From Blastococcus aurantiacus (GTDB lineage Bacteria; Actinomycetota; Actinomycetes; Mycobacteriales; Geodermatophilaceae): DNA of 64,000 nt. Under the pieces are notes generated by a model, which worked only from the letters and a program-made list of their open reading frames with translations, was not told the DNA's origin and did no database searches. The position numbers and the translations under genes were made by a program. Location of the stretch: NCBI RefSeq assembly GCF_900102425.1, contig NZ_FNBT01000005.1:248001-312000 (forward strand), given 5' to 3'. Position 1 is the stretch's first letter, and every line of letters begins with the position of its first letter. Positions 1 through 64,000 of the stretch are shown piece by piece.

Positions 1-393
1 ACGGACGACGTAGTGGTCGTGCAGGACGGGATGGTGATCCCCGGGCCAGGACTGATCGATCTCCGCGAGGGTGCAGCGGCTCACTTCGGGTTCGGTACAC
101 CCTTGGGAGTCGTAGGCCGGCGAGCGCGCTGGCGCGTGCCGATTCCTCCGACAGGAGCAGCGCCCTTGCGTGGGTGGATCCTGCCGACGTGGGGCGAGGC
201 TGCGGTCACCGTCTTGCCGCTTCAAATGCGGGTGCCGCTCCTCGCCTCGAATCTGGCCGTCCCTCTGCCGCCGACTGAACCGGCGAAGTTCTTCAGCCTG
301 GCCGGTGTTCCGATTCTTCACTGGAGCCGCCGACAGGACTGGTCCACGATGGAGAGCTCGACCTGCGAGCTATTGGACGCGCTCAGTTCCTGA
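1..393 (+). CDS. C-terminal part of an HprK-like kinase (cut by window edge)
   Basis: The frame is open from base 1 and ends at TGA 391-393, so only about 130 C-terminal residues are present. They read TDDVVVVQDG, then GPGLIDLRE and a later PLRGWILPTWGE block. This layout resembles the C-terminal half of the HprK-like kinases found in lasso-peptide and PqqD-associated clusters; the P-loop would lie off the left edge. It is convergent with the cyclase gene and overlaps its 3' end by 24 bases. Known family members phosphorylate a C-terminal Ser or Thr of a lasso peptide. The assignment rests on pattern similarity and context, so it is moderate. Confidence 0.5.
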   Translation, partial: TDDVVVVQDGMVIPGPGLIDLREGAAAHFGFGTPLGVVGRRARWRVPIPPTGAAPLRGWILPTWGEAAVTVLPLQMRVPLLASNLAVPLPPTEPAKFFSLAGVPILHWSRRQDWSTMESSTCELLDALSS

Positions 394-1575
394 AGCTGAC
401 GAGGGCATGACCGTGGCTGCCCATGCGGCTTGGAACAGGGGATAGCTGCGCGCATCGGGGTCCTCCGTGCGCCAGATGTCGCGCAGTACCTCGACATCCA
501 CGTACGAAGGATCGACCCCGGACCCGTCCCAGTCCTTCGCGAAAGACCGCGTTTCCGGACCCAGGAATGCTCCGTTGAACGAGGCTTTGCCAACCCTTAC
601 GAGCGTCTGCTCCGGCAGGACGTCGGAGAACAGACCGATCATGCTCTGGGACCGGCTCCGAGGACCGTTGCGACCCCGCTCCCGTGCTACAGCCGTCAGG
701 AAACGTGGGTCGGCAAACGGATGAAGAATGGATGCGCCATAACCGCTGGCAAGAAGTCCTAGGCTCTGCAGCGTGGTGGACATGTATCGCGATGACCACC
801 ACCACCGGATCGCCTTGCCGTGATGGACGGGTTCCGCGACGCGCAAGTCCTCCCAAGCTCGTCGGACCGCCCGTTCGGCGTGTGGACGAAGCCATGGACT
901 GGGGGCGCTAGGGTCGGGGCGGCGCGCCAGCACCCTCCGTCTCAGTGCTGGAGGCCCGATCGCACCGGCGACTTCGATGAGATCACCACGGCGGGGGCGC
1001 ACCTGGCGACTCAGCACTCTGTTGAGGCGCTCCCAGGCCCATCCAGGTGACATGATCTCGTCGCCGCCGAAGCCGGTCACCAACGTGCCACCACGAGCTA
1101 GTGCGGCAATGGGCGCATGAAACATGGTGTTCGCCGGCCAGAGCACCCCGTGTCGGCTGATGAGGTCCCGCGCCAGAGGGCCGACGACGTCGAGTTCAGT
1201 GGTGAGTTCGAGTCGCTCCCAGTCAACGACTTTGGCTTCGGCGATGACCATCTCCTGCCACCGCGACTCTTCCGCCGTATCCACGCCGGTGAATCGCTGA
1301 CTGACCGCTATCGGGGGAGGTAGGCCTTCCCTTCGTGCGACGGCTGCGGCCACGGCGAGGATCGCAGAGGAGTCCCGCCCTCCGGAAAAGCTGACCACGC
1401 ACGGCGGGTGACGAAGCGCCTCGAGGATGACCTCCTCAAAAGCCTTGCGTGCACTCGGCGAACCTGCCGGCGCCCTGGGAAGAGGGGGGGTGTTGCCGAT
1501 TCCCAGCGCGAATCCTGCTGCAAGTTCCAACGGAGACAACTGCCAGGGGCGCCAGGCTCGCGCGGACGTTGTCAC
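370..1575 (-). CDS. Asparagine-synthase-like lasso peptide cyclase (C protein)
   Basis: 401 residues. The PP-loop ATP-pyrophosphatase motif SGGRDSS (about residues 64-70) and a later GFGGDEI motif mark the asparagine synthase C-terminal domain. The N-terminal glutaminase domain is very short or missing, as in lasso cyclases that adenylate an Asp/Glu side chain to close the macrolactam. The GTG start overlaps the stop of the B2 gene (GTGA), and the gene is last in a five-gene coupled operon. The neighbours (B2 protease, PqqD-like B1) support a RiPP role rather than asparagine synthesis. An acting partner in polysaccharide modification is a less likely alternative. Confidence 0.85.
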   Translation of the reverse strand: MTTSARAWRPWQLSPLELAAGFALGIGNTPPLPRAPAGSPSARKAFEEVILEALRHPPCVVSFSGGRDSSAILAVAAAVARREGLPPPIAVSQRFTGVDTAEESRWQEMVIAEAKVVDWERLELTTELDVVGPLARDLISRHGVLWPANTMFHAPIAALARGGTLVTGFGGDEIMSPGWAWERLNRVLSRQVRPRRGDLIEVAGAIGPPALRRRVLARRPDPSAPSPWLRPHAERAVRRAWEDLRVAEPVHHGKAIRWWWSSRYMSTTLQSLGLLASGYGASILHPFADPRFLTAVARERGRNGPRSRSQSMIGLFSDVLPEQTLVRVGKASFNGAFLGPETRSFAKDWDGSGVDPSYVDVEVLRDIWRTEDPDARSYPLFQAAWAATVMPSSASGTERVQ

Positions 1576-2000
1576 CGAGGCTCCAAACGGTGCAGTTCCC
1601 GATAATTGCGAGCGACGTGGTCACCCGACTCGATGTCAAGCCAGGCATGCGCCTTTACGTCGGGGCCATCCTTGGCTACGCCGATGATGATTTCGCAGGG
1701 CACGTCGTGGTGGGCCAGCCATGACTGCAAGACCAAGGACCGTTCAAGACAGGTGGGCGAGGTCCGACGCAGCACCGCCTCGACACCCCGACGGGCGCCT
1801 GAAGGCAGTGGTGGCGGCGCAACGACGGTCGCCCTGACACCATCCCGGGCCAGCGCTCTTGCCGCCCTGCGGAGACTGATCCAGGCCCAGAGCCCAGCCC
1901 GGGCGGACGCCACGCTGTACCGGCCGACAAGTGGGGCCCGCCTGTAGGCCCGCCACTCGTCCAGCCCGTGCAAACGGGACGGATAATTCGACGACGTCAT
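1572..2000 (-). CDS. Lasso peptide biosynthesis B2 protein (transglutaminase-like leader peptidase)
   Basis: 142 residues. The C-terminal half carries the Cys-His-Asp set of the McjB/B2 family: Cys in SPTCLERSL, His in KAHAWLDIE, and the following Asp. This family cleaves the leader from a lasso precursor once it is delivered by the B1 recognition protein. The ATG start overlaps the stop of the PqqD-like gene (ATGA), and the stop overlaps the cyclase start. Length is normal for a stand-alone B2 protein of actinobacterial split B1/B2 systems. Confidence 0.85.
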   Translation of the reverse strand: MTSSNYPSRLHGLDEWRAYRRAPLVGRYSVASARAGLWAWISLRRAARALARDGVRATVVAPPPLPSGARRGVEAVLRRTSPTCLERSLVLQSWLAHHDVPCEIIIGVAKDGPDVKAHAWLDIESGDHVARNYRELHRLEPR

Positions 2001-2275
2001 TCCTCGAGCAGGCCCCGGGTCCGCGCTTCCCCTAGAAATGACTTGACATCCGCTGCCGCGCGTTCGTGGTCGAGCTCATACCTGCTACGGAGTGTTTCGA
2101 TCAACTCCGCCTCGGTCGCTCCATCCACGAGCCGAGTCCAGAGCGCCGCTCCAGCCGGGTTGACCCCGAGATAGTCGGACGACTGGAGGTCGAGCGCGAT
2201 GACTTCACCGTCGGCCTCGTGCCACGTCACCGCCCCCTGGCGCAAACGGATCGACTTGCCCGTTCCTTCACTCAC
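1997..2275 (-). CDS. PqqD-family RiPP recognition protein (lasso B1)
   Basis: 92 residues from GTG at 2275, chosen because AAGGGAG lies six bases upstream; a longer open frame to 2329 would run deep into the methyltransferase. The protein is a single PqqD/RRE winged-helix domain (VIALDLQSSDYLGVNPAGAALW, then an EAELIETL helix). Such domains bind the leader peptide and present it to the B2 protease and modifying enzymes. It overlaps the end of the methyltransferase by eight bases and the B2 start by four. No leader peptide was recognised nearby. Confidence 0.85.
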   Translation of the reverse strand: MSEGTGKSIRLRQGAVTWHEADGEVIALDLQSSDYLGVNPAGAALWTRLVDGATEAELIETLRSRYELDHERAAADVKSFLGEARTRGLLEE

Positions 2276-3086
2276 CTGATGCTCCCTTGTTCGCAACGGC
2301 CCTGCGCGCGACCACCCAACCGTATCCACCGGGGGTGGTGCCCCACTCGACTAGCTCAAGTCCGGCGGCCGTCAGCTCTTCAACGACTTGAGACCGCGTG
2401 AAGTGATGCGCGAAGTTCGGCACGAGCGCATCTCCCATCAAGGGCGCCGGGCGGCCGAGTAGTCGTCGGACGAGACGAGCCACGCGATAGGCGATGTGGA
2501 ACGGCCGGCGGTCGCCCTGCATGGTGAAGAAAGAAACCGCTACGACACCGTCTCCACGGGTAGCGACTGACGCCTGCCGCAAGAGCGCGACCCGCGCCTC
2601 CCTGTAAGGGATCAGCATGTACGCGCCCCAACCGACGAGCACTCCGTCGAAGGACTCCGCTGGCGCGGACCATCCGTCGCGCGGACTGAACGAGACCCGA
2701 CTGCCATGCCCGTCGGCCATTGTCAGTTGCGCGCCCACTGCTACCAACTCGGCGTTCGGCTCGAATCCCTGCACGTCGTATCCGGTGGCTAGCAAAGCCA
2801 AGACTTCCCGTCCTCCTCCGGCCCCCAGCACCGCTATCCGGCCACCGTTCAGGAAGTGACTGTCGACTATGCGCCTTTCCCATTCGAACAGTCCCCGCCT
2901 GTTATACGTCTCGGTGCGATACATGCCCTCGCCGTCGTAATAGGCCCTATCCAGGACGCCCAACTGTTCAGGAGTCAGCGTTCCTAGCCAGACGCCGTCC
3001 CAGACGCCGTGCAGATCTTGTACGAGCCGCTCGATCCGCCGCTCCCCCGTCAGGTAGACCCGGAGCCACAACGGCCGCGCGCTCAC
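2268..3086 (-). CDS. Class I SAM-dependent methyltransferase in the lasso-like operon
   Basis: 272 residues. The glycine-rich SAM-binding motif I (IAVLGAGGGREVLAL, about residues 83-97) is followed by an acidic strand end (VQGFEPNAEL), giving a Rossmann-fold methyltransferase. The GTG start overlaps the stop of the nucleotidyltransferase (GTGA), so it is translated as part of the five-gene operon. It probably tailors either the peptide product or a sugar of the adjacent polysaccharide; the sequence does not distinguish these. Substrate unknown. Confidence 0.75.
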   Translation of the reverse strand: MSARPLWLRVYLTGERRIERLVQDLHGVWDGVWLGTLTPEQLGVLDRAYYDGEGMYRTETYNRRGLFEWERRIVDSHFLNGGRIAVLGAGGGREVLALLATGYDVQGFEPNAELVAVGAQLTMADGHGSRVSFSPRDGWSAPAESFDGVLVGWGAYMLIPYREARVALLRQASVATRGDGVVAVSFFTMQGDRRPFHIAYRVARLVRRLLGRPAPLMGDALVPNFAHHFTRSQVVEELTAAGLELVEWGTTPGGYGWVVARRAVANKGASGE

Positions 3087-4291
3087 GTCACTTCCCAGTC
3101 GTGCGCCAAGACTGCGTCCAGGAATGCGGCCCTCCCCGCTCCCCCCCCAGAGTCGTACAGGACGGACTCGGGGTGGGCCGGGTTAAGAGTGTTGTTCTCG
3201 TCTGGCCACGTTCCCCGGCGCGCACGGGCCACCAGCCGGCGAGCCAACTCTGTAGAGGCAGATCTGCTGTCGGAGCGGGTGGAACGCGCGTACATGCGCG
3301 CTATCGAGCCGTCCGGGCCCGCGCCGAGCAACGGAGCAAAGCGGTCAACGGCCTTCCCGACCCACTGCCACGTGCGCGGTCCACCGAGTGACCGCAAGTC
3401 CGCGTGAGACACGCGTGGGACGTCGAGCGTCGCGCGCATGCGATGCAGCATCACGGTGACGGGCAGAATGGCGTGGTGTTCGGCACTCCGAACGGCGAGA
3501 GCGGGCCAAGTGAAGCGGCCCGCGAGCACCAGTTGTTCGAGGTCCTTCATCCAAACGAGGCGGTCTCCTCCTGAGCGGGCTGCGTGCACAGCCGTGTGCA
3601 CGACGGTGTCGAGGGGGTCCAGCGTCTGGAACTCCGCGTCGGCGATTCGGACCGGCTCCGCGCGCTCAAAGAACGAACGCGCAACCATCGCGTAACTCTC
3701 CCGCGTCGCCAGGTCATTCGTAAGGTCCCAATGAAGGTCGACGAGAACGCCTCTCGGCGAGAGCAGGTGCACTTCACCCGACATGGTCTGCAATAGGTGC
3801 GTCCAGTTCCGGTCAAGGAGCCTGTAGCCCGCCTCGGACAAACGTTCCAATGAGAGGGCGAAGTCAGCGGGACGGACGAGGATGTCTAAGTCGCCATAAG
3901 CTCGCAGCTCCGGTCGGCGGTAATAGCCGCGAGCCAAAGCCGGGCCTTTCACGACCAGCCAAGGAGTCTCGCGCAGCGCTGCCCCGACATGCCTGCACTC
4001 ACCTTCTACCTGAAGACTTCGAAGGTGATCCATGCGGGTCAGTGCGCGCAGCCGCCTGCGAACATCAGGATCGAATGCCGAAGAGCCTGCGAGGCTTGTC
4101 AGTACGGGTGCGACAACCCGGTGCCGCAGCGCTAGGTCGACGAGTCGGCTTTGATCCACGGCCGGGAGGATGGCCTCAACGTCGGACGGAGTCTCGGTCC
4201 AATCGTGCTCGCGAACACAGCCGGTGAGCACGCGCTCAACCGCGCGCACGCGCGCGATCCGCTCACGCATCGACCGATGCAGAGGCCTCAC
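3083..4291 (-). CDS. NTP_transf_5-type nucleotidyltransferase
   Basis: 402 residues. The core KGPALARGYY ... AYGDLDILVRP (about residues 115-140) has the G-D-L-D-I-L-V metal-binding pattern of the NTP_transf_5 nucleotidyltransferase family. Members accompany HprK-like kinases in lasso clusters of the paeninodin/pseudomycoidin type, where they tailor the phosphorylated peptide. GTG at 4291 is preceded by a strong GGGGAGGA six bases upstream. It is the first gene of the coupled operon 4291 to 370, separated by about 170 bases from the upstream glycosyltransferase gene. Confidence 0.8.
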   Translation of the reverse strand: MRPLHRSMRERIARVRAVERVLTGCVREHDWTETPSDVEAILPAVDQSRLVDLALRHRVVAPVLTSLAGSSAFDPDVRRRLRALTRMDHLRSLQVEGECRHVGAALRETPWLVVKGPALARGYYRRPELRAYGDLDILVRPADFALSLERLSEAGYRLLDRNWTHLLQTMSGEVHLLSPRGVLVDLHWDLTNDLATRESYAMVARSFFERAEPVRIADAEFQTLDPLDTVVHTAVHAARSGGDRLVWMKDLEQLVLAGRFTWPALAVRSAEHHAILPVTVMLHRMRATLDVPRVSHADLRSLGGPRTWQWVGKAVDRFAPLLGAGPDGSIARMYARSTRSDSRSASTELARRLVARARRGTWPDENNTLNPAHPESVLYDSGGGAGRAAFLDAVLAHDWEVT

Positions 4292-4459
4292 CGGCTATCC
4301 TCCCCCCGAATCTACTAGGTCGTCGAACTGACGCTACGAGTTCGCCCGACCCATGGTTGCCCGGAGTCGTCGCTAATGGTCGGATTGGCACTGCCGCCTA
4401 CCTTCGTTGCCACTCGCAATGAGAGGACGTCATCACAGTGGAATAGGCCAGGCTCACCA

Positions 4460-5386
4460 TCACCAACCGCGCCGCCACTCCGTACGACGTCGCCACGCCT
4501 CGGTCCATGCATCTCCCAACGACCGACCATGCCGGTCTGGAAACACGCCAAGGCGTGCGGCCGCTGAGCGTAAGGCGACGCCGACGATAAGTAGCCGCGT
4601 GCCCACCCAGGCGCGAAGAGGAGACCACAAGGTCCGCACGTAGGTGACCTTTCCGCGATGAAGAAGCACAAGCTTGCCTCCTGCCGAGGATGAGGCGCCT
4701 ACTTCATGCTCCACTACGGCGGAAGCAACATAGAGCGGCTTGAAGCCCTCCCTGCACGCGCGAGCGCACAAGTCAGCATCCTCGGCGTACATGAAGTAGC
4801 GCTCGTCGAAGCCGCCTAGCCTTGCCCAGGCGTGCCGACTGATCATGAGCGCGCCGCCGCTGAGCATGGGCACGTGCCGAGTCGTGGTGCGATCCCAACC
4901 TGGAAGGCTCTCAGGATCCGCTCCACGCCGACCAGCGAGAATTGTTGAAAGCCCACTGGCGAAACAGGTCAGTGACCATATTGACATTTCACCCTGAGCA
5001 CTTGCGGTCACGGTCCGACCGTCGGGAGTGATCGTCTTGGCACCGAACAAGTGCGCTTGCGGATGCTGGGACGCAACCCGAAGAAGCTCGTCGACCGCTC
5101 GGGAGTCAACACGGGTGTCCGGATTGAGGAACCAAAGGTAGCGCCCACTACTGAGCGCGCCTAGACGGTTACAAGCTGCCGCAAAGCCGAGATTGTCGCA
5201 ACCTTCCACCACCCGCACCGACGGGAAGCTACGGGCACGCGCGACCGTGTCGTCCTTGGAAGCGTTGTCGTACACCAGAATCTCACCCCGGACCCGGAGG
5301 AGGGCCTCCTCCAAGGCCGTCAGGCAAGCCTCGATATGCGGTCCGCTGTTGTAGGTGACGATGAGCACCGATACGTCGGGAGTCAT
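4460..5386 (-). CDS. GT2 family glycosyltransferase (rhamnosyltransferase-like)
   Basis: 308 residues. GT-A fold starting VSVLIVTYNSG, with NLGFAAACNRL, the metal-binding FLNPDTRV (DxD equivalent), GALMISRHAW and FDERYFMYAEDADLC acceptor-site motifs typical of WbbL/RfbN-like enzymes that add rhamnose or related deoxysugars. ATG 5386 overlaps the stop of the next glycosyltransferase (ATGA). The last 60 residues are basic and include a hydrophobic stretch that could contact the membrane. Role: chain assembly on a lipid carrier at the cytoplasmic face. Confidence 0.85.
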   Translation of the reverse strand: MTPDVSVLIVTYNSGPHIEACLTALEEALLRVRGEILVYDNASKDDTVARARSFPSVRVVEGCDNLGFAAACNRLGALSSGRYLWFLNPDTRVDSRAVDELLRVASQHPQAHLFGAKTITPDGRTVTASAQGEMSIWSLTCFASGLSTILAGRRGADPESLPGWDRTTTRHVPMLSGGALMISRHAWARLGGFDERYFMYAEDADLCARACREGFKPLYVASAVVEHEVGASSSAGGKLVLLHRGKVTYVRTLWSPLRAWVGTRLLIVGVALRSAAARLGVFPDRHGRSLGDAWTEAWRRRTEWRRGW

Positions 5387-6234
5387 GAGACTCTCCGTTC
5401 TGCCCGCGCCCAAGAGTGGTGGTCGGCAGACTTGATCCGGCGGCGCGCACGCAGACGTACGAGCAAGGACACCCCGAGGTACAACGGCAGGGCTGCGATA
5501 GCCGTTGGGTCACGGAGGACATGCCGTGCCTGCACTGGTATTGGTGGCCTGTGCGGGCCGACTTGCTGCAATGGGCTGTGATCCATGTTCCCCACGACGA
5601 TGCGGGTTCTCACCTTCACTAGCTCTCGGAGGTTTCGGGGCGGCCAGACCTTGACCTCCGCTTCGGCCACGCGCTTCTCGGCCGCCTCGAAAAGACCATG
5701 CACAAAGCGATCATCCCCGATAACGTCAGGGAAGCGCTCGAAGCGAGCACGTCCAGCCTGATTCAGCGCATATACGCCGCTACCGATACTTTCCCTGCGC
5801 GCTGCTTGTAACGCCTCCCACGCACGCAAGAACCACTTGACAGGGCGGGTCGCGCCATTCACCTGCAACACTCGACGCGGAGAGGCGAGGAGCGGGTCCC
5901 GCGAGTCCAGGCATGCGATCACGGCCCTCGCCGCTTGAAACGAGAGCTCAACATCGGCATCCAGGTAGATGCGGGGGAAGGTCGACGTCATGTCATCGCC
6001 GGCGTTCAGCGCAGCCGTCTTCGATCCGACGGACAACTGCCTCAACCGAACCCGCTGCCCGTAACGAGCGACAACTTCGGCCGTGCCGTCAGTGCAGCCG
6101 TTCGCGACCACGATGACCTCGAGGACACCAGGGTCGGCACCCTCCAGCAAGGTGTCGAGGCACCGACCGATGACCGACTCCTCCTGGTGCGCAGGGATGA
6201 TGACCGAGGCCATGGGGGCTATACCAGCTGACAC
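5383..6234 (-). CDS. GT2 family glycosyltransferase
   Basis: 283 residues. N-terminal ASVIIPAHQEESVIGRCLDTLL with VVANGCTDGT and YLDADVELS (DxD) is a GT2 nucleotide-sugar domain; IGDDRFVHGLF gives the ED-like acceptor motif. The C-terminus has one hydrophobic helix (AIAALPLYLGVSLLVRL) followed by a very basic tail, suggesting membrane attachment. The start is uncertain: GTG 6234 or ATG 6213, neither with a good Shine-Dalgarno. It is the first gene of the minus-strand glycosyltransferase run and is divergent from the gene at 6387. Confidence 0.8.
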   Translation of the reverse strand: MSAGIAPMASVIIPAHQEESVIGRCLDTLLEGADPGVLEVIVVANGCTDGTAEVVARYGQRVRLRQLSVGSKTAALNAGDDMTSTFPRIYLDADVELSFQAARAVIACLDSRDPLLASPRRVLQVNGATRPVKWFLRAWEALQAARRESIGSGVYALNQAGRARFERFPDVIGDDRFVHGLFEAAEKRVAEAEVKVWPPRNLRELVKVRTRIVVGNMDHSPLQQVGPHRPPIPVQARHVLRDPTAIAALPLYLGVSLLVRLRARRRIKSADHHSWARAERRVS

Positions 6235-6386
6235 GAGCTCATTCGATCACGAACCCCGCGTTCGCACCGTCAGCGACCAACGGCAGTTATGACGTAGGCG
6301 GACGCAGAACCTGGCCGGCATCGCCTCCGCTCCCCCTGCGTCACTTAGGGTGAGGCAGTTCATGCCCGCAGCACCAGGAGTCGACT

Positions 6387-7307
6387 GTGACCACATTGCT
6401 CGTCGCTGCGACCGGGGGGCACCTTGCGCAGCTGTATCAGCTGCGACCTCGACTGGTCGCCCCAGGTTCCCCCGTCGTCTGGGCAACATTCGATTCGCCC
6501 CAGAGCCGATCGATGCTGGCCAGCGAAAGCGTCGAGTTCGTGCCGTACACGGCTCCACGCGACTACCGCAGGGTCGCCGCCAACGTTCCCCTCGCCATAC
6601 GGATCCTGAAAAGGCATCAGATCGACGCCGTAATCAGCACGGGCTCCGGCATTGCGCTATCCTTCCTCCCCGCCGCCCGAGCCATGGGCAGATCAGCGCA
6701 CTACATCGAGAGTGCCGCACGAAGCGAGGGACCGTCCCGCACTGGGCGCATCCTCCAGCGGATACCCGGCATTCAACTGTCGGCGCAGTACCGCTCGTGG
6801 GCAAGACCGCCCTGGGACCTTAGTGTTTCGGTCTTCGATGATTTCGTGGCCACACAGATGACTGAGCAGCCCATTCATTCCGTGGTGGTCACGCTAGGTA
6901 CTATTCAGGGCTACGGCTTCCGACGACTCCTCGAGAGGCTCGTGACCATCATCCCAGCCGACTGCGACGTTCTGTGGCAGACCGGGGAGTCGGACGTTGA
7001 CGGCTTGCCGATTACCGCCCATCCGTACTTGCCTCAGCATGAATTGCACTCCGCCATGGCGCAAGCAGACGCAGTGATCGCCCATGCAGGCATCGGTAGC
7101 GCCTTGGGGGCGCTTAATGCGGGGCGCCGACCCATCTTGGTCCCTCGCCGATCCGCTTACGCGGAACATGTAGACGACCATCAGCTACAGATCGCGAGGG
7201 AACTCCATGGCCGAGATCTAGCGCTCTATCGAGAGGCGCTGGACCTCAGCTGGGAAGACGTTCGGTCCGCCGCCAGATGGCGCGTCGCCCCACCTCCCAG
7301 CACGTAG
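6387..7307 (+). CDS. Alg14/Alg13-like glycosyltransferase fusion (GT28-type)
   Basis: 306 residues from GTG 6387, with AGGAG six bases upstream. The N-terminal half (LLVAATGGHLAQLYQL, then AVISTGSGIALSFLP) resembles Alg14/EpsE. The C-terminal half (VVVTLGTIQGYGF, HPYLPQHELHSAM, IAHAGIGSALGALNAGRRPILVPRR) is the nucleotide-sugar-binding Alg13/MurG C-terminal domain. Family members transfer GlcNAc or a related sugar to a lipid-linked intermediate. Both halves are on one chain here, whereas many systems use two proteins. It is divergent from the gene at 6234. Confidence 0.8.
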   Translation: MTTLLVAATGGHLAQLYQLRPRLVAPGSPVVWATFDSPQSRSMLASESVEFVPYTAPRDYRRVAANVPLAIRILKRHQIDAVISTGSGIALSFLPAARAMGRSAHYIESAARSEGPSRTGRILQRIPGIQLSAQYRSWARPPWDLSVSVFDDFVATQMTEQPIHSVVVTLGTIQGYGFRRLLERLVTIIPADCDVLWQTGESDVDGLPITAHPYLPQHELHSAMAQADAVIAHAGIGSALGALNAGRRPILVPRRSAYAEHVDDHQLQIARELHGRDLALYREALDLSWEDVRSAARWRVAPPPST

Positions 7308-7424
7308 GGAGGACACGCGATAGTGGCGCGGTCACTCCGCACGGCTTCGATCACTTTTGCGGCTTGGCCATCGCGTTCGGCTGCCGGAGCAGGCCCCGGT
7401 AGCCGATCCTAATGCATTTCGCGA

Positions 7425-8222
7425 CTACGGGCTCCACTCCGTGTAGTAGCTTTCTTCATTAATCAGGTACCGCACGGTAGGCACGGGAACGTGCCGAACG
7501 TCGTGACGCCTGGAGAAACGGTAGATGAACTCCCAGTCTTCCTTTGGAAGGGTCCGCTTAGTACGCGGGATGCGGCTAAAGTGGAGCGAGGGACGTCTGC
7601 GCACCAGGACGGCGTTGATATCGAGGTAGTTCGAGTCATCCGCCAGCGCCTTGCGATCAAAGTCGCGTGTGAGGATATCCACCAACGTGCCGTCAGGTAG
7701 GTGCCGCTGCAAGGCCGTATACACCATGTCGACATCCCTCCCGAGCGCCTCGAGTGCAATCTCGAGATGATTCGGCATCCACTCGTTGTCGTCATCGAGG
7801 AAGGCAACGTACTTCGACTGCGTCAACGAGATGCCCACGTTTCGTACGAGTCCCAGGATGGCCGTGTTGTGGCTCAGGGAGACGGCTCGCAGTCTCGAGT
7901 CCTCCGGCAGCTTAGGCAGTCCTCCTCCATCGTCCACGACGATGATGATTTGGTCGTCGACAGTTTGCGAAAGAGCCGACGCGACGGCCCGCTGCAGCAG
8001 GTCAGGCCGCTTGTAGGTCGGGATAACAGTTGCCACCGTCGCTGGCCCGAAGTCACGGACCTGCTCGGCCAGTCGACGCGTCTCACGGGCTTCCGTCGCC
8101 CGCGCGGCCAGAGTCCCGCGGACATGCACGACTCGATTGCGGGCTTCGAAAAGAGGCCAAATACCGATGTGGCGGCGAAGAGCACGACGTACCGAGGATC
8201 CGACGCTCGCCAGTTGCACCAT
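7425..8222 (-). CDS. GT2 family glycosyltransferase with basic N-terminal extension
   Basis: 265 residues. After about 60 basic, helix-prone residues the GT2 domain begins ATVIPTYKRPDLLQRAVASAL and contains IIVVDDGGG and the DxD-like FLDDDNEWMP. The C-terminus is KEDWEFIYRFSRRH, matching the acceptor ED motif. It stands alone between two plus-strand genes; start ATG 8222 has no clear Shine-Dalgarno. Probably adds a side-chain sugar in the same polysaccharide. Confidence 0.8.
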   Translation of the reverse strand: MVQLASVGSSVRRALRRHIGIWPLFEARNRVVHVRGTLAARATEARETRRLAEQVRDFGPATVATVIPTYKRPDLLQRAVASALSQTVDDQIIIVVDDGGGLPKLPEDSRLRAVSLSHNTAILGLVRNVGISLTQSKYVAFLDDDNEWMPNHLEIALEALGRDVDMVYTALQRHLPDGTLVDILTRDFDRKALADDSNYLDINAVLVRRRPSLHFSRIPRTKRTLPKEDWEFIYRFSRRHDVRHVPVPTVRYLINEESYYTEWSP

Positions 8223-8541
8223 TGGGCTCCCAACCAGTCTGAATCAGGCATGCGCAGGCAAGCCGACGCCCAGACTAGCCGCGGGATCAACCGGATCACT
8301 CACCGACTACGGTATGCCGTGCCGACGGCCTCGCCCCTGTCGTCGGCGATGCATGTTCGGGGCACGCTGGCTACCAAGTCAGGGGATGCGGGCAGTCTCG
8401 GCTCATCGTGGGTCTACGGCGGGCTCCCTGCGTCACTGGCCCGTCAGTTGACTGCTTCGGACAGCGCAGCGACATCAACACGTGCCTCCCCGGCACGCAG
8501 AGAACTACAGTGCGGCATCGTGACACCGCCGATTCAACCCC
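8223..8541. other. 319-base intergenic region between divergent genes
   Basis: Lies between the starts of a minus-strand glycosyltransferase and the plus-strand flippase and so should hold both promoters. Frames here have no recognisable protein, and I found no clear terminator, tRNA or repeat. Confidence 0.4.
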
Positions 8542-10029
8542 ATGCCCGCTGAGACGGAGGCGCCCGCGGGCCTGAAGCGGGCTGCCTCGTGGTCGCTGGT
8601 ATTGAACGGCGGTCGCGCCATAATCAGCACGCTGGTGCTGCTGGTCCTGGCTGGCATACTCGGGCCGAGGGACTTCGGAACGGTGGCCATCGCATCGCTC
8701 TTCGTGCTGCTGTTTCAGGTGGCATTCCAGCAAGGCCTCGGGCCAGCCCTCGTCGCCCGACAGGTCGTGGATGAGCAGGTGCTTAATGTGGCCTTCCGGC
8801 TTGCACTGGTCGGCAGCCTGACGCTCGCGGCTGTCACGCTAGTCTTGAGCCAACCCATTGGACTGCTCTTCGGTAGCAAAGAACTACCCTCAGTCCTCTG
8901 CGCCTTGGTGGTGACCCTGCCGCTGCTGGCAGTCGACCTAGTTCCCGACGCCTTGGCACGCCGGCGGTCGGACTTTCGCTTGCTCGCGGTCCGGGGCCTC
9001 GCCGGACTCCTTGTCGGCGGAGTTGTCGGTGTGTGTGCGGCCGTCGCCGGCGCGGGTGTGTGGGCTCTGGTGGCTCAGCAACTCGCTGGGGCGCTTGTTT
9101 CAACAACTGTCCTGCTTGCGCGGTCGCCTTGGCGCCCCTCAATCCACGGCCCGGGCCCTTGGCGCTGCCCCGATATCAGAAAGAGCCTCCTGGCGTACTC
9201 GACCCGGTCGAGCGCAGCAGACACCGCACAACTGCTCATCGGGAATCTCGACACCCTGCTTGTGGGCCTGTTCATGGGCACACGGTCTGTGGGGTTGTAC
9301 CGGCTCGCGAGCCGTATCGCGTCCATGGTTTTGGACGTATCGGTACGAAGCGGGCAATCGGCCGTATTGCCGGACTTGGCACGTCTCCAGGGCGCATCCC
9401 GAGACGATTTCCATAAGCGCGTTCTCAAGATTCAACGGGGCACATGTTTGCTCGCGATGCCCCTCTTTGGCATCCTGGCCGGCGCAGCGCTGCCAGCACC
9501 GCGGATGCTTGGGGAAGCGTGGAAGGACGCGGGCTTGCCGCTCATGGTGCTTGCACTGAGTGGATTGGTTGCTGTGCTCGCCGCCATTGCGCCACCGCTC
9601 CTGCAGGCGGTAAGCCGCCCAGGCCTACTAGCGGCGGTGAACGGTCTAACACTGCTAACGACGGCGGCTGGCATTGTCGTCATCGGCGTGATGGCCGACC
9701 ATTGGTCCGTCCCCACTCAGTTGGCCCTTGTTGCTAGCGTCCGGCTCGCAGTGAGTGCGTGCATCGTCGTGCCATTGTCCCTCTGGGCTCTCACCATAAG
9801 CACTGGACTCCGCTTGCGTGAGGTCTGGAGTGAGTCTCTGCCGGGCATCTGCGCCGGGACAGCTGCTCTCCTCGCCGGGCTGGCCGTCATAGCGTCTCCC
9901 TTAACTGACCTCGGACATCTGCATGCCACCCTCGGTGCGGGTGCCTGCAGCGCCGCAGCGGGACTGACGTGTGTCGCATGGTTCGAGCGAGAGAGGCTGA
10001 CTCCGCTCCTCAGAAGGCGCGGACATTGA
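8542..10029 (+). CDS. Wzx-like oligosaccharide flippase (MATE/MOP superfamily)
   Basis: 495 residues with 12 or more hydrophobic segments. The N-terminal pattern GLKRAASWSLVLNGGRAIISTLVLLVLAGILGPRDFGTVAIA is characteristic of polysaccharide-synthesis flippases; internal YSTRSSAADTAQLLIGNLDTLLVG also fits. It would move lipid-linked repeat units across the cytoplasmic membrane. With the Wzz-like and Wzy-like genes just downstream it completes a Wzy-dependent assembly set. No initiating sugar-phosphate transferase is in the window. Confidence 0.85.
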   Translation: MPAETEAPAGLKRAASWSLVLNGGRAIISTLVLLVLAGILGPRDFGTVAIASLFVLLFQVAFQQGLGPALVARQVVDEQVLNVAFRLALVGSLTLAAVTLVLSQPIGLLFGSKELPSVLCALVVTLPLLAVDLVPDALARRRSDFRLLAVRGLAGLLVGGVVGVCAAVAGAGVWALVAQQLAGALVSTTVLLARSPWRPSIHGPGPWRCPDIRKSLLAYSTRSSAADTAQLLIGNLDTLLVGLFMGTRSVGLYRLASRIASMVLDVSVRSGQSAVLPDLARLQGASRDDFHKRVLKIQRGTCLLAMPLFGILAGAALPAPRMLGEAWKDAGLPLMVLALSGLVAVLAAIAPPLLQAVSRPGLLAAVNGLTLLTTAAGIVVIGVMADHWSVPTQLALVASVRLAVSACIVVPLSLWALTISTGLRLREVWSESLPGICAGTAALLAGLAVIASPLTDLGHLHATLGAGACSAAAGLTCVAWFERERLTPLLRRRGH

Positions 10030-10456
10030 CGGTTCAGGAGATGCCCATTGTGCCAACAGCGAGTTGTCCGTTCACCGGCCGAGTGTCGAGAGCTGATCAA
10101 TCGCCGCGGCAGGCTGCTTGGAGGTCCCGACGGCTCTCCGCGCGCGCAGATGACCGAAGGGCATGCAGTCCGCTAGCAGCCAGTTGCGCGTCTTCCAGGC
10201 ACCCAGAGTGCGGCGGCCGAGGGCCAGCCGCTACCCCCGCATTGCAGGGCTCAGCCCGGGAGAGCGGCGCTTCGGTGAGCGCGGTGCGGCAGGGCGACGG
10301 TCTGGGCTTGACAGTATCTCGCTGAAGGCCAGTTCGAGCGGCATCTGTTCCCGTGCCGGGAGAAGCGGCGCTCCCAGTCTGACCAGGGCCGTCGAACCGC
10401 TTGCGGCTAAGATGCGCACTCGAATCATCAATCAGAATCCATCCGGAAGGCGGACT
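10030..10456. other. 427-base region before the Wzz-like gene
   Basis: The plus-strand frame of the Wzz-like gene is open back to about 10163, but its upstream translation is Arg/Ser-rich and unlike the family. No other protein, RNA or strong hairpin was recognised. It probably carries the promoter of the Wzz-Wzy pair. Confidence 0.35.
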
Positions 10457-11212
10457 GTGGATCTCGCACAGCTTCTCCGAGCCGTTCGGCGGCGGTGGTA
10501 CGTAGTCCTGCCCTTGACGCTCATCACGATCGTCCTTGCCTTCGCCGTGCGAGCTGGTGTCCAACCTGGCTACACCGTGACCGGCAGCGTGATCGTACTT
10601 CCTCCAGGCGCGGCGCGAGTGGCCACGTCCGAGGGCATCGGGATCGAGCCAGTCAATCCCTTACTCAACTTCAACTCCTCCACCCAGATTTCGTCGCAGG
10701 CGCTCGCCATTCTCGCCTCGGGGCCCGAGTTTCGAGAGCGCGCTGCAGCCGGATCAACGCTTGCAACCTACTCAGTCGTCGCCCGAGAGCGACAGCCAAT
10801 AGTCGACATCCTGGTAGAGTCGAAGAGTCGCGAAACCGCGCTGGATACCGCCTCCCGTGTCATCGTCGGTCTGGGGCAGGAACTGAGCCGCCAGCAGCCA
10901 CTCCCAACGCCGGAGTCTCAGTTAACAATCAAAACACTGGCACAACCTAGCGTCGCCGCGGTAGATAACTCTCGACTGCGCTCTCTTGTTGTAGCACTCG
11001 GGGCTGGCCTTCTCCTGACGCTCGGATTGACGGTCCTGGTCGACGCTCTTGCAATCAGACGGGGGCGACCAGCGGGGCGTCGACACGCATCCACGTCCAC
11101 CAAGTCGGACGAGCTCGGGCAGCCTTCAGCATCCCTGAATGGACAGAAGTCGCCGGGCGACAAGGAGGCTGGCCAGAGTTCCCCTGACATCACTCCGCGA
11201 GACGCCCGATAG
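10457..11212 (+). CDS. Wzz-like chain-length / polysaccharide co-polymerase protein
   Basis: 251 residues from GTG 10457, selected because GGAAGG lies six bases upstream; ATG 10412 in the same frame lacks a ribosome site. VDLAQLLRAVRRRWYVV leads into TM1 (about residues 20-38), then an extracytoplasmic domain with NFNSSTQISSQALAILASG, and TM2 (SLVVALGAGLLLTLGLTVLVDAL). The C-terminal tail is about 60 polar residues without a kinase domain. It matches actinobacterial Wzz proteins that set polymer length. Its stop overlaps the next start by one base (TAGTG). Confidence 0.75.
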   Translation: MDLAQLLRAVRRRWYVVLPLTLITIVLAFAVRAGVQPGYTVTGSVIVLPPGAARVATSEGIGIEPVNPLLNFNSSTQISSQALAILASGPEFRERAAAGSTLATYSVVARERQPIVDILVESKSRETALDTASRVIVGLGQELSRQQPLPTPESQLTIKTLAQPSVAAVDNSRLRSLVVALGAGLLLTLGLTVLVDALAIRRGRPAGRRHASTSTKSDELGQPSASLNGQKSPGDKEAGQSSPDITPRDAR

Positions 11213-12597
11213 TGTCTCAGGTCAGACAGTTTGTAGCACGTCATGCCCGACCGTCGCCCGACTACCTCAATGCCGGCAACTTGATTGTCGTATTCATTTG
11301 CCTGCTGTATATCCTTCCTGCACGTCTCGTCTTCCCTGGAATGGGAGGCGCCGGGCGGCCAGCAGTGGTTGCCGGTCTCGGACTCCTGCTGTGGTGGCTC
11401 CTAACGCGACTGCATCCAACACTCATTATTCGTACGGTGCAGCCGGTGCGATGGGTGCTTCTCGTCCTCGTCATTACCTTCCTAGCGGCATATATTGCTG
11501 GATTCGATAGAGGCTTATTGCCCCTCGAGGCACGGAGCGCCGATAGGTATCTCTTGACCCTCGGGTCATGGCTAGGGGTGGCCTTAATAGCTGCCGATGG
11601 GTTGCGGAATCGCAAGGACGTCGACCGCATTATCGGCGCTCTAGTCGGATTGAGCGCCTTCAGTGCCGCGCTGGGAACACTGCAGTTTTACGGATTGGAC
11701 TTGTCACCATATATCCAAATACCGGGTCTCGTATACAATCGGGAGCTCGTCGGCCTAGGCTTGCGTGGTGGCCCTGGATTCAGTCGCGTCTACGGAACGC
11801 AGCAGCACTACATCGAGTTCGGAGTAGTGCTCGCCATGGTGCTACCGCTGGCAATCCATCGTGCAATCACCGCGACCACAACCCGTTCAATACGGCGACG
11901 CTGGATCATAGTGGGAATCCTCGCCGCCGCAGTTCCGTTCTCAGTGTCTCGGGCGGGGTTCCTGGGGTTGACCATAGCCTTTGTAGCGCTGTGCTCGGTG
12001 TGGCCTCGCGCCTTTCGTATGAAAGCGATCCTCGTCGCCGTCATGGCGCTCGGCCTGTTCCGTGTCATTAATCCCGGGGTTCTAGGGACGATCAGATCTG
12101 CCTTTCTGAACTACGGTAATGACCCGAGTATCATCAATCGCCGTGCGGACTACGCTGCGACGAGCTCCTATATTACGGATCGCCCGTGGTTCGGACGTGG
12201 TCTGGGTAGCTACGTCCCTGAAATCTACCGCGTGCTTGACAATCAGTTCTTATCTTCGCTTCTAGACGTCGGGCTTGTCGGCACTGTGGCGTTGACCGCT
12301 GTATACCTGGGTACGTATGCCCTGGGTCGAGTCGTGCGCAAGAACGCCACTCGCACGGACGACGCGCACCTCGGACAAGCTCTGGCCGCCAGTGCCCTCG
12401 TGGCACTAGTCACCTCGCTCACCTTCGACGCATTAGCCTTCCCTACGTTCGCCGGACTTCTTTTTCTGCTTTTCGGTCTATCAGGAGCGCTATGGCGAAT
12501 AGCTCTGATGTCACCAAGAGTCCCGTCGGACCGACAGGAGCCCCTTGTCGCGCCCGCCTGGAAGGTCTTGGACGATGGGCTGCGAAAGACGGAGTAG
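11212..12597 (+). CDS. O-antigen ligase/polymerase-like membrane protein (Wzy)
   Basis: 461 residues with 10-12 membrane segments. The large extracytoplasmic loop between late TM helices (NRRADYAATSSYITDRPWFGRGLGSYVPE ...) carries the Wzy_C/WaaL-type signature with GxG and the downstream DNQFLSSLLDVGLVG. Such proteins polymerise lipid-linked repeat units or ligate them to an acceptor. GTG 11212 overlaps the Wzz stop, so the two are translationally coupled. Codon use is noticeably less GC-rich than in genes after 13.7 kb. Confidence 0.8.
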   Translation: MSQVRQFVARHARPSPDYLNAGNLIVVFICLLYILPARLVFPGMGGAGRPAVVAGLGLLLWWLLTRLHPTLIIRTVQPVRWVLLVLVITFLAAYIAGFDRGLLPLEARSADRYLLTLGSWLGVALIAADGLRNRKDVDRIIGALVGLSAFSAALGTLQFYGLDLSPYIQIPGLVYNRELVGLGLRGGPGFSRVYGTQQHYIEFGVVLAMVLPLAIHRAITATTTRSIRRRWIIVGILAAAVPFSVSRAGFLGLTIAFVALCSVWPRAFRMKAILVAVMALGLFRVINPGVLGTIRSAFLNYGNDPSIINRRADYAATSSYITDRPWFGRGLGSYVPEIYRVLDNQFLSSLLDVGLVGTVALTAVYLGTYALGRVVRKNATRTDDAHLGQALAASALVALVTSLTFDALAFPTFAGLLFLLFGLSGALWRIALMSPRVPSDRQEPLVAPAWKVLDDGLRKTE

Positions 12598-13357
12598 AAG
12601 GGCGCAGAGCCACACACCGCGGCGGGAGTGCGCGCGCACGATAGTGGTCTACGGGGTTGGCTGCGCGTATAACGGGCCTGTGTTTTGCGCTGCGAACCTT
12701 CAGCGTTCGGCGCTTCCGGCGGCCGGCATCCTGATCGTCGACCCTCGAAGCATCCGCGTACTCGAAGTCGCCTGTCTCGACCCCGTCAACAGCCTCTGAA
12801 CCAGAATGGCGAAATTCTCGGCGACCACCGACCGCTTTGGAACGTCCTTTCGTCCCCCAGTGCGCTGCCCTGATGATGCGATTGCTCTAACATGCACGCC
12901 TAGCATCACAATGCTTGTTGCGCCGATGAAGCGATGCGCTCAATGGCGCGTCCGCACACGAGCCCAAGGTTCTGCGTACGCTAGCGTGGATTCCCTAAGT
13001 GGATGCCACCCAGAATTGTCTTATCTAGGTGTACCTCTAGTGGCCTCGCCCGTCAAACGCACCCAAGGGTCGGATCGAAATATGCGCCTCGCGCTCACGC
13101 TAGCCGAGACCGCTGACTGTGGCCGCCGAACAGTGCGCATGGCCATCGGCCCCCCGCGACAACCATCGTCGGGTTGCCGCGGCCGACGCCGGACTGAGGG
13201 CCGCTTTCGGTGTTCGCGCGCGTACGCAACCCGGATAGGTTCAGGGGTCGCCCCGCCGCTCGACCGGTCCCAGGCGCTCGAGCTTTCAACTTCGCCGCAG
13301 TTGGCGGCATTGCTTCAGTGCTGCGAACACTGCTTCGGCGTCTGATGCATCACCGGA
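12598..13357. other. 760-base apparently non-coding region at the island edge
   Basis: Lies between the polysaccharide locus and the formate dehydrogenase block. Open frames here (for example plus 12806-13345) are rich in Arg/Ser/Pro, have no recognisable domain and no ribosome site. I searched by eye for a tRNA-Sec with CUA anticodon and found none. It may be decayed coding sequence at the junction of an acquired island. Confidence 0.4.
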
Positions 13358-13501
13358 TCACAAGACGAAGAAGAAGAAGAAGAATCCGACGAACATCGCC
13401 GCAGCCATATACGTCCACACCAAGGTGCGAGCGCTTGCGACGCGCGCCCGATCGGCGTGCTCCTGGTCAAAGCCATCCGTCACGAAAGTATGGTCCCACA
13501 T
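13358..13501 (-). CDS. Small predicted membrane protein (47 aa)
   Basis: Translates from ATG 13501 as an acidic N-terminus (MWDHTFVTDGFDQEHADRAR) followed by one hydrophobic helix ending FVGFFFFFFVL. The six-Phe run is the GAA repeat visible on the plus strand at 13367-13384. GGGAGG is about 13 bases upstream, a little far. It is downstream of fdhC in the same direction, so it could be a late operon member. No family recognised; it could be a chance frame. Confidence 0.4.
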   Translation of the reverse strand: MWDHTFVTDGFDQEHADRARVASARTLVWTYMAAAMFVGFFFFFFVL

Positions 13502-13735
13502 CGGAACGGTACGTCCTCCCGTCGGCAGCGACCCGGATGCCGAGGTGGCGCAGTTGGCCGTCCAGAGCAGCGTGCCCCCCGGTCAACGTGAATGCGCGAT
13601 CGTCAGCCTTGAGCGTGCCGCCGCGGCGTTGACCACCTGGTCGGCCGCGCCGTCGGGCCCTACGGCCGGGTGAACCTGTAGCCGCCTCACCCCTCGTCCG
13701 TCACATTGGCATATAGATTCGCCACAGGAGCGCGC

Positions 13736-14797
13736 TCAGGGAGTGACGAAGCGAACCCCGCCGTCCTTGCCCGGTGCACCGGCCGCGCGTGCGGCCATGC
13801 GGGCCCGCTGCGGAACCACGATGTACTTCGGGTCCTTGGTGCTTGCGATGCCGGCCTCGAAGACGCCGAAGCGGGTGAGCAGCGAGCCCGCCGCCAATAG
13901 CGCCCCTGACGTAACCGCCCCCCACCGGCGGCGCCCGGCCACCACGGCCAGCCCCAAGCCCATGGTGGTGCACGCCTTGGCCGCGCGCATGAACTGGCCC
14001 GGCCGTCCCTCGTGGTACGGCTCCGCCACGACGCTCTCACTGCCCTCGATGCCCCGGATCACGGCGAGTTCGATGCCGGCACCGAGAATCGCCATCTTCC
14101 GCGCGGGCTCGGCCTCCCCCACCGGCGTGAACGCCATGCAGATTCCGCCACCAGCGGCCATCGCCGACCCGCCGAACACGAACGGCAGCTTCGTGTGGAA
14201 CTCGTGCCACGACGGCACCGCCGTGTTGGCCAGCAGCACGCCGGTGTAGGTTGCCAGCGGCCCGCCGAAGATCGCGGAGACAACGCCGCCGAACCGCTTG
14301 AGCCGCGGGAACCAGCCCAGCAGCTCCACCGCCGCCGTCGCCCCGGCCGCCGCGCTGAACGGCGCCAGGATGTAGGTGCCCACCGACAGCGGCGAGGTCA
14401 CCTTCAGCACGCGCAGCATGTGCAGGAACCGCTCGGGACGGCCCAGGTCGTGGATGAGGAAGACCACCGACAGGATCGATCCGCCGCCTGCGGTGAGCCG
14501 GGCGGCGCGGGTCAGCGCCGGCCGGTCGGTGACGTCGGCCAGGGCGCCGAGAATCGCCGAGGACCCCGCCGCCCCGCCCAGGAACAGGTAGAGCGGCACG
14601 TCGGGCGACTTCCACACCGGCGTCTTGACGATCTGCCGGCCGTAGTACGAGGTGAATTCGACGTCGTCAACCATCGCGACCTCGCCGCGACCCCGACCGC
14701 CACCACGCCTGTGGCGCCTCTTGGTCGTCTGTTGCGTCGCCGGCCCGCGGTCGGCCTGGCGCCACCCGGCGCCCGGGCTGGTGATCCCGCCGGTCAT
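13736..14797 (-). CDS. Formate dehydrogenase membrane subunit (NrfD/PsrC family)
   Basis: 353 residues. ATG 14797 overlaps the fdhB stop (ATGA), which fixes this start although a second ATG begins at MVDDVEFTSYYGRQIVKTP. From there the protein has YYGRQIVKTPVWK, LFLGGAAGSSAILGALAD and further helices, the pattern of NrfD-like quinone-reactive integral subunits with 8-9 helices. It should accept electrons from the FdhB clusters and reduce menaquinone. The first 65 residues (TGGITSPGAG..., Arg-rich) are unusual and may be cytosolic. Unlike E. coli FdnI it has no cytochrome b556 haem pattern that I can see. Confidence 0.85.
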   Translation of the reverse strand: MTGGITSPGAGWRQADRGPATQQTTKRRHRRGGGRGRGEVAMVDDVEFTSYYGRQIVKTPVWKSPDVPLYLFLGGAAGSSAILGALADVTDRPALTRAARLTAGGGSILSVVFLIHDLGRPERFLHMLRVLKVTSPLSVGTYILAPFSAAAGATAAVELLGWFPRLKRFGGVVSAIFGGPLATYTGVLLANTAVPSWHEFHTKLPFVFGGSAMAAGGGICMAFTPVGEAEPARKMAILGAGIELAVIRGIEGSESVVAEPYHEGRPGQFMRAAKACTTMGLGLAVVAGRRRWGAVTSGALLAAGSLLTRFGVFEAGIASTKDPKYIVVPQRARMAARAAGAPGKDGGVRFVTP

Positions 14798-15861
14798 GAG
14801 CGCCGCGAACCGAGGATCGCCGTGACGGCTACCCCGACCATCATCACCGCGGCCTTGCCGGCCGCCTTCCACATGGCCGGTAGGTCACGCGTGGTCACGA
14901 TCGGGTCCGGCGGCAGGCCGTAGACCTCCGGCTCGTCGAGCAGCAGGAAGAACGCTCCCACTCCCCCGACGCCGTCGCTCTCGTCGCGCCCGTACAGCCG
15001 CGCCGTCTCCACGCCCTGACCCTTGAGCGTCTCCAGCCGCGCGTCGGCGCGGGCCTGCAGCTCATCCAGGTCGCCGAACTGGATCGACTGCGTGGGGCAG
15101 GCCGTCGCGCACGCCGGCTGCAGCCCGTCGGTCAGCCGGTCGTAGCACATCGTGCACTTGAAGACCCGGCCGTCGTCCTTGCGCTGGTCGATGACGCCGT
15201 AGGGGCAGGCGGCGACGCAGTAGCCGCAGCCGTTGCAGATGTCGCCCTGCACCACCACGGTGCCGAACTCGGTGCGGAACAGCGCTCCGGTCGGGCAGAC
15301 GTCCAGGCAGCCGGCGTGCGTGCAGTGCTTGCAGACGTCGGAGCTCATCAGCCACCGCACCTGCTTGTCCGCCCCGCTCTGGCCGGTCTGCGGGTCGAAC
15401 TCGCTCAGCGCCTCGGCGTTGAGCACGCTGCTCTGCTGGGCGTTGGCCAGGCTGACGTCATCCCCCGAGACTGCCGGGGACGGGCCGTGGTCGTGCCGGT
15501 CGTCGCCGGGCCGGCCAAAGGTCGGCATCGGTAGGTCGACCGCGCGGCTCTGCTCGATGAAGGCGACGTGCCGCCAAGAGTTGGCGCCCAGCTGGCCGGT
15601 GTTGTCATACGACATGCCGGACAGACCGAGGGCGTCCTTCACGCCGTGCGAGTCGTCCATCGGGAGCGTGTTCCACTCCTTGCAGGCCACCTCGCAGGCC
15701 TTGCAGCCGATGCAGACCGAGGTGTCGGTGAAGAACCCGACGCGCGCCGGGTGCTCCTCGACGTAACCGGACTGCTCGGTCACGTCGGGCACCGGGCCGT
15801 ACAGCCGGTTGCCGGGGTCGCGGCCGGTGAAGGCCGCGCTCGCGGAGCTGACCGAGGTCAT
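14794..15861 (-). CDS. fdhB: Formate dehydrogenase iron-sulfur subunit
   Basis: 355 residues from ATG 15861, with GAAGGG a few bases upstream. Four ferredoxin-like Cys clusters are visible in order: CIGCKACEVACKEWN, CKHCTHAGCLDVCPTGA, CNGCGYCVAACPYGV and CTMCYDRLTDGLQPACATACP, giving four [4Fe-4S] centres. A C-terminal hydrophobic stretch (KAAVMMVGVAVTAILG) resembles the single TM anchor of FdnH/FdoH. It passes electrons from FdhA to the membrane subunit. It starts 28 bases after the fdhA stop and overlaps fdhC by four. Confidence 0.95.
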   Translation of the reverse strand: MTSVSSASAAFTGRDPGNRLYGPVPDVTEQSGYVEEHPARVGFFTDTSVCIGCKACEVACKEWNTLPMDDSHGVKDALGLSGMSYDNTGQLGANSWRHVAFIEQSRAVDLPMPTFGRPGDDRHDHGPSPAVSGDDVSLANAQQSSVLNAEALSEFDPQTGQSGADKQVRWLMSSDVCKHCTHAGCLDVCPTGALFRTEFGTVVVQGDICNGCGYCVAACPYGVIDQRKDDGRVFKCTMCYDRLTDGLQPACATACPTQSIQFGDLDELQARADARLETLKGQGVETARLYGRDESDGVGGVGAFFLLLDEPEVYGLPPDPIVTTRDLPAMWKAAGKAAVMMVGVAVTAILGSRRS

Positions 15862-15889
15862 GCCGCGCCCTTCGCTCTGTTGGTGCCCG

Positions 15890-18800
15890 TCACAGGTTCG
15901 AGCCCTCGCCGGCGTCGGCCTCGACCGGGTCGCGGCCATTCACCCCGACCCGCCCGGATTGCACTCCGGCCCGGCGGCGGTAGTCCTCCACCAAATCGAG
16001 CATCGCGGGCCCGCGTGGACGTCGGCCCGGGATGATGTCGGCGGTGCTGACCTTGTCCTCCTGGATGTGCGTGTTCGGGTCCAGCGCGATGCCCAGCAGG
16101 TCGTTGGCCGAATCGCCGGTGGAGATGCCCGCGTAGGACCAGTGGTAGGGCATGCCGATCTGGTGCACGACCTGCCCGCCGCGCAGCCGGATCGGCCGCA
16201 TCCGCTCGGTGACCAGCACCTTCGCCTCGATAGCGGTCCGCGCGCTGACCAGCGTGGCGTACTCGCCGTTGCTCAGCCCGCGCAGCCGGGCCAGCTCGGG
16301 GCTCACCTCGACGAAGAACTCCGGCTGGAGCTCCGAGAGGTAGGGCAGCGTGCGACTCATGCCGCCCGCGGTGTGGTGCTCCGTCAGCCGGTAGGTGGTC
16401 ACCTGGAACGGGAAGACCTCGCTGCGGGAGGGGTTCTCCCGGTTCCACGGGCCGGGGATGCGCTCCACCGTCGGGTTCGCCTGGATCGGGTACAGGGCGT
16501 TCTCGACGACGGACTCCACCGGCTCGTAGTGCGTCGGCAGCGGGCCGTCGACCACCCCGGCCGGCGCGAACAGCCACGCCTTGCCGTCGCCCTGCATGAC
16601 GAACGGGTCGGTGCCGGCCAGCGCGTCCTGCGCCTTGGCGCCGTCCGGCGGCACGTAGTCCGGGCGCTTGTTCTTCTCGAAGTCTGGGACGTCGGAGCCG
16701 GTCCACTCACCGGCGTCCTCGTCCCACCACACGTACTTCTTGCGCTCGCTCCACGGCTTGCCCGCCGGATCGGCCGAGGCACGGTTGTAGAGCATCCGGC
16801 GGTTGAGCGGCCACGCCCAGCCCCATTCGGAGCCGGCCAGCCCCATCTGCTTCGCCGGCACCCGCCGGGCGGCCTGGTTGACCTCATCGGCGTAGACGCC
16901 GGTGTAGATCCAGCAGCCGCCGGAGGTCGAGCCGTCGTCCTTCATCTGCATGTAGGAGTTCAGCGCGCGCCCGTCCGGACCGACGCCGTTGATCTCCCGC
17001 AGCACCGCCTCGGCGTCGGGGTCCTGCGTCTCCCCGTGCACCGGGTAGTCCCAGGTGAGGTCCAGCAGCGGGCGGTCGCGCGGGTCGGTGGAGTCCGCCA
17101 GCCGCTCCCGCAGCATCCGGCCGAGGTGGTAGTAGAACCACAGGTCGCTGCGGGCGTCGTTCGGCGGCTCGACCGCCTTGTGTCGCCACTGCAACACCCG
17201 TTGGGTCTGGGTGAAGGTGCCTTCCTTCTCGACGTGCGTCGCCGCCGGCATGAAGAAGACCTCGGTGCCGATCGTCTCGGGGGCCAGCTCGCCCGTCTCG
17301 TGCTCGGGCCCTTCCTTCCAGAAGGTGGCCGACTCGATCATCTGCAGATCGCGGACGACCATCCAGTCGAGGTTGGCCAGGCCGAACCGGTTCATCCGGC
17401 CGTTGGGGTGCCCGACCGAGGGGTTCTCCCCGACCAGGAAATAGCCGGAGACCTTCCCCTCGATCATGTCGGCAATCGTCCGGTAGGAGCTGTGGTCGCC
17501 GTTGATCTTGGGCAGGTAGTCGAAGGCGAAGTCGTTCTCCGCCGTCGCCGCGTCGCCCCACCAGGCCTTGAGCAGGCTGGTCATGTACGCGCGCTTGTTG
17601 CCCCAGAACCCGGCCTTGCCGGCGGCGTCGGCGACGTACTCGTCGAGCGTCGCGTGCTGCATGGCGTGCGGCATCGGCAGGTATCCGGGCAGCAGGTTGT
17701 ACAGCGTCGGGATGTCGGTGGAGCCCTGAATGCTGGCATGCCCGCGCAGCGCCATGATCCCACCGCCGGGACGGCCGATGTTGCCCAGCAGCGTCTGCAG
17801 GATCGAGCAGGTGCGGATGTACTGCGCGCCCACGCTGTGCTGCGTCCAGCCCACCGAGTACACCCAGGCCGTCGTCCGGTCGCGGTTGCTGTTGTCGGTG
17901 ACCCACTTGGCGACCTGGAGGAACACCTCGGGCTCGATGCCGCAGACCTCGGACACCATTTCCGGGGTGTAGCGGGCGTAGTGCCGCTTGAGGATCTGGA
18001 AGACCGAGCGCGGGTGCTGCAGCGTCTCGTCGCGCCTGGGCTTCGCCGGGATCGTCGGGCCGCCGCTGCCGGCCGCCTGCGCCCGGTCGGTCTTCTTGAC
18101 GTCCGGGTGGTCGTCGGTGCGCTCCTGCTCGGCGGCCTCGGCCGGCTGCTCGGCGCCCGAATGGTTGGGCTCCTCCGGGTCGTACTGCCAGCTGCTGTCG
18201 TCGTACATGCGGTTCTCGGCGTCGAAACCGGAGAACAGGCCGTCGAGGTCCTCGGTGTCAGCGAACTCCTCGTTCACCAGGGCCGAGGCGTTCGTGTAGG
18301 CGACGACGTAGTCCTTGAAGTACAGGTCGTTGTCCAGCACGTACTTGATCAGCCCACCGAGGAACGCGATGTCGGTGCCCATGCGCAGCGGCACGTGCAG
18401 GTCGGCGATCGCGCTGGTGCGGGTGAACCGCGGGTCGATGTGCACGATCTTCGCGCCGCGCGCCTTTGCCTCGCTCACCCACTGGAAGCCCACCGGATGG
18501 CACTCGGCCATGTTGGAGCCCTCGATGACGATGCAGTCGGAGTTCGAGAGGTCCTCGAGGAAGTTGGTTGCGCCACCACGGCCGAACGAGGCACCCAGAC
18601 CGGGCACCGTGGAGGAGTGCTATATGCGGGCCTGGTTCTCGATCTGTATGGCGCCCAGGGCGCTGTACAGCTTCTTCATCAGGTAGTTCTCTTCATTGTC
18701 CAGCGTGGCGCCACCCAGGCTGGCGATGCCCATCGTGCGGTTGACCCGCTTGCCGCCGTCCTCCTCCTGCCAGCCCTTGCGGCGGGCCTCGAGGACGCGG

Positions 18801-19189
18801 TCGGCGATCATCTCCATCGCCGTGTCGAGGTCCAGGTCCTCCCACTCCGTCCCGTACGGACGGCGGTACTTGACCGTGGTGACCCGAGTCGGGCTGGTGA
18901 CGAGCTGCTTGCTCGCCGACCCCTTGGGGCACAGCCGGCCGCGGTTGATCGGCGAGTCCGGGTCGCCCTCGATCTGGACGATCTTCTCGTCCTTCACGTA
19001 CACGTTCTGCGCGCAACCGACCGCACAGAAGGGGCACACGCTCTTCAAGACCCGGTCGGCCGTGGCCGTGCGCGACACCGTCGCCTCGGTCGCCTTGCTG
19101 CGGGCGGCCTTGCCGCGCCCGAACGGGTCCGAGCCGGTGAGCTGCCGGTACACCGGCCAACTGTCGAGCCAGGTCTTCACCCGGATCAT
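15890..19189 (-). CDS. fdhA: Formate dehydrogenase catalytic subunit, selenoprotein with TAG-encoded Sec
   Basis: 1099 residues if TAG at 18622-18620 is read as selenocysteine (residue 190). The N-terminus has the [4Fe-4S] ligands Cys52, Cys55, Cys59 and Cys87 (CPFCAVGC ... LCPKGSASKQL). Then comes IENQARI-Sec-HSSTVPGLGASFGRGGATN, the exact position of Sec or Cys in molybdopterin formate dehydrogenases. The frame continues unbroken for 909 residues to the molydopterin-binding C-terminus. ATG 19189 was chosen because MIRVKTWLDSWPVYRQLTG matches actinobacterial homologues; the frame stays open further upstream without similarity. A routine gene caller would split it into 18620-19189 and 15890-18607. 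There is no twin-Arg signal. It oxidises formate and feeds FdhB and FdhC. No selA, selB, selD or tRNA-Sec is in the window. Confidence 0.93.
18590..18622 (-). promoter_or_regulatory. bSECIS-like hairpin after the TAG selenocysteine codon of fdhA
   Basis: Reading the minus strand, TAG (18622-18620) is followed by 11 bases and then GGTGCCC (18608-18602), loop GGTCT (18601-18597) and GGGTGCC (18596-18590). The arms pair along seven positions, five Watson-Crick and two G-U. The GGTCT loop matches the GGUCU core of the E. coli fdhF bSECIS, and its 18-base distance from the codon is within the bacterial range. It should bind the C-terminal domain of SelB. Confidence 0.85.
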
Positions 19190-19430
19190 GTTGCCACCGG
19201 CGCCGCCATCCGGCGCGACGACCGCTCCCAAGGATCCAACCCGGCGGCCGTCCTCCGTGCGGTGCTTTGCGCCGCAGTCCCGGGACATGTCGTGAGTCCG
19301 CGGCAACGCATCCCACCGCAGGTTGAGCCAATCTGCCCCGTATAGGCCGGCGCGGGACTCGATCCCATCTACGAGGTCATCATCGATGAGCTTGCCCCTT
19401 CCCCCGCCCGGCGCCCATATTCCTATAGGG

Positions 19431-20066
19431 CTAGCTCGCTGGGCCCTGCAAGGCGGTCACCGGTGACCACTCGGCGATGAGGGTCATCGGGTTAATACGC
19501 CGGACGGAGAAGTTCGGGTCCAGGGCAGAAAAGTCGCGGCGACCGAATAGCCAGTAGTGTTCCGTGTTCCAGAAGCTCTTGCCGGCTTGAGCAAAAGCGG
19601 CTGCCTGGCGACTTCGAGGCAGCCAGTGCAGCAACGGCACCTGTGTGTGCACCTCGATGGGGAACCACCGGTCGGGGGTGGTGTGGAACGCGCCCAGCCG
19701 GGCGACTCGACGAGATTCGGCGAGCATCAGTTCTGCTCGCCCAGGCCCGCCTACGTGCTCGATCACCGCGTTCGACACTACGTAGTCAAACGATGCGTCA
19801 GCGAACGGCAACGCGCAGCCGTCGCCCGCTGACCACGGGCAGCCGATCCGTGGGTCGACGCCCTGGTAGACGAGGGCGTGCGCTTTCGTGAAGGCGGCGA
19901 CCCCACGCTCGACAGCGTTGTTGGTGTCGACGCCGCCCGCCTCATAGCCGCTGGCGCCGACCAGGAGCACCGACGCTCCCGGCTCGATACGGGCGCGAAG
20001 CCACTCCACCTTCTGCGCGCGCGACCGCGCCGACAGGTTGCGAGCCAATAGCCGGTGCGGCTTCAT
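19431..20066 (-). CDS. Class I SAM-dependent methyltransferase (Methyltransf_11)
   Basis: 211 residues from ATG 20066, which overlaps the stop of the preceding small frame (ATGA). Motif I is SVLLVGASGYEAGG; PFADASFDYVVSNAVIEHVG is the Methyltransf_11 post-I/motif IV region. The C-terminus has TTPDRWFPIEVHTQVPLLHWLP, as in methyltransferases found among polysaccharide and glycolipid genes. Substrate unknown. The patch 19.4-23 kb is less GC-rich than the formate dehydrogenase operon next to it. Confidence 0.75.
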   Translation of the reverse strand: MKPHRLLARNLSARSRAQKVEWLRARIEPGASVLLVGASGYEAGGVDTNNAVERGVAAFTKAHALVYQGVDPRIGCPWSAGDGCALPFADASFDYVVSNAVIEHVGGPGRAELMLAESRRVARLGAFHTTPDRWFPIEVHTQVPLLHWLPRSRQAAAFAQAGKSFWNTEHYWLFGRRDFSALDPNFSVRRINPMTLIAEWSPVTALQGPAS

Positions 20067-20206
20067 AGCCCGTCGCGACCAGTGCATAGGTCGGGAAGCA
20101 ACTTGTCCTTGGTGACGAGAGCAGCATTCCCGCAGGGGGGACATTCAAGCCGGGAGGTCCGCTGGTAACCCCCGGTGCCGCGGTACCGCTCGACGAGCCG
20201 CCGCAT
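20063..20206 (-). CDS. Small zinc-ribbon-like peptide (47 aa)
   Basis: From ATG 20206, which overlaps the stop of the upstream micro-ORF as TGATG. It is basic (MRRLVERYRGTGGYQRTSRL) with ECPPCGN and a later Cys (PDLCTG). The CPPC knuckle looks like half of a zinc ribbon. Its stop overlaps the methyltransferase start by four bases. The overlap on both sides is the main support; no family recognised. Confidence 0.4.
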   Translation of the reverse strand: MRRLVERYRGTGGYQRTSRLECPPCGNAALVTKDKLLPDLCTGRDGL

Positions 20207-20304
20207 CACATGCGGCCGGTGATGCCGAGGTAGGCGATGACTGGCGCCACCATGCAATAGCCCCCGAGGATCCACCAGGGCAACGAGTATTCGCCGTCAA
20301 TCAT
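20206..20304 (-). CDS. Micro-ORF encoding a 32-aa single-pass membrane peptide
   Basis: ATG 20304 is preceded by GAGGTGGG with good spacing. The peptide begins MIDGEYSLPWWILGGYCM and continues as one hydrophobic helix to GITGRM. Its stop overlaps the next ATG. It would head a three-gene coupled unit with the zinc-ribbon frame and the methyltransferase. It may be a true membrane peptide or a translated leader. Confidence 0.4.
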   Translation of the reverse strand: MIDGEYSLPWWILGGYCMVAPVIAYLGITGRM

Positions 20305-20399
20305 TCTGACCCACCTCGGCTGGTCTGCCTGGCGCTGCGAATCGTCCCTGGTTTCCACCGTTCGAGCCTACCCAACGGTAGGCGACACAGGAAAGGCGC

Positions 20400-20909
20400 T
20401 CAGGGCCCTAAATCGCGGACTCTTCGCGCTGGCGTCCCGGCATACAGGCCGTGCGGTTCGCAGTCGGAGATGACGGTGGCGCCAGCGGCCACCACGCAAC
20501 CTTCACCGATGTTGACTCCCGGCAAGATTGTGGCTCGAACGCCGATCCATGTGCCGTCACCGACAAAGATGGGGGCGGCCGTGACCGCACCGGCGCGCTG
20601 TTCCGGCACTCCTTCGTGGTGGGTGCTGGTGACTAGGACGACGTGCGGGGCTAGATGACACCTGGCGCCAATGGTGATAGGTGCGAAGCTGTCGAACCAG
20701 CAGCCGTAGTTGACGTAGGAACCCCGACCGATTGTCACGCTGGGGCCGCTGAACCACGTGCTGGCACTGATTTTGCACTTCGCCAGGTCCAGGCCGGCCA
20801 GGCGCAGCAGTCGCCACCGCACCTGCGGCGGCACGATCGGTGAGCCAATCAACCCGTTGACGAGCCTGTCGCGCAGGATCCGGCGCAACTCGGTACCCAC
20901 GCGCCCCAT
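20400..20909 (-). CDS. Hexapeptide-repeat (LbH) acyltransferase
   Basis: 169 residues. From about residue 55 the sequence runs in left-handed beta-helix hexads (VTIGRGSYVNYGCWFDS, ITIGARCHLAPHVVLVTSTHH, IFVGDGTWIGVRATILPGVNIGEGCVVAAGATV) and ends LYAGTPARRV. The catalytic His is in STHHEG. This is the WcaF/LacA/NodL-type O-acetyltransferase group that decorates sugars, fitting the nearby surface-glycan genes. The start is M at 20909; the first 45 residues are basic and amphipathic. Confidence 0.85.
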   Translation of the reverse strand: MGRVGTELRRILRDRLVNGLIGSPIVPPQVRWRLLRLAGLDLAKCKISASTWFSGPSVTIGRGSYVNYGCWFDSFAPITIGARCHLAPHVVLVTSTHHEGVPEQRAGAVTAAPIFVGDGTWIGVRATILPGVNIGEGCVVAAGATVISDCEPHGLYAGTPARRVRDLGP

Positions 20910-21239
20910 GAGCGAGACCTTACGGTCAACGCCTGCCCGAGGGCCGAGACTGGGCCGCTAGGGCGCGCCCGCTTAGAGCTTCGAGGCGTGGTGGTCCATT
21001 CGGGTGAAGCGCTCTGCCAGCCCGCGATGCCGCCCATGGGGAGTCCCAAGCCGACCTGGAGGAGCCTTTCAAGTGGTGCGACGACTATCTCGAGGAGCTC
21101 GGCTTTTGATCTTGCCGTTCGCGACGCACTCGCGAGCAGCGCGAGTTGTTGTTTCGGCCGGCCGGAGTCCCAAACGGCCTATGACACCGCAGGCGAGTAT
21201 AGGCCGCGATGAGCGGCTGAGAAAACTTTCGCCGCGTGG
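20910..21239. other. 330-base region between two minus-strand genes
   Basis: No gene is supported. One plus-strand stretch ending about 21109 reads ESQADLEEPFKWCDDYLEELGF before a stop and looks protein-like, but it has no start and no recognised family, so it may be decayed coding DNA. Confidence 0.3.
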
Positions 21240-22283
21240 TCAGACGAGGATGAGCGGCTTCCAGGTGCCGTCCTTGTCCAGGTAGCGGTTGCCTTTCTGG
21301 AGGGTAGGGAGAGAGCCCTTGCGGTCCCCGGCGGAGTACTGGACGGCATAGCGCCAGTCGGGGCCGAAGTCGCAGTCGGTGACCTCGAAGGCGCCGGCGA
21401 CGGCGCCACCGGAGCGCCACGTTATTCCGCCGCCGTTGAGGTAGGAGTTGCGCAGCCGGACGTTGGACGCGCCGCCGTTGGCGTTCTCCGTGAAGAAGGC
21501 CGCGTTGAGGGCGTCTCTCCCGTCAGGCCCATGCGCCCAGGGGCCGAGGTCGAGGGTGCAGTTCGCCAGAGTGAGCCCGTCGACGCCGCGGATTTGGATG
21601 CCGTCGGCGTGCGCGCCAGCGGCGGGCTGGAAGCCGTGCACCCAACAAGTGTCGAACACCAAGTCGCGGGCGAGCTGGCCCCGGTCGGAGGTGATGTGCA
21701 GCCCGTCGTGCGGAAGGTCTCGGATGTCGAGGTTGGAGAAGCGTCCGCCGGTGTGGGAAGACACTCCGAGCCCGCCGCGGATCGTGGACCACGACACGTT
21801 CACGGGGTCGCCGGGCAAAACGAGCAGGCCAGCGGCGAAATAGGAGTCGACCGCAGCGCCGCCTGTCATGCGGACGGGCTTGGTGAACCGCTTTCCGACG
21901 TGGCGCTCGCCCGGCTTGATAGTGACCAGGTCGCTGTCGGCGAGAGCGCCGACACGGTGCCCCGTGTTCTCGGGGCCACCGCGGGCGCGCTTCGACTGCT
22001 GGGGCTCGACTAGATCGCCGTACTCTCGTGTGCCATCAAGATCGGTCGGTGCGGCGGACTCCGACGAGGTCGGTGCGGCGGACTCCGACGGGGTCGGTGC
22101 GGCGGACTCCGACGGGGTCGGTGCGGCGGACTCCGACGGGGTCGGTGCGGTGGACTCCGACGGGGTCGGTGCGGCGGACTCCGACGCTGCGGTCGCCCCC
22201 GGGCTGCGATTCGGTTCGTCGTCGCTTCCGCAGGCGGTCACCATGAACACCGCAGCAAGGCCCACCAAAGCTATCCGGCGCAT
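21240..22283 (-). CDS. Lipoprotein with octapeptide repeats and a right-handed beta-helix
   Basis: 347 residues. The signal peptide MRRIALVGLAAVFMVTAC ends in a lipobox Cys (residue 18). Residues about 33-80 are a spacer of near-identical eight-residue units (SESAAPTP). The rest resembles pectate-lyase/NosD-type beta-helices: short strands with HADGIQIRGVDGLTLANCTLDLG and VRLRNSYLNGGGITW. It is likely an envelope protein that binds or cleaves polysaccharide, with the Ser/Pro spacer lifting it through the wall. No catalytic residues could be assigned. Confidence 0.75.
   Translation of the reverse strand: MRRIALVGLAAVFMVTACGSDDEPNRSPGATAASESAAPTPSESTAPTPSESAAPTPSESAAPTPSESAAPTSSESAAPTDLDGTREYGDLVEPQQSKRARGGPENTGHRVGALADSDLVTIKPGERHVGKRFTKPVRMTGGAAVDSYFAAGLLVLPGDPVNVSWSTIRGGLGVSSHTGGRFSNLDIRDLPHDGLHITSDRGQLARDLVFDTCWVHGFQPAAGAHADGIQIRGVDGLTLANCTLDLGPWAHGPDGRDALNAAFFTENANGGASNVRLRNSYLNGGGITWRSGGAVAGAFEVTDCDFGPDWRYAVQYSAGDRKGSLPTLQKGNRYLDKDGTWKPLILV
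22045..22188 (-). repeat. Six-copy 24-bp tandem repeat inside the lipoprotein gene
   Basis: Six units of 24 bases (GTCGGTGCGGCGGACTCCGA core) start at 22045, 22069, 22093, 22117, 22141 and 22165 with few differences. Each encodes eight residues of the Ser/Pro/Ala spacer. The unit is a multiple of three, so copy-number change would alter spacer length without a frameshift. Confidence 0.9.
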
Positions 22284-22417
22284 GGGGTCATCCCGTCCTC
22301 GCGATAGACGGCACCGTACCCATTCCCCGCGGGAAGTACCGCTCGCCCAGAGTAGGCCGCTCAGAGCACCAACCGGCCCGCTGGGTCGGCGACTGCGTCG
22401 AGCTTACTTTGGCGGCA

Positions 22418-22829
22418 TGAGCCGTCGGGCGGCGGCGACCACAATGGTCCTGTGGTCGCTGTCGTCGCGGCACTCACGCTGGGCGCGTCCCTGGGTGGGC
22501 TCTTCGCCGAGGCGCCACCACGCTTCAGCGCGCCGACAGCCTCGAGTGGACAGCACCGGCGACGTGGGAGGCGTAGCCAACGTGCTGCTGTTTATCCCTG
22601 CGGTCTGCTCTGCTGGCTGATGGCTCGAGCCAGCGGGTGGCTGGTCTGGCTGATATGCGTCGCCGTCTAGATTCGCGTGGAAGCGGCACAGCTTCCTCCA
22701 CCCGGACGGAACGCCACACCGATGGACGTCATCACCAACAGCACCGGAGTTGCGCTGGGGGTCCTGCTGCATGCCGGCTTGCAGCGCCTTCACAAGCCCG
22801 GGCGGAAGTCGCCGCAGCGGCAGGCGTAA
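22418..22829 (+). pseudogene. Frameshifted VanZ-family membrane protein remnant
   Basis: Pieces of one VanZ-like protein appear in order but in different plus frames: VVAVVAALTLGASLGGLFAEA, then DVGGVANVLLFIPA, then GLLCWLMARASGWLVWLICVAV, then VEAAQLPPPGRNATPMDVITNSTGVALGVLLHAGLQRL up to TAA 22827-22829. VanZ proteins contain just such an N-V-L-L-F-x-P helix and an E-x-x-Q-L-x-x-x-G-R-x-x-x-x-x-D-V-x-x-N-x-x-G signature. At least three frame breaks are needed, so the gene is dead. Confidence 0.65.
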
Positions 22830-22992
22830 AACGTGCCGATCGGCCCGTGCTCGGCCCACCAGACTGACGGATTCGCAGTTTCAGTCGTCGAGCGAACCGC
22901 TGCGCCTGCGCCATGGGCACTGGATAGCGATCCTTGCGTGCACCTGCATGAACAGCAGACCCGCTGTAAGGGTCTTCGGTCGCAGCGCAGGC

Positions 22993-23121
22993 CTAGACCA
23001 GGACGTCGCCGTCCAGGTCGAGGCCTAGTGCGGCGGCCGCTCCGGCGGCCATCAGCCAGAAGCCGATCGAGAGGTAGCGCCGCACGGCCTCGGCCGGCGG
23101 ATGCTGCAGAACGTGCTCCAC
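22993..23121 (-). CDS. Small single-pass membrane protein (42 aa)
   Basis: GTG 23121 has AAGGGGGT about five bases upstream. The peptide starts MEHVLQHPPAEAVRRYLSIG, continues as one hydrophobic helix (FWLMAAGAAAALGLDLD) and ends GDVLV. It is cytosolic-charged then membrane. No family recognised. It overlaps no other gene and is separated from the TasA-like gene by a strong hairpin. Confidence 0.5.
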   Translation of the reverse strand: MEHVLQHPPAEAVRRYLSIGFWLMAAGAAAALGLDLDGDVLV

Positions 23122-23230
23122 GGCTACCCCCTTCGTCGTTCGCAAGGGGAGAAGCTATGGCTCCCGCGAGGGCTTCGCCCCGCGGCTGATGCGGATGTGA
23201 CACGAGGGGCACACCGCACCCGACTCGTCA

Positions 23231-23273
23231 CCGTTCCCATCGGGGCACCCCGTGGTCGCCCCGATGGGAACGG
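23231..23273 (-). terminator. 16-bp perfect inverted repeat, likely terminator
   Basis: CCGTTCCCATCGGGGC (23231-23246) and its exact complement (23258-23273) flank an 11-base loop. It lies 55 bases beyond the stop of the TasA-like gene, the expected place for a terminator of that gene. There is no U-tract, which is common in Actinobacteria. Confidence 0.6.
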
Positions 23274-23327
23274 TTGGAACGAGTCCCGCCGGGGAGCGCC
23301 GGTCCCCCGGCCGGCGCTCCCCGCAGG

Positions 23328-23942
23328 TCAGCGGGCGCCGCCGTCGCGCTGAGCGGCGGTGAAGACGAACTCCAGCGAGCTGCTCTGGTTCTGCATCAGG
23401 TCGCCACCCGTGGTCGGGAAGGAGACCGTGGCCAGCAGGTGGTCGGTCTTACCGGCCTCCAGGCTGAGCGCGCCGGGCAGAACGGTGTTGGTCACGACCG
23501 GCCCCGTGTAGAGCTGGTCGGCACCGGGCGCACAGGTCCAGGAGGCACCGGAGCGCACCCACGCGACCTCGCAGGTGTCGATCTTCAGCTGCAGGCCGTG
23601 CACCTTCTCGGTGTCCAGCCGGCTGGAGACGGCCGCCGAGGACCCGAGGGTCACCGAGGACAGGCCGACGTCGCCGCCGTTGCGCAGGTCCATTGGGAAG
23701 TAGCCGACGTCGCCGGGCAGCATGTTGGCGGTCGTCACCGGCACCGGTGCGGTGGTGCCTGCGGCCGAGACGTCGATGGACAGCACACCGGTGTCCACGC
23801 CGGCGTCGACCGCCGAGGTGGTGTCGGTGAACGAACCGAAGGTGCCGATACCGGCGACGGCCGCTGCCGCCCCGACCACGACGATCGAACCGACCACCTT
23901 GCCGGCGCTGCGCCGACCGGTGGTGATGGTGTTGGTGCTCAT
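23328..23942 (-). CDS. TasA/CalY (camelysin)-like secreted surface protein
   Basis: 204 residues. The N-terminus is a signal peptide (KVVGSIVVVGAAAAVAGIGTFGSFTDT) of the SipW-dependent style, in which the sequence after cleavage begins S-F-T-D/S-T. The body is beta-rich: ANMLPGDVGYFPMDLRNGGDVGLSSVTL is the TasA-type block found in biofilm fibre proteins. GGGGGGAT lies upstream of the ATG. No SipW-like peptidase gene is adjacent. Actinobacterial members are usually of unknown function. Confidence 0.75.
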   Translation of the reverse strand: MSTNTITTGRRSAGKVVGSIVVVGAAAAVAGIGTFGSFTDTTSAVDAGVDTGVLSIDVSAAGTTAPVPVTTANMLPGDVGYFPMDLRNGGDVGLSSVTLGSSAAVSSRLDTEKVHGLQLKIDTCEVAWVRSGASWTCAPGADQLYTGPVVTNTVLPGALSLEAGKTDHLLATVSFPTTGGDLMQNQSSSLEFVFTAAQRDGGAR

Positions 23943-24063
23943 GCTCGGATCCCCCCGGGCTGGCGAGAGCGGCTGTTCCGCTCCTGTCTCGCCATCGACC
24001 TTGGGCCCGCATCCGCACGTGCGGCCCGAGGCTTCCGCAAGGAACCCGCAAGATCCGAAGGGC

Positions 24064-24582
24064 TCAGCCGTCGGTCAGATCCGCCTGCAGCAGCAGGGTG
24101 TCCAGCCAGCGGCCGTGCTTGTAGCCGACGCCCCGCAGCCGCCCGGCCTCCACGAAGCCGAACGCGCCGTGCAGCCGCACCGACGACTCGTCCCCGCCGT
24201 CGGCGACCACCGCGATCACCTGACGCGCCCCTGCCGTCCGCGCCGCGTCGAGCAGCGCGCCCAGCAGCGCCCGGCCGATGCCCCGGCCGGTCCGCCCGGG
24301 CGCCAGGTAGATGGTGTCCTCGACGGTCTGCCGGTAGGCCGGCTTCACCCGCCACGGCGCCACGTACGCGTACCCGGCCGGTTCCCCCTCGTCCTCGGCG
24401 ACCAGGAACGGCCAACCGACGGCGGTCAGGTCCGCGAGCTTCGCCGTCCACCAGGCCGCGTCCGGCGCCGTCAGGTCGAACGTGGCCACGCTGTGCTCGA
24501 CGTAGTGGGCATAGATCGAGGCGATCGCCGCAACGTCGTCCGGGGTGGCCGGACGGATGACCGGCGCTGGCGGGGTGTTCAC
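24064..24582 (-). CDS. GNAT N-acetyltransferase, phosphinothricin-acetyltransferase-like
   Basis: 172 residues from GTG 24582 (a TTG nine bases earlier is an alternative). RPATPDDVAAIASIYAHYVEHSVATFDLTAPD and YAYVAPWRVKPAYRQTVEDTIYLAPGRTGRGIGRALLGALLDAAR match the Pat/MnaT group; RTGRGIG is the acetyl-CoA pyrophosphate loop. The C-terminus GFVEAGRLRGVGYKHGRWLDTLLLQ is also typical. It probably acetylates amino-acid analogues such as methionine sulfoximine. Monocistronic. Confidence 0.85.
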   Translation of the reverse strand: MNTPPAPVIRPATPDDVAAIASIYAHYVEHSVATFDLTAPDAAWWTAKLADLTAVGWPFLVAEDEGEPAGYAYVAPWRVKPAYRQTVEDTIYLAPGRTGRGIGRALLGALLDAARTAGARQVIAVVADGGDESSVRLHGAFGFVEAGRLRGVGYKHGRWLDTLLLQADLTDG

Positions 24583-24622
24583 GGCGGGCAACCCTAGGCC
24601 GACGCGAGACGCCGCCGAGGGG

Positions 24623-26692
24623 TCAGAGCCTGTGCTCAGGACGGCGGCGGGTGCGTCCGCCGAGGATGAGGAGGAATCCGACCGCCAGCAGCCCGCTCGC
24701 CACGGCGACGTAGGTCACCGGCTGCACGTTTTGCCCCGTCATCGGGAGGCTGCCGTCGGCCGGCTCCGCCGAGGCCTCCGCCGCGGCCACCGTCACGTCC
24801 ATCCGCAGCAGGTGCGGCTCGCCGTCCGGGTCCACGCCGTAGGCGACCAGCGAGTGCTCCCCCACCTCCAGGCCCGGCGGGACGACGACGGCCTGAGAGA
24901 AGGTGCCGTCGGCGTCGGTGGTCACCTGCCCCAGCGTCGTCGGCGTGGAGTGGATGACGATGGTGACCGTCGAGAAGGGGAGGAAGCCGTCGCCGATCAC
25001 GGTGATCGCCTCGCCCGGCGACGCCTTCGTGATGGGCCCGCGGTCGGTGGTGAGCGTCAGCGGCGTCTCCGGCGCAGACTCCGGGATCTGCGGGGCCTCG
25101 ACCGCGACGCTGGTCCGCACCGTGGCCGGCGTGCCGGCGACCCCGCCTGCTCCGTACGGCGTCACGGTGTACGTGTACGACGTCCCCGCGACACCGCCGA
25201 GCACGCACGACAGCCCTGTCGTGTCGCAGGACGCCGAGCCCGGGTCCGCGGTCACCCGGTACCGCTCCGCCGGCGAACCGGTGGCCGGCGCCCGCCAGCT
25301 CACCAGCACAGCGGAGCGCTCGGGCGCCGTGGTCAGGCCGGTCGGGGCTCCGGGGGCCGACGGCGCGGGGGCCTCGGGCGCCGGGGTCGTCGGGGGTGCC
25401 GGCGGCAGGACCGGGGTGGACGGAGCGGTCACGGTGAGGGTGGCGCTGCCGACGCCGTTGGTGGCGACAGCCAGGCCGCTGACCGCGGACCGGCCGATCG
25501 TGTACGTCCCGGCAGGCGCCGACACGGGCACCGAGACCACGCAGTTGTCCGCGAGCGGCACACGGCCACCGGTCAGCGTGACGGTGCGGCCGTTGGGGGA
25601 CAGCGAGCCGCCGCAGTTGCTGGTCCGCTCGCCCCCGGCGATCTCCATGCCCGCGGGCAGGGTGAAGGTGTAGCCGAGGCCGCTCACCTCGGTCCGCGTG
25701 CTGTTCAGCACGCTCAGGTCCAGCAGCACGGGAGCACCCGCAGCCACCTCCGAAGCGCGGAATGCCGCCGACATGCTCGTGCCCTGGAAACCGACGAACG
25801 TCTCCTGGGCGCGGACCCGCGTGCCGGGCCTGGAGCCGAGGTTCCACTGCGTCATGAAGCCGGTGTCGTGTTCGCTCGCCGCGACGGCGAAGCCGACGTT
25901 CCCCCCTTCGGCGACGGTGTCGTACGGCGAGTCGAAGGGGCCCGACGTGGCGCCGTCGAAGGGCTTGCTGCCGGGCACCTCGCGCTGCCCCACCAGCTTC
26001 CCGCTCCCCGGGTTCACGGAGATGACCGACCGCACCGGCGAGGTGAGCCCGACACCGAAGCCCTCGGTTCCACTTCCCGGAGAGGTGTCACCGCCGCTGT
26101 AGAAGCGGACCGGATCAGTGTTCCCGGCGGGGATCGTGAAGGTGTACGTATCGCGGAAGAAGTGGTTCGGGAAGGTGTAGGCGACCCTGCGGTCGACCGT
26201 GTACGTCCGGCCGTTCTTCACCGCGGTGTAGCGCAGGTGTGCCGTTGCGTCGCCGGTCGTCGAGGGCAGCCCCTTCGCCGCGGCCCCCGACGTTCCGACG
26301 ACCGTGACGCTGGTCCACGAGCTCCCACCGCCCGACGCGCCGCTCTCGCCGAAGAGCGTGCCGCCGACGTTGAGGTGCGGACCTGCTCCGGTGAGGCAGC
26401 AGTACTGGACCGAGTTGGCGAACCAGATCTGATCGCTGGCGGCGGGGGCCGGCACGCCCATCCGGTGAGCAGACGCGTTGAGCACGATGCGCAGGCCGTC
26501 CCGGCCGTCCGACGCCGTGCCGCCACCCGGATTGAGCACGACCTGGCCTGCGCCGTGCTGGTCGCCGGCGGCCTGAGCCGGCGGAGCGGTGGCGACCACA
26601 ACGCCGGACGTGGCGAGCAGTGCGACGACGAGCACCAGGAGCGCACGCGTTCGACGTCCTCGTGCCGACAGGGAACCACGCGAGATGGCCAC
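24623..26692 (-). CDS. LPMTG-anchored cell-wall surface protein
   Basis: 689 residues. A long signal peptide (RTRALLVLVVALLATSGVVVATAPPAQA) is followed by an N-terminal beta domain (GDQHGAGQVVLNPGG...), a DUF11-like repeat region with paired Cys (ERTSNCGGSL ... ADNCVVSV), a Pro-rich hinge near residue 430, a fibronectin-III-like domain (APGAPTGLTTAPERSAVLVSWRAP), and an Ig/IPT-like domain (VIGDGFLPFSTVTIVIHS). It ends SLPMTG, a hydrophobic helix and RTRRRPEHRL, a complete sortase signal. Sortase E/F-type enzymes would attach it. Divergent from the c-di-GMP gene pair. Confidence 0.8.
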   Translation of the reverse strand: MAISRGSLSARGRRTRALLVLVVALLATSGVVVATAPPAQAAGDQHGAGQVVLNPGGGTASDGRDGLRIVLNASAHRMGVPAPAASDQIWFANSVQYCCLTGAGPHLNVGGTLFGESGASGGGSSWTSVTVVGTSGAAAKGLPSTTGDATAHLRYTAVKNGRTYTVDRRVAYTFPNHFFRDTYTFTIPAGNTDPVRFYSGGDTSPGSGTEGFGVGLTSPVRSVISVNPGSGKLVGQREVPGSKPFDGATSGPFDSPYDTVAEGGNVGFAVAASEHDTGFMTQWNLGSRPGTRVRAQETFVGFQGTSMSAAFRASEVAAGAPVLLDLSVLNSTRTEVSGLGYTFTLPAGMEIAGGERTSNCGGSLSPNGRTVTLTGGRVPLADNCVVSVPVSAPAGTYTIGRSAVSGLAVATNGVGSATLTVTAPSTPVLPPAPPTTPAPEAPAPSAPGAPTGLTTAPERSAVLVSWRAPATGSPAERYRVTADPGSASCDTTGLSCVLGGVAGTSYTYTVTPYGAGGVAGTPATVRTSVAVEAPQIPESAPETPLTLTTDRGPITKASPGEAITVIGDGFLPFSTVTIVIHSTPTTLGQVTTDADGTFSQAVVVPPGLEVGEHSLVAYGVDPDGEPHLLRMDVTVAAAEASAEPADGSLPMTGQNVQPVTYVAVASGLLAVGFLLILGGRTRRRPEHRL

Positions 26693-26730
26693 GAGCGGAC
26701 CATAGAGTGATCAGCGACTCACATGGGGTG

Positions 26731-28803
26731 ATGGACGCGGCACCATCGATGTGTCGCCCCATGCACCTCAGCCGCCTCCTGCCCAGCGTGCCGCCGGCAC
26801 CGCGCCGCCGACGGCTGCCCCCAAGGGGTGACCGCGCCGCCGGGTCCCTGCAGCCGGGCCCCGCGGCTCCCGACAACAAGGGGGTGAGCACCGCGTCCGA
26901 CCCAGGGCAGTCCCCGGTCAGCTCCCCGGCCGCGCCCCGCAGCGGGCGCACCGGGGCGCTCGGCCTGCCCGCGGCCGTCCTCGGCATCGCCGCGGTGGTG
27001 GCCGGCCTGCTCGCGCTGCGCGCACCGGCCGGCGTCGTCGTCGCCACCGGCGGGCTGCTCGCCCTGCTGACCCTCCAGGTCTTCCTGTGGCAGCGCCAGC
27101 ACCGGCTGTCCGGCGCCCTGCGCCGCAGCCAGGACTCGCTGCGCACGCTGGTCCGCAGCAGCGTCGACCCCGTCGTGATCCTCGACGACTCCCTCCGCAT
27201 CACCTTCGCCTCCGAGGCCGCAGGCTCGCTGCTCGGTCTCGGCGTCGCCGACCTGGTCGGCGTGCACGTCGCCGACACCGTCCACCCCGACGACCGCGCC
27301 GGCCTGTTCGGCGCCCTCGACGGCGACGGCCAGTCCGCCGTCCGCACCGCCCGCATCCGCCAGTCCGACGGCGGCTGGCGGCTGGTCCAGGCCACCGTGC
27401 GCGACCTGCGCGCCGACCCCGAGATCGGTGCGCTCGTGCTGCACTGCCGCGACGTGAGCCCGAGCGCCCCTGCCCCCGGCGCCGACTCCGAGCCCCTCGA
27501 GCTCTCCCTCACCGACGCCGTCACCGGTCTGCCCAACCGCACGGCCCTGATGCGGCGCCTCGGCGCGGTGCAGCGCGGACCGCGCAACCGCACCTACGCC
27601 ATGGCCGTCGTCGGCATCACCTGCAGCGAGGTCCTCTCCCCCGGCGAGGAGGCGACCGTGCTGCGGGCGCTCACCTCCCGCATCTCCCGCGTCCTGCGCG
27701 GCGAGGACTGGCTCGCGCGCAGCACCGACGGCGACTTCGTCGTCCTCGTGCAGGGCAGCGTCGCCGACGCCGAGGCCGTGGCCGACCGCCTGATGGCCAC
27801 CGTCGGCCCGCTGGCCACCCCGACCGGCACCCTCCCCGTCACCGCTTCGGCCGGCGTCAGCCAGCTGTCGCCCGACGTCGACCCCGGCGAGGCCCTGCGC
27901 CGCGCCGACCTCGCCCTGCGCAGCGCACGCCGCGCCGGCGACGGCGCCGTCCACCGGTACGACGACGCCCTGCGCACGGAGCAGGACCGGCGCAGCGCCC
28001 TGCGCGCCGACCTCGACGGCGCCCTGGAGCGCGGCGAGCTGCGGCTGGTCTTCCAGCCCGTGGTCGACTCCGTCCTGCACCGCACGGTCACCGTCGAGGC
28101 GCTGCTGCGCTGGCGGCACCCCACCTTCGGCGAGGTCTCCCCCGTCGAGTTCGTCCCGCTGGCCGAGGAGACCGCCCTCATCGTCGACGTCGGCCGGTGG
28201 GTGCTGCGCGAGGCCTGCCGCACCGTCGCCGTGCTCGACGGCGGAGGCCCCGGCGCCGAGGCGCTCAACGTCGCCGTCAACGTCTCCGCCCGCCAGGTGC
28301 GCAGCGGGGAGCTGGTCCCCGACGTGCTCGCCGCGCTCGCCGACAGCGGCCTGCACCCCTCGCGGCTGCTGGTCGAGATCACCGAGTCGGTGCTGCTCGA
28401 CGACGCGCACGTCATCGAGGACCTCGCCGCGCTGCGTGGGCTCGGCGTCCGCATCGCCGTCGACGACTTCGGCACCGGGTGGTCCTCCCTTGCCTACCTG
28501 GTCGGGATGCCCGTCGACGTCCTCAAGATGGACCAGTACTTCCTCGCCGACGTCGAGCACGACCCGGCCCGCCGCGCCATGTGCCGGGCGGTGCTCCAGC
28601 TCGGCTCGAGCCTCGGCCTGCCGGTCATCGTCGAGGGCGTCAACACCGCGGCCACCCTGACGCTGCTGCGCGACATGGGGCACCGCTACCTGCAGGGCTT
28701 CCTGCTCTCCCGCCCGCTGGAGGTGGGCGCTCTGGCGCGCGGGATCGAGCTCGCCGCCGACGCACTGCACGCCCGCGCCGCCGGTCCGGTGTCGCAGCCG
28801 TGA
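26731..28803 (+). CDS. PAS-degenerate GGDEF-intact EAL phosphodiesterase
   Basis: About 690 residues. Two membrane helices (LGLPAAVLGIAAVVAGLLAL and VVVATGGLLALLTLQVFLW) precede a PAS domain. The GGDEF motif is degraded to TDGDF, so cyclase activity is unlikely. The EAL domain keeps its set: VEALLRWRHP, NVSARQ, EITES, DDFGTGWSS, LKMDQYF, IVEGV and LQGFLLSRP. It should hydrolyse c-di-GMP, with the GGDEF relic perhaps sensing GTP. The start is uncertain: ATG 26731 is used; in-frame GTG 26884 would still keep both helices. Confidence 0.85.
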   Translation: MDAAPSMCRPMHLSRLLPSVPPAPRRRRLPPRGDRAAGSLQPGPAAPDNKGVSTASDPGQSPVSSPAAPRSGRTGALGLPAAVLGIAAVVAGLLALRAPAGVVVATGGLLALLTLQVFLWQRQHRLSGALRRSQDSLRTLVRSSVDPVVILDDSLRITFASEAAGSLLGLGVADLVGVHVADTVHPDDRAGLFGALDGDGQSAVRTARIRQSDGGWRLVQATVRDLRADPEIGALVLHCRDVSPSAPAPGADSEPLELSLTDAVTGLPNRTALMRRLGAVQRGPRNRTYAMAVVGITCSEVLSPGEEATVLRALTSRISRVLRGEDWLARSTDGDFVVLVQGSVADAEAVADRLMATVGPLATPTGTLPVTASAGVSQLSPDVDPGEALRRADLALRSARRAGDGAVHRYDDALRTEQDRRSALRADLDGALERGELRLVFQPVVDSVLHRTVTVEALLRWRHPTFGEVSPVEFVPLAEETALIVDVGRWVLREACRTVAVLDGGGPGAEALNVAVNVSARQVRSGELVPDVLAALADSGLHPSRLLVEITESVLLDDAHVIEDLAALRGLGVRIAVDDFGTGWSSLAYLVGMPVDVLKMDQYFLADVEHDPARRAMCRAVLQLGSSLGLPVIVEGVNTAATLTLLRDMGHRYLQGFLLSRPLEVGALARGIELAADALHARAAGPVSQP

Positions 28804-31352
28804 GCGCCGTCGGCCGCCGGCTCGTCTGGACCCTCGTCCTGGGTCTGCTCGGGCTGGCGCTCGCCGTCCCCTTCAGCGCGCCCGACGGCACCGGCATGCA
28901 GTGGGACGAGCTCGTCCTCGGCTGCGTCGCGGTGAGCAGCGGGTGGACGGCGTACAGCCGCATCCGGCTGATGGACCGCGCCGCCGCCCGCCCCTGGTGG
29001 CCGACGGTCATCGGCGCGGCGTGCTTCGCCGTCGCCCAGTTCCTCGCCGGTTCCTTCCCCGGGCCCGCGTTCGACGGGTTCGGCGTCGACGACGTCATCC
29101 TCTTCGCCGGCGCCACCTCGCCGCTGGTCACCTGCGCGCTGCTGGCCCGCCGGGTCATCCGCACCCGCTGGTCCGCGCTGGTCGTCGACGGCCTGCTCAC
29201 CACCACCGCGCTGCTCGTGATCACCGAGGTGCTGCGGACGTCGCTGGTCGACCCGGCCGGCGCGCCCGAGGATTTGCGCCCGCTCGTGCTCGCCTACGGC
29301 GGCTACACCGCGGTCATGCTGGGCGGCGCCGGCGCCCTGTGCACCGTCTCCACCCGGGCCCTGCGCCGGAGCGCGACCACGATGATCGCCGTCGTCGCCG
29401 CCCAGGCCGGCGCCTCCGCCTGCGAGGCCATGGCCATCGTGGCGCCCTCCCCGCTGTGGACCGCGGGCTCCGACGTCGCCGTCGCCCTCGCCCTCGTGCT
29501 CTGCCCGCTGGCCGCCCACCTCGCCCCGCAGCGCTTCGCCGACCGCTCCGCCCGCGCCTCCGCCCCCGTGGTGGGTGCGACCGGCATGGCACTGGTCGTC
29601 GTCGCGATGGCCGGCCTGCCCCTCGCGCTGGCCCTCGCGGTCGCCGCCGGGGAGCCGCTGTCCGTTGCCACCGAGTTCGGCTGCGGCGCCGTCTTCACCC
29701 TCATGGCCCTCCGGATGCTGGTGCGCATCCGCGAGGACGGCCGCATGACCGAGGACCTCGTCCGCAGCGAGGAGGACTTCCGCGAGCTCGTCGAGGCCAG
29801 CTCCGACGGCATCGCGATCATGGACGACGAGTACCGCCTGCTGTTCACCTCCCCCGCCGCCCGCACGCTCCTGGGCATCGACGGCAGGGACGAGGAGGTC
29901 ACGCTGCTCCAGGTGGTCCGCCCCGAGGACCGCGCGGCCCTCCGCGCCGCCACCGAGGAGAGCCCCGCCGGCTCCGGCCCCCCGCTGCACCTCGGCGTCG
30001 TCGGTGCCGACGGCGAACCGCGCGAGCTCGAGGCCACCTCCTCCGAGCGGCCCGGCAGCGGGCGGCGCGTGCTGTACCTGCGCGACGTCACCACCCGCCG
30101 GCGCCGCGAGCGCGAGCTCGAGCGCATGGCCTACACCGACCACCTCACCCGGCTGCCCAACCGCGCCGTGCTCTTCCAGGAGCTGGGCGCCACCACCGCC
30201 GCCGAGCGCTGCCTGCTGGTGCTCGACATGGACGGGTTCAAGGCCGTGAACGACGGCGCCGGGCACGAGGCCGGAGACCAGCTGCTCGTCGAGGTCGCCC
30301 GCCGGCTCAACACCGTGGTCCGGGACACCGACCTGGTCGCGCGCCTCGGTGGCGACGAGTTCGCCGTCGTCCTGACCGGCGGCCTCTCCGAGGCGGAGGA
30401 CGTCGCCGCCCGCATCGTGCAGGTCATGGCCATGCCCCACCGCGTCGACGGCGCCGTGTACGCGGTGGGCGCCAGCGTGGGCATCGCGGTCCTCGGCCCC
30501 GGCGGCGGCCAGCTCGCCTTCCGCGAGGCCGACGCCGCACTGCGCTCGGCCAAGGCCGCCGGCAAGGGCTGCGTCCGGGTGGCCCGCGAGGACTCGTCCG
30601 ACGCCGCGCCGACGCACGACTTCTACGACCGCCGGGCAGAGGGCGCGATGCGACTGCGGCTGGACGGCGCCTTCGGGCCCGACGGCCACCTCGAGCTGGT
30701 GCACGCGCTGCCGGTGTGGGGCCACGCGGAGCTCGGCGTCCTTGACGGACCCGACATCTGGGCCGCCTCGGAGCGGCACGGCCGCAGCAGCGACCTGCAG
30801 CAGTGGCTCATCCACGAGGCCTGCGCCGCGGCGGCCGGCCTGGCCGACTCCCGGCTCGGCGTCGTCGTCAGCCTGCCCGCCGGCCACGTGACCGTCGCCG
30901 GCCTGGCCGAGCAGGTGGCCACCGAGGTGGCCGACAGCGGCCTGGACCCGGCCCGCCTGGTGGTCTCCTTCACCGAGGAGACGCTGCTGACCGCCCCGGC
31001 CGCACTGGTCGGCGAGCTGGAGGCCATCCGCAGCACCGGCGTCCGGCTGTGCCTGGACGACTACGGCATGGGCTACAGCCTGTACGCGCTGCTCGCCCGG
31101 ATCTCCCTGGACCTGGTGCGCATCGACCTGCCCCGGCTGGCCGGCCACGAGGACGCCGGCCGGGCGATGCAGGTGCTCGCCGCCATCGTGCGGACCACGG
31201 AGCACTTCGGCATCGACGTGATCGCCGGTGGCATCGGCACGCCGGAGCTGCAGGGCGCCGCGGTCGCCACCGGCGTCCAGCTTCTGCAGGGGCGCGCGCT
31301 CCCGCACGACCTCGCCCTCGACGACGTCGTGAGCCTGCTCGCCCCCGCCTGA
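28800..31352 (+). CDS. Membrane PAS-GGDEF diguanylate cyclase with degenerate EAL
   Basis: 850 residues from GTG 28800, overlapping the upstream stop (GTGA). About nine membrane helices (residues 1-300) form a sensor, followed by a PAS domain (EEDFRELVEASSDGIAIMDDEYR). The GGDEF is intact (ARLGGDEFAVV) and has the inhibitory RxxD site RDTD five residues before it. The EAL domain is degraded: EAL is AEL, the Asn of NVSA is lost, the catalytic Lys is Arg (LVRIDL) and the late Glu is missing (AGGIG). It should make c-di-GMP; the EAL relic may bind it or a partner. Confidence 0.85.
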   Translation: MSAVGRRLVWTLVLGLLGLALAVPFSAPDGTGMQWDELVLGCVAVSSGWTAYSRIRLMDRAAARPWWPTVIGAACFAVAQFLAGSFPGPAFDGFGVDDVILFAGATSPLVTCALLARRVIRTRWSALVVDGLLTTTALLVITEVLRTSLVDPAGAPEDLRPLVLAYGGYTAVMLGGAGALCTVSTRALRRSATTMIAVVAAQAGASACEAMAIVAPSPLWTAGSDVAVALALVLCPLAAHLAPQRFADRSARASAPVVGATGMALVVVAMAGLPLALALAVAAGEPLSVATEFGCGAVFTLMALRMLVRIREDGRMTEDLVRSEEDFRELVEASSDGIAIMDDEYRLLFTSPAARTLLGIDGRDEEVTLLQVVRPEDRAALRAATEESPAGSGPPLHLGVVGADGEPRELEATSSERPGSGRRVLYLRDVTTRRRRERELERMAYTDHLTRLPNRAVLFQELGATTAAERCLLVLDMDGFKAVNDGAGHEAGDQLLVEVARRLNTVVRDTDLVARLGGDEFAVVLTGGLSEAEDVAARIVQVMAMPHRVDGAVYAVGASVGIAVLGPGGGQLAFREADAALRSAKAAGKGCVRVAREDSSDAAPTHDFYDRRAEGAMRLRLDGAFGPDGHLELVHALPVWGHAELGVLDGPDIWAASERHGRSSDLQQWLIHEACAAAAGLADSRLGVVVSLPAGHVTVAGLAEQVATEVADSGLDPARLVVSFTEETLLTAPAALVGELEAIRSTGVRLCLDDYGMGYSLYALLARISLDLVRIDLPRLAGHEDAGRAMQVLAAIVRTTEHFGIDVIAGGIGTPELQGAAVATGVQLLQGRALPHDLALDDVVSLLAPA

Positions 31353-31362
31353 CCCTCCCCCA

Positions 31363-31437
31363 GGGCCATCGTGGCCATCCTGGCCCTCGGAAGCTCGCAC
31401 GACGGCGGCCACAAGGGTCATGGTGGCCATGGTGGTC
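31363..31437. repeat. GGCCAT-type intergenic repeat cluster (family C)
   Basis: GGGCCATCGTGGCCATCCTG (31363-31382, continuing to 31385) is 21/23 identical to 41944-41966. A second, looser copy (TCATGGTGGCCATGGTGG) lies near 31420-31437. Overlapping half-palindromes GGCCATxxTGGCC allow hairpins. It follows the stop of the diguanylate cyclase. Confidence 0.7.
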
Positions 31438-31527
31438 TCAGGGTTCGCCCGCGTTCTGGGTCCGGGATCACCCCCGTTCGGGGCGCGGACGCTGGGAACC
31501 GTCGGCGCCGCCCCGAATACTGACCGG

Positions 31528-32337
31528 GTGGGCGGACCCAGGCTGCACTTCCTCGGCCACTCGACGGTGCGCGTCGAGCTGGCCGGGCGCACCGTGCTGA
31601 CCGATCCCCTGCTCACCGCCTCGGTCGGCCCGCTGCGCCGGGTGGTGCCGGTGCCCGACCCGGCGCTGTGGGCGGACGTCGACGTCGTCCTGCTCAGCCA
31701 CCTGCATGCCGACCACCTGCACGTGCGCTCGCTGCGGATGCTGTCCACCGGCGCGCGCTACGTGGTGCCGCGCGGCGCCGGGGCGTGGCTGCGGCGGCAC
31801 GGGTTCCGCCGGGTCGACGAGCTCGCGGCCGGCGAGACGCTGGCCGACGGCGCGCTGCGCATCACCGCCGTCCACGCCGAGCACAGCGGTCACCGATGGG
31901 GCCCGCGGTTCACCGGCGGCCCGGACGCCTCCGCCGTCGGGCACCTGCTCGAGGGCGCGGGCAGCACCGTCTACGTCAGCGGGGACACCGCGCTGCACGA
32001 CGGCATGCATCTGCTGGCCGAGCGGTCCCTCGACGTCGCCGTGCTGCCGGTGTGGGGCTGGGGCGCCGACCTGGGCCCCGGCCACCTCGACCCGACCGAG
32101 GCCGCGGAGGCGGTGGCCCGGCTGCGCCCGCGGTTCGCCGTCCCGGTGCACTGGGGGACGCTCGCCCCGGCCGGCACCACCCGGCTGCCCACTCCCCTGC
32201 GCGCCCGCATGCGCCGGCTGCTGGTCGAGCCGCCGCTGACCTTCGCCCGCGAGGTGGCGGCGCGCGGGCTGCCCACCGAGGTCGTCGTCGCCCGGCCCGG
32301 CGAGCCGGTGCCCCTGCTGCCGGGCGTGACCCCGTGA
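31528..32337 (+). CDS. Metallo-beta-lactamase-fold hydrolase (UlaG/NAPE-PLD-like)
   Basis: 269 residues from GTG 31528. LHFLGHSTVRVELAGRTVLTDPLL and the metal motif LLSHLHADHLH, then AVHAEHSG, YVSGDTALHDG and VPVHWGTL, give the zinc/metal ligands of the MBL fold. It resembles UlaG-like and NAPE-PLD-like hydrolases acting on phosphodiesters or lactones. The true substrate is unknown. It heads a run of four genes joined by GTGA overlaps. Confidence 0.8.
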   Translation: MGGPRLHFLGHSTVRVELAGRTVLTDPLLTASVGPLRRVVPVPDPALWADVDVVLLSHLHADHLHVRSLRMLSTGARYVVPRGAGAWLRRHGFRRVDELAAGETLADGALRITAVHAEHSGHRWGPRFTGGPDASAVGHLLEGAGSTVYVSGDTALHDGMHLLAERSLDVAVLPVWGWGADLGPGHLDPTEAAEAVARLRPRFAVPVHWGTLAPAGTTRLPTPLRARMRRLLVEPPLTFAREVAARGLPTEVVVARPGEPVPLLPGVTP

Positions 32338-32960
32338 CCGTCCTGGGCGCGGCGGCCGAGGCCTCGTCGGTCGGCTATCCGCTGCTGTTCGGCGGCGTGC
32401 TGCTGGGCTCGGTCGTGCCGGTCGTGCCCACCGGCGCCGTCGTCGGCTCCGCGGCGGCCTTCGCCATGACCAGCAACGACCTCGGCCTGCCCACCGTGCT
32501 GGCGCTGGCCACGCTCGCCGCGCTGATCGGCGACCTGATCACCTTCGCGGTCTGCCGGTTCGGCGGGCCCGCGGCCGTGCGCTGGGTCGCCCGGGGGCAG
32601 CACACCGAGCGGCTCGAGGAGGTGCGCGAGCAGTTCCGGCAGCACGGCTGGCAGATCCTCGTGGCCGGCCGGCTGCTGCCCGCGGGGCGGATCCCGGTGC
32701 TGGTGGCCGCCGGAGCGCTCAGCTACCCGTGGCGGCGGCTCGTGCCCGCCCAGTTCGTCGCCGCGCTGCTGTGGGCGGTGGCCTACGCGCTGCTCGGCGT
32801 GGCCAGCGGCGGCATCTTCGACTCGCCGCTCGTCGCCGTCCTCATCGCCACCGTCCTCGTGCTGCTGGTCGGTGCGGTGCTCAACGTCGTCGCCACCCGC
32901 CGTCGCCGCCGGAGGACGCCGGACCCCGAACCGGCCCTCGAGCCCTGCGAGACCCGGTGA
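32334..32960 (+). CDS. DedA/VTT-family membrane protein
   Basis: 208 residues with about five hydrophobic segments. The conserved block GRLLPAGRIPVLVAAGALSYPWRRLVPAQFVAALLWAVAYALLG is the DedA signature (R-x-x-P-x-x-R). DedA proteins are lipid scramblases/recyclers of undecaprenyl phosphate and phosphatidylethanolamine. The start GTG 32334 overlaps the MBL hydrolase stop; the stop overlaps the next gene. Confidence 0.85.
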   Translation: MTVLGAAAEASSVGYPLLFGGVLLGSVVPVVPTGAVVGSAAAFAMTSNDLGLPTVLALATLAALIGDLITFAVCRFGGPAAVRWVARGQHTERLEEVREQFRQHGWQILVAGRLLPAGRIPVLVAAGALSYPWRRLVPAQFVAALLWAVAYALLGVASGGIFDSPLVAVLIATVLVLLVGAVLNVVATRRRRRRTPDPEPALEPCETR

Positions 32961-35125
32961 GCGAACCCTCCGGCGCCGGCCGCGTCCTGCGGGCCGGCCG
33001 GACCCTCGCCCGCGTCCTGCTCACCTGGGCGCTGGCCACCGGCGCGCTGATCGCGCTCGACCGATGGCTGGACGGCTTCGCCATGCGCTCGTGGTGGCAC
33101 CCGCCCGTGGCCGCCCTGCTGCTGGGCCTGCTGACCGCCGGGGTCTGGCCGCTGGTGCTGCGGATCGCGCTGCCGCTGGCCTTCTTCACCCTCGGCATCG
33201 GCGGCTTCCTGCTGCTCGGCGCCGGCGTGCTGGGTGTCTTCACCGCGATCCCGGGCGTCGAGGTGCACAGCTTCCGGACGTCGGTCGTCGTCGCCGTGGC
33301 CATGGCCGGGGTGTCCGGGGTCATCAACAGTCTGCTCGCCGTCGACGAGGACGAGATCTTCTTCCGCCGGGCCCGCCGCCGCGCACCCGTGACCGCGTCA
33401 GCCGAGCCGCTCCCCCCGGGCGTGCTGTTCCTCCAGATCGACGGGCTGGGCTACGACACCGCCCGCCGCGCCGTGCGGGACGGCTCGATGCCGACGCTCG
33501 CGGCCTGGCTGCGCTCGGGCAGCCACGTGCTCACCTCGTGGCACACCGACTGGAGCTCGCAGACCGGCGCGAGCGTCTGCGGGATCCTGCACGGCTCCAA
33601 CTTCGACGTCCCCGCCTTCCGCTGGTACGAGAAGGAGACCGACCGGCTGGTCCAGGTCTCCAACCCCCGGGACGCCGCCGAGATCGAGCGCCGGCACTCC
33701 GACGGACGCGGGCTGCTGGCCGGGGACGGCGCCGGCCGCGGCAACCTGTTCACCGGCGACGCGCGCTTCGTCAGCCTCACCATGAGTTCGCTGTCCCTCG
33801 TCCCGGCCGAGGCCCGCCGAGGACGCCGCAGGCGCGGCCGCGTGGGTTCGGGCTACTACGCGTACTTCGCCAAGCCGGGAAACGCCGTCCGCACGCTGGG
33901 CGTCGCCCTGGTCGACGTCGTCCGCGAGCTGTCCGCGGCCTCCCGGCAGCGGCGGGCCGACGTCCGGCCGAGGGTGCCGCGCGGTGGGCTCTACCCACTG
34001 GCCCGCGCGGGGACGACGGTGCTCGCGCGCGACGTCGTCGTCTCGGCGCTGCTCGAGGACATGCTGGCCGGGCGTCCGGTGGTCTACGCGGACTTCCTGG
34101 GCTACGACGAGGTCGCGCACCACTCCGGCGTCGAGCGCTTCGACACCCTCGAGGTGCTGCGGAGCATCGACCAGCAGATCGGCCGGTTGCACCGCGCCAG
34201 CGCGCTGGCCCCGCGCCCGTACGCCCTGGTGCTGCTCTCCGACCACGGGCAGACCCAGGGCTGGGCGTTCGCCGACCGCTTCGGCCACTCGATCGAGGAG
34301 CTGGTCGGCTCGCTGTGCGGGAACCCGGTCGAGAGCCGGCAGCGGCACCTGTCCGGGCCCAGGGACAGCCGGCGGGCCAGCGAGGGGTGGCAGGTCGGGG
34401 CGACGCTGGCCGAGGAATGCGGGCCGATCGCCCGCCGGCTGCGGCAGCGCGCCGACGAGGCCGCCGACCGCACCGCATCACCGCTGACGCCCGGCGACTC
34501 GGCGGTGCCCCAGGTCGCGCCCGGCGTCGTCTGCGCCGTCTCCGGCCACACCGCGTCGGTGTCCTTCCCGGGCATCCCGGGGCGCGCCTCGCTCGAGGAG
34601 ATCGAGCAGCGCTGGCCGCACCTGCTGCCCGGGCTGGTCGACCACGACGGCGTCGGCTTCGTGCTGGTGCACTCGGCGGAGTCCGGCCCCGTCGTCCTGG
34701 GCCGGGAGGGGGTGCACCGGCTGCGTTCGGGCGAGGTGCTGGGCAGCGATCCGCTGCTCCCCTACGGCCCGCACGCCGCCGCCCTGGTGGCCCGGGCCTC
34801 GACGTTCCCGCACTGTCCGGACCTGGTGATCAACAGCCGCTACGACCCCGACACCGACGAGGCGTCGGCCTTCGAGCCGCACGTGGGCTCGCACGGCGGG
34901 CTCGGCGGGCCGCAGCAGCGCGGCTTCCTCGCCCACCCCGCGTCCTGGACCGCGCCGGGCGAGGTCGTCGGGGCCGAGCACCTCCACCGGGTGCTGCGCG
35001 GCTGGCTCACCGACCTCGGCCACCCCGAGCCCACCGGCGAGGGCGCCGCCGTCGGCGAGCAGAGCCTCCGCGCGCTGGCCGACGACCTGATCGGGCACCG
35101 CCCGGTGCCTACCATCGAGCCGTGA
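32957..35125 (+). CDS. Membrane-anchored alkaline-phosphatase-superfamily phosphodiesterase
   Basis: 722 residues. Residues 1-135 contain about four TM helices (phage-holin-like arrangement). The catalytic domain starts GVLFLQIDGLGYDTARRAV with metal-binding Asp, nucleophile region QTGASVCGILHG, later FLGYDEVAHHSG and VLLSDHGQTQG, all as in type I phosphodiesterase/nucleotide pyrophosphatases. It ends near SHGGLGGPQQRGFLAHP. Similar actinobacterial proteins are annotated as phage holin family/phosphodiesterase. It may act on a lipid-linked or teichoic-acid-like phosphate. Overlaps both neighbours by four bases. Confidence 0.75.
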   Translation: MSEPSGAGRVLRAGRTLARVLLTWALATGALIALDRWLDGFAMRSWWHPPVAALLLGLLTAGVWPLVLRIALPLAFFTLGIGGFLLLGAGVLGVFTAIPGVEVHSFRTSVVVAVAMAGVSGVINSLLAVDEDEIFFRRARRRAPVTASAEPLPPGVLFLQIDGLGYDTARRAVRDGSMPTLAAWLRSGSHVLTSWHTDWSSQTGASVCGILHGSNFDVPAFRWYEKETDRLVQVSNPRDAAEIERRHSDGRGLLAGDGAGRGNLFTGDARFVSLTMSSLSLVPAEARRGRRRRGRVGSGYYAYFAKPGNAVRTLGVALVDVVRELSAASRQRRADVRPRVPRGGLYPLARAGTTVLARDVVVSALLEDMLAGRPVVYADFLGYDEVAHHSGVERFDTLEVLRSIDQQIGRLHRASALAPRPYALVLLSDHGQTQGWAFADRFGHSIEELVGSLCGNPVESRQRHLSGPRDSRRASEGWQVGATLAEECGPIARRLRQRADEAADRTASPLTPGDSAVPQVAPGVVCAVSGHTASVSFPGIPGRASLEEIEQRWPHLLPGLVDHDGVGFVLVHSAESGPVVLGREGVHRLRSGEVLGSDPLLPYGPHAAALVARASTFPHCPDLVINSRYDPDTDEASAFEPHVGSHGGLGGPQQRGFLAHPASWTAPGEVVGAEHLHRVLRGWLTDLGHPEPTGEGAAVGEQSLRALADDLIGHRPVPTIEP

Positions 35126-35571
35126 GCACCCCGGCCGACGGCGAGACGACGGCGCTCCGCCGTCCCGACCCGGTGCGGTGGATCTGGTACGCGCTCGGAG
35201 GTCGGCTCTCCCGGCGCTACAGCGCCTGGGTGCTGCACGACACCACGACGCGCACCTGGGTGCTGCGGCACATGGCCCGCGCCTTCGTTCAGATGATGGT
35301 GCCCATCGGAGCGGTGCTGATCTTCCTGCCGGGCGAGTTCTGGATCCGTGGCATGGCTGCCCTGGGCGGGCTGCTCCTGGGCATGTTCTATTCGGTCGCC
35401 TACATGCCCGAGGCCGCCGAGCACCGGGTCAAGCAGGCCGGCTACCCGGTGGGCACGGCGACCGCCGTCCGGGAGGACGCCGCCCGGGTGCGCGAGGCCG
35501 AGGACAGCGTCCGCCGGCGGGCGGCGGCCGCCAAGCGGGCCGCCCGGTACCGCGAACGCCAGGGCCGCTAG
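35122..35571 (+). CDS. DUF5313 small membrane protein
   Basis: 149 residues from GTG 35122, overlapping the preceding stop. The core RPDPVRWIWYALGGRLSRRYSAWVLHDTTTRTWVLRHMARAFVQ matches the actinobacterial DUF5313 family, followed by two hydrophobic helices and a charged coiled C-terminus (AARVREAEDSVRRRAAAAKRAARYRERQ). Function unknown. Confidence 0.7.
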   Translation: MSTPADGETTALRRPDPVRWIWYALGGRLSRRYSAWVLHDTTTRTWVLRHMARAFVQMMVPIGAVLIFLPGEFWIRGMAALGGLLLGMFYSVAYMPEAAEHRVKQAGYPVGTATAVREDAARVREAEDSVRRRAAAAKRAARYRERQGR

Positions 35572-35676
35572 GGCTCTCCGGGCGCCGGTGACGCCGGGGC
35601 GAGCGGGCCGTGACGGCCGGGTGAACACCCTCACAGGGCAGTGGTGCGAAGCCCCATCGTGGTCGACAGTGAGGCG

Positions 35677-36660
35677 ATGCGACCCGATGCCCGAGCCTGG
35701 TTCCACGGCCGCACCACGTCCGCCCGCGCCCTCGATGCCATCGACGTCGACGAGCTGATCGCCGCCAAGCGGCGCAGCGGATCCCGGGTCAGCGTCGTCC
35801 TCCCGGCCCGGGACGAGGAGGCGACGGTGGGGCTGCTGGTCGCCGACATCGCCGAGCGCTGGATGCGCCGCGTGCACCTGGTCGACGAGCTGGTCGTCGT
35901 CGACTCGGACTCCACCGACGCCACCGCCGAGGTCGCCCGGGCCGCGGGCGCCGACGTCGTCGCCACCGCCGACGTGCTGCCCGCGCACGGCAGCCGGCCG
36001 GGGAAGGGCGAGGCGCTGTGGAAGTCGCTGGCCGTCACCACCGGCGACCTCGTCGTCTTCCTCGACTCCGACCTCAAGGGCGACGTCAGCCACTACGTGC
36101 CGGGGCTGCTCGGTCCGCTGCTCACCGACCCGCACGTGCAGTACGTGAAGGGCTGCTACACCCGGCCGCTGGAGATCGACGGCGTGAGCGTGCCCTCCGG
36201 CGGCGGGCGCGTCACCGAGCTGGCCGCACGGCCGCTGCTCAACGCGCTGTGGCCCGAGCTGGCCGGGTTCGTGCAGCCGCTGGGCGGCGAGTACGCCGGC
36301 CGGCGGACGGTGCTGGAGCAGGTGCCCTTCGCCGGGGCCTACGGCGTCGAGATCGGCCTGCTGGTCGACCTGCTGGACCTCGTCGGGCTGGGCGGCCTCG
36401 CCCAGGTCGACCTCGGCGTCCGCCGGCACACCTCGCAGAGCCAGGAGGCCCTCGGCGCGATGGCCGGGCAGGTGGTCTCGACGGTGCTCGCCCGCGCCTC
36501 CCGGGCCGAACCGTCGCTGGCCGCGGGCGGGCTGCTCACCCAGTTCCGCCACGACGGCGGCCGGTTCGTGCCGCGCAGCACTGCGGTCGCCCTCGACGAG
36601 CGGCCGCCCATGGCGACCGTGCCCGAGTACCAGGCGCGCGCGGCCATCCTCGCCGGCTGA
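35677..36660 (+). CDS. gpgS: Glucosyl-3-phosphoglycerate synthase
   Basis: 327 residues from ATG 35677 (MRPDARAWFHGRTT), which matches family length (about 324); the frame is open to GTG 35641. VSVVLPARDEEATVG, VVDSDSTDAT, GEALWKSL and FLDSDLKGDVSHYVPGLLGPL are GT81 motifs (DSD metal site). LGGEYAGRR and YGVEIGLLVDLLDLVG are the 3-phosphoglycerate-binding and dimer segments. GpgS makes glucosyl-3-phosphoglycerate, the first step to methylglucose lipopolysaccharides or glucosylglycerate osmolytes. No gpgP phosphatase is adjacent, although a HAD phosphatase is nearby. Confidence 0.85.
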   Translation: MRPDARAWFHGRTTSARALDAIDVDELIAAKRRSGSRVSVVLPARDEEATVGLLVADIAERWMRRVHLVDELVVVDSDSTDATAEVARAAGADVVATADVLPAHGSRPGKGEALWKSLAVTTGDLVVFLDSDLKGDVSHYVPGLLGPLLTDPHVQYVKGCYTRPLEIDGVSVPSGGGRVTELAARPLLNALWPELAGFVQPLGGEYAGRRTVLEQVPFAGAYGVEIGLLVDLLDLVGLGGLAQVDLGVRRHTSQSQEALGAMAGQVVSTVLARASRAEPSLAAGGLLTQFRHDGGRFVPRSTAVALDERPPMATVPEYQARAAILAG

Positions 36661-36754
36661 CCCGCTGACCTGCGCCGTCGGCGCTCCTGTCGCGGGTGCG
36701 ACGGCGGCCGGGGCAGGATTCATCCGTGCTCGTCGCTCCTCCCGCCCCCCTCCG

Positions 36755-37594
36755 TTGACCGCCGTCGAGGTCGTCGCCCACCGCGGCGCCACCGCCGAGG
36801 CGCCCGAGCACACGATGGCGGCCTACCGCCAGGCCGCCGCGGTCGGCGCGGACGCCGTCGAGTGCGACGTCCGCCTCACCCGGGACGGCGTCCTGGTCTG
36901 CGTGCACGACCGGCAGGTCAGGCGCACCTCCAACGGGCGCGGCATCGTCTCCGCGCTGCACCTGGCCGAGCTCGAGCAGTTCCAGTTCGGCGCCCGCCGC
37001 CCCAAGGGCCGCAGCCGGTGGGCCGACGACGAGATCCTCTCGGTGACCGACGAGCCGGACCTCGAGAACGGGCTCGTGCTGACCTTGGATCGGCTGCTCG
37101 ACTACATCACCGCGACGCCGGGCTCGCTGCGGCTGGCCATCGAGACCAAGCACCCCACCCGGCACACCCGCAAGGTCGAGGAGGCCCTCGTCGACTGTCT
37201 CCGCCGGTACGGGCTGCTCGGCAACGGGCGCCCGGTCGAGTGGGCCGGCCGGCCCGCCGTCCGCATGATGAGCTTCTCCCAGCTCGCCGTTCGCCGGATG
37301 GCCGATCTCGCGCCGGGCATGCCCACGGTGCAGCTGATCGGCAAGCGGCTGCGGCCGGTGCGACGGGAGCTGCTGCTCGGCAACGCGACCGCGATGGGCC
37401 CCGGGATCGCGCTCATCCGTGCCGACCCCGCCTTCGTGGCCGACGCGCACGCGGCGGGCAAGGAGGTCCACGTGTGGACGGTCAACCGGCCCGCCGACAT
37501 GGATCTGATGCGGGAGCTCGGCGTCGACGCCGTGATCACCGACCGGCCCGACGAGATGCTGCGCCGCCTCGGCCGGGACGCCGCCGCCTCCTGA
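36755..37594 (+). CDS. Glycerophosphodiester phosphodiesterase
   Basis: 279 residues from TTG 36755. The TIM-barrel GDPD motifs are clear: VVAHRGATAEAPEHT (catalytic His and Arg), AVECDVRLTRDGVLVCVHD (Glu, Asp and second His), and C-terminal EVHVWTVNRPADMDLMRELGVDAVITDRPD. It lacks a signal peptide, so is cytosolic, like UgpQ. It releases glycerol-3-phosphate from deacylated phospholipids. Confidence 0.85.
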   Translation: MTAVEVVAHRGATAEAPEHTMAAYRQAAAVGADAVECDVRLTRDGVLVCVHDRQVRRTSNGRGIVSALHLAELEQFQFGARRPKGRSRWADDEILSVTDEPDLENGLVLTLDRLLDYITATPGSLRLAIETKHPTRHTRKVEEALVDCLRRYGLLGNGRPVEWAGRPAVRMMSFSQLAVRRMADLAPGMPTVQLIGKRLRPVRRELLLGNATAMGPGIALIRADPAFVADAHAAGKEVHVWTVNRPADMDLMRELGVDAVITDRPDEMLRRLGRDAAAS

Positions 37595-37596
37595 CC

Positions 37597-37638
37597 TGCT
37601 TTTCCGCGGTAAAGCAGCCCGCTTTTCCGCGGAAACGC
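37597..37638. repeat. TTTTCCGCGG palindrome pair (family A, first site)
   Basis: Two tandem copies: CTGCTTTTCCGCGGTAAAGC (37597-37616) and GCTTTTCCGCGGAAACGC (37621-37638). Each is nearly self-complementary around CCGCGG. They lie between the convergent phosphodiesterase and HAD genes and could terminate both. Confidence 0.8.
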
Positions 37639-37642
37639 ACGC

Positions 37643-38326
37643 TCAGAGCAGGTCGATGTCGTCCAGGGCCGCGATGAGGTCGGCCGGGGTGTCGTGGATG
37701 CCGAGGGCGCCGGCGTCGCGCAGCTCGTCGTCCCCGAAGCCGCCGGAGCGGACGACGATCGCCGGCATCCCCGCGTTCTTCGCGGCCTCCACGTCGTAGA
37801 CCGAGTCGCCGATCACCACGCTCGGGGCATCCAGCGGCTCCCCCAGCTTCTTCAGCGCCACCTGCAGCAGGTCGGGCGCCGGCTTGGTCTGCTCCACGTC
37901 GTCGCTGGTGGTCCACGCGTCGGCCAGGTCGCGGGCGTCGAGCAGGTCCAGCGCGCGGTCGACGTGGTGCGGCTTGCCCGAGCTGGCCAGCACCACCCGG
38001 TGCCCCCGCTCCTTGAGCGCCACGATGAGCTCCCGGGCGCCGGGGAGCAGCGCCGTCTCGCCCATCATCGGGTCGACCTCCTCCACCCACCGCTCACGGG
38101 CGGCGTCCCCGATCCGCGCCTCGACGTCGTCCCCGCCGAGCGCCGACACCAACTGGTCGCCGCCCATGCCGATGAGCCGGTGGATGCGCCAGACCGGGAA
38201 CGTCTCGCCCAGCGACCGGAGGGCCCGGTACCAGGCGAGGGCGTGCTGGTAGTTGGTGTCGACCAGGGTCCCGTCCACGTCGAGGACGGCGATGCGCGGA
38301 GAACTCATGGCGCGGGAGCTGCCCAC
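37643..38326 (-). CDS. HAD-superfamily phosphatase (beta-phosphoglucomutase/Gph-like)
   Basis: 227 residues from GTG 38326, which has GAGGAG eight bases upstream. Motif I IAVLDVDGTLVDTNYQHALAWYRAL (nucleophile Asp), motif II VVLASSGKP, Lys in EQTKPAPDLL and motif IV VIGDSVYDVEAAKNAGM are complete; the cap (VWRIHRLIGMGGDQLVSALGG) is of the C1 type. It dephosphorylates a small phosphorylated metabolite. The gene is flanked on both sides by family A repeats. Confidence 0.85.
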   Translation of the reverse strand: MGSSRAMSSPRIAVLDVDGTLVDTNYQHALAWYRALRSLGETFPVWRIHRLIGMGGDQLVSALGGDDVEARIGDAARERWVEEVDPMMGETALLPGARELIVALKERGHRVVLASSGKPHHVDRALDLLDARDLADAWTTSDDVEQTKPAPDLLQVALKKLGEPLDAPSVVIGDSVYDVEAAKNAGMPAIVVRSGGFGDDELRDAGALGIHDTPADLIAALDDIDLL

Positions 38327-38350
38327 GCTCACCACTCCTCAACCGACCCC

Positions 38351-38396
38351 CTGCTTTTCCGCGGTAAAGCGGAACGCCTTACCGCGGAAAAGCGGA
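38351..38396. repeat. TTTTCCGCGG palindrome pair (family A, second site)
   Basis: CTGCTTTTCCGCGGTAAAGC (38351-38370) and an inverted copy (38376-38396) form a pair upstream of the HAD gene and just after the alcohol dehydrogenase stop. The first 20 bases are identical to the first copy at 37597. It may end transcription of the dehydrogenase. Confidence 0.8.
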
Positions 38397-38400
38397 GATC

Positions 38401-39510
38401 TCAGTCGGCGTGGACGAGCAGGCCGCGGACGATCTCGCCGGCCGCCTGGTCGCGGTAGCCCTGGTTGAGCTCGTCCAGCGAGTAGCGGCGGGTGATCAGC
38501 CGGTCCAGCTCGAGCCGGCCCTCCTCGTGCATCTGCAGCAGTCGGGGGATGTCGGTGCGCGGGTTGCAGGAGCCGTACAGCGAGCCCTGGATCCGCTGCT
38601 CGTAGACCGTGGCCATCGGACCGTTGAGGGAGAGCCTGCCGTCCTTGTTCTCGTCCGGCAGGGCGGTGAGCACCATGGTCCCGGCCTTGCCCAGGCACGT
38701 CATCGCGCCGGCGTAGGCCTCCGCGGTCAGCTTCCCCACGGTGAGGATGACGACGTCGGCCCCCGTACCCCGGGACAGGCTGCGGGCGAGCTCCGCGGCC
38801 TCCTCGGCGCCGGCCACCGTGCGGGTCGCGCCGAGCGACTCGGCGAACTCGCGCTTCATCGCCACCGGGTCGACGCCGATCACGTGCAGCGCACCGGCGT
38901 GCACCGCGCCCTGCACCGCGTTGACGCCCACCCCGCCGAGACCGACCACGACGACGGTGTCCCCGGGCCGCACCCCACCCGAGTAGACCGCCGACCCCCA
39001 TCCGGTCGGCACGCTGCAGGCCAGCAGCGCCGCCGTGTCCAGGGCCACCGACGGGTCGATCTTCACGCAGGAGAACTCGCTGAGCACCGAGTGGCGGGCG
39101 AAGGCGCCGACCATGCAGAACCCGCCCAGCGGCTGCCCGTCCAGCCGGAAGGGGAACGTCCCCGAGGGGAGCTGGCCGGTGCCGATGGTGGCGCCCTTGT
39201 CGCACAGGTTGGACTTCCCGCGGGCGCAGTACCGGCAGTGCCCGCAGGCCGGCAGGAAGCTGGTAATCACGTGGTCGCCCGGAGCCACGGAGCTGACCCC
39301 CGCCCCCACGGCCTGCACGACGCCGGAGCCCTCGTGCCCGCCGACGATCGGGCGCACCCCGGGCCCGTGGCGGAGGTGCTCGTCGGAGTGGCACATGCCG
39401 GCGAAGGCCATCTCGACCAGCACCTCACCCGGCCCGGGGTCGGCCAGGTCCAGCTCGACGATCTCCCAGTCGGCTTCCGGCTCCCGCATCACCGCTGCTC
39501 TGGTCCGCAC
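38401..39510 (-). CDS. NDMA-dependent zinc alcohol dehydrogenase
   Basis: 369 residues from GTG 39510 (VRTRAAVMREPEADWEIVEL) with GAGGAG seven bases upstream. Catalytic zinc ligands are in GMCHSDEH and GGHEGSGVV; the structural zinc site is CGHCRYCARGKSNLC. The Rossmann motif is VVVVGLGGVGVNAVQGA. The sequence through YGSCNPRTDIPRLLQMHEEGRLELDRLITRRYSLDELNQGY matches the actinobacterial NDMA-dependent group, whose physiological electron acceptor is probably mycofactocin. No mycofactocin genes are in the window. Confidence 0.9.
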   Translation of the reverse strand: MRTRAAVMREPEADWEIVELDLADPGPGEVLVEMAFAGMCHSDEHLRHGPGVRPIVGGHEGSGVVQAVGAGVSSVAPGDHVITSFLPACGHCRYCARGKSNLCDKGATIGTGQLPSGTFPFRLDGQPLGGFCMVGAFARHSVLSEFSCVKIDPSVALDTAALLACSVPTGWGSAVYSGGVRPGDTVVVVGLGGVGVNAVQGAVHAGALHVIGVDPVAMKREFAESLGATRTVAGAEEAAELARSLSRGTGADVVILTVGKLTAEAYAGAMTCLGKAGTMVLTALPDENKDGRLSLNGPMATVYEQRIQGSLYGSCNPRTDIPRLLQMHEEGRLELDRLITRRYSLDELNQGYRDQAAGEIVRGLLVHAD

Positions 39511-39626
39511 CGCACAACTCCTCACGTCCCCGGAAACCCGCCGTCGCCCATCCTGCCCGTCCGGCATGGCGCTCGTCGGACCCGCCCGACCCGCGGACGG
39601 CTCACCGGTGCGGCACGATCGCGCAG

Positions 39627-40067
39627 GTGCCCACGGCTGCGACCCCTCCCTCGCCCTCGACCGAGGTCTGCCCGGGCTGCGGCGCCGTCCTGGCTCCCGT
39701 GCCCGCCGGGTCCCCGACGCGTCCCGGCGCCTCGCCGTCCTGCGCCCGGCTGTTCGAGGTGACGCTGCGGGGACCGCGTGAGGAGGCGTCCGCCGACGTG
39801 GCAGCCGCCGCCACGGCCCGGCTCGCCGACGCCGCCTACGCCGCCCAGCACCCCGTCGCGGGCGAGCCAGCCGCGGTCTCCGCCGCCCTCGAGCTGCTGG
39901 AGCGCGAACTGGGTGGCGCCGGCCGCGCCCGCCGGTCGGAGCCGCCCGCGGTGTGGACGACGACGATCGCCGACGTCGCCGCGGACCTGGACGTCATCGA
40001 CCTGGGCGTCCTGGTGGAGTCGTGGGCGCGGGCCGTCCTCGCGGACTGGACCGCCCCGGCGCGCTGA
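39627..40067 (+). CDS. DUF5946-like protein with an N-terminal Cys motif
   Basis: 146 residues. EVCPGCGAVLAPV followed by a third Cys (PSCARLFEVTLRG) and then an alpha-helical domain with ADAAYAAQHPV resembles DUF5946 proteins, which carry a CPGCGA motif and a D-A-Y-x-x-Q-H-P block. The resemblance is by eye. The end GVLVESWARAVLADW also fits a small helical domain. Function unknown. Confidence 0.5.
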   Translation: MPTAATPPSPSTEVCPGCGAVLAPVPAGSPTRPGASPSCARLFEVTLRGPREEASADVAAAATARLADAAYAAQHPVAGEPAAVSAALELLERELGGAGRARRSEPPAVWTTTIADVAADLDVIDLGVLVESWARAVLADWTAPAR

Positions 40068-40105
40068 CGGGAGGGGGGATCCGGCTCTCACCAGTGACGA
40101 TGCGC

Positions 40106-40131
40106 CGAATACTTTCGGTTGCTAACATTCG
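40106..40131. promoter_or_regulatory. Inverted repeat at the TetR promoter
   Basis: CGAAT (40106-40110) and ATTCG (40127-40131) flank 16 bases just before the TetR start at 40136. TAACAT within it could serve as the -10 box, leaving a leaderless transcript. It could be the autoregulatory operator. Confidence 0.35.
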
Positions 40132-40135
40132 CACA

Positions 40136-40843
40136 GTGAGTGATCTCGGGGACCGGCGTGCGCAGAAGAAGGCTCAGACCCGGGAGCTGGTCCGGACCAC
40201 CGCGCACCGCCTCTTCGCCGAGCGCGGGTTCGATTCGGTGACCATCGCCGACGTCGCCCGCGAGGCCGACGTCGCCGTGCAGACGGTCTTCAACCACTTC
40301 GCCACCAAGGAAGACCTCTTCTTCGACGGCCGGGCGCCGTGGGTCCAGGGCGTGGCTGACGCCGTGCGCCACCGGGCACCCGGGGTCGGCCCGCTGTCGG
40401 CCCTGCGCGCCCACCTGCTCGAGTTCATGACCCTCCAGCTCAGCTCGCTGACCTGTCCCGACGAGCGCTGCTACCGGGAGACCCTGGAGGCGTCGGAGAC
40501 GCTGCGCACCTACGAGCGCACCCTGGTGTTCGAGGCCGAGCACCGACTCTCCGACGCGCTGCTGGACGCCTGGCGGACCCCCGTCGAGGACGGTGAGCCC
40601 ACGCCGGTGGACCCGGCGATCACCGCGCCGCTCACCGCCGCCATCTGGTTGGCCGCGGTACGCGTGCTCATCGTGGAGAACCGGCTGCGGGTCGCCGAGG
40701 GTCTGGAGCCGACCGAGGTCGCCTGCACCGTCGAGGTGCTGGGCGACCGGCTGCTGGGCTACATGCAGGCTCGCTCGGGCACCTTCCACGGGCTGGTGGA
40801 CCGGTCCCTCACCGGCGCGACCGAGGACCGCCGGGCCGTCTGA
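40136..40843 (+). CDS. TetR-family transcriptional regulator
   Basis: 235 residues from GTG 40136. The N-terminal HTH is canonical: RELVRTTAHRLFAERGFDSVTIADVAREADVAVQTVFNHFATKEDLFF. The ligand domain follows, with CPDERCYRETLEASETLR. No ribosome site precedes the start; the likely -10 box lies just upstream, so translation is probably leaderless. Convergent with a second TetR gene. Its target may be the upstream DUF5946-like or alcohol dehydrogenase gene. Confidence 0.9.
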   Translation: MSDLGDRRAQKKAQTRELVRTTAHRLFAERGFDSVTIADVAREADVAVQTVFNHFATKEDLFFDGRAPWVQGVADAVRHRAPGVGPLSALRAHLLEFMTLQLSSLTCPDERCYRETLEASETLRTYERTLVFEAEHRLSDALLDAWRTPVEDGEPTPVDPAITAPLTAAIWLAAVRVLIVENRLRVAEGLEPTEVACTVEVLGDRLLGYMQARSGTFHGLVDRSLTGATEDRRAV

Positions 40844-40853
40844 CGCCGCGCCG

Positions 40854-41450
40854 TCAGACGGCGACGGGCATGTCCTCCGGCTCGACGAGCGGGCAGAGCA
40901 CCTCGTCGACCACGCGCTCCACCTGGTCGGCGACCATCGCGCCGTCGCCGGCCGCGGTGAACCGCTGCCACCAGAAGGCCTCGAGCACCGAGTACAGCAA
41001 CGCCAGCCGGTCGGCGTCGATCTCCTCGCCGCGGGCCTCGGCGCGCCCGCCGATGGCCGCGACCGCCGCGGTCAGCGGCTGCACCAGCGCCTGCTCCAGG
41101 CCCGCCCGGAGCTGCTTGTCGTAGCGGGCGGCGCCCAGGATGCTCGCCGCGGCGCGCTCCTCGCGGTCCAGCGGCGTCGTCCACCGGTCGGCCAGCGCGC
41201 GCAGGTCGCCGCGCACCGAGCCGGTGTCCTCGGGCGTGGTCACGAGGCGGAACCGGCCCACGGCTGCGTGGGCCAGCGCGGCCATCGTGGGCCACCGGCG
41301 GTAGATGCCCGCCTTGCCGGCGCGCGCACGGGCCGCGACGCGGTCGCTGTTGAGCCGGCCCCAGCCCTCGTCGGCCAGGATCTCGACGGCCACCGCGAGG
41401 AGCTGCTCGGACAACTCGGCGCTCAGCGGGCGTCCCGGTGTTCCGCTCAC
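40854..41450 (-). CDS. TetR-family transcriptional regulator
   Basis: 198 residues from GTG 41450 (VSGTPGRPLSAELSEQLLAVAVEILADEGWGRLNSDRVAARARAGKAGIYRRWPTMAAL). This is the TetR subtype with a YRRWP turn and TetR_C_11-like ligand domain. It converges on the other TetR gene with a ten-base gap. The two are not close paralogues. Target unknown. Confidence 0.85.
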   Translation of the reverse strand: MSGTPGRPLSAELSEQLLAVAVEILADEGWGRLNSDRVAARARAGKAGIYRRWPTMAALAHAAVGRFRLVTTPEDTGSVRGDLRALADRWTTPLDREERAAASILGAARYDKQLRAGLEQALVQPLTAAVAAIGGRAEARGEEIDADRLALLYSVLEAFWWQRFTAAGDGAMVADQVERVVDEVLCPLVEPEDMPVAV

Positions 41451-41595
41451 GACGGGCCTCCGAGCTGGCTGATCATCTGCACCGCGACATACTGGCCCCG
41501 GCAGTGGAGTCACCACAATGACCTCGCGCCCGACTATCGCGGGTAAGTGAGAATCCGCGACACGTCCGGGTGGCTCCGGACCTCCCGGCAGGCGC

Positions 41596-41928
41596 TCAGG
41601 CGCCGGCGGCGGACTCCACCTGCACGCGGATGCTCGCGCCGTCCCCGGAGAGCCGGCCCTCGCTGCGGGCCTGGTCGACCATCGCGTCCCACTGCGCGCT
41701 CCAGTCGGCAGCCGTGGCCCGCGGCTCGGCAGCGGCGCGCAGGGCGGCGGCGTCCAGCTGGGCGGTGCCGGCGTCCTGCATCCGGCCGAGGCCGGAGCGC
41801 TCCAGGACCTCCGCCGCCTCCTCGTCGGTGACCTGCCCCAGGGCCAGGACGCACCGGCTCAGGTCGTCGATGTCGACCACCCGCGCCTCGGGCCGCTCGT
41901 CGGCGCCCGTCACCACCTCGACGATCAT
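41596..41928 (-). CDS. Hypothetical small acidic protein (110 aa)
   Basis: ATG 41928 has GAGGAG six bases upstream. The protein is acidic and helical (MIVEVVTGADERPEARVVDIDD..., then DAAALRAAAEPRATAADWSAQWDAMVDQARSEG). No membrane segment and no recognised domain. It follows menB in the same direction, separated by a family C repeat, so it may or may not be co-transcribed. Confidence 0.6.
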   Translation of the reverse strand: MIVEVVTGADERPEARVVDIDDLSRCVLALGQVTDEEAAEVLERSGLGRMQDAGTAQLDAAALRAAAEPRATAADWSAQWDAMVDQARSEGRLSGDGASIRVQVESAAGA

Positions 41929-41943
41929 TGCGATCTCCTCATG

Positions 41944-41966
41944 GGGCCATCATGGCCATTCTGGCC
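41944..41966. repeat. GGCCAT-type intergenic repeat (family C, second site)
   Basis: 23 bases differing at two positions from 31363-31385. It ends one base before the menB stop codon on the minus strand and can fold through GGCCATxATGGCC. Confidence 0.7.
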
Positions 41967-41967
41967 G

Positions 41968-42855
<888 letters not shown>

Positions 42856-42898
42856 GCAGCGAACCTTACGAAGCCTGCACCGACGGCGGCCGCTCGGC

Positions 42899-43690
42899 TC
42901 ACCCGCCGAGCAGCCCGCCGGTCACGCCGCCGACCGCGTCCTTCAGCGGCTCGGTGACCGGCGCCAGGACCTCGCACAGACAGTCCGCGGGCGGCGGGGT
43001 GGGCTTCGGCGCGGGCTGAGGTGCGGGCTGCTGCGGCTGCTGCTGGACCGGCTCCTGCTTCGGCGGCTGCTGCTGCGTGGGCTGCTGCGGGGCCGGCTGC
43101 TGCTGGTTCGAGGACGCCGGCGGGCTGGAGGGCAGGACCTGGATGGGTGAGGTCCCCGGCTGCTGCCACCCGGTCCCGGCGCTGCCGGCCTGGGGCGCGG
43201 TGCCCGACGTGCCCCCGTTCGTCCCCGCGGTCCAGCCCGGAACCGTGCTCCCGCTGCCTGCGGACCCCGCGTCGGTGCCGGCCGAGCCGCCGCCCGCGGC
43301 CGCCGGGCCGGAGGGGCTGGTGCTCGCCGCAGGGTCCAGCCCGGGCGCCCCCGGGACGGGAGGAACCGCTCCGTCCGGCAGTGGCGCCGCGGTGGGCGCC
43401 ACGCCGCCGTCCCCGCCGTCGGTCCCGACTGCATCGCCGTCGCCGGAGCCGCCGCCGTCCGGGTCCGCCGGGGTGTAGACCTCGGCCTGCCGACTCGCGC
43501 TGTCCGGCGAGCCGGGCGACAGCACGATGGCCACGGGCGCGGCGATCAGCAGGGCCGCGCAGACCAGCGCCAGCAGCAGCAGGGCCCGGGCGCGGCGACG
43601 GTCGCCTGCCGCCGTCCCCGTCGCCGTCGACGTCGCACCGCCGGCGCGCACGGGCGACGTGGCGGGCTCGGGTGCGGCGTGGCGGGACAA
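42899..43690 (-). CDS. Single-pass membrane protein with Pro/Gln/Gly-rich extracellular tail
   Basis: 263 residues from TTG 43690, with GAGGAG five bases upstream. After 33 basic residues there is one TM helix (ALLLLALVCAALLIAAPVAIVL). The outer part is low complexity: Gly/Asp, then QQQPAPQQPTQQQPPKQEPVQQQ (about residues 196-218), ending ADCLCEVLAPVTEPLKDAVGGVTGGLLGG. The terminal block with two Cys may be a small folded or amphipathic segment. Function unknown. Confidence 0.6.
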   Translation of the reverse strand: MSRHAAPEPATSPVRAGGATSTATGTAAGDRRRARALLLLALVCAALLIAAPVAIVLSPGSPDSASRQAEVYTPADPDGGGSGDGDAVGTDGGDGGVAPTAAPLPDGAVPPVPGAPGLDPAASTSPSGPAAAGGGSAGTDAGSAGSGSTVPGWTAGTNGGTSGTAPQAGSAGTGWQQPGTSPIQVLPSSPPASSNQQQPAPQQPTQQQPPKQEPVQQQPQQPAPQPAPKPTPPPADCLCEVLAPVTEPLKDAVGGVTGGLLGG

Positions 43691-43745
43691 CTCGGCTCCT
43701 CGGGGACGTGCGGCTGAGGGGCCCCCTGCCCACGCGCACGCGCGG

Positions 43746-44273
43746 CTATTCCTCCGCCCGGCGTGTCCCTTCCGGATCCGGAACAGCGGCGGTCAGCAGG
43801 GGGCGCAGCTGCGGCAGCGACGCCGCCAGCCCCGGGTGCAGGTCGACGGCGTCCAGCCCGGCCAGCGGCCACCAGGCCACGCCGTCGCTCTCGCCGTCCA
43901 GGCGCAGCTCGCTCGGGTCGATCGGCCGGGCCGGGCGCGCCAGGACGGTCGTGTAGGCCCAGCCGCCGTGGTCGTCGACCGACCGGGCACCGAGGACTAC
44001 GTCGTCGGGGCTGAGACCCAGCTCCTCGCGCACCTCCCGCAGCGCGCCCACGTGCGCCGGCTCGCCGGCGTGCAGCGCGCCGCCGGGGGTGCCCCACGTA
44101 CCGCCGTGGTGCGACCACAGCGCGCGGTGCTGCAGCAGCACCTCCGGGCCGTCGGCGCCGTCGCGGTGCAGGAAGAGCCCGGCCGCGCCCGCCCGGCCCC
44201 AGTGCTGGTGCCCCAGGGCGCAGGAGGTCCAGCCGTCGGTGGACGAGAACACGTGCCCAGTGAACAGCACCAC
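43746..44273 (-). CDS. Nudix hydrolase
   Basis: 175 residues from GTG 44273. The Nudix box is complete: GALHAGEPAHVGALREVREELGL, i.e. G-x5-E-x7-R-E-V-x-E-E-x-G. It follows WGTPGG and precedes a WAYTTVLARP strand. Substrate probably a nucleoside diphosphate derivative. Monocistronic or just downstream of the SnoaL-like gene in the same direction. Confidence 0.85.
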   Translation of the reverse strand: MVLFTGHVFSSTDGWTSCALGHQHWGRAGAAGLFLHRDGADGPEVLLQHRALWSHHGGTWGTPGGALHAGEPAHVGALREVREELGLSPDDVVLGARSVDDHGGWAYTTVLARPARPIDPSELRLDGESDGVAWWPLAGLDAVDLHPGLAASLPQLRPLLTAAVPDPEGTRRAEE

Positions 44274-44309
44274 GACGGGACGGTCCGGGCGGAGATGTCG
44301 CAGCCGCCC

Positions 44310-44693
44310 TCAGGAGGTGGGTGCGGTCCCGGTGTCGCTGTCGAAGAAGCCGGTGAGCCGGGCGATACGGCCCGCCGGGTCCAACTGCACGACGTCGAAC
44401 CCGGTCATGACGGTGGCGCCCTCCGCATCGGTCAACGACCACCGGAAGAAGGCGCTGTCGTGGTGCCGCACGGGCTCGCTGGTCACCTCGATGCGCCCCC
44501 CTGGCATGGCGGTCAGGAACTGCCCGATGTGATCGGAGAGCGCCTCCCGCCCCGGGACGACCGCCAGCGGGTCGCAGTACACGGCGTCCGCCGCCCACGC
44601 CTGCTCCAGCAGGGCCAGTCGCGCCGTCGCGTCCGGCTCCACCCACGCGGCCCCGTAGGCGGCGACGGACTCCAGGGATGCCTCTGCGGTCAT
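44310..44693 (-). CDS. SnoaL-like (NTF2-fold) protein
   Basis: 127 residues from ATG 44693 with GAGGAG six bases upstream. YGAAWVEPDATARLALLEQAWAADAVYCDPLAVVPGREALSDHIGQF is a typical SnoaL-like N-terminal helix-strand pattern, and it ends FDVVQLDPAGRIARLTGFFDSD. Such proteins are small isomerases, hydrolases or ligand-binding folds. No catalytic residue assigned. Confidence 0.8.
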   Translation of the reverse strand: MTAEASLESVAAYGAAWVEPDATARLALLEQAWAADAVYCDPLAVVPGREALSDHIGQFLTAMPGGRIEVTSEPVRHHDSAFFRWSLTDAEGATVMTGFDVVQLDPAGRIARLTGFFDSDTGTAPTS

Positions 44694-44847
44694 GCCTTCT
44701 CCTCGCGGGGGACGGGCACGCCGGTGAGGCCGGCGAGTGGAACGGTGCCGTGCAGGCTGCCAGAGCTGGGCGCCGTCGGAAACCGCCCCGGGCGAGGACG
44801 TAGGTTCAGGGCGACAACGTCAGCGCCCCCCGACGGAGGACCTCTCG

Positions 44848-45306
44848 ATGAGCACCACCACGACCATGGCCGAGCTGCCCGGACTCGTCGGCACGGAGCT
44901 GGGCACCAGCGAGTGGTACGAGGTGACCCAGGAGCACGTGAACCTGTTCGCCGACGCGACCGGCGACCACCAGTGGATCCACGTCGACCCCGAGCGCGCC
45001 ACCAGGGAGAGCCCCTTCGGCGGGCCGATCGCCCACGGCTACCTGACGCTGTCGCTGCTGGTCCCGCTGTTCGGCGGCGTCCTGCGCGTGACCGACACCG
45101 TGATGGGCGTGAACTACGGCCTGAACAAGGTCCGCTTCCCCTCGCCGGTGCCGGTGGGCTCCAAGGTGCGGCTGACCGCGACCCTGGCGGGCATCGAGGA
45201 CATCGCCGGCGGCAAGCAGCTCACCTTCTCCTGCGTCATCGAGCGCGAGGGCGGCGACAAGCCGGTCTGCATCGCCGAGCCGGTGTACCGCTACTACGGC
45301 GGCTGA
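44848..45306 (+). CDS. MaoC-like (R)-specific enoyl-CoA hydratase
   Basis: 152 residues from ATG 44848; GGAGGA lies seven bases upstream. VTQEHVNLFADATGDHQWIHVDPERA contains the hydratase-2 motif (Asp and His), and SPFGGPIAHGYLTLSLLVPL the hot-dog helix. It hydrates enoyl-CoA in fatty-acid metabolism. A plus-strand LOG gene follows after 85 bases. Confidence 0.88.
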   Translation: MSTTTTMAELPGLVGTELGTSEWYEVTQEHVNLFADATGDHQWIHVDPERATRESPFGGPIAHGYLTLSLLVPLFGGVLRVTDTVMGVNYGLNKVRFPSPVPVGSKVRLTATLAGIEDIAGGKQLTFSCVIEREGGDKPVCIAEPVYRYYGG

Positions 45307-45391
45307 CGAGGGACCCCGTCCCTCTCGACCCTCGCACGCTCGGGCCGAGCCTCCGGACGGGGCCGAAGAACGATATGGAAGGTCGGTCTTG

Positions 45392-45964
45392 ATGCGCGTC
45401 GCCGTCTTCACCGGGTCGCACGCGGGGCCCGAGAACCACGCCCGGGCGGCGGCGGAGTTCGCCACCGGGCTGGCGCGGGCCGGTGTCGGAATCGTGTACG
45501 GCGGCGGCAAGGTCGGGCTGATGGGCGTCGTCGCCGATGCCGCACTGGCCGCCGGCGGCGAGGTCGTCGGCGTGATGCCGCAGCACCTGGTGGACGACGA
45601 GGTCGCGCACACCGGCCTGCCGCGGCTGGAGGTCGTGCAGACGATGCACGAGCGCAAGGCCGTGATGGCCGAGCTGGCCGACGCCTTCGTGGCGCTGCCG
45701 GGCGCGGCGGGCACCCTCGAGGAGCTGTTCGAGGCGTGGACCTGGGGGATGCTCGGCCTGCACGCCAAGCCGACGGCGCTGGTCGACGTCGACGGGTTCT
45801 GGCAGCCGCTGGTCGGCCAGCTGCGCCGCATGGTCGACGACGGCTACCTCGACGCCGCCCGGCTGGACGCCCTCGGCGTGGTGCACGATGCCGCGGAGCT
45901 GCTGCGGTTCGTGGAGGGCTACGAGCACCCCGCACGGAAGTGGTCGGCCCCGTCGTCGTCCTGA
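45392..45964 (+). CDS. LOG-family (TIGR00730) nucleotide phosphoribohydrolase
   Basis: 190 residues from ATG 45392, with GGAAGG upstream. RVAVFTGSHAGP, IVYGGGKVGLMGVVADAALAAGGEVVGVMP and MHERKAVMAELADAFVALPGAAGTLEELFEAW match cytokinin-activating LOG proteins. The usual PGGxGT motif is PGAAGT here: the second Gly is Ala, with Thr-x-x-E kept. In bacteria these enzymes release nucleobases from nucleoside 5'-monophosphates. Confidence 0.88.
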   Translation: MRVAVFTGSHAGPENHARAAAEFATGLARAGVGIVYGGGKVGLMGVVADAALAAGGEVVGVMPQHLVDDEVAHTGLPRLEVVQTMHERKAVMAELADAFVALPGAAGTLEELFEAWTWGMLGLHAKPTALVDVDGFWQPLVGQLRRMVDDGYLDAARLDALGVVHDAAELLRFVEGYEHPARKWSAPSSS

Positions 45965-45974
45965 CCTGACGCGC

Positions 45975-46032
45975 AGGGACTTCCTGCACAGAAAGTCCCT
46001 GGCGTAGGCCGGACTTCCGGTACCGAAAGTCG
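45975..46032. repeat. GGACTTCC hairpin pair (family B, first site)
   Basis: Two tandem hairpins: AGGGACTT...AAGTCCCT (45975-46000) and GGACTTCCGGTACCGAAAGT (46011-46030). They lie between the convergent LOG and OpuAB genes and probably terminate both. Confidence 0.8.
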
Positions 46033-46076
46033 CTGGGGTTGGCGCTGGCGGGCCCTGCCGGCCGAGGAGCGCGCCC

Positions 46077-47006
46077 TCAGCGGGCACTGAGGGCGGGCTC
46101 CTCCACGGGCCGGGTGGGCGTCGATTCGTCATCGGCGCCGGCCGATCGGCTGCGCCGGCGGGTGCCCAGCACCCGGGACAGCGCGGTCCGCTGCCCGAGG
46201 GCCCCCGTGAGCCGGTCGAGGTAGATGGCCAGCAGGACGACGGCGAGACCGCCCTCCACGCCCGCGGCGACGTCGAGCTGCGTCACCGCCCGCACCACCA
46301 CGGCACCGAGCCCGGCCGCGCCGAGCAGGCCCGCGGTGACCACCATGGACAGCGCCAGCATGATCACCTGGTTGATGCCGGCCATGATCGAGGGCAGCGC
46401 CAGCGGCAGCTGGACCTCCCGCAGGATCTGTCCCGGCCGGGCGCCGAAGGCCTGCGCGGCCTCGACGACCTCCCGGTCGACGTGCCGGATGCCGAGCTCG
46501 GTCAGCCGCACCCCCGGCGGGATGGCGAACAGGATCGTGGCCACCACGCCGGGGACGACGCCGACGCCGAAGAAGAAGACGGCGGGGATCAGGTAGACGA
46601 AGACCGGCGTCGTCTGCATGAAGTCCAGGACCGGCCGGACGGCGATGCTCACCGCCCGGTGCCGGGCCGCGAGGATCCCGACCGGGATGCCGATGGCCGC
46701 CGCGATCACCGCCGCGACCAGCACGAGCGCCAGGGTCTGCATGGTCTCGACCCACAGCTCCAGCGAGACCACGAGCAGGAACGCCGCCACCGCGTAGAGC
46801 GCCAGCCAGGGGCCGCGGACCAGCAGCGCGATGACCGCGAGGACCACCACCCAGACGACCGGCGCGGGCGAGGCCAGCACGTCGGTGAGCCGGTTCACCA
46901 CCGTGGACATGACCTCGGAGATGGCGTCGAACAGCCACGGCACCGTCGCGAGGAGCCAGTCGATGGCGTCGGCCACCCACCGGCCGATCGGCACGTGCGG
47001 GATCAC
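46077..47006 (-). CDS. Glycine betaine/proline ABC transporter permease (OpuAB/ProW-like)
   Basis: 309 residues. Six to seven TM helices with the permease cytoplasmic motif EAAQAFGARPGQILREVQLPLALPSIMAGINQVIMLALSMVVTAGLLGAAGLG (EAA loop about residues 183-203). GTG 47006 overlaps the stop of the ATPase gene (GTGA). The C-terminus is polar and Arg-rich. It forms the channel of the OpuA-type osmoprotectant importer. Confidence 0.9.
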   Translation of the reverse strand: MIPHVPIGRWVADAIDWLLATVPWLFDAISEVMSTVVNRLTDVLASPAPVVWVVVLAVIALLVRGPWLALYAVAAFLLVVSLELWVETMQTLALVLVAAVIAAAIGIPVGILAARHRAVSIAVRPVLDFMQTTPVFVYLIPAVFFFGVGVVPGVVATILFAIPPGVRLTELGIRHVDREVVEAAQAFGARPGQILREVQLPLALPSIMAGINQVIMLALSMVVTAGLLGAAGLGAVVVRAVTQLDVAAGVEGGLAVVLLAIYLDRLTGALGQRTALSRVLGTRRRSRSAGADDESTPTRPVEEPALSAR

Positions 47007-48208
47007 CGGGCACCTCCACGGACCGGGACGGCGGACAGCGCGTCCAGGACCGCGGCCCGCGGCACCACGCCGAGGAGCCGGCCGTCGTCGTCGACGACAC
47101 CGAGCGGCACGGGATGGCGGCCCAGCAGGTGCACGAAATCGACGACAGGGCGGTCGGCCGTCGTGCTGGCGTGCTCGGCCACCACGGACCGGTGGTCCAG
47201 GGTGGCGATCCCCTCCTGCAGCGCGCGGGCGAGCAGGTTGTCGCGCGCCACACCCACCACCCGACCGTCGTCGTCCAGGACGTAGACGCCGTTGGCCTCC
47301 GCCGTCCCCAGCGCCCGGAGCACGTCGGCCGCCGGGTCCCCGAGGTGGGCGGTCATCCGCGGTTCGCGCATCAGGTCGCCGGCGGTGAGCACCCGCGTGC
47401 GGTCGACGTCGGAGGTGAAGTCGGCGACGTAGTCGTCGGCGGGCGCGGAGATGATCTCCGGGCCGGTGCCGAGCTGGACGGTCCGGCCGTCCTTGAGCAT
47501 GAGGATGCGGTCGCCCAGCCGCATGGCCTCGTTGAGGTCGTGGGTGATGAACACGATGGTCTTGTGCAGCTCGGACTGCAGCTGCTCCAGCAGGTCCTGC
47601 ATGTCGCGGCGGATCAGCGGGTCCAGCGCGGAGAACGGCTCGTCCATGAGCAGCACCTCGGAGTCGGCGGCCAGCGCGCGGGCCAGGCCCACGCGCTGGC
47701 GCATGCCGCCGGACAGCTCGTCGGGCCGGGCCTCGGCCCGATCGAGCAGCCCCACCGTGCGCAGCGCCCAGTCCGCCCGCTCGCGCTGCTCGGCGGCGCC
47801 CACCCCGCGGATCTTGAGCGCGTACGCGGCGTTCTCCCGCACCGAGCGGTGCGGGAGCAGCGCGAAGTGCTGGAAGACCATGCTCATCTTCTCGTTGCGC
47901 ACCTGCCGCAGCTGCTCGTCGTCCAGACCGCGCAGATCCCGGCCGTCGACCTCGACCGTGCCGGCGCTGGGCTCGATCAGCCGGTTGAGCAGGCGCACCA
48001 GCGTCGACTTGCCCGAGCCCGACAGCCCCATGATCACGAAGAGCTCACCGCGTCCCACGGAGAAGCTGACGTCGTGCACCGCGAGCGTTGCCCCGGTCCG
48101 TCGCTGGATCTCGTCGCGACCGAGCCCCTCGGAGGCCAGCCGCAGCGCGTCGGCCTCCCGGGCTCCGAAGACCTTGGTCAGCCCGGTCACCTGCAGCACC
48201 GGGGTCAC
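47003..48208 (-). CDS. Glycine betaine/proline ABC transporter ATP-binding protein (OpuAA/ProV-like)
   Basis: 401 residues from GTG 48208. Walker A GLSGSGKST, signature LSGGMRQRVGLARAL, Walker B VLLMDEPFSALD and H-loop THD are present. MVFQHFALLPHRSV is the OpuAA Q-loop region. Residues about 280-400 form a pair of CBS domains (LMREPRMTAHLGDPAADVLRAL, then VDFVHLLGRHPVPLGVV), which in OpuA sense ionic strength. It starts two bases before the stop of the binding-protein gene ends and overlaps the permease. Confidence 0.92.
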   Translation of the reverse strand: MTPVLQVTGLTKVFGAREADALRLASEGLGRDEIQRRTGATLAVHDVSFSVGRGELFVIMGLSGSGKSTLVRLLNRLIEPSAGTVEVDGRDLRGLDDEQLRQVRNEKMSMVFQHFALLPHRSVRENAAYALKIRGVGAAEQRERADWALRTVGLLDRAEARPDELSGGMRQRVGLARALAADSEVLLMDEPFSALDPLIRRDMQDLLEQLQSELHKTIVFITHDLNEAMRLGDRILMLKDGRTVQLGTGPEIISAPADDYVADFTSDVDRTRVLTAGDLMREPRMTAHLGDPAADVLRALGTAEANGVYVLDDDGRVVGVARDNLLARALQEGIATLDHRSVVAEHASTTADRPVVDFVHLLGRHPVPLGVVDDDGRLLGVVPRAAVLDALSAVPVRGGAR

Positions 48209-48210
48209 GG

Positions 48211-49161
48211 TCAGCCGATCCACTCGTCGATCTCGTCGCTGTGGTCGTCCACCCACTGGCGCGCGACGGTGCTCACGTCCTCGCCGTCCACGTCGACGGC
48301 CTTCTGCATCTCCTCCATCTCCTCGACGGAGATGCGGAGCTTCTCGAGCAGGGCGACGAAGTCCGGCGCCTCCTCCTGGAGCTCCTTGCTGGCGGCGATG
48401 TTGGCGCTGTAGGAGGGCATCGCGCAGGCGCCGTCGCCGGTCGTCAGGCACCCGTCGCTGTAGGGCGTGGGCTCCTCCAGCTGCACCATGTCGTACTGCG
48501 CGAACACCGCGGCCGGGTGGTACAGGTACAGGACGATCGGCTCCTCGCGGCCGTAGGAGTTCTTCAGCTGCGCGAGCTCCGCCGCCTCGCTGGAGACGAC
48601 CTGCTCGAGCGTGATCCCGTAGCCGTCGAGACGCTTCCGGTTCTGCTCGGTGGTGATGTATCCGGGGTCTGCGTCGTAGAACTTGTTCCCGAGCTCGTCG
48701 GCGTAGTCGTTCAGCTGGTCGACGCTGGTCAGACCCTCAAGCGGCCCGCCGGGCTCCACCGCGTAGGCCGGGACGAACCAGCCCTGCGCGGCCTCGCCGT
48801 AGGTCTCCGACACGATGTCGACCTGCTCGGCGGCCTTGTCGGCGAGCTCCTGCTGGTTGGGGAGCGCGACCTCGGTCAGCAGGTCGATGTCCCCGCGCTG
48901 GGCGCCGGTCCAGGCGGCGGCGGGGTCGAGCTGCGTGGTCGCCAGGGAGGCGACACCCAGGTCGGGATGGTCGGCGGCGATCTCGCTGAGGATGCCGTTG
49001 GTCAGGCCGGCGGCGGTCCAGCTGAACTGCGCGGCCTGGACGGTGATCCCGTCGCCGCTGCCGCCGGCGCCCTCCTCGGCGGTGCAGGCGGCGACCGAAG
49101 CGGTCAGGAGGGCGGCCAGAGCCACCGCGGACGCCCGGGGGCGGAGGTTCGTGGGCAGCAT
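48211..49161 (-). CDS. Glycine betaine-type substrate-binding lipoprotein (OpuAC/ProX-like)
   Basis: 316 residues. Signal peptide SAVALAALLTASVAAC ends in a lipobox Cys. The mature part (VQAAQFSWTAAGLTNGILSEIAADHPDLGVASLATTQLDPAAAWTGAQRGDIDLLTEVALP ...) follows the OpuAC fold, with aromatic residues such as Trp/Tyr in EIFLYLYHPAAVFAQYDMV-like positions that could cage a quaternary amine. It is the first gene of the operon, so the order is binding protein, ATPase, permease. Confidence 0.88.
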   Translation of the reverse strand: MLPTNLRPRASAVALAALLTASVAACTAEEGAGGSGDGITVQAAQFSWTAAGLTNGILSEIAADHPDLGVASLATTQLDPAAAWTGAQRGDIDLLTEVALPNQQELADKAAEQVDIVSETYGEAAQGWFVPAYAVEPGGPLEGLTSVDQLNDYADELGNKFYDADPGYITTEQNRKRLDGYGITLEQVVSSEAAELAQLKNSYGREEPIVLYLYHPAAVFAQYDMVQLEEPTPYSDGCLTTGDGACAMPSYSANIAASKELQEEAPDFVALLEKLRISVEEMEEMQKAVDVDGEDVSTVARQWVDDHSDEIDEWIG

Positions 49162-49440
49162 GGATCTTCTCTCGTCGAGGCGCCGGAGCCTGCGGCAGCC
49201 GGTCGTCGTTCATCGCGCGGAAACCCTCCGGCTCCACGGGGGAAGCCTGCAGCATGCCGCGCGTTCGGCACAGCGTCTCGCGTTTCGGGCGCACATGCAG
49301 GTCAGACGCGTACCGGATCCTCCGCCCGGTCACCCCGAAGAGTGACCGGGCGGAGATGTCGTCGCAAGACCCCTCGACCCCCGCACGCTCGGGGGAGCCT
49401 TGGGACGGCGGCCGGGGCGAGAAGCCGTAGCGTCGGCGCG

Positions 49441-50556
49441 GTGGAGCACTGGGACGTCGTCGTCGTGGGCGCCGGGCCGGCCGGTGCCGCATCCGCGCTG
49501 GCCGCCCGCCGGGCCGCGCCGGCCACCCGCGTCCTGCTGCTGGACCGCGCCGACTTCCCCCGCGACAAGGTCTGCGGCGACGGCATCGCCCCCGAGGCGC
49601 TCGACGTGCTGCAACGGCTCGGCGTGGAGCCGGCAGTGCTCACCGACGGCTTCGCCCCCGTCCCGCGGCTGGGCATGCGCTCCCCCGGCGGAGCGGCCGT
49701 GGAGCGCACGATGCACCGCCCCGCGCACACCGTGCCCCGGCAGGTGCTCGACGCCCGGATCGTCGACGCCGCCCTCGCCGCGGGCGCGGAGCTCCGCCGC
49801 CACCAGGTCCGGCGGCTGACCGACGACGGCCGACGCGTGGTGATCGACGGCGAGCTGAGCGCCGACGTCGTCATCGGTGCCGACGGCGCGGAGTCCGTCG
49901 TCCGCCGGGGGCTGGGCCTGGCGCCCAACCGGCCCGACCGGATGGCGGTCGCACTGCGCGGCTACGCGCCGGAGCTGCCCGGCCAGCGCGGGGTGCAGGT
50001 GATCGCGACGACCGAGCAGCGGTGGCCGGCCTACGCGTGGTCGTTCCCGCTCGGCGACGGCCGGGCCAACGTCGGCTACGGGGAGCTGGTCTCGGCCGGT
50101 GCCAGCCGGACGGCGCTGACCGAGGGCCTGCACCGGTTGCTGCCCGGCGTCGAGCCCGACGGCCTGCGCGCGCACCGGCTGCCGCTGTCCACCCAGCGCC
50201 CCCGCCAGCCCGACGGTCGGGTGCTGCTGGCCGGCGACGCCGCGTCGCTGATCAACCCCCTGACCGGCGAGGGGATCTTCTACGCCGTCCTGTCGGGTGC
50301 CCTCGCCGGCGCCGCGGCGGTCGCCGGCGCCACGGCGGGGCAGGCCTACCGGCGGGCGCTGCACCGGCGGCTGGGCCGGCACCTGCGGCACTCGTCGGCC
50401 GCGTCGCTGCTGAGCCGGTGGCCGCGGATCATGGACGCCGCCTTCCGGGCGGCCGCGGCCGATCAACGCGTCTTCGACGACGTCGTCGACCTGGGGCTGG
50501 CCGACGGCCGGCTCACCCTGCCGACCCTCGCCGCCGCGGCCCGCCGCCTCCGCTGA
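49441..50556 (+). CDS. Geranylgeranyl reductase family FAD oxidoreductase
   Basis: 371 residues from GTG 49441. The N-terminal dinucleotide site is DVVVVGAGPAGAASALAARR, followed by the family motif DKVCGDGIAPEAL. GADGAESVVRRGLG and VLLAGDAASLINPLTGEGIFYAVLSG are the second FAD-binding motifs. The family reduces isoprenoid double bonds, for example in the menaquinone side chain or archaeal-type lipids. Convergent with the phosphatase genes. Confidence 0.88.
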   Translation: MEHWDVVVVGAGPAGAASALAARRAAPATRVLLLDRADFPRDKVCGDGIAPEALDVLQRLGVEPAVLTDGFAPVPRLGMRSPGGAAVERTMHRPAHTVPRQVLDARIVDAALAAGAELRRHQVRRLTDDGRRVVIDGELSADVVIGADGAESVVRRGLGLAPNRPDRMAVALRGYAPELPGQRGVQVIATTEQRWPAYAWSFPLGDGRANVGYGELVSAGASRTALTEGLHRLLPGVEPDGLRAHRLPLSTQRPRQPDGRVLLAGDAASLINPLTGEGIFYAVLSGALAGAAAVAGATAGQAYRRALHRRLGRHLRHSSAASLLSRWPRIMDAAFRAAAADQRVFDDVVDLGLADGRLTLPTLAAAARRLR

Positions 50557-50567
50557 CGGACCGCCGT

Positions 50568-50630
50568 CCCGGGACTTCCGGTACAGGAAGTCCCGGGAGG
50601 TCCGGGGACTTCCTGCACCGGAGGTCCCCG
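50568..50630. repeat. GGACTTCC hairpin pair (family B, second site)
   Basis: CCCGGGACTTCC...GGAAGTCCCGGG (50568-50597) is a perfect 12-bp stem with a six-base loop. CGGGGACTTCC...GGAGGTCCCCG (50603-50630) is the second hairpin. They end just before the stops of two convergent genes. Confidence 0.85.
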
Positions 50631-50633
50631 GGG

Positions 50634-51923
50634 TCAGCGGGAGACGGGGAGACGGGTGAACGCCGACGTGCGGGCGGTCCCGTCGTAGCCGCCACGCGGG
50701 GCGCCCAGGCCGAACAGCGCGCCGACGGTCGGTGCGACGTCGAGGGTGCGGGCCGGCTCGCTGCGGACGACACCGCGGCGCACCGCCGGGTGCCCGCCGG
50801 AGACCAGGAACGGGATCGGCTCGGTCACGGGGTGCCCGTGGTTGCCCGGGATCGGGTTGGACAGCGCAGTGGTGTCGCTGAACCGCCAGCCGGCCCGCGC
50901 GAAGCAGACCAGGTCGCCCGCCTCGGCGCCGAGGCGCAGCTGGTCCGGACGCTGCACCGACAGCACGCCGGGGTGGGCACGGACCAGGCGGCGGATCTCG
51001 TCCAGGGCGGCGGTCCGGCGGTTCGCCCGACCGGTCCAGTACAGCAGGTCGGCGCCGCCGTTCTGGGCGATCTGCAGGTGGTCCCGCAGGTCCGGGCGGC
51101 CGCTGAGGATCTGCGCCACGGACACGACGTTCGTGACCAGCGACCAGTCCATCGAGTGGTCGGCCAGGGCGATGACGACGCTCCGGTTCCAGCGGCCGGT
51201 GCGCCTCAGGTGCTCGACGAAGCGGCCGACCTGCAGGTCGCTGGACACCAGCGCCGCCGTGCGGGCCGCCTGCAGCACCGGTCCGGTCAGATCGCTGTGC
51301 CCGACGCGGTCGACGTCGCCGAGGTTCACGAACAGCAGGTTCGGGTCGAACCGGTCCACCATCGCGATGGCGGCGTCCACGGTGAACGCGTCGGGGGCGT
51401 GCCCGGTGACCGGCAGCACCGGCTTCGGCTCCCAGCGGTGGGTGGCCCGCCCGCCGAAGATGCCGAACAGGTACTCCTTGGACAGCACCGTCCCGGTGGT
51501 GGCGCCTCGCGCGTTCAGCCGCTCGATCACCGTCGGGAAGCGCAGGTCGCTCGGCCGGTCGAGGTCACGGACCACGCCCTCGCGGCGGTCGAACACCGAG
51601 TTGGCCGGGACGCCGGACCGGTCGGGCCGGACACCGGTCATCATCATCACGTGGTAGGGGATGGTCTCCATCACCGGCAGCGACCGGGCGTTGGCGAACC
51701 AGGTGCCCTCCCGCCGCAGCCTGGACAGCTGCGGCATCAGCAGCGGCTCGACCTCCGCCGGGTTGGCGCCGTCCACCACGAGCACGTAGACGCGCAGGTC
51801 GGGACGCCGCGTCGCGAGGGCCGGCTGCGCGCCGACCGCCGTCGACAGCACGATCGCCGCACCTCCGGCGGCACCGACCTGGAGGAAGCGACGCCGGTCG
51901 AGCTGCGTCGTCCGCGGGTTCAC
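50634..51923 (-). CDS. Tat-exported alkaline phosphatase superfamily protein
   Basis: 429 residues from GTG 51923, overlapping the stop of phoD (GTGA). A Tat signal with RRRFLQVGAAGGAAIVLSTAVGAQPALA is followed by VYVLVVDGANPAEVEPLLMPQLSRLRREGTWFANARSLPVMETIPYHVMMMTGVRPDRSGVPAN, the type I phosphodiesterase/nucleotide pyrophosphatase start. NLGDVDRVGHSD and VIALADHSMDW give the metal His/Asp ligands. It acts outside the cytoplasm on phosphomonoesters or diesters. Confidence 0.85.
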   Translation of the reverse strand: MNPRTTQLDRRRFLQVGAAGGAAIVLSTAVGAQPALATRRPDLRVYVLVVDGANPAEVEPLLMPQLSRLRREGTWFANARSLPVMETIPYHVMMMTGVRPDRSGVPANSVFDRREGVVRDLDRPSDLRFPTVIERLNARGATTGTVLSKEYLFGIFGGRATHRWEPKPVLPVTGHAPDAFTVDAAIAMVDRFDPNLLFVNLGDVDRVGHSDLTGPVLQAARTAALVSSDLQVGRFVEHLRRTGRWNRSVVIALADHSMDWSLVTNVVSVAQILSGRPDLRDHLQIAQNGGADLLYWTGRANRRTAALDEIRRLVRAHPGVLSVQRPDQLRLGAEAGDLVCFARAGWRFSDTTALSNPIPGNHGHPVTEPIPFLVSGGHPAVRRGVVRSEPARTLDVAPTVGALFGLGAPRGGYDGTARTSAFTRLPVSR

Positions 51924-53599
51924 ACGAGCCTCCTCGGCGCCGGCTCGACCTTCTGCGTCCCCGCGCGCACGCGGTAGGACACCGAGTGCACCGCCGCCGC
52001 GTTCGGGTCCGTGCGGTCGGTGAGGACGTACCAGTCCATCTGCGCTCCTGCCGGGGTCACCTGGAGCACGGAGAAGCCGTGCGAGTCGAAGTCCAGGTAC
52101 CTGATGTGCGGGTTGCTCGCCTTGAACGCCGTCTCCACCGCCCGCGACGTCGTGCGCGGCGGCGAGTTCGTGATGTCGTCGAGGTTGTCGCTGGTCACCG
52201 ACGTGCAGACGAGCTCGACCCCGACGCTGTTGCCGTTCACCGGGTACGTCAGGCCGTCGATGGGCAGGTCGCAGGCCCAGCCGGAGTGGATGTCGCCGGT
52301 GAGGAAGACGGTGTCGCGGATGCCGCGGTCGCGCAGGTGGCCCAGCACCCTCGCCCGCTCGACGGGGTAGCCGTCCCACTGGTCGACGTTGTACGGCACC
52401 CCCTGCACCGGGGGCAGGGGCGCGTCGACGAGGGTGCTGATCCCGTCGGCCAGCCGGGTGTCCAGCGCGTTCGGGAACCGCACGGGCGTGATCATCACCG
52501 GGTTGCCGACCAGCTTCCACTGCACCTGGCGGTCGGCCAGGCCGTCGAGCAGGAACCGGAACTGCTCGCGGCCGGTGATCGTCCGGTCCGGGTCACCCAG
52601 CGCGGGGTCGACCGGCGAGCCGACCTGCTCGTCGCGGTAGGTGCGCAGGTCGAGCATCGACAGGCTCGCCAGCCGGCCGAACCGCAGGCGGCGGTACAGC
52701 CGGCCGCCCGCCTCGTAGCGCACCGGCATCCACTCCGCGTACGCCCGCTGCGCGAACGACCGGCGCCGTCGCCACTCCCCCTCGGCACCGGCCGTGTGGT
52801 TCTCGGCCCCTCCGGCCCAGGCGTCGTTGGCCGACTCGTGGTCGTCCCAAGTCACCACCCATGGCGCCACGGCGTGCAGCGCCTGCAGGTCCGGGTCGGT
52901 CTTGTACTGGCCGTGCCGCCGCCGGTAGTCGGCCAGCGCGGTCATCTCGCGCGGCGGGTCGTGCGGGCGGACGACGACGTCGCGCGCCTGGTACTCCCCC
53001 GGCGCGTACTCGTACAGGTAGTCGCCCAGGTGCAGGACGAGGTCGAGGTCCCGCCGCTCGGCGAGGTGCCGGTAGGCGGTGAACCAGCCCGCCTGCCAGT
53101 TCGCGCAGGACACGACGGCCATGCGCAGCCGCGGAGTTGCGGCGGAGTGCGCGGGCGCGGTGCGGGTCCGGCCGACCGGGGACGTCGACCCCTGGCAGCG
53201 GAACCGGTACCAGTACCAGGTGCCGGGGGTCAGCCGCGTGGCGTCGACCTTGACGGTGTGGTCGCGGTCGGGTCCGGTGCGCACGGTGCCGCTGCGCACG
53301 ATCCTGCGGAACTGCGCGTCGGCGGCCACCTCCCAGGTCACGTCGACGACCGGGCCACGGCCGGTCCCGGGGTCGTCGCCGGGCCGCGGGGTGACGCGGG
53401 TCCAGAGGACGACGGCGTCGGGCAGCGGGTCACCCGAGGCGACGCCGTGGTGGAAGCGCGGCCGGGACTGCCCGGGCGGCGTGCGCGGCGGGGTCGCCCC
53501 GGCCCGGGAGGGGACCGCGGCCACGGCTGCTCCGGCACCTGCGGCGGCGCCCAGCTGCAGGGCTGTGCGTCGGGGGAACGGTGCGGACGGCTCGGTCAC
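51920..53599 (-). CDS. phoD: PhoD-family alkaline phosphatase/phosphodiesterase
   Basis: 559 residues from GTG 53599. Tat signal PRRTALQLGAAAGAGAAVAAVPSRA. An N-terminal PhoD_N Ig-like domain (FHHGVASGDPLPDAVVLWTRVTP) precedes the calcineurin-like domain: VVSCANWQAGWFTAYRHLAERRDLDLVLHLGDYLYEY, VVTWDDHESANDAW and FLTGDIHSGWA. PhoD requires Fe3+ and Ca2+ and releases phosphate from phosphodiesters. Pairing with a second phosphatase in one coupled operon suggests phosphate scavenging. No clear PHO box was identified by eye. Confidence 0.92.
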   Translation of the reverse strand: MTEPSAPFPRRTALQLGAAAGAGAAVAAVPSRAGATPPRTPPGQSRPRFHHGVASGDPLPDAVVLWTRVTPRPGDDPGTGRGPVVDVTWEVAADAQFRRIVRSGTVRTGPDRDHTVKVDATRLTPGTWYWYRFRCQGSTSPVGRTRTAPAHSAATPRLRMAVVSCANWQAGWFTAYRHLAERRDLDLVLHLGDYLYEYAPGEYQARDVVVRPHDPPREMTALADYRRRHGQYKTDPDLQALHAVAPWVVTWDDHESANDAWAGGAENHTAGAEGEWRRRRSFAQRAYAEWMPVRYEAGGRLYRRLRFGRLASLSMLDLRTYRDEQVGSPVDPALGDPDRTITGREQFRFLLDGLADRQVQWKLVGNPVMITPVRFPNALDTRLADGISTLVDAPLPPVQGVPYNVDQWDGYPVERARVLGHLRDRGIRDTVFLTGDIHSGWACDLPIDGLTYPVNGNSVGVELVCTSVTSDNLDDITNSPPRTTSRAVETAFKASNPHIRYLDFDSHGFSVLQVTPAGAQMDWYVLTDRTDPNAAAVHSVSYRVRAGTQKVEPAPRRLV

Positions 53600-53720
53600 A
53601 TCCTGACCATCGAGGGTCGCGACCTCCGGTGACGGCGTTCTGCGGACTGTTCACCGACCGTTCCCCGACGGGTCGACGGGCGCGCCGTCCCCGGCCCACC
53701 CGGGAGGAGAGGCTGCCGGC

Positions 53721-54302
53721 GTGACCCAGGTCGTGGTCCCCAGGTCCACCCGTCTCCTCTCCCTCGCCGGCGTCGTCGCCGGCGCCACCGCCGAGAGCCT
53801 CCTGATCCCCGGTGGGGCACGGCGCAGGCAGCGCCTGCAGATCTGCACCGCGGCCCGGGTGCTCACCGCCCTGGGCGCGCGGGTGCGCGTCGTCCTCCCA
53901 CCGGTGCCGTGGCCGCGCGCCGGCGGTCTGCTGGTGACCGGCCACGACGCCGGCCGGCTCGGCGACCTCGCGCTGCTCACCTCGGTGCCGCGATCCCTGG
54001 CCGGCTGGGGGGAGCTGGCCGACCGGGTGGTGCCCGTGCCGGGCACCCGCACCCCGCCGCGTCCCGGTGGCACGGTGGTCTGCCCCGTCACCGTGACCTG
54101 CCGGACGGCGGACGGCCCGCTGTCCCGGCTACCTCGCCGGCTGGACGAGGTCGCCGCCCTGCGCGGCCTCGTGTTCGACGTGTGGCTGCTGGACGCGGTC
54201 CCGTCCGACGCCGCGGATCAGCTCGGTGGCGCAGGGATCGGCGGGTCCACGATGACGGCCGTCGGCGGTACCGAGGGCGCCGGGACGGCGGAGGCCGCGT
54301 AG
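53721..54302 (+). CDS. Possible short PlsC-like acyltransferase fragment
   Basis: 193 residues from GTG 53721. ALGARVRVVLPPVPWPRAGGLLVTGHDAGRLGDLALLTSVP resembles the start of a 1-acyl-glycerol-3-phosphate acyltransferase, but the catalytic H-x4-D is altered (GHDAGRLGD) and the domain is short. It overlaps the 3' end of the GerMN lipoprotein gene by 84 bases in convergent orientation. It may be decayed or a false frame. Confidence 0.35.
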   Translation: MTQVVVPRSTRLLSLAGVVAGATAESLLIPGGARRRQRLQICTAARVLTALGARVRVVLPPVPWPRAGGLLVTGHDAGRLGDLALLTSVPRSLAGWGELADRVVPVPGTRTPPRPGGTVVCPVTVTCRTADGPLSRLPRRLDEVAALRGLVFDVWLLDAVPSDAADQLGGAGIGGSTMTAVGGTEGAGTAEAA

Positions 54303-54865
54303 TCCTGCGCGGTGAGCGGGCGGTCGGTCAGCTCGCCCGCGGGCAGCGGCGCCTCGATCGGCTCGCCGGCCAGCTCGAGCAGGACCGACTCCACCCCCGG
54401 GACGCTGGTCGCGGTCAGCACGATCTGGGCGACGGCCCGGCGGCCCGAGACCCCGGCGGGTGCCTCCGCCAGCTCGTCCAGATCGATCGTCGCGGTACCG
54501 CCGTCCAGGTCCGTCACGCCGAGCCGCACCTCCGGGGGCAGCGCCGTCGACAGCTGCTCGTCGCGCTCGTCCCTGGTCGGCCCGGCGGCCAGCTGCTCCA
54601 GCAGGGAGCCCAGCCGCTCGCGGCGGGTCCTGCCGCTCACCTCGCGCACCCGCGGCACCAGGGTGTCGGCCGCGGTGACCCAGTGGACGCGTGAGGCGTC
54701 GGCCGTCGCCTCCGGCGGCGACGTGGACGTGGGCGCCGGGCTGGGTTCGGCGAGCCCGTAGGGCACGTCCGTCGGTGCGATGGTCGACGGCTCGCCGCCC
54801 GTGGGCACACTGCAGCCGGCGAGGACGGCGAGGACGGCGCAGAGGCCGACGCGGCGGGCGGTCAC
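54218..54865 (-). CDS. GerMN-domain lipoprotein (LpqB-like)
   Basis: 215 residues from GTG 54865, overlapping the histidine kinase stop. Signal peptide ARRVGLCAVLAVLAGC ends with a lipobox Cys. A single GerMN domain covers the middle (VSGRTRRERLGSLLEQLAAGPTRDERDEQL, then VRLGVTDLDGGTATIDLDELAEAPAGVSGRRAVAQIVLTATSVPGVESVLL). LpqB of mycobacteria is also a GerMN lipoprotein encoded after mtrA-mtrB; this one lacks the beta-propeller part. It probably modulates the kinase from outside. Confidence 0.75.
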   Translation of the reverse strand: MTARRVGLCAVLAVLAGCSVPTGGEPSTIAPTDVPYGLAEPSPAPTSTSPPEATADASRVHWVTAADTLVPRVREVSGRTRRERLGSLLEQLAAGPTRDERDEQLSTALPPEVRLGVTDLDGGTATIDLDELAEAPAGVSGRRAVAQIVLTATSVPGVESVLLELAGEPIEAPLPAGELTDRPLTAQDYAASAVPAPSVPPTAVIVDPPIPAPPS

Positions 54866-56235
54866 GGGCCCTCCGCCGGCAGGGAGAGGCAGAACCGGGC
54901 GCCACCGTCGGGGCCGTCGGCGACCCACGCCGCACCGCCGTGCCGTGCCGCGGTCTCGGCCACGATCGCCAGCCCGAGGCCCGCGCCGGGCAGCGAGCGG
55001 CGGGCAGCTCCGGCACCCCGGGCGAACCGCTCGAAGATCCGCTCGCGGTCCTCCACCGGCACCCCCGGACCGGCGTCGTCCACGGCCAGCACGACGGCGT
55101 CCTCCCGCCGTTGCACCGCCACGCGCCGCGGCCCGCCGGCATGCCGGTCGGCGTTGTCGAGCAGGTTGCGCACCGCCCGCTCGAGGCTGTTCTTGTCGGC
55201 CCGCACCACGGTCCCCTCGTCCGGATCGCCCTCGAGCAGCCCGCCCGGCCGCCCGGTGGCCGTCAGCACCTCGCGGGCCAGCGCCGTCATGGACACCGGC
55301 ACGCTCGTCCCGGCGGTCGCGTCGCCGTCGAGGCGGGCCAGCTGCAGCAGGTCGTCGAGCATCCGGCGGAACCGGCGCAGCTCGCCCTCGACCAGGGTCA
55401 GGGCCTGACCGGCTCGCGGCGAGAGCTCCGCGCGGCGGGCGCCGAGCACCTCGACGCTGGTGACGAGGCTGGTGAGCGGGCTGCGCAGCTCGTGGCTGAC
55501 GTCGCCGACGAAGCGGGCGTCGCGCTCGATGCGGGCGGCCAGCGCGTCGACCATGCTGTTGAACCCCGCGACGATGGCGACCAGGTCGGGGTCGTCGGTC
55601 GGCGGCAGGCGGGTGGCCAGCTCGCCCCCGGCGATCCGCGTCGCGGCACCGGCAACCTGCTCGAGCGGCTGCACCGCGCGCCGGCTGGCCCACACACCGA
55701 AGCCGGCACCCGCCGCGGTGGCCGCGACCGCCGAGGCGGCGAGCACCGCCGACAGCGTCGCCAGCACCTGCCGCAGCTCGGTGAGCCCACCGACCCCGTA
55801 GAACTCGACGCCCGCCGAGCTCAGCGGCACCCCGACCACCAGCGCCGGCCCGTCGGGGGCGTCGATGCGCACCGTGCCGGCCTCACCGCCGGCGACGATG
55901 TCCTGCAGGTCCCCGGGGACGTCCCGCGCGCCGACGTCCAGGGTGGATGAGTACCAGTCGTCGCCGCTGCGCAGGACGACGTCGGACCCGCCGGACGGCA
56001 CGAGTTCGGCCAGCAGGTCGCCCACGTCGGTGCCCGCGGTGGCCAGCCGGCTGTTGAGCACGTTGGCGTCCGCGAAGGCCTGACGGGTGAGTGAGGCCTC
56101 GCGCTGGTCGAGCAGGTAGCTGCGGGCCAGCAGGAAGGTCGCGGTCACCAGCACGACCGACACGAGCAGCGTGACCGCGGCGAACCCCAGGACGATGCGC
56201 GCCCGGAGCCCGCGCGGCCCGAGCGCCAGCCTCAC
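54862..56235 (-). CDS. MtrB-like sensor histidine kinase
   Basis: 457 residues from GTG 56235, overlapping the response regulator stop. TM1 (VLGFAAVTLLVSVVLVTATFLL), a 110-residue extracytoplasmic domain, TM2 (VLATLSAVLAASAVAATAAGAGFGVWA), HAMP, HisKA (DVSHELRSPLTSLVTSVEVL), then HATPase_c with NLLDNADRHAG, VDDAGPGVP and GAGLGLAIVAETAARHGG. It phosphorylates the adjacent MtrA-like regulator. Domain order is as in MtrB/PrrB. Confidence 0.92.
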   Translation of the reverse strand: MRLALGPRGLRARIVLGFAAVTLLVSVVLVTATFLLARSYLLDQREASLTRQAFADANVLNSRLATAGTDVGDLLAELVPSGGSDVVLRSGDDWYSSTLDVGARDVPGDLQDIVAGGEAGTVRIDAPDGPALVVGVPLSSAGVEFYGVGGLTELRQVLATLSAVLAASAVAATAAGAGFGVWASRRAVQPLEQVAGAATRIAGGELATRLPPTDDPDLVAIVAGFNSMVDALAARIERDARFVGDVSHELRSPLTSLVTSVEVLGARRAELSPRAGQALTLVEGELRRFRRMLDDLLQLARLDGDATAGTSVPVSMTALAREVLTATGRPGGLLEGDPDEGTVVRADKNSLERAVRNLLDNADRHAGGPRRVAVQRREDAVVLAVDDAGPGVPVEDRERIFERFARGAGAARRSLPGAGLGLAIVAETAARHGGAAWVADGPDGGARFCLSLPAEGP

Positions 56236-56945
56236 CGGGGATCCAGCCGGTAGCCCAGTCCCCGCACGGTGATCACCAGCTGCGGCGCGCTCGGATCGGT
56301 CTCCACCTTGGTGCGCAGCCGCCGCACGTGGACGTCGACGATCCGCTCGTCGCCGAAGAAACCGTGCTCCCACACCCGCTCGAGCAGCGCCTGCCGGCTG
56401 AACACCCGCCCCGGGGAGGCGGCGAGCTCGCACAGCAGCCGGAACTCCGTGAGGGTGAGCGGCACCTGCGTGGCGCCCCGGTGCACGGTGCCACGGGCCT
56501 CGTTGAGGACCAGTGGAGCCGCCGGGTCGGAATCGAGCACGACCTCCTCGGGGCTGCGCTCCGCGGCGCCGCTGGCGGCCCGCCGACGCAGGGCCCGCAG
56601 GCGGGCGGTGATCTCCTTGACCTCGAAGGGTTTCGTCACGTAGTCGTCGGCGCCGGCCTCCAGCGCCGCCACGATGTCGTCGGTGTCGGCCCGCGCGCTG
56701 ATCACGATGATCGGCAGGTCGTGGGCCCGCCGGACCTCGCGGATCACGGCGTAGCCGTCCATGGAACCGAGCATCAGGTCCACGACCATCAGGTCGGGCG
56801 CGGCCACGGCGACCGCGCGCACGGCATCCTCGCCGGACACCGCCTCGGCGACGTCGTACCCCTCGTCCTCCAGCGCCCACCGCAGGGCGGTGCGGATCGA
56901 GTCGTCGTCCTCGACGACGAGCAGACGCAGGGGCACGTCGGCCAT
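56232..56945 (-). CDS. MtrA-like OmpR-family response regulator
   Basis: 237 residues from ATG 56945 (MADVPLRLLVVEDDDSIR). The receiver has the acidic pocket (EDDD), phosphoacceptor Asp in LMVVDLMLG, Thr/Ser in IISAR, and Lys in VTKPFEVKE. The C-terminal winged helix reads LTEFRLLCELAASPGRVFSRQALLERVWEHGFFGDERIVDVHVRRLRTKVETDP. It is the first gene of a three-gene coupled operon. Divergent from the STAS pair, which shares the control region 56946-57082. Confidence 0.95.
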   Translation of the reverse strand: MADVPLRLLVVEDDDSIRTALRWALEDEGYDVAEAVSGEDAVRAVAVAAPDLMVVDLMLGSMDGYAVIREVRRAHDLPIIVISARADTDDIVAALEAGADDYVTKPFEVKEITARLRALRRRAASGAAERSPEEVVLDSDPAAPLVLNEARGTVHRGATQVPLTLTEFRLLCELAASPGRVFSRQALLERVWEHGFFGDERIVDVHVRRLRTKVETDPSAPQLVITVRGLGYRLDPR

Positions 56946-57082
56946 GCTGCCACCGCCCCGGGACGCCTCCCCGCGGCGGCGGGATCCGTCATGGGATCGC
57001 AAAGCAGCCTCCCAGGGAATCGCAACGTCCCCGCGCGACGCTGGAGCCCATGCGCCCACCGGCGTCGTCGAAGGAGCCGCAC

Positions 57083-57433
57083 ATGACCGCCACCGCCACC
57101 GCCCGTCGCGCCGACCCGGTCGGGGTGTCCCCGGACGAGGTGACCATCCACCTCGAGGACGCGCTGTTCGCCGACGGGCTGGCCGACGTCCGATGGCTGC
57201 TGCACGACGCGCTGCTGGCCGGCGCGCGGGTGCTGGTCGTCGACCTCACCCGGGTGCAGCACCTGTCGAGCACCGCGGTGGCCAGCCTGCTGTGGGCGCA
57301 CCGCATCTGCCGGGCCCGCGGCGGCTCCGTCGTCCTGCGGGGCGCCAACCGGCGCACCCTCGACCTCCTGCACCGCACCGGGCTCGAGCGGGTGCTGCAG
57401 CTGGACACCGACCGCGGACGGGGCGTGGCGTGA
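57083..57433 (+). CDS. STAS-domain anti-sigma factor antagonist, phosphorylatable type
   Basis: 116 residues from ATG 57083; AAGGAG lies six bases upstream. The STAS core is VVDLTRVQHLSSTAVASLLWAHRICRARGGSVVLRGANRRTLDLLHRTGLERVL, with Ser-Ser-Thr at the SpoIIAA phosphosite position. It should be phosphorylated by an RsbW/SpoIIAB-like kinase that is not in the window. Its stop shares one base with the next ATG (TGATG). Confidence 0.85.
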   Translation: MTATATARRADPVGVSPDEVTIHLEDALFADGLADVRWLLHDALLAGARVLVVDLTRVQHLSSTAVASLLWAHRICRARGGSVVLRGANRRTLDLLHRTGLERVLQLDTDRGRGVA

Positions 57434-57696
57434 TGCTGTCGGAGACGGTCGACCGGCGGATCGGGGTCATCCGGGCCAGCGGCCACCTCAGCGCCCAGGG
57501 TGCGGACCTGCTGCGCGGCACCGCCCGCGCGCTGCGGGAGGGCGGGCACCGCCGCGTCGTCCTGGACCTCGCCGGGGTGCAGGCCGCGGACGACGACGGT
57601 CTGGCCGTGCTCCGCCGCCTGCGCACCCGGTTCGCCGAGGACGGCGGTGAGCTGGTCCTGCAGCACACCCGCCAGCTGAGCGCCGACCCCGTCTGA
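57433..57696 (+). CDS. STAS-domain protein with Asp at the phosphosite
   Basis: 87 residues from ATG 57433, coupled to the first STAS gene. VIRASGHLSAQGADLLRGTARALREGGHRRVVLDLAGVQAADDDGLAVLRRLRTRF aligns with SpoIIAA, but the D-S-S-G site is D-D-D-G. The phosphorylatable Ser is replaced by Asp, so it cannot be switched in the usual way and may mimic the phosphorylated form. It ends shortly after the domain. Confidence 0.8.
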   Translation: MLSETVDRRIGVIRASGHLSAQGADLLRGTARALREGGHRRVVLDLAGVQAADDDGLAVLRRLRTRFAEDGGELVLQHTRQLSADPV

Positions 57697-57730
57697 CCGG
57701 ACGGCCCGTCCACGGAGCGGGCCGGTCCGG

Positions 57731-58564
57731 TCAACGCAGTGCGGTCACCAGCGCGCAGGCTGTCGAGCCGGCTTCCTCCACCACGAAGCCCAGCTGCTCC
57801 AGCACGTCGAGGATCGCGGCGTTCATCAGCCGCTGCACTGCCTCGTCGGCGGTGGCGCCCCGCGACTGCTGCAGGCTCATCCGGTCGTGCGGGCGCCAGC
57901 TGACCAGCAGCCCGCCGGCGTCCTGGTCCGGAACCAGGCAGACGCCGCCCCCGGACTGCGCGGCCCCGGCGTCGTGCAGCGGCAGCCCCGCCTCGACCAG
58001 CGCCGCCGCGACCTCGACGACGAGGGTGGTCAGCGGGTCGGTGTCGGTGAGCAGGTCGTCCCACTCGGCCGGCAGCCGGTCGAGGTGGCGGCCCAGCTCA
58101 CCCAGCCAGGCGCGCTCCTCCGGGGAGGGCTTGGGCTTCACCGTGCCGTCGGTGCGCCGGGTGCCGAAGACCGCGACGGCGGGGAGCTCGTCGGCGAAGG
58201 CGGCCCAGTCGGCGTCGACCCGGTCGGGGAAGGGGCCGGCGACCACCTGCGCGGACTCGCCCACGAGCCACCAGGTCGGGCCGCCCTCGGCGACCGCTGC
58301 CGGCGCGGGGCGGACGGCGACGCTGCTCGCCTGCCCAGCGCGGGCCGGGGCCGCCGCCGTCCCGTTCGACCGGCCGGGAGCACGACGGCCGGCGGGGTGG
58401 TTCGCCGAGCGGGGTGCGACCGAGCGCTGGGGCTGCCGCGCCCCGTTGCGCTCGAACTCGTACCTCGCGGTGGAGCTGGCTGCGAGAACCACGACCACCG
58501 CCGTGAAGACACAGAAACCCAGCACCACAACTGCCGGCCACACCAGCGTCGCGCCCATGGTCAC
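57731..58564 (-). CDS. Membrane-anchored protein of unknown function
   Basis: 277 residues from GTG 58564 (GAGGAG seven bases upstream). One N-terminal TM helix (LVWPAVVVLGFCVFTAVVVVLAAS) is followed by a basic linker rich in Arg/Ala/Pro and a globular domain from about residue 93 (PTWWLVGESAQVVAGPFPDRVDADWAAFADEL, GGVCLVPDQDAGGLLVSWRPHDRMS). The end (LMNAAILDVLEQLGFVVEEAGS) is helical. No family recognised. Confidence 0.6.
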   Translation of the reverse strand: MTMGATLVWPAVVVLGFCVFTAVVVVLAASSTARYEFERNGARQPQRSVAPRSANHPAGRRAPGRSNGTAAAPARAGQASSVAVRPAPAAVAEGGPTWWLVGESAQVVAGPFPDRVDADWAAFADELPAVAVFGTRRTDGTVKPKPSPEERAWLGELGRHLDRLPAEWDDLLTDTDPLTTLVVEVAAALVEAGLPLHDAGAAQSGGGVCLVPDQDAGGLLVSWRPHDRMSLQQSRGATADEAVQRLMNAAILDVLEQLGFVVEEAGSTACALVTALR

Positions 58565-58944
58565 GCGGGTACTCCTCAGCGCCTACGCCGCGACGGGGAA
58601 GTGTCGCGGACAGGGCAGACGCTAGGGCTCCCCGGGTTCTCCATCGGCTGTCCGGGACGCGCATGTGACCGCCCCGTCACCTGATCGTTGTGGGAGCCCC
58701 GCCGAGGGTGTGGTGACCCGTCCTCCGAGGCGGCGTCTTGTCGACAAACTGCCCCCTGACCAGCGTGAAAAGCCTGTTTGCGGCCTCGGTGACCCCGATC
58801 GGGGTCCCGCGCGTGGCGTGTCGGAGATCTCGCGCCCGGCGTGGCGGCGTCCGGCGTCCGGCGACCGGGTGCGCGGATGCGTCACGGGGACGACGGGGAC
58901 GACGCATCGGCGCGCCCCGTCGGCGCCGTCTCTACCGTGGGCCG
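58565..58944. other. 380-base intergenic region with palindromes
   Basis: No gene supported. It holds TTGTCGACAA (58738-58747) and a perfect 16-base palindrome GACCCCGATCGGGGTC (58791-58806). A TACCGT box just before the EEP start suggests its promoter. These could be regulator sites. Confidence 0.4.
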
Positions 58945-59742
58945 GTGCAGGCGCTGCGGATCGGGACGTGGAACCTCGCCTCGGGCCGGGACGGGAGTGG
59001 CCGCTCGGCCGACGCCGCGACACTGCGCGCCGCCGTCGCCGGGGTGGACGTCGACGTGCTCGCCGTCCAGGAGGTCGACGTCGGCCAGCCTCGCTCGCAC
59101 GGCGCGGACCAGCCGGCCGAGGTGGCCGCCGGCCTGGGCGCCCGCGACTGGCGGTTCGCCGCCGCCGTCGCCGGCACGCCCGACCCGTTCCGCAGCTGGA
59201 CGCCGATCGAGCCGCCGGTGCTGCGCGGCCCCGACCAGGCGCCGTCCGGGCCGCACTACGGGATCGCGTTGCTCAGCCGGCTGCCGGTGCGACGGTGGTC
59301 GGTGCTGCCGTTGGGCGCCGGCCGGGCAAAACTGCCGCTGCAGGCACCCGACCCGCGGACGGGGCGGAACCGCTGGTGGTGGTTCCCCGACGAGCCGCGG
59401 CTGGCGATCGCGGCCGAGCTCGGGCACTGCACCGTGGTCGCCACCCACCTCTCCTTCGCCCCGCACACCGCGCTGCGCCAGCTCGTCCGGCTGCGCCGCT
59501 GGTGCGCCCGGCTGCCGGGCCCGGTCGTGCTGGCCGGCGACCTGAACCTGGTCGGCCCGGTGCCGGCACGGGTGTTCGGCGCCGCGCGGCTGGTGAGCGC
59601 ACCGAGCTACCCGGCGACGGCGCCGCGCGTGCAGCTCGACCACGTGCTCGGCCCCGCCGGCCTGGATCCGCAGCGTCCCGGGGCCCACCGTCTCGCGCTC
59701 GGGGACCACCGGCTCGTCACCGTGACGGTGCACCCCCGCTGA
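58945..59742 (+). CDS. Endonuclease/exonuclease/phosphatase-family protein
   Basis: 265 residues from GTG 58945. RIGTWNLASGRD (Asn), VDVLAVQEVDVG (Glu metal ligand), VLAGDLNLVGP (Asp/Asn) and the terminal LGDHRLVTVTV (Asp-His pair) complete the EEP active site. It would cleave phosphodiester or phosphomonoester bonds; substrate unknown. The start lies close to a -10-like TACCGT, so it may be leaderless. Confidence 0.85.
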   Translation: MQALRIGTWNLASGRDGSGRSADAATLRAAVAGVDVDVLAVQEVDVGQPRSHGADQPAEVAAGLGARDWRFAAAVAGTPDPFRSWTPIEPPVLRGPDQAPSGPHYGIALLSRLPVRRWSVLPLGAGRAKLPLQAPDPRTGRNRWWWFPDEPRLAIAAELGHCTVVATHLSFAPHTALRQLVRLRRWCARLPGPVVLAGDLNLVGPVPARVFGAARLVSAPSYPATAPRVQLDHVLGPAGLDPQRPGAHRLALGDHRLVTVTVHPR

Positions 59743-59769
59743 TCGGCGTGCGGGACGGCGGGCTCGCAG

Positions 59770-59856
59770 CGGAGGGCGTGGGATTCGAACCCACGATGGG
59801 TGTTACCCCATAGCGGTTTTCAAGACCGCCGCCATCGGCCACTAGGCGAGCCCTCC
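59770..59856 (-). tRNA. tRNA-Ser(UGA)
   Basis: Minus strand folds as a class II tRNA: acceptor GGAGGGC with GCCCTCC, anticodon loop CTTGAAA with anticodon TGA (59822-59820) on stem GCGGT/ACCGC, a long variable arm, T-arm GTGGGTTCGAATCCCAC, and discriminator G. The 3' CCA is not encoded. About 87 bases, normal for Ser. Confidence 0.95.
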
Positions 59857-59860
59857 TGGC

Positions 59861-59882
59861 GGCACCGAGGCTAGCCGGTGCC
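59861..59882 (-). terminator. Hairpin between MFS gene and tRNA-Ser
   Basis: GGCACCG (59861-59867) pairs with CGGTGCC (59876-59882) around an eight-base loop. It sits downstream of the MFS stop on the minus strand and before the tRNA, so it probably terminates the MFS transcript. Confidence 0.5.
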
Positions 59883-59890
59883 CCGGACCG

Positions 59891-59910
59891 GGCTCAGGAC
59901 GTCGGTGCGA
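59891..59910. repeat. 20-bp direct repeat, copy 1
   Basis: Identical to 61259-61278. It spans the stop codon of the MFS gene (encoding the final APTS). Confidence 0.85.
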
Positions 59911-61102
59911 CTGTCGTGCGGAGCGTCCGTCCCAGGGTGAGGACCAGCAGGCCCGCCAGCACGACGACCAGCAGGCCGGTGCGGAGCTCCGCGAGGTCGG
60001 CGAACAGGCCGACCAGCGGTGGCGACACGAGGAACCCGATGCGCAGCAGCCAGTTGACGGCCGTCAACCCGACTCCCGGTCGTAGCCCGGGCAGGCCGTC
60101 GGCCGCGGCGTAGACCGCGGGTACGAGCGTGGCCACGCCCACCCCCGCCAGGGCGTACCCGAGCAGCGTCGTGGGGACGGTGGGGACGGCCAGCATGAGC
60201 CCGAAGCCCGCCGCGGCCACCGCTCCGCCGATCCGGGCGACCCGGCGCTGACCGAACCGGTCCACCACCCGGTCCCCGGTCAGCCGGCCCAGGGTCATGG
60301 CGACCTGGAAGGCGACGAATCCCAGCCCGGCGACCGCCGCGGTCGCGGCGAGGTCGTCCCGCAGCCAGATCGCGCTCCACGAGGAGGCGGAGTCCTCGAC
60401 GAAGGCCGCCGACGCGGCCAGGGTGCCGAGCACGGCCAGCGCGATCACCGCGCTGCGCCGGGCACTGCGGCCTCCGCCGGTCGGCTGATCCGCCGCCGGC
60501 TCGGTGATCGCCTCGTCGTCCCGCCCGGGGAGCATCCAGCGGGCGGTGAGCAGCGCCACCAGACCGAACACGACCGCCATGGCGCCCAGGTGCCGGCCCA
60601 GCGGGATGTCCAGGCCGGCCGCCGCCGAGCCCAGCAGTCCTCCGGCGACCGCGCCCAGGCTCCACAGTCCGTGCAGGGCGTTGAGGATCGACCGGCCGTA
60701 GCCCCGCTGAACCCGCAGGCCGTGAGCGTTCTGGGCGACGTCGACGATCGCGTCCATCCCCCCGACGACCAGCAGGACGGCGGCCAGGGCCGGCCAGTTG
60801 GGAGCGACCGCGACCGCGGCTACACCGATGGCCAGGACGACCGAGCCGTAGGAGGCCACCAGCCCCGAGCTGTACCGGCGGACCAGCACCGCGGCAGCCG
60901 GCCCCAGGATCAGCGCACCCAGCGGCACCCCGGCCAGCGCCAGGCCCAGGGCGCTGTTGGACAGGCCGAGGTCGTCCCTGAGCGCGGGCAGGCGCGGCAC
61001 GAGGTTGGCGTAGAAGATCGCGTTGAGGGCGAAGCAGACGGCCACCGCTGCCCGGGCGCGACGCAGCTCGCGGGTGGGGGTGGTCGAGAGGACTGCACTC
61101 AC
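59894..61102 (-). CDS. MFS transporter
   Basis: 402 residues from GTG 61102, which overlaps the stop of the TetR remnant (GTGA). Twelve hydrophobic helices; the central loop (RDDEAITEPAADQPTGGGRSARRSAV) divides two halves of six. NWLLRIGFLVSPPLVG and GGMDAIVDVAQNAHGLRVQRGYGRSILNALHGLWSLGAVAGG resemble fucose/FHS-like and YbjJ-like permeases. The end APTS is shared with the neighbouring c-di-GMP gene through a 20-bp direct repeat. Substrate unknown. Confidence 0.88.
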   Translation of the reverse strand: MSAVLSTTPTRELRRARAAVAVCFALNAIFYANLVPRLPALRDDLGLSNSALGLALAGVPLGALILGPAAAVLVRRYSSGLVASYGSVVLAIGVAAVAVAPNWPALAAVLLVVGGMDAIVDVAQNAHGLRVQRGYGRSILNALHGLWSLGAVAGGLLGSAAAGLDIPLGRHLGAMAVVFGLVALLTARWMLPGRDDEAITEPAADQPTGGGRSARRSAVIALAVLGTLAASAAFVEDSASSWSAIWLRDDLAATAAVAGLGFVAFQVAMTLGRLTGDRVVDRFGQRRVARIGGAVAAAGFGLMLAVPTVPTTLLGYALAGVGVATLVPAVYAAADGLPGLRPGVGLTAVNWLLRIGFLVSPPLVGLFADLAELRTGLLVVVLAGLLVLTLGRTLRTTVAPTS

Positions 61103-61261
61103 GGATCGAGCTCCAGGACGCAGGCGAGCACGACTCGGGTCTGCTCGGGGGTCGTCGGGGCGGTGGTGAGGATCGCGTGCATGGTCAGGCCCTCCATGAC
61201 GCCGTCCAGGGCCCGGGCGACGGTACCGGCGATGCGTACGTCCGTACGCAACCACTCTGGC
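61099..61261 (-). pseudogene. C-terminal remnant of a TetR-family regulator
   Basis: On the minus strand, EWLRTDVRIAGTVARALDGVMEGLTMHAILTT and QTRVVLACVLELDP end at a TGA overlapping the MFS start. This is the last about 50 residues of a TetR-type ligand domain. The upstream part is replaced by the end of the GGDEF-EAL gene. TetR-MFS pairs are common, so a regulator was probably truncated. It has no good start. Confidence 0.55.
61233..61250. promoter_or_regulatory. Perfect 8-2-8 palindrome before the MFS gene
   Basis: TGCGTACG-TC-CGTACGCA (plus strand). The form is typical of a TetR-family operator, yet it lies inside the TetR remnant, about 130 bases upstream of the MFS start. Confidence 0.4.
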
Positions 61262-61278
61262 TCAGGACGTCGGTGCGA
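61259..61278. repeat. 20-bp direct repeat, copy 2
   Basis: Identical to 59891-59910. It spans the stop codon of the GGDEF-EAL gene and runs into the TetR remnant. Confidence 0.85.
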
Positions 61279-63910
61279 GGGCCGCCCGCCACGCGTCCCC
61301 GGCGGCGGCCGCCGGCAGCGGCCGGGACAGCAGGTAGCCCTGGGCGAAGTCGCACCGCTGCTCCCGCAGCCACTGCAGCTGGGACTCCTCCTCCACGCCC
61401 TCGGCTATCACGGTCAGCCCGAAGGTGTGCGCGGCGCTGATGACCAGCGCGACCAGCTCGGCGTGGCCGGACGTGCCCGAGGAGATGAAGCTGCGGTCGA
61501 TCTTCAGCGTGTCCACCGGCATCCCGGAGAGCTGGCCGATCGATGTGTAGCCGGTGCCGAAGTCGTCGATGGCGACCGCGACGCCCAGCTCGCGCAGCGC
61601 GACCAGGTGCCCGTACGCGGCCGGCTCGTTGACCAGCACCGTCTCGGTGACCTCGACGATCAGCAGCTCGGGCGGCAGGCCCGACGCCAGTAGCGCCTCG
61701 GTGACGTCGCGGACGACGCGCGGGTCGGCGAGATGCCGCCCGGAGACGTTCACCGCCACGGTGAGCCCCGCCGCCGCCGGATCCGCGGCCCGCCATTCGG
61801 CGACCTGACGGGTCGCCTCGTGCAGGACCCAGCGGTCCAGGTCGCAGATCAGCTTGCTGCTCTCCGCCACGGGGATGAAGTCGTTGGGCGGCACCAGGCC
61901 GACGCCGGGACGGTTCCACCGCACCAGCGCCTCGAAACCGTCGAGCCGGCCGGAGTTCAGGTCGAGGACGGGCTGGTAGTGCACCTCGAACTCGCCCCCT
62001 GCCAGGCCTGCGGCGAGCGCCGTCTCCATCTCGGCGTGGGCGGACAGCTGGGCACGCAGTGCCTCGTCGAACAGCTCGACCCGTCCGCGGCCGCGCTCCT
62101 TGGCGCGGTACACCGCGGCGTCGGCCTCGGCGAACAGCACGTCGGCGTCGACGCCGGCGTCCTGCGTGACCGCGATGCCGACGCTGGCACCGACCCGCAG
62201 GTCGGCGCCCGACCGGCGGATGGGCCGGCTGACGGTGCCGATCAGCCGCTCGGCCAGCTCCACGAGGTCGCGCTCGTCGGTGACGCCCTCGACGAGGACG
62301 ACGAACTCGTCGCCACCCAGCCGGCAGACGACGTCCCCGGGCCGCAGCGCGGCACGCAGCCGGTCGGCGATCACGCGCAGCACCGTGTCACCGGTGGCGT
62401 GGCCGTGCCGGTCGTTGACCGCCTTGAACCCGTCCAGGTCGACGAAGAGCAGGCCGGTCATGCTGCCCGCGCGCCGGCCGCGGTGCAGCGCGGAGACGGT
62501 GAGCGTACGGGCCTGGGTGCGGTTGGGCAGGTCGGTGAGCGGGTCGTGGGCGGCCTGGTGCGCCAGCGCCGTCTGCAGCTCCTCGCGCTCGCGGACCGAG
62601 TCCACCAGCTGCTCCACCGAGGCGTGCAGCAGCTCGCCCAGCGGACCGGGCAGCGGCTCGGCCAGCACCGGGGCGGTGAGGTCGCCGCGGGTCATGGCAC
62701 CGGCCTGGGCCTGGATGCGGCGCAGCCCCGCCACCGTGGCAGCCAGGGCGGCCGACACGGTGCGGGCCTCGCGCGGCCCGGAGGTGGTGATGTCGACCAG
62801 TCTCCCCTGGCTGATCTGGGCGGCCTGGTCGGCGAGCAGCCCGAGAGCACGGGAGACGGTGCGGCCGACGAGCACGGCGCCGGCCACGGCGACGACGACC
62901 AGCCCGAACGCGACCGACAGCAGCAGGTTCCGCCGTCCCGTGGCCGTCTCGCGGTCGGCCGTGGACAGCGTCTGCGCCTCGCGGACCGCGCTGCCGAGCA
63001 GGTCGGTCAGCAGAGCGTCGCGGCCCGTGCCCTGGTTGACGAGGTCGATCAGCTGCGGCACGGACAACGTCGCGGCAGCCGCCCCATCGGCGTGCTCCGA
63101 CAGGACGCCGTCGACCGCCACCACCTGGGGCGAGGAGGCGATCTCCCGCCACCGGTCCGCGAGAGGGGGCTGCGACAGCTCGGCCAGGTCCTCCGTGGCG
63201 TGCACGTAGTCCGACCAACTGTCCTCCCAGTCGGCGTGCTCCGCGCTGGACTCGCCCAGCAGCTGCGCGCCGATGAACTCGGGCACCAGCCGGCTGGCCA
63301 GCGTGGCGACCTCCGCGAGGAGCTGCACGTCGCGGGTGGCTGCCATCGTCACGACCGGCGCCTGCTCCGCTGCGGCGGCCCGGGCGGCGCGCCGCTGCGC
63401 GCCGGTCAGGTCCTCGGCGAGGGACATGAAGTCCTGGTACAGCGCGATGGCGTCCGCGTTGTTGCCGTCCGCGGCGGCGCGCACCCAGGCGAGCCGGCGC
63501 GTGGCGGCCGCGACGGCCGGAGCTGCGAGGGACCCGGCCTCGAACTCGTCCAGCACCTGGTCGGTGAGGGCACGGCTGTCCAGCAGCAGCCCGCGGGCCG
63601 CCTCCCGCAAGCCGAGGAGCAGGTCCTTGTCCGGGCCCACCAGCGCGGCGTTGTCCGGGTTGTCGACGATGACCAGCGTCAGCGTGGGCACGATCTCGCG
63701 GACGACGGCGCTGCGGGCGGCGTGCAGCCGGGCCAGGGCGCCGATCGCGGCCTCCGAGCGTGCGGCGCTGCCCGCCTCGTCGACGGCGATGCGGACGATG
63801 GCGCCGGTCAGCGCGACCACACCCAGCAACGGCAGCACGACCAGCGCCGTCAGGTACGCCCACAGGGGCGTACCGCGACGGCGTCGGGCCGCACGGGACT
63901 GGAACCGCAT
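61262..63910 (-). CDS. Membrane HAMP-GGDEF-EAL c-di-GMP protein with both domains intact
   Basis: 882 residues from ATG 63910; AGGA lies five bases upstream. TM1 (YLTALVVLPLLGVVALTGAIVRI), an about 290-residue helical extracytoplasmic NIT-like sensor, TM2 (NLLLSVAFGLVVVAVAGAVLVG), HAMP, then GGDEF (CRLGGDEFVV) with the I-site RPGD five residues before. The EAL has FEALVRWNRP, NVSGRH, EVTET, DDFGTGYTS, LKIDRSF, IAEGVE and QGYLLSRP. It can be a bifunctional enzyme, unlike the pair at 26.7-31.4 kb in which each protein has lost one activity. The C-terminus APTS is identical to the MFS end. Confidence 0.92.
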   Translation of the reverse strand: MRFQSRAARRRRGTPLWAYLTALVVLPLLGVVALTGAIVRIAVDEAGSAARSEAAIGALARLHAARSAVVREIVPTLTLVIVDNPDNAALVGPDKDLLLGLREAARGLLLDSRALTDQVLDEFEAGSLAAPAVAAATRRLAWVRAAADGNNADAIALYQDFMSLAEDLTGAQRRAARAAAAEQAPVVTMAATRDVQLLAEVATLASRLVPEFIGAQLLGESSAEHADWEDSWSDYVHATEDLAELSQPPLADRWREIASSPQVVAVDGVLSEHADGAAAATLSVPQLIDLVNQGTGRDALLTDLLGSAVREAQTLSTADRETATGRRNLLLSVAFGLVVVAVAGAVLVGRTVSRALGLLADQAAQISQGRLVDITTSGPREARTVSAALAATVAGLRRIQAQAGAMTRGDLTAPVLAEPLPGPLGELLHASVEQLVDSVREREELQTALAHQAAHDPLTDLPNRTQARTLTVSALHRGRRAGSMTGLLFVDLDGFKAVNDRHGHATGDTVLRVIADRLRAALRPGDVVCRLGGDEFVVLVEGVTDERDLVELAERLIGTVSRPIRRSGADLRVGASVGIAVTQDAGVDADVLFAEADAAVYRAKERGRGRVELFDEALRAQLSAHAEMETALAAGLAGGEFEVHYQPVLDLNSGRLDGFEALVRWNRPGVGLVPPNDFIPVAESSKLICDLDRWVLHEATRQVAEWRAADPAAAGLTVAVNVSGRHLADPRVVRDVTEALLASGLPPELLIVEVTETVLVNEPAAYGHLVALRELGVAVAIDDFGTGYTSIGQLSGMPVDTLKIDRSFISSGTSGHAELVALVISAAHTFGLTVIAEGVEEESQLQWLREQRCDFAQGYLLSRPLPAAAAGDAWRAALAPTS

Positions 63911-64000
63911 GAGATTCCTGGTCGGCTCGGGGAAACGCCTTCTTGAGCGGATCTCCCCCCACAGAGGCATCCCGGGGCCCGCCCGCCGGCCCGATCGGGG

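Follow-up and report, generated by a model that had tools for sequence, protein, structure and literature searches.

The formate dehydrogenases FdnG and FdhF of E. coli have a UGA codon for selenocysteine (Sec) and depend on a UCA anticodon. The protein described here presumably resembles them in its N-type architecture and in the kind of SECIS loop. For Geodermatophilaceae, formate dehydrogenases with Sec at UAG were reportedly described by Mukai in 2016.

In the parts of PMC5330540 drawn upon here, three Geodermatophilaceae genomes are presented with a CUA tRNA-Sec and with formate dehydrogenase and UGSC selenoproteins, a TAG-containing AhpC gene is given for Blastococcus saxobsidens DD2, and the CUA/UAG findings in the family are credited to Mukai 2016. 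Excerpts of PMC5133445 give UAG for Sec in Blastococcus, and excerpts of PMC10778597 and PMC8124441 refer to UAG as a Sec codon that occurs naturally. The first-pass annotation, which held that reassignment of UAG to Sec had already been published, was right in substance judging by these parts of PMC5330540 (Geodermatophilaceae) and PMC5133445 (Blastococcus), and the present case is one more instance of this known recoding, in another Blastococcus-type genome. As far as the excerpts go, it agrees with the published systems in enzyme name, codon, CUA tRNA-Sec and bacterial family; beyond the three genomes in those parts of PMC5330540, the comparison presented here adds a further genome, a family-wide pattern, a UCA sister lineage and an ATA codon linked to the Sec codon.

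The fdhA locus and its in-frame TAG

The window (the whole 64-kb stretch of DNA analysed) belongs to a 4.16 Mb draft genome of 18 contigs (G000). On its minus strand, the fdhA frame 19189-15890 comprises 1100 codons with only two stops: codon 190 is TAG, and codon 1100 is the terminating TGA (Table 1). The peptide around the TAG reads ENQARI*HSSTVPGLGASFGRGG. When read through, FdhA scored 1915.1 bits against NF041513 for actinobacterial formate dehydrogenase (cut-off 1400) and 963.8 bits against TIGR01553 for FdnG (cut-off 814.2). The TAG was found, as had been proposed, at the Sec site of the homologues and in frame within an otherwise intact FdhA. The accompanying proposal of conserved flanks and intact fdhB and fdhC genes also held, with FdhA above the family cut-offs and the downstream ORFs uninterrupted. 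With the standard code fdhA is split into two ORFs in the ORF list, in line with the prediction that normal annotation would yield two broken genes.

Table 1. Features of the formate dehydrogenase locus (positions in the window; SECIS nucleotides are numbered with the TAG as nt 1-3).
Feature	Position	Strand	Remarks
fdhC-like NrfD membrane subunit	13736..14872	-	ORF limits; true start may be internal
fdhB, 4Fe-4S subunit	14794..15861	-	uninterrupted; ATG at 15861 is the preferred start; ORF can open at 15939
fdhA, FdnG-type formate dehydrogenase catalytic subunit	15890..19189	-	1099 residues if the TAG is decoded as Sec; ends at TGA
SECIS hairpin	18590..18608	-	nt 15-21 paired with nt 27-33; GGUCU apical loop at nt 22-26
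In-frame TAG, Sec codon	18620..18622	-	codon 190 of 1100
Codon -1, ATA (Ile)	18623..18625	-	directly before the Sec codon

Both fdhB and the NrfD-type gene lie downstream of fdhA in the same direction. The best match of FdhB was TIGR01582 (182.6 bits, below the 334.7 cut-off), and the product of the third gene matched PF03916 (36.3 bits, cut-off 25.8) and no NCBIfam model; the membrane anchor of this formate dehydrogenase looks to be of a type other than the cytochrome b gamma subunit of FdnGHI. A 1178-codon ORF on the opposite strand (15809-19345) is in our reading a shadow ORF of GC-rich DNA. Among 28 ORFs of the window picked by a rough coding filter, four ended in TAG and 24 in TGA. A second formate dehydrogenase-like protein is encoded elsewhere in the genome (G000:C11:205693-207741; TIGR01591, 564.5 bits, under cut-off), without an internal stop.

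The hairpin behind the TAG was compared across FdhA sequences with TAG or TGA, and its loop GGUCU was unchanged in all 81. In 28 rows hand-picked from these 81 for variety, 98.9% of the stem cells were paired, the covariation was 0.356 compared to 0.119 in shuffles (0/500 as high), and versions slid out of register reached at most 61%. Across the 71 TAG rows, pair 18-30 was always paired (GU in 41, CG in 20, GC in 7 and UA in 3 rows), pair 15-33 was broken in two rows and pair 17-31 in one. RNAalifold recovered the same hairpin unaided. Single-sequence folds of the window depended on the length taken, and at 50 or more bases only the top of the stem was kept, inside a longer stem. The Rfam model SECIS_3 (RF01989) matched positions 18574-18619 with 24.7 bits (E 0.0013), under its gathering score of 63.

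Together with the tRNA-Sec and sel genes described below, this evidence makes it very probable that fdhA encodes a selenocysteine formate dehydrogenase with Sec specified by UAG. By the established bacterial Sec pathway, SerRS would load serine onto the tRNA-Sec, SelA together with selenophosphate from SelD would convert the tRNA-bound serine into Sec, and SelB, tethered by the SECIS loop, would bring the Sec-tRNA to the ribosome. There the CUA anticodon would decode UAG at the SECIS site in competition with release factor 1, and UAG elsewhere in the genome could remain a stop.

The tRNA-Sec and the sel genes

Only one tRNA was found by ARAGORN within the 64-kb window, a tRNA-Ser(tga) at 59769-59856, and the absence of a CUA tRNA-Sec from the window, noted in the first-pass annotation, was confirmed. 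The genome search that had been suggested for such a tRNA was positive: the sequence at G000:C16:148127-148218 scored 64.2 bits against RF01852 (cut-off 47) and has the anticodon CUA (CTA in DNA). In total, the RF01852 search of the genome gave eight matches, two over the cut-off and six under it; the second was the tRNA-Ser(tga) of the window itself, slightly above the cut-off with 48.2 bits, and the seven lesser matches were named by ARAGORN as three tRNA-Ser, one tRNA-Tyr, one tRNA-Leu and two tRNA-Met. The CUA tRNA-Sec showed a long variable arm and a G before CCA, as well as mismatches in the acceptor, D and anticodon stems of the model, a pattern common to its relatives. The bases past its seventh acceptor pair do not prolong the acceptor stem, and the T stem can reach six pairs (GGCGGG/CCCGUC). 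These features point to a 7/6 layout instead of 8/5, and by eye the listed CUA and UCA relatives look the same.

The search for selA, selB and selD, suggested along with that for the tRNA, found all three beside the tRNA-Sec, each above its NCBIfam cut-off. Downstream of the tRNA follow selA (L009:5126-6457; TIGR00474, 416 bits, cut-off 267.9) and selB (6448-8193; TIGR00475, 289 bits, cut-off 242.25), and selD (L009:3519-4526; TIGR00476, 388 bits, cut-off 125) is placed divergently beside this cluster. The active-site residue of SelD seems to be Cys in our reading of its motif.

Insertion of an ordinary amino acid (Ser, Cys or Gln) at the UAG, through another tRNA or through unconverted Ser-tRNA-Sec, is the alternative that survives best, and it is still very improbable: unconverted Ser-tRNA-Sec could place Ser at low selenium, but the dedicated CUA tRNA-Sec, the SECIS and the agreement of codon and anticodon across lineages argue against it as the explanation. 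Pyrrolysine at the UAG is less credible still. ARAGORN does label the CUA tRNA-Sec as tRNA-Pyl(cta), a name that seems to follow the anticodon; however, this tRNA fits the tRNA-Sec model above the cut-off, adjoins selA and selB and has the variable arm and the G before CCA described above, and the same position of FdhA is TGA in the outgroups. That the TAG is a real stop in a pseudogene, or a sequencing error, can be practically dismissed. A standard gene finder would be expected to give two pieces, as the ORF list does, but 70 further named loci carry this TAG; the codons near it vary synonymously, and the protein is conserved before and after it.

Distribution of codon and anticodon among relatives

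The reading of UAG as Sec was followed through the 112 genomes of the GTDB family and beyond. With a search pattern open after the T, the FdhA Sec site was TAG in 44/44 sites from 39 of the 112 genomes, a tally that misses sites with HSA in place of HSS. In 80 named FdhA loci, the 70 of Geodermatophilaceae type had TAG and the 10 outgroup loci TGA. Since the same codon stood at the same place in all 44 sites and in 70 of the 80 named loci, the TAG is not due to chance. A search of the order with FdhA matched 266/397 genomes; among the matches listed (150 rows), 80 rows from 72 genomes of the family all had TAG, and 70 rows from 66 genomes outside it had TGA only.

Within the GTDB genus of the window, in our reading Blastococcus, the FdhA region of one genome (G002) was identical to that of Blastococcus atacamensis P6, and the closest named region to that of the window was from Blastococcus sp. 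DSM 44205 (91% over 4435 bases). The UGA-Sec FdhA sequences of other Actinomycetota (Amycolatopsis, Kibdelosporangium and others; L196-L201, L203-L206) showed 68-70% best-segment identity and shared the Sec position, the SECIS loop GGUCU and its register, whereas their Sec codon is TGA preceded by ATT, where the window has TAG preceded by ATA. No match to fdhA was found in plasmid DNA; in the protein search the best ten of the listed plasmid records reached about 63% identity, and 3/1058 records were at 60-80%. A sequence titled UNVERIFIED_ORG: Bacillus sp. AZ43 (L134) contains a Blastococcus-like FdhA with TAG (87% identity), and its name looks wrong. Two apparent peculiarities were discarded: double recoding in the FdhA paralogues of G008, G023, G028, G051 and G107 ("1 TGA, 1 TAG"), where the TGA is the normal terminator, and a second FdhA TAG in G030, which sits just upstream of the protein start.

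The codon before the Sec codon was ATA in 71/71 TAG sequences including the window and ATT in 10/10 TGA sequences (L127-L206 and the window). ATA is otherwise uncommon in these genes: of 2851 Ile codons counted in parts of the 70 named genes with TAG, 120 were ATA. It does occur away from the Sec site, often at position -35 (36 loci), and ATA before TAG was rejected as a general rule, as GAT or GAC precedes the TAG in the 23 UGSC rows that have one.

Of the 112 family genomes, 109 gave a hit to the tRNA-Sec model at E 1e-8. The anticodon, read in 44 of these 109, was CUA in 37 genomes (nine genera, g1-g4 and g8-g12) and UCA in seven (three genera, g5-g7); the two model matches in G071 were discarded as tRNA-Ser. 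No fdhA of the window's type was found in the nine genomes of g5-g7. Genera g6 and g7 (G070 to G074) were shown to contain another formate dehydrogenase (TIGR01591, under cut-off) with one TGA, the site of which in G071, G072 and G074 was read as NIDSCNRT-TGA-HAPSVVGL, and the families searched gave no TGA selenoprotein in g5, a UCA genus.

An rpoB tree was built from 24 of 30 genomes, four g5 genomes as well as G071 and G073 being without an rpoB match. The 14 CUA genomes formed one clade (100/100) and the three UCA genomes a separate one (100/99), and one outgroup genome was placed closer to the CUA clade with support that is not strong (90/84). Because of this placement, the UCA genera may fall outside a strict Geodermatophilaceae. 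As the outgroups use UGA and the CUA genomes form one clade, a single change on the CUA stem suffices, and from these sequence comparisons we infer that UGA/UCA would have been replaced by UAG/CUA once, in the cultured Geodermatophilaceae lineage, with the tRNA and the selenoprotein genes changing together.

Further selenoprotein genes and a possible dual Sec code

The UGSC family gave 95 matches in 54 of the 112 genomes, of which 72 contained one TAG, 23 were without a stop and none contained TGA. The UGSC copy in the genome of the window (G000:C10:2301-2726; L253) has the TAG, with a possible SECIS hairpin, and is a second UAG selenoprotein gene there. Among 31 UGSC sites read, 23 were TAG and 8 TGC. 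All 23 TAG rows can form a hairpin in the FdhA register, with the loop AGUGU (22 rows) or AGUCU (one row); in one hairpin the lowest pair is mismatched, and two compensated pairs occur in one divergent row. For many of the rows the RNAfold minimum was a fold other than the SECIS-like hairpin, and the UGSC hairpin therefore rests on register and pairing.

An AhpC/TSA-like protein with one in-frame TAG was observed in two of 20 genomes searched (G008:C1:130325-130606 and G111:C22:504646-505029). All six PF00578 matches in the genome of the window were without a stop.

One genome, G058, whose FdhA region is identical to that of Geodermatophilus sp. LHW52908, differs in its tRNA content. It contains a CUA tRNA-Sec near selB and TAG in both FdhA and UGSC, and also a second tRNA-Sec with a UCA anticodon (C17:1169-1263; L010). 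About 315 bases from the latter lies a CMD/AhpD-like ORF (C17:1579-2157; PF02627, 28.2 bits, cut-off 23) with an in-frame TGA at a CxxU-like site (RCFY-U-MESH), behind which a hairpin can form, in our reading two bases nearer than that of FdhA. Only one selB match above cut-off was detected in G058, so that the two tRNAs would depend on one and the same resident machinery. On these grounds G058 is a tentative candidate for reading both UAG and UGA as selenocysteine in one cell.

The UCA tRNA-Sec of G058 was probably acquired. At E 1e-30 the CMD gene was found in one of the 397 genomes of the order, namely G058 itself; no match was found in viruses and phages, and in plasmids only relatives below 60% identity. 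The cassette is located at the contig end in low-GC DNA, the first 6 kb having a GC content of 0.62-0.66 compared to 0.73-0.79 for most of the remainder, with ORFs that we read as transposase-like at 6-9 kb. The tetranucleotide correlation with host loci was lowest in the first 4 kb (0.71) and 0.81-0.85 at 4-16 kb; only the outermost part of the contig stands out, since stretches at 28-36 kb also gave 0.80. Contamination by the whole C17 contig is unlikely, and positions 20600-26600 of the contig match other Geodermatophilaceae (up to 85% over 3 kb); an assembly chimera at an insertion element is still conceivable. Genomes with several tRNA-Sec genes are described in the parts of PMC5330540 drawn upon here, and none of these is described there with both CUA and UCA. 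As far as the open-licence literature goes, the co-occurrence of the two in one genome, with the UCA tRNA beside a TGA selenoprotein candidate, is possibly new.

For annotation, the consequence of the recoding is that the standard code turns one selenoprotein gene into two ORFs and that ARAGORN tags the cognate tRNA as pyrrolysine. When the Sec codon changes in nature, as here, a stop-codon recoding can be followed along the line of descent in the tRNA, the codon and the mRNA signal alike. The family allows a paired comparison between genera with UGA/UCA and genera with UAG/CUA, alongside a single genome in which both may be present.
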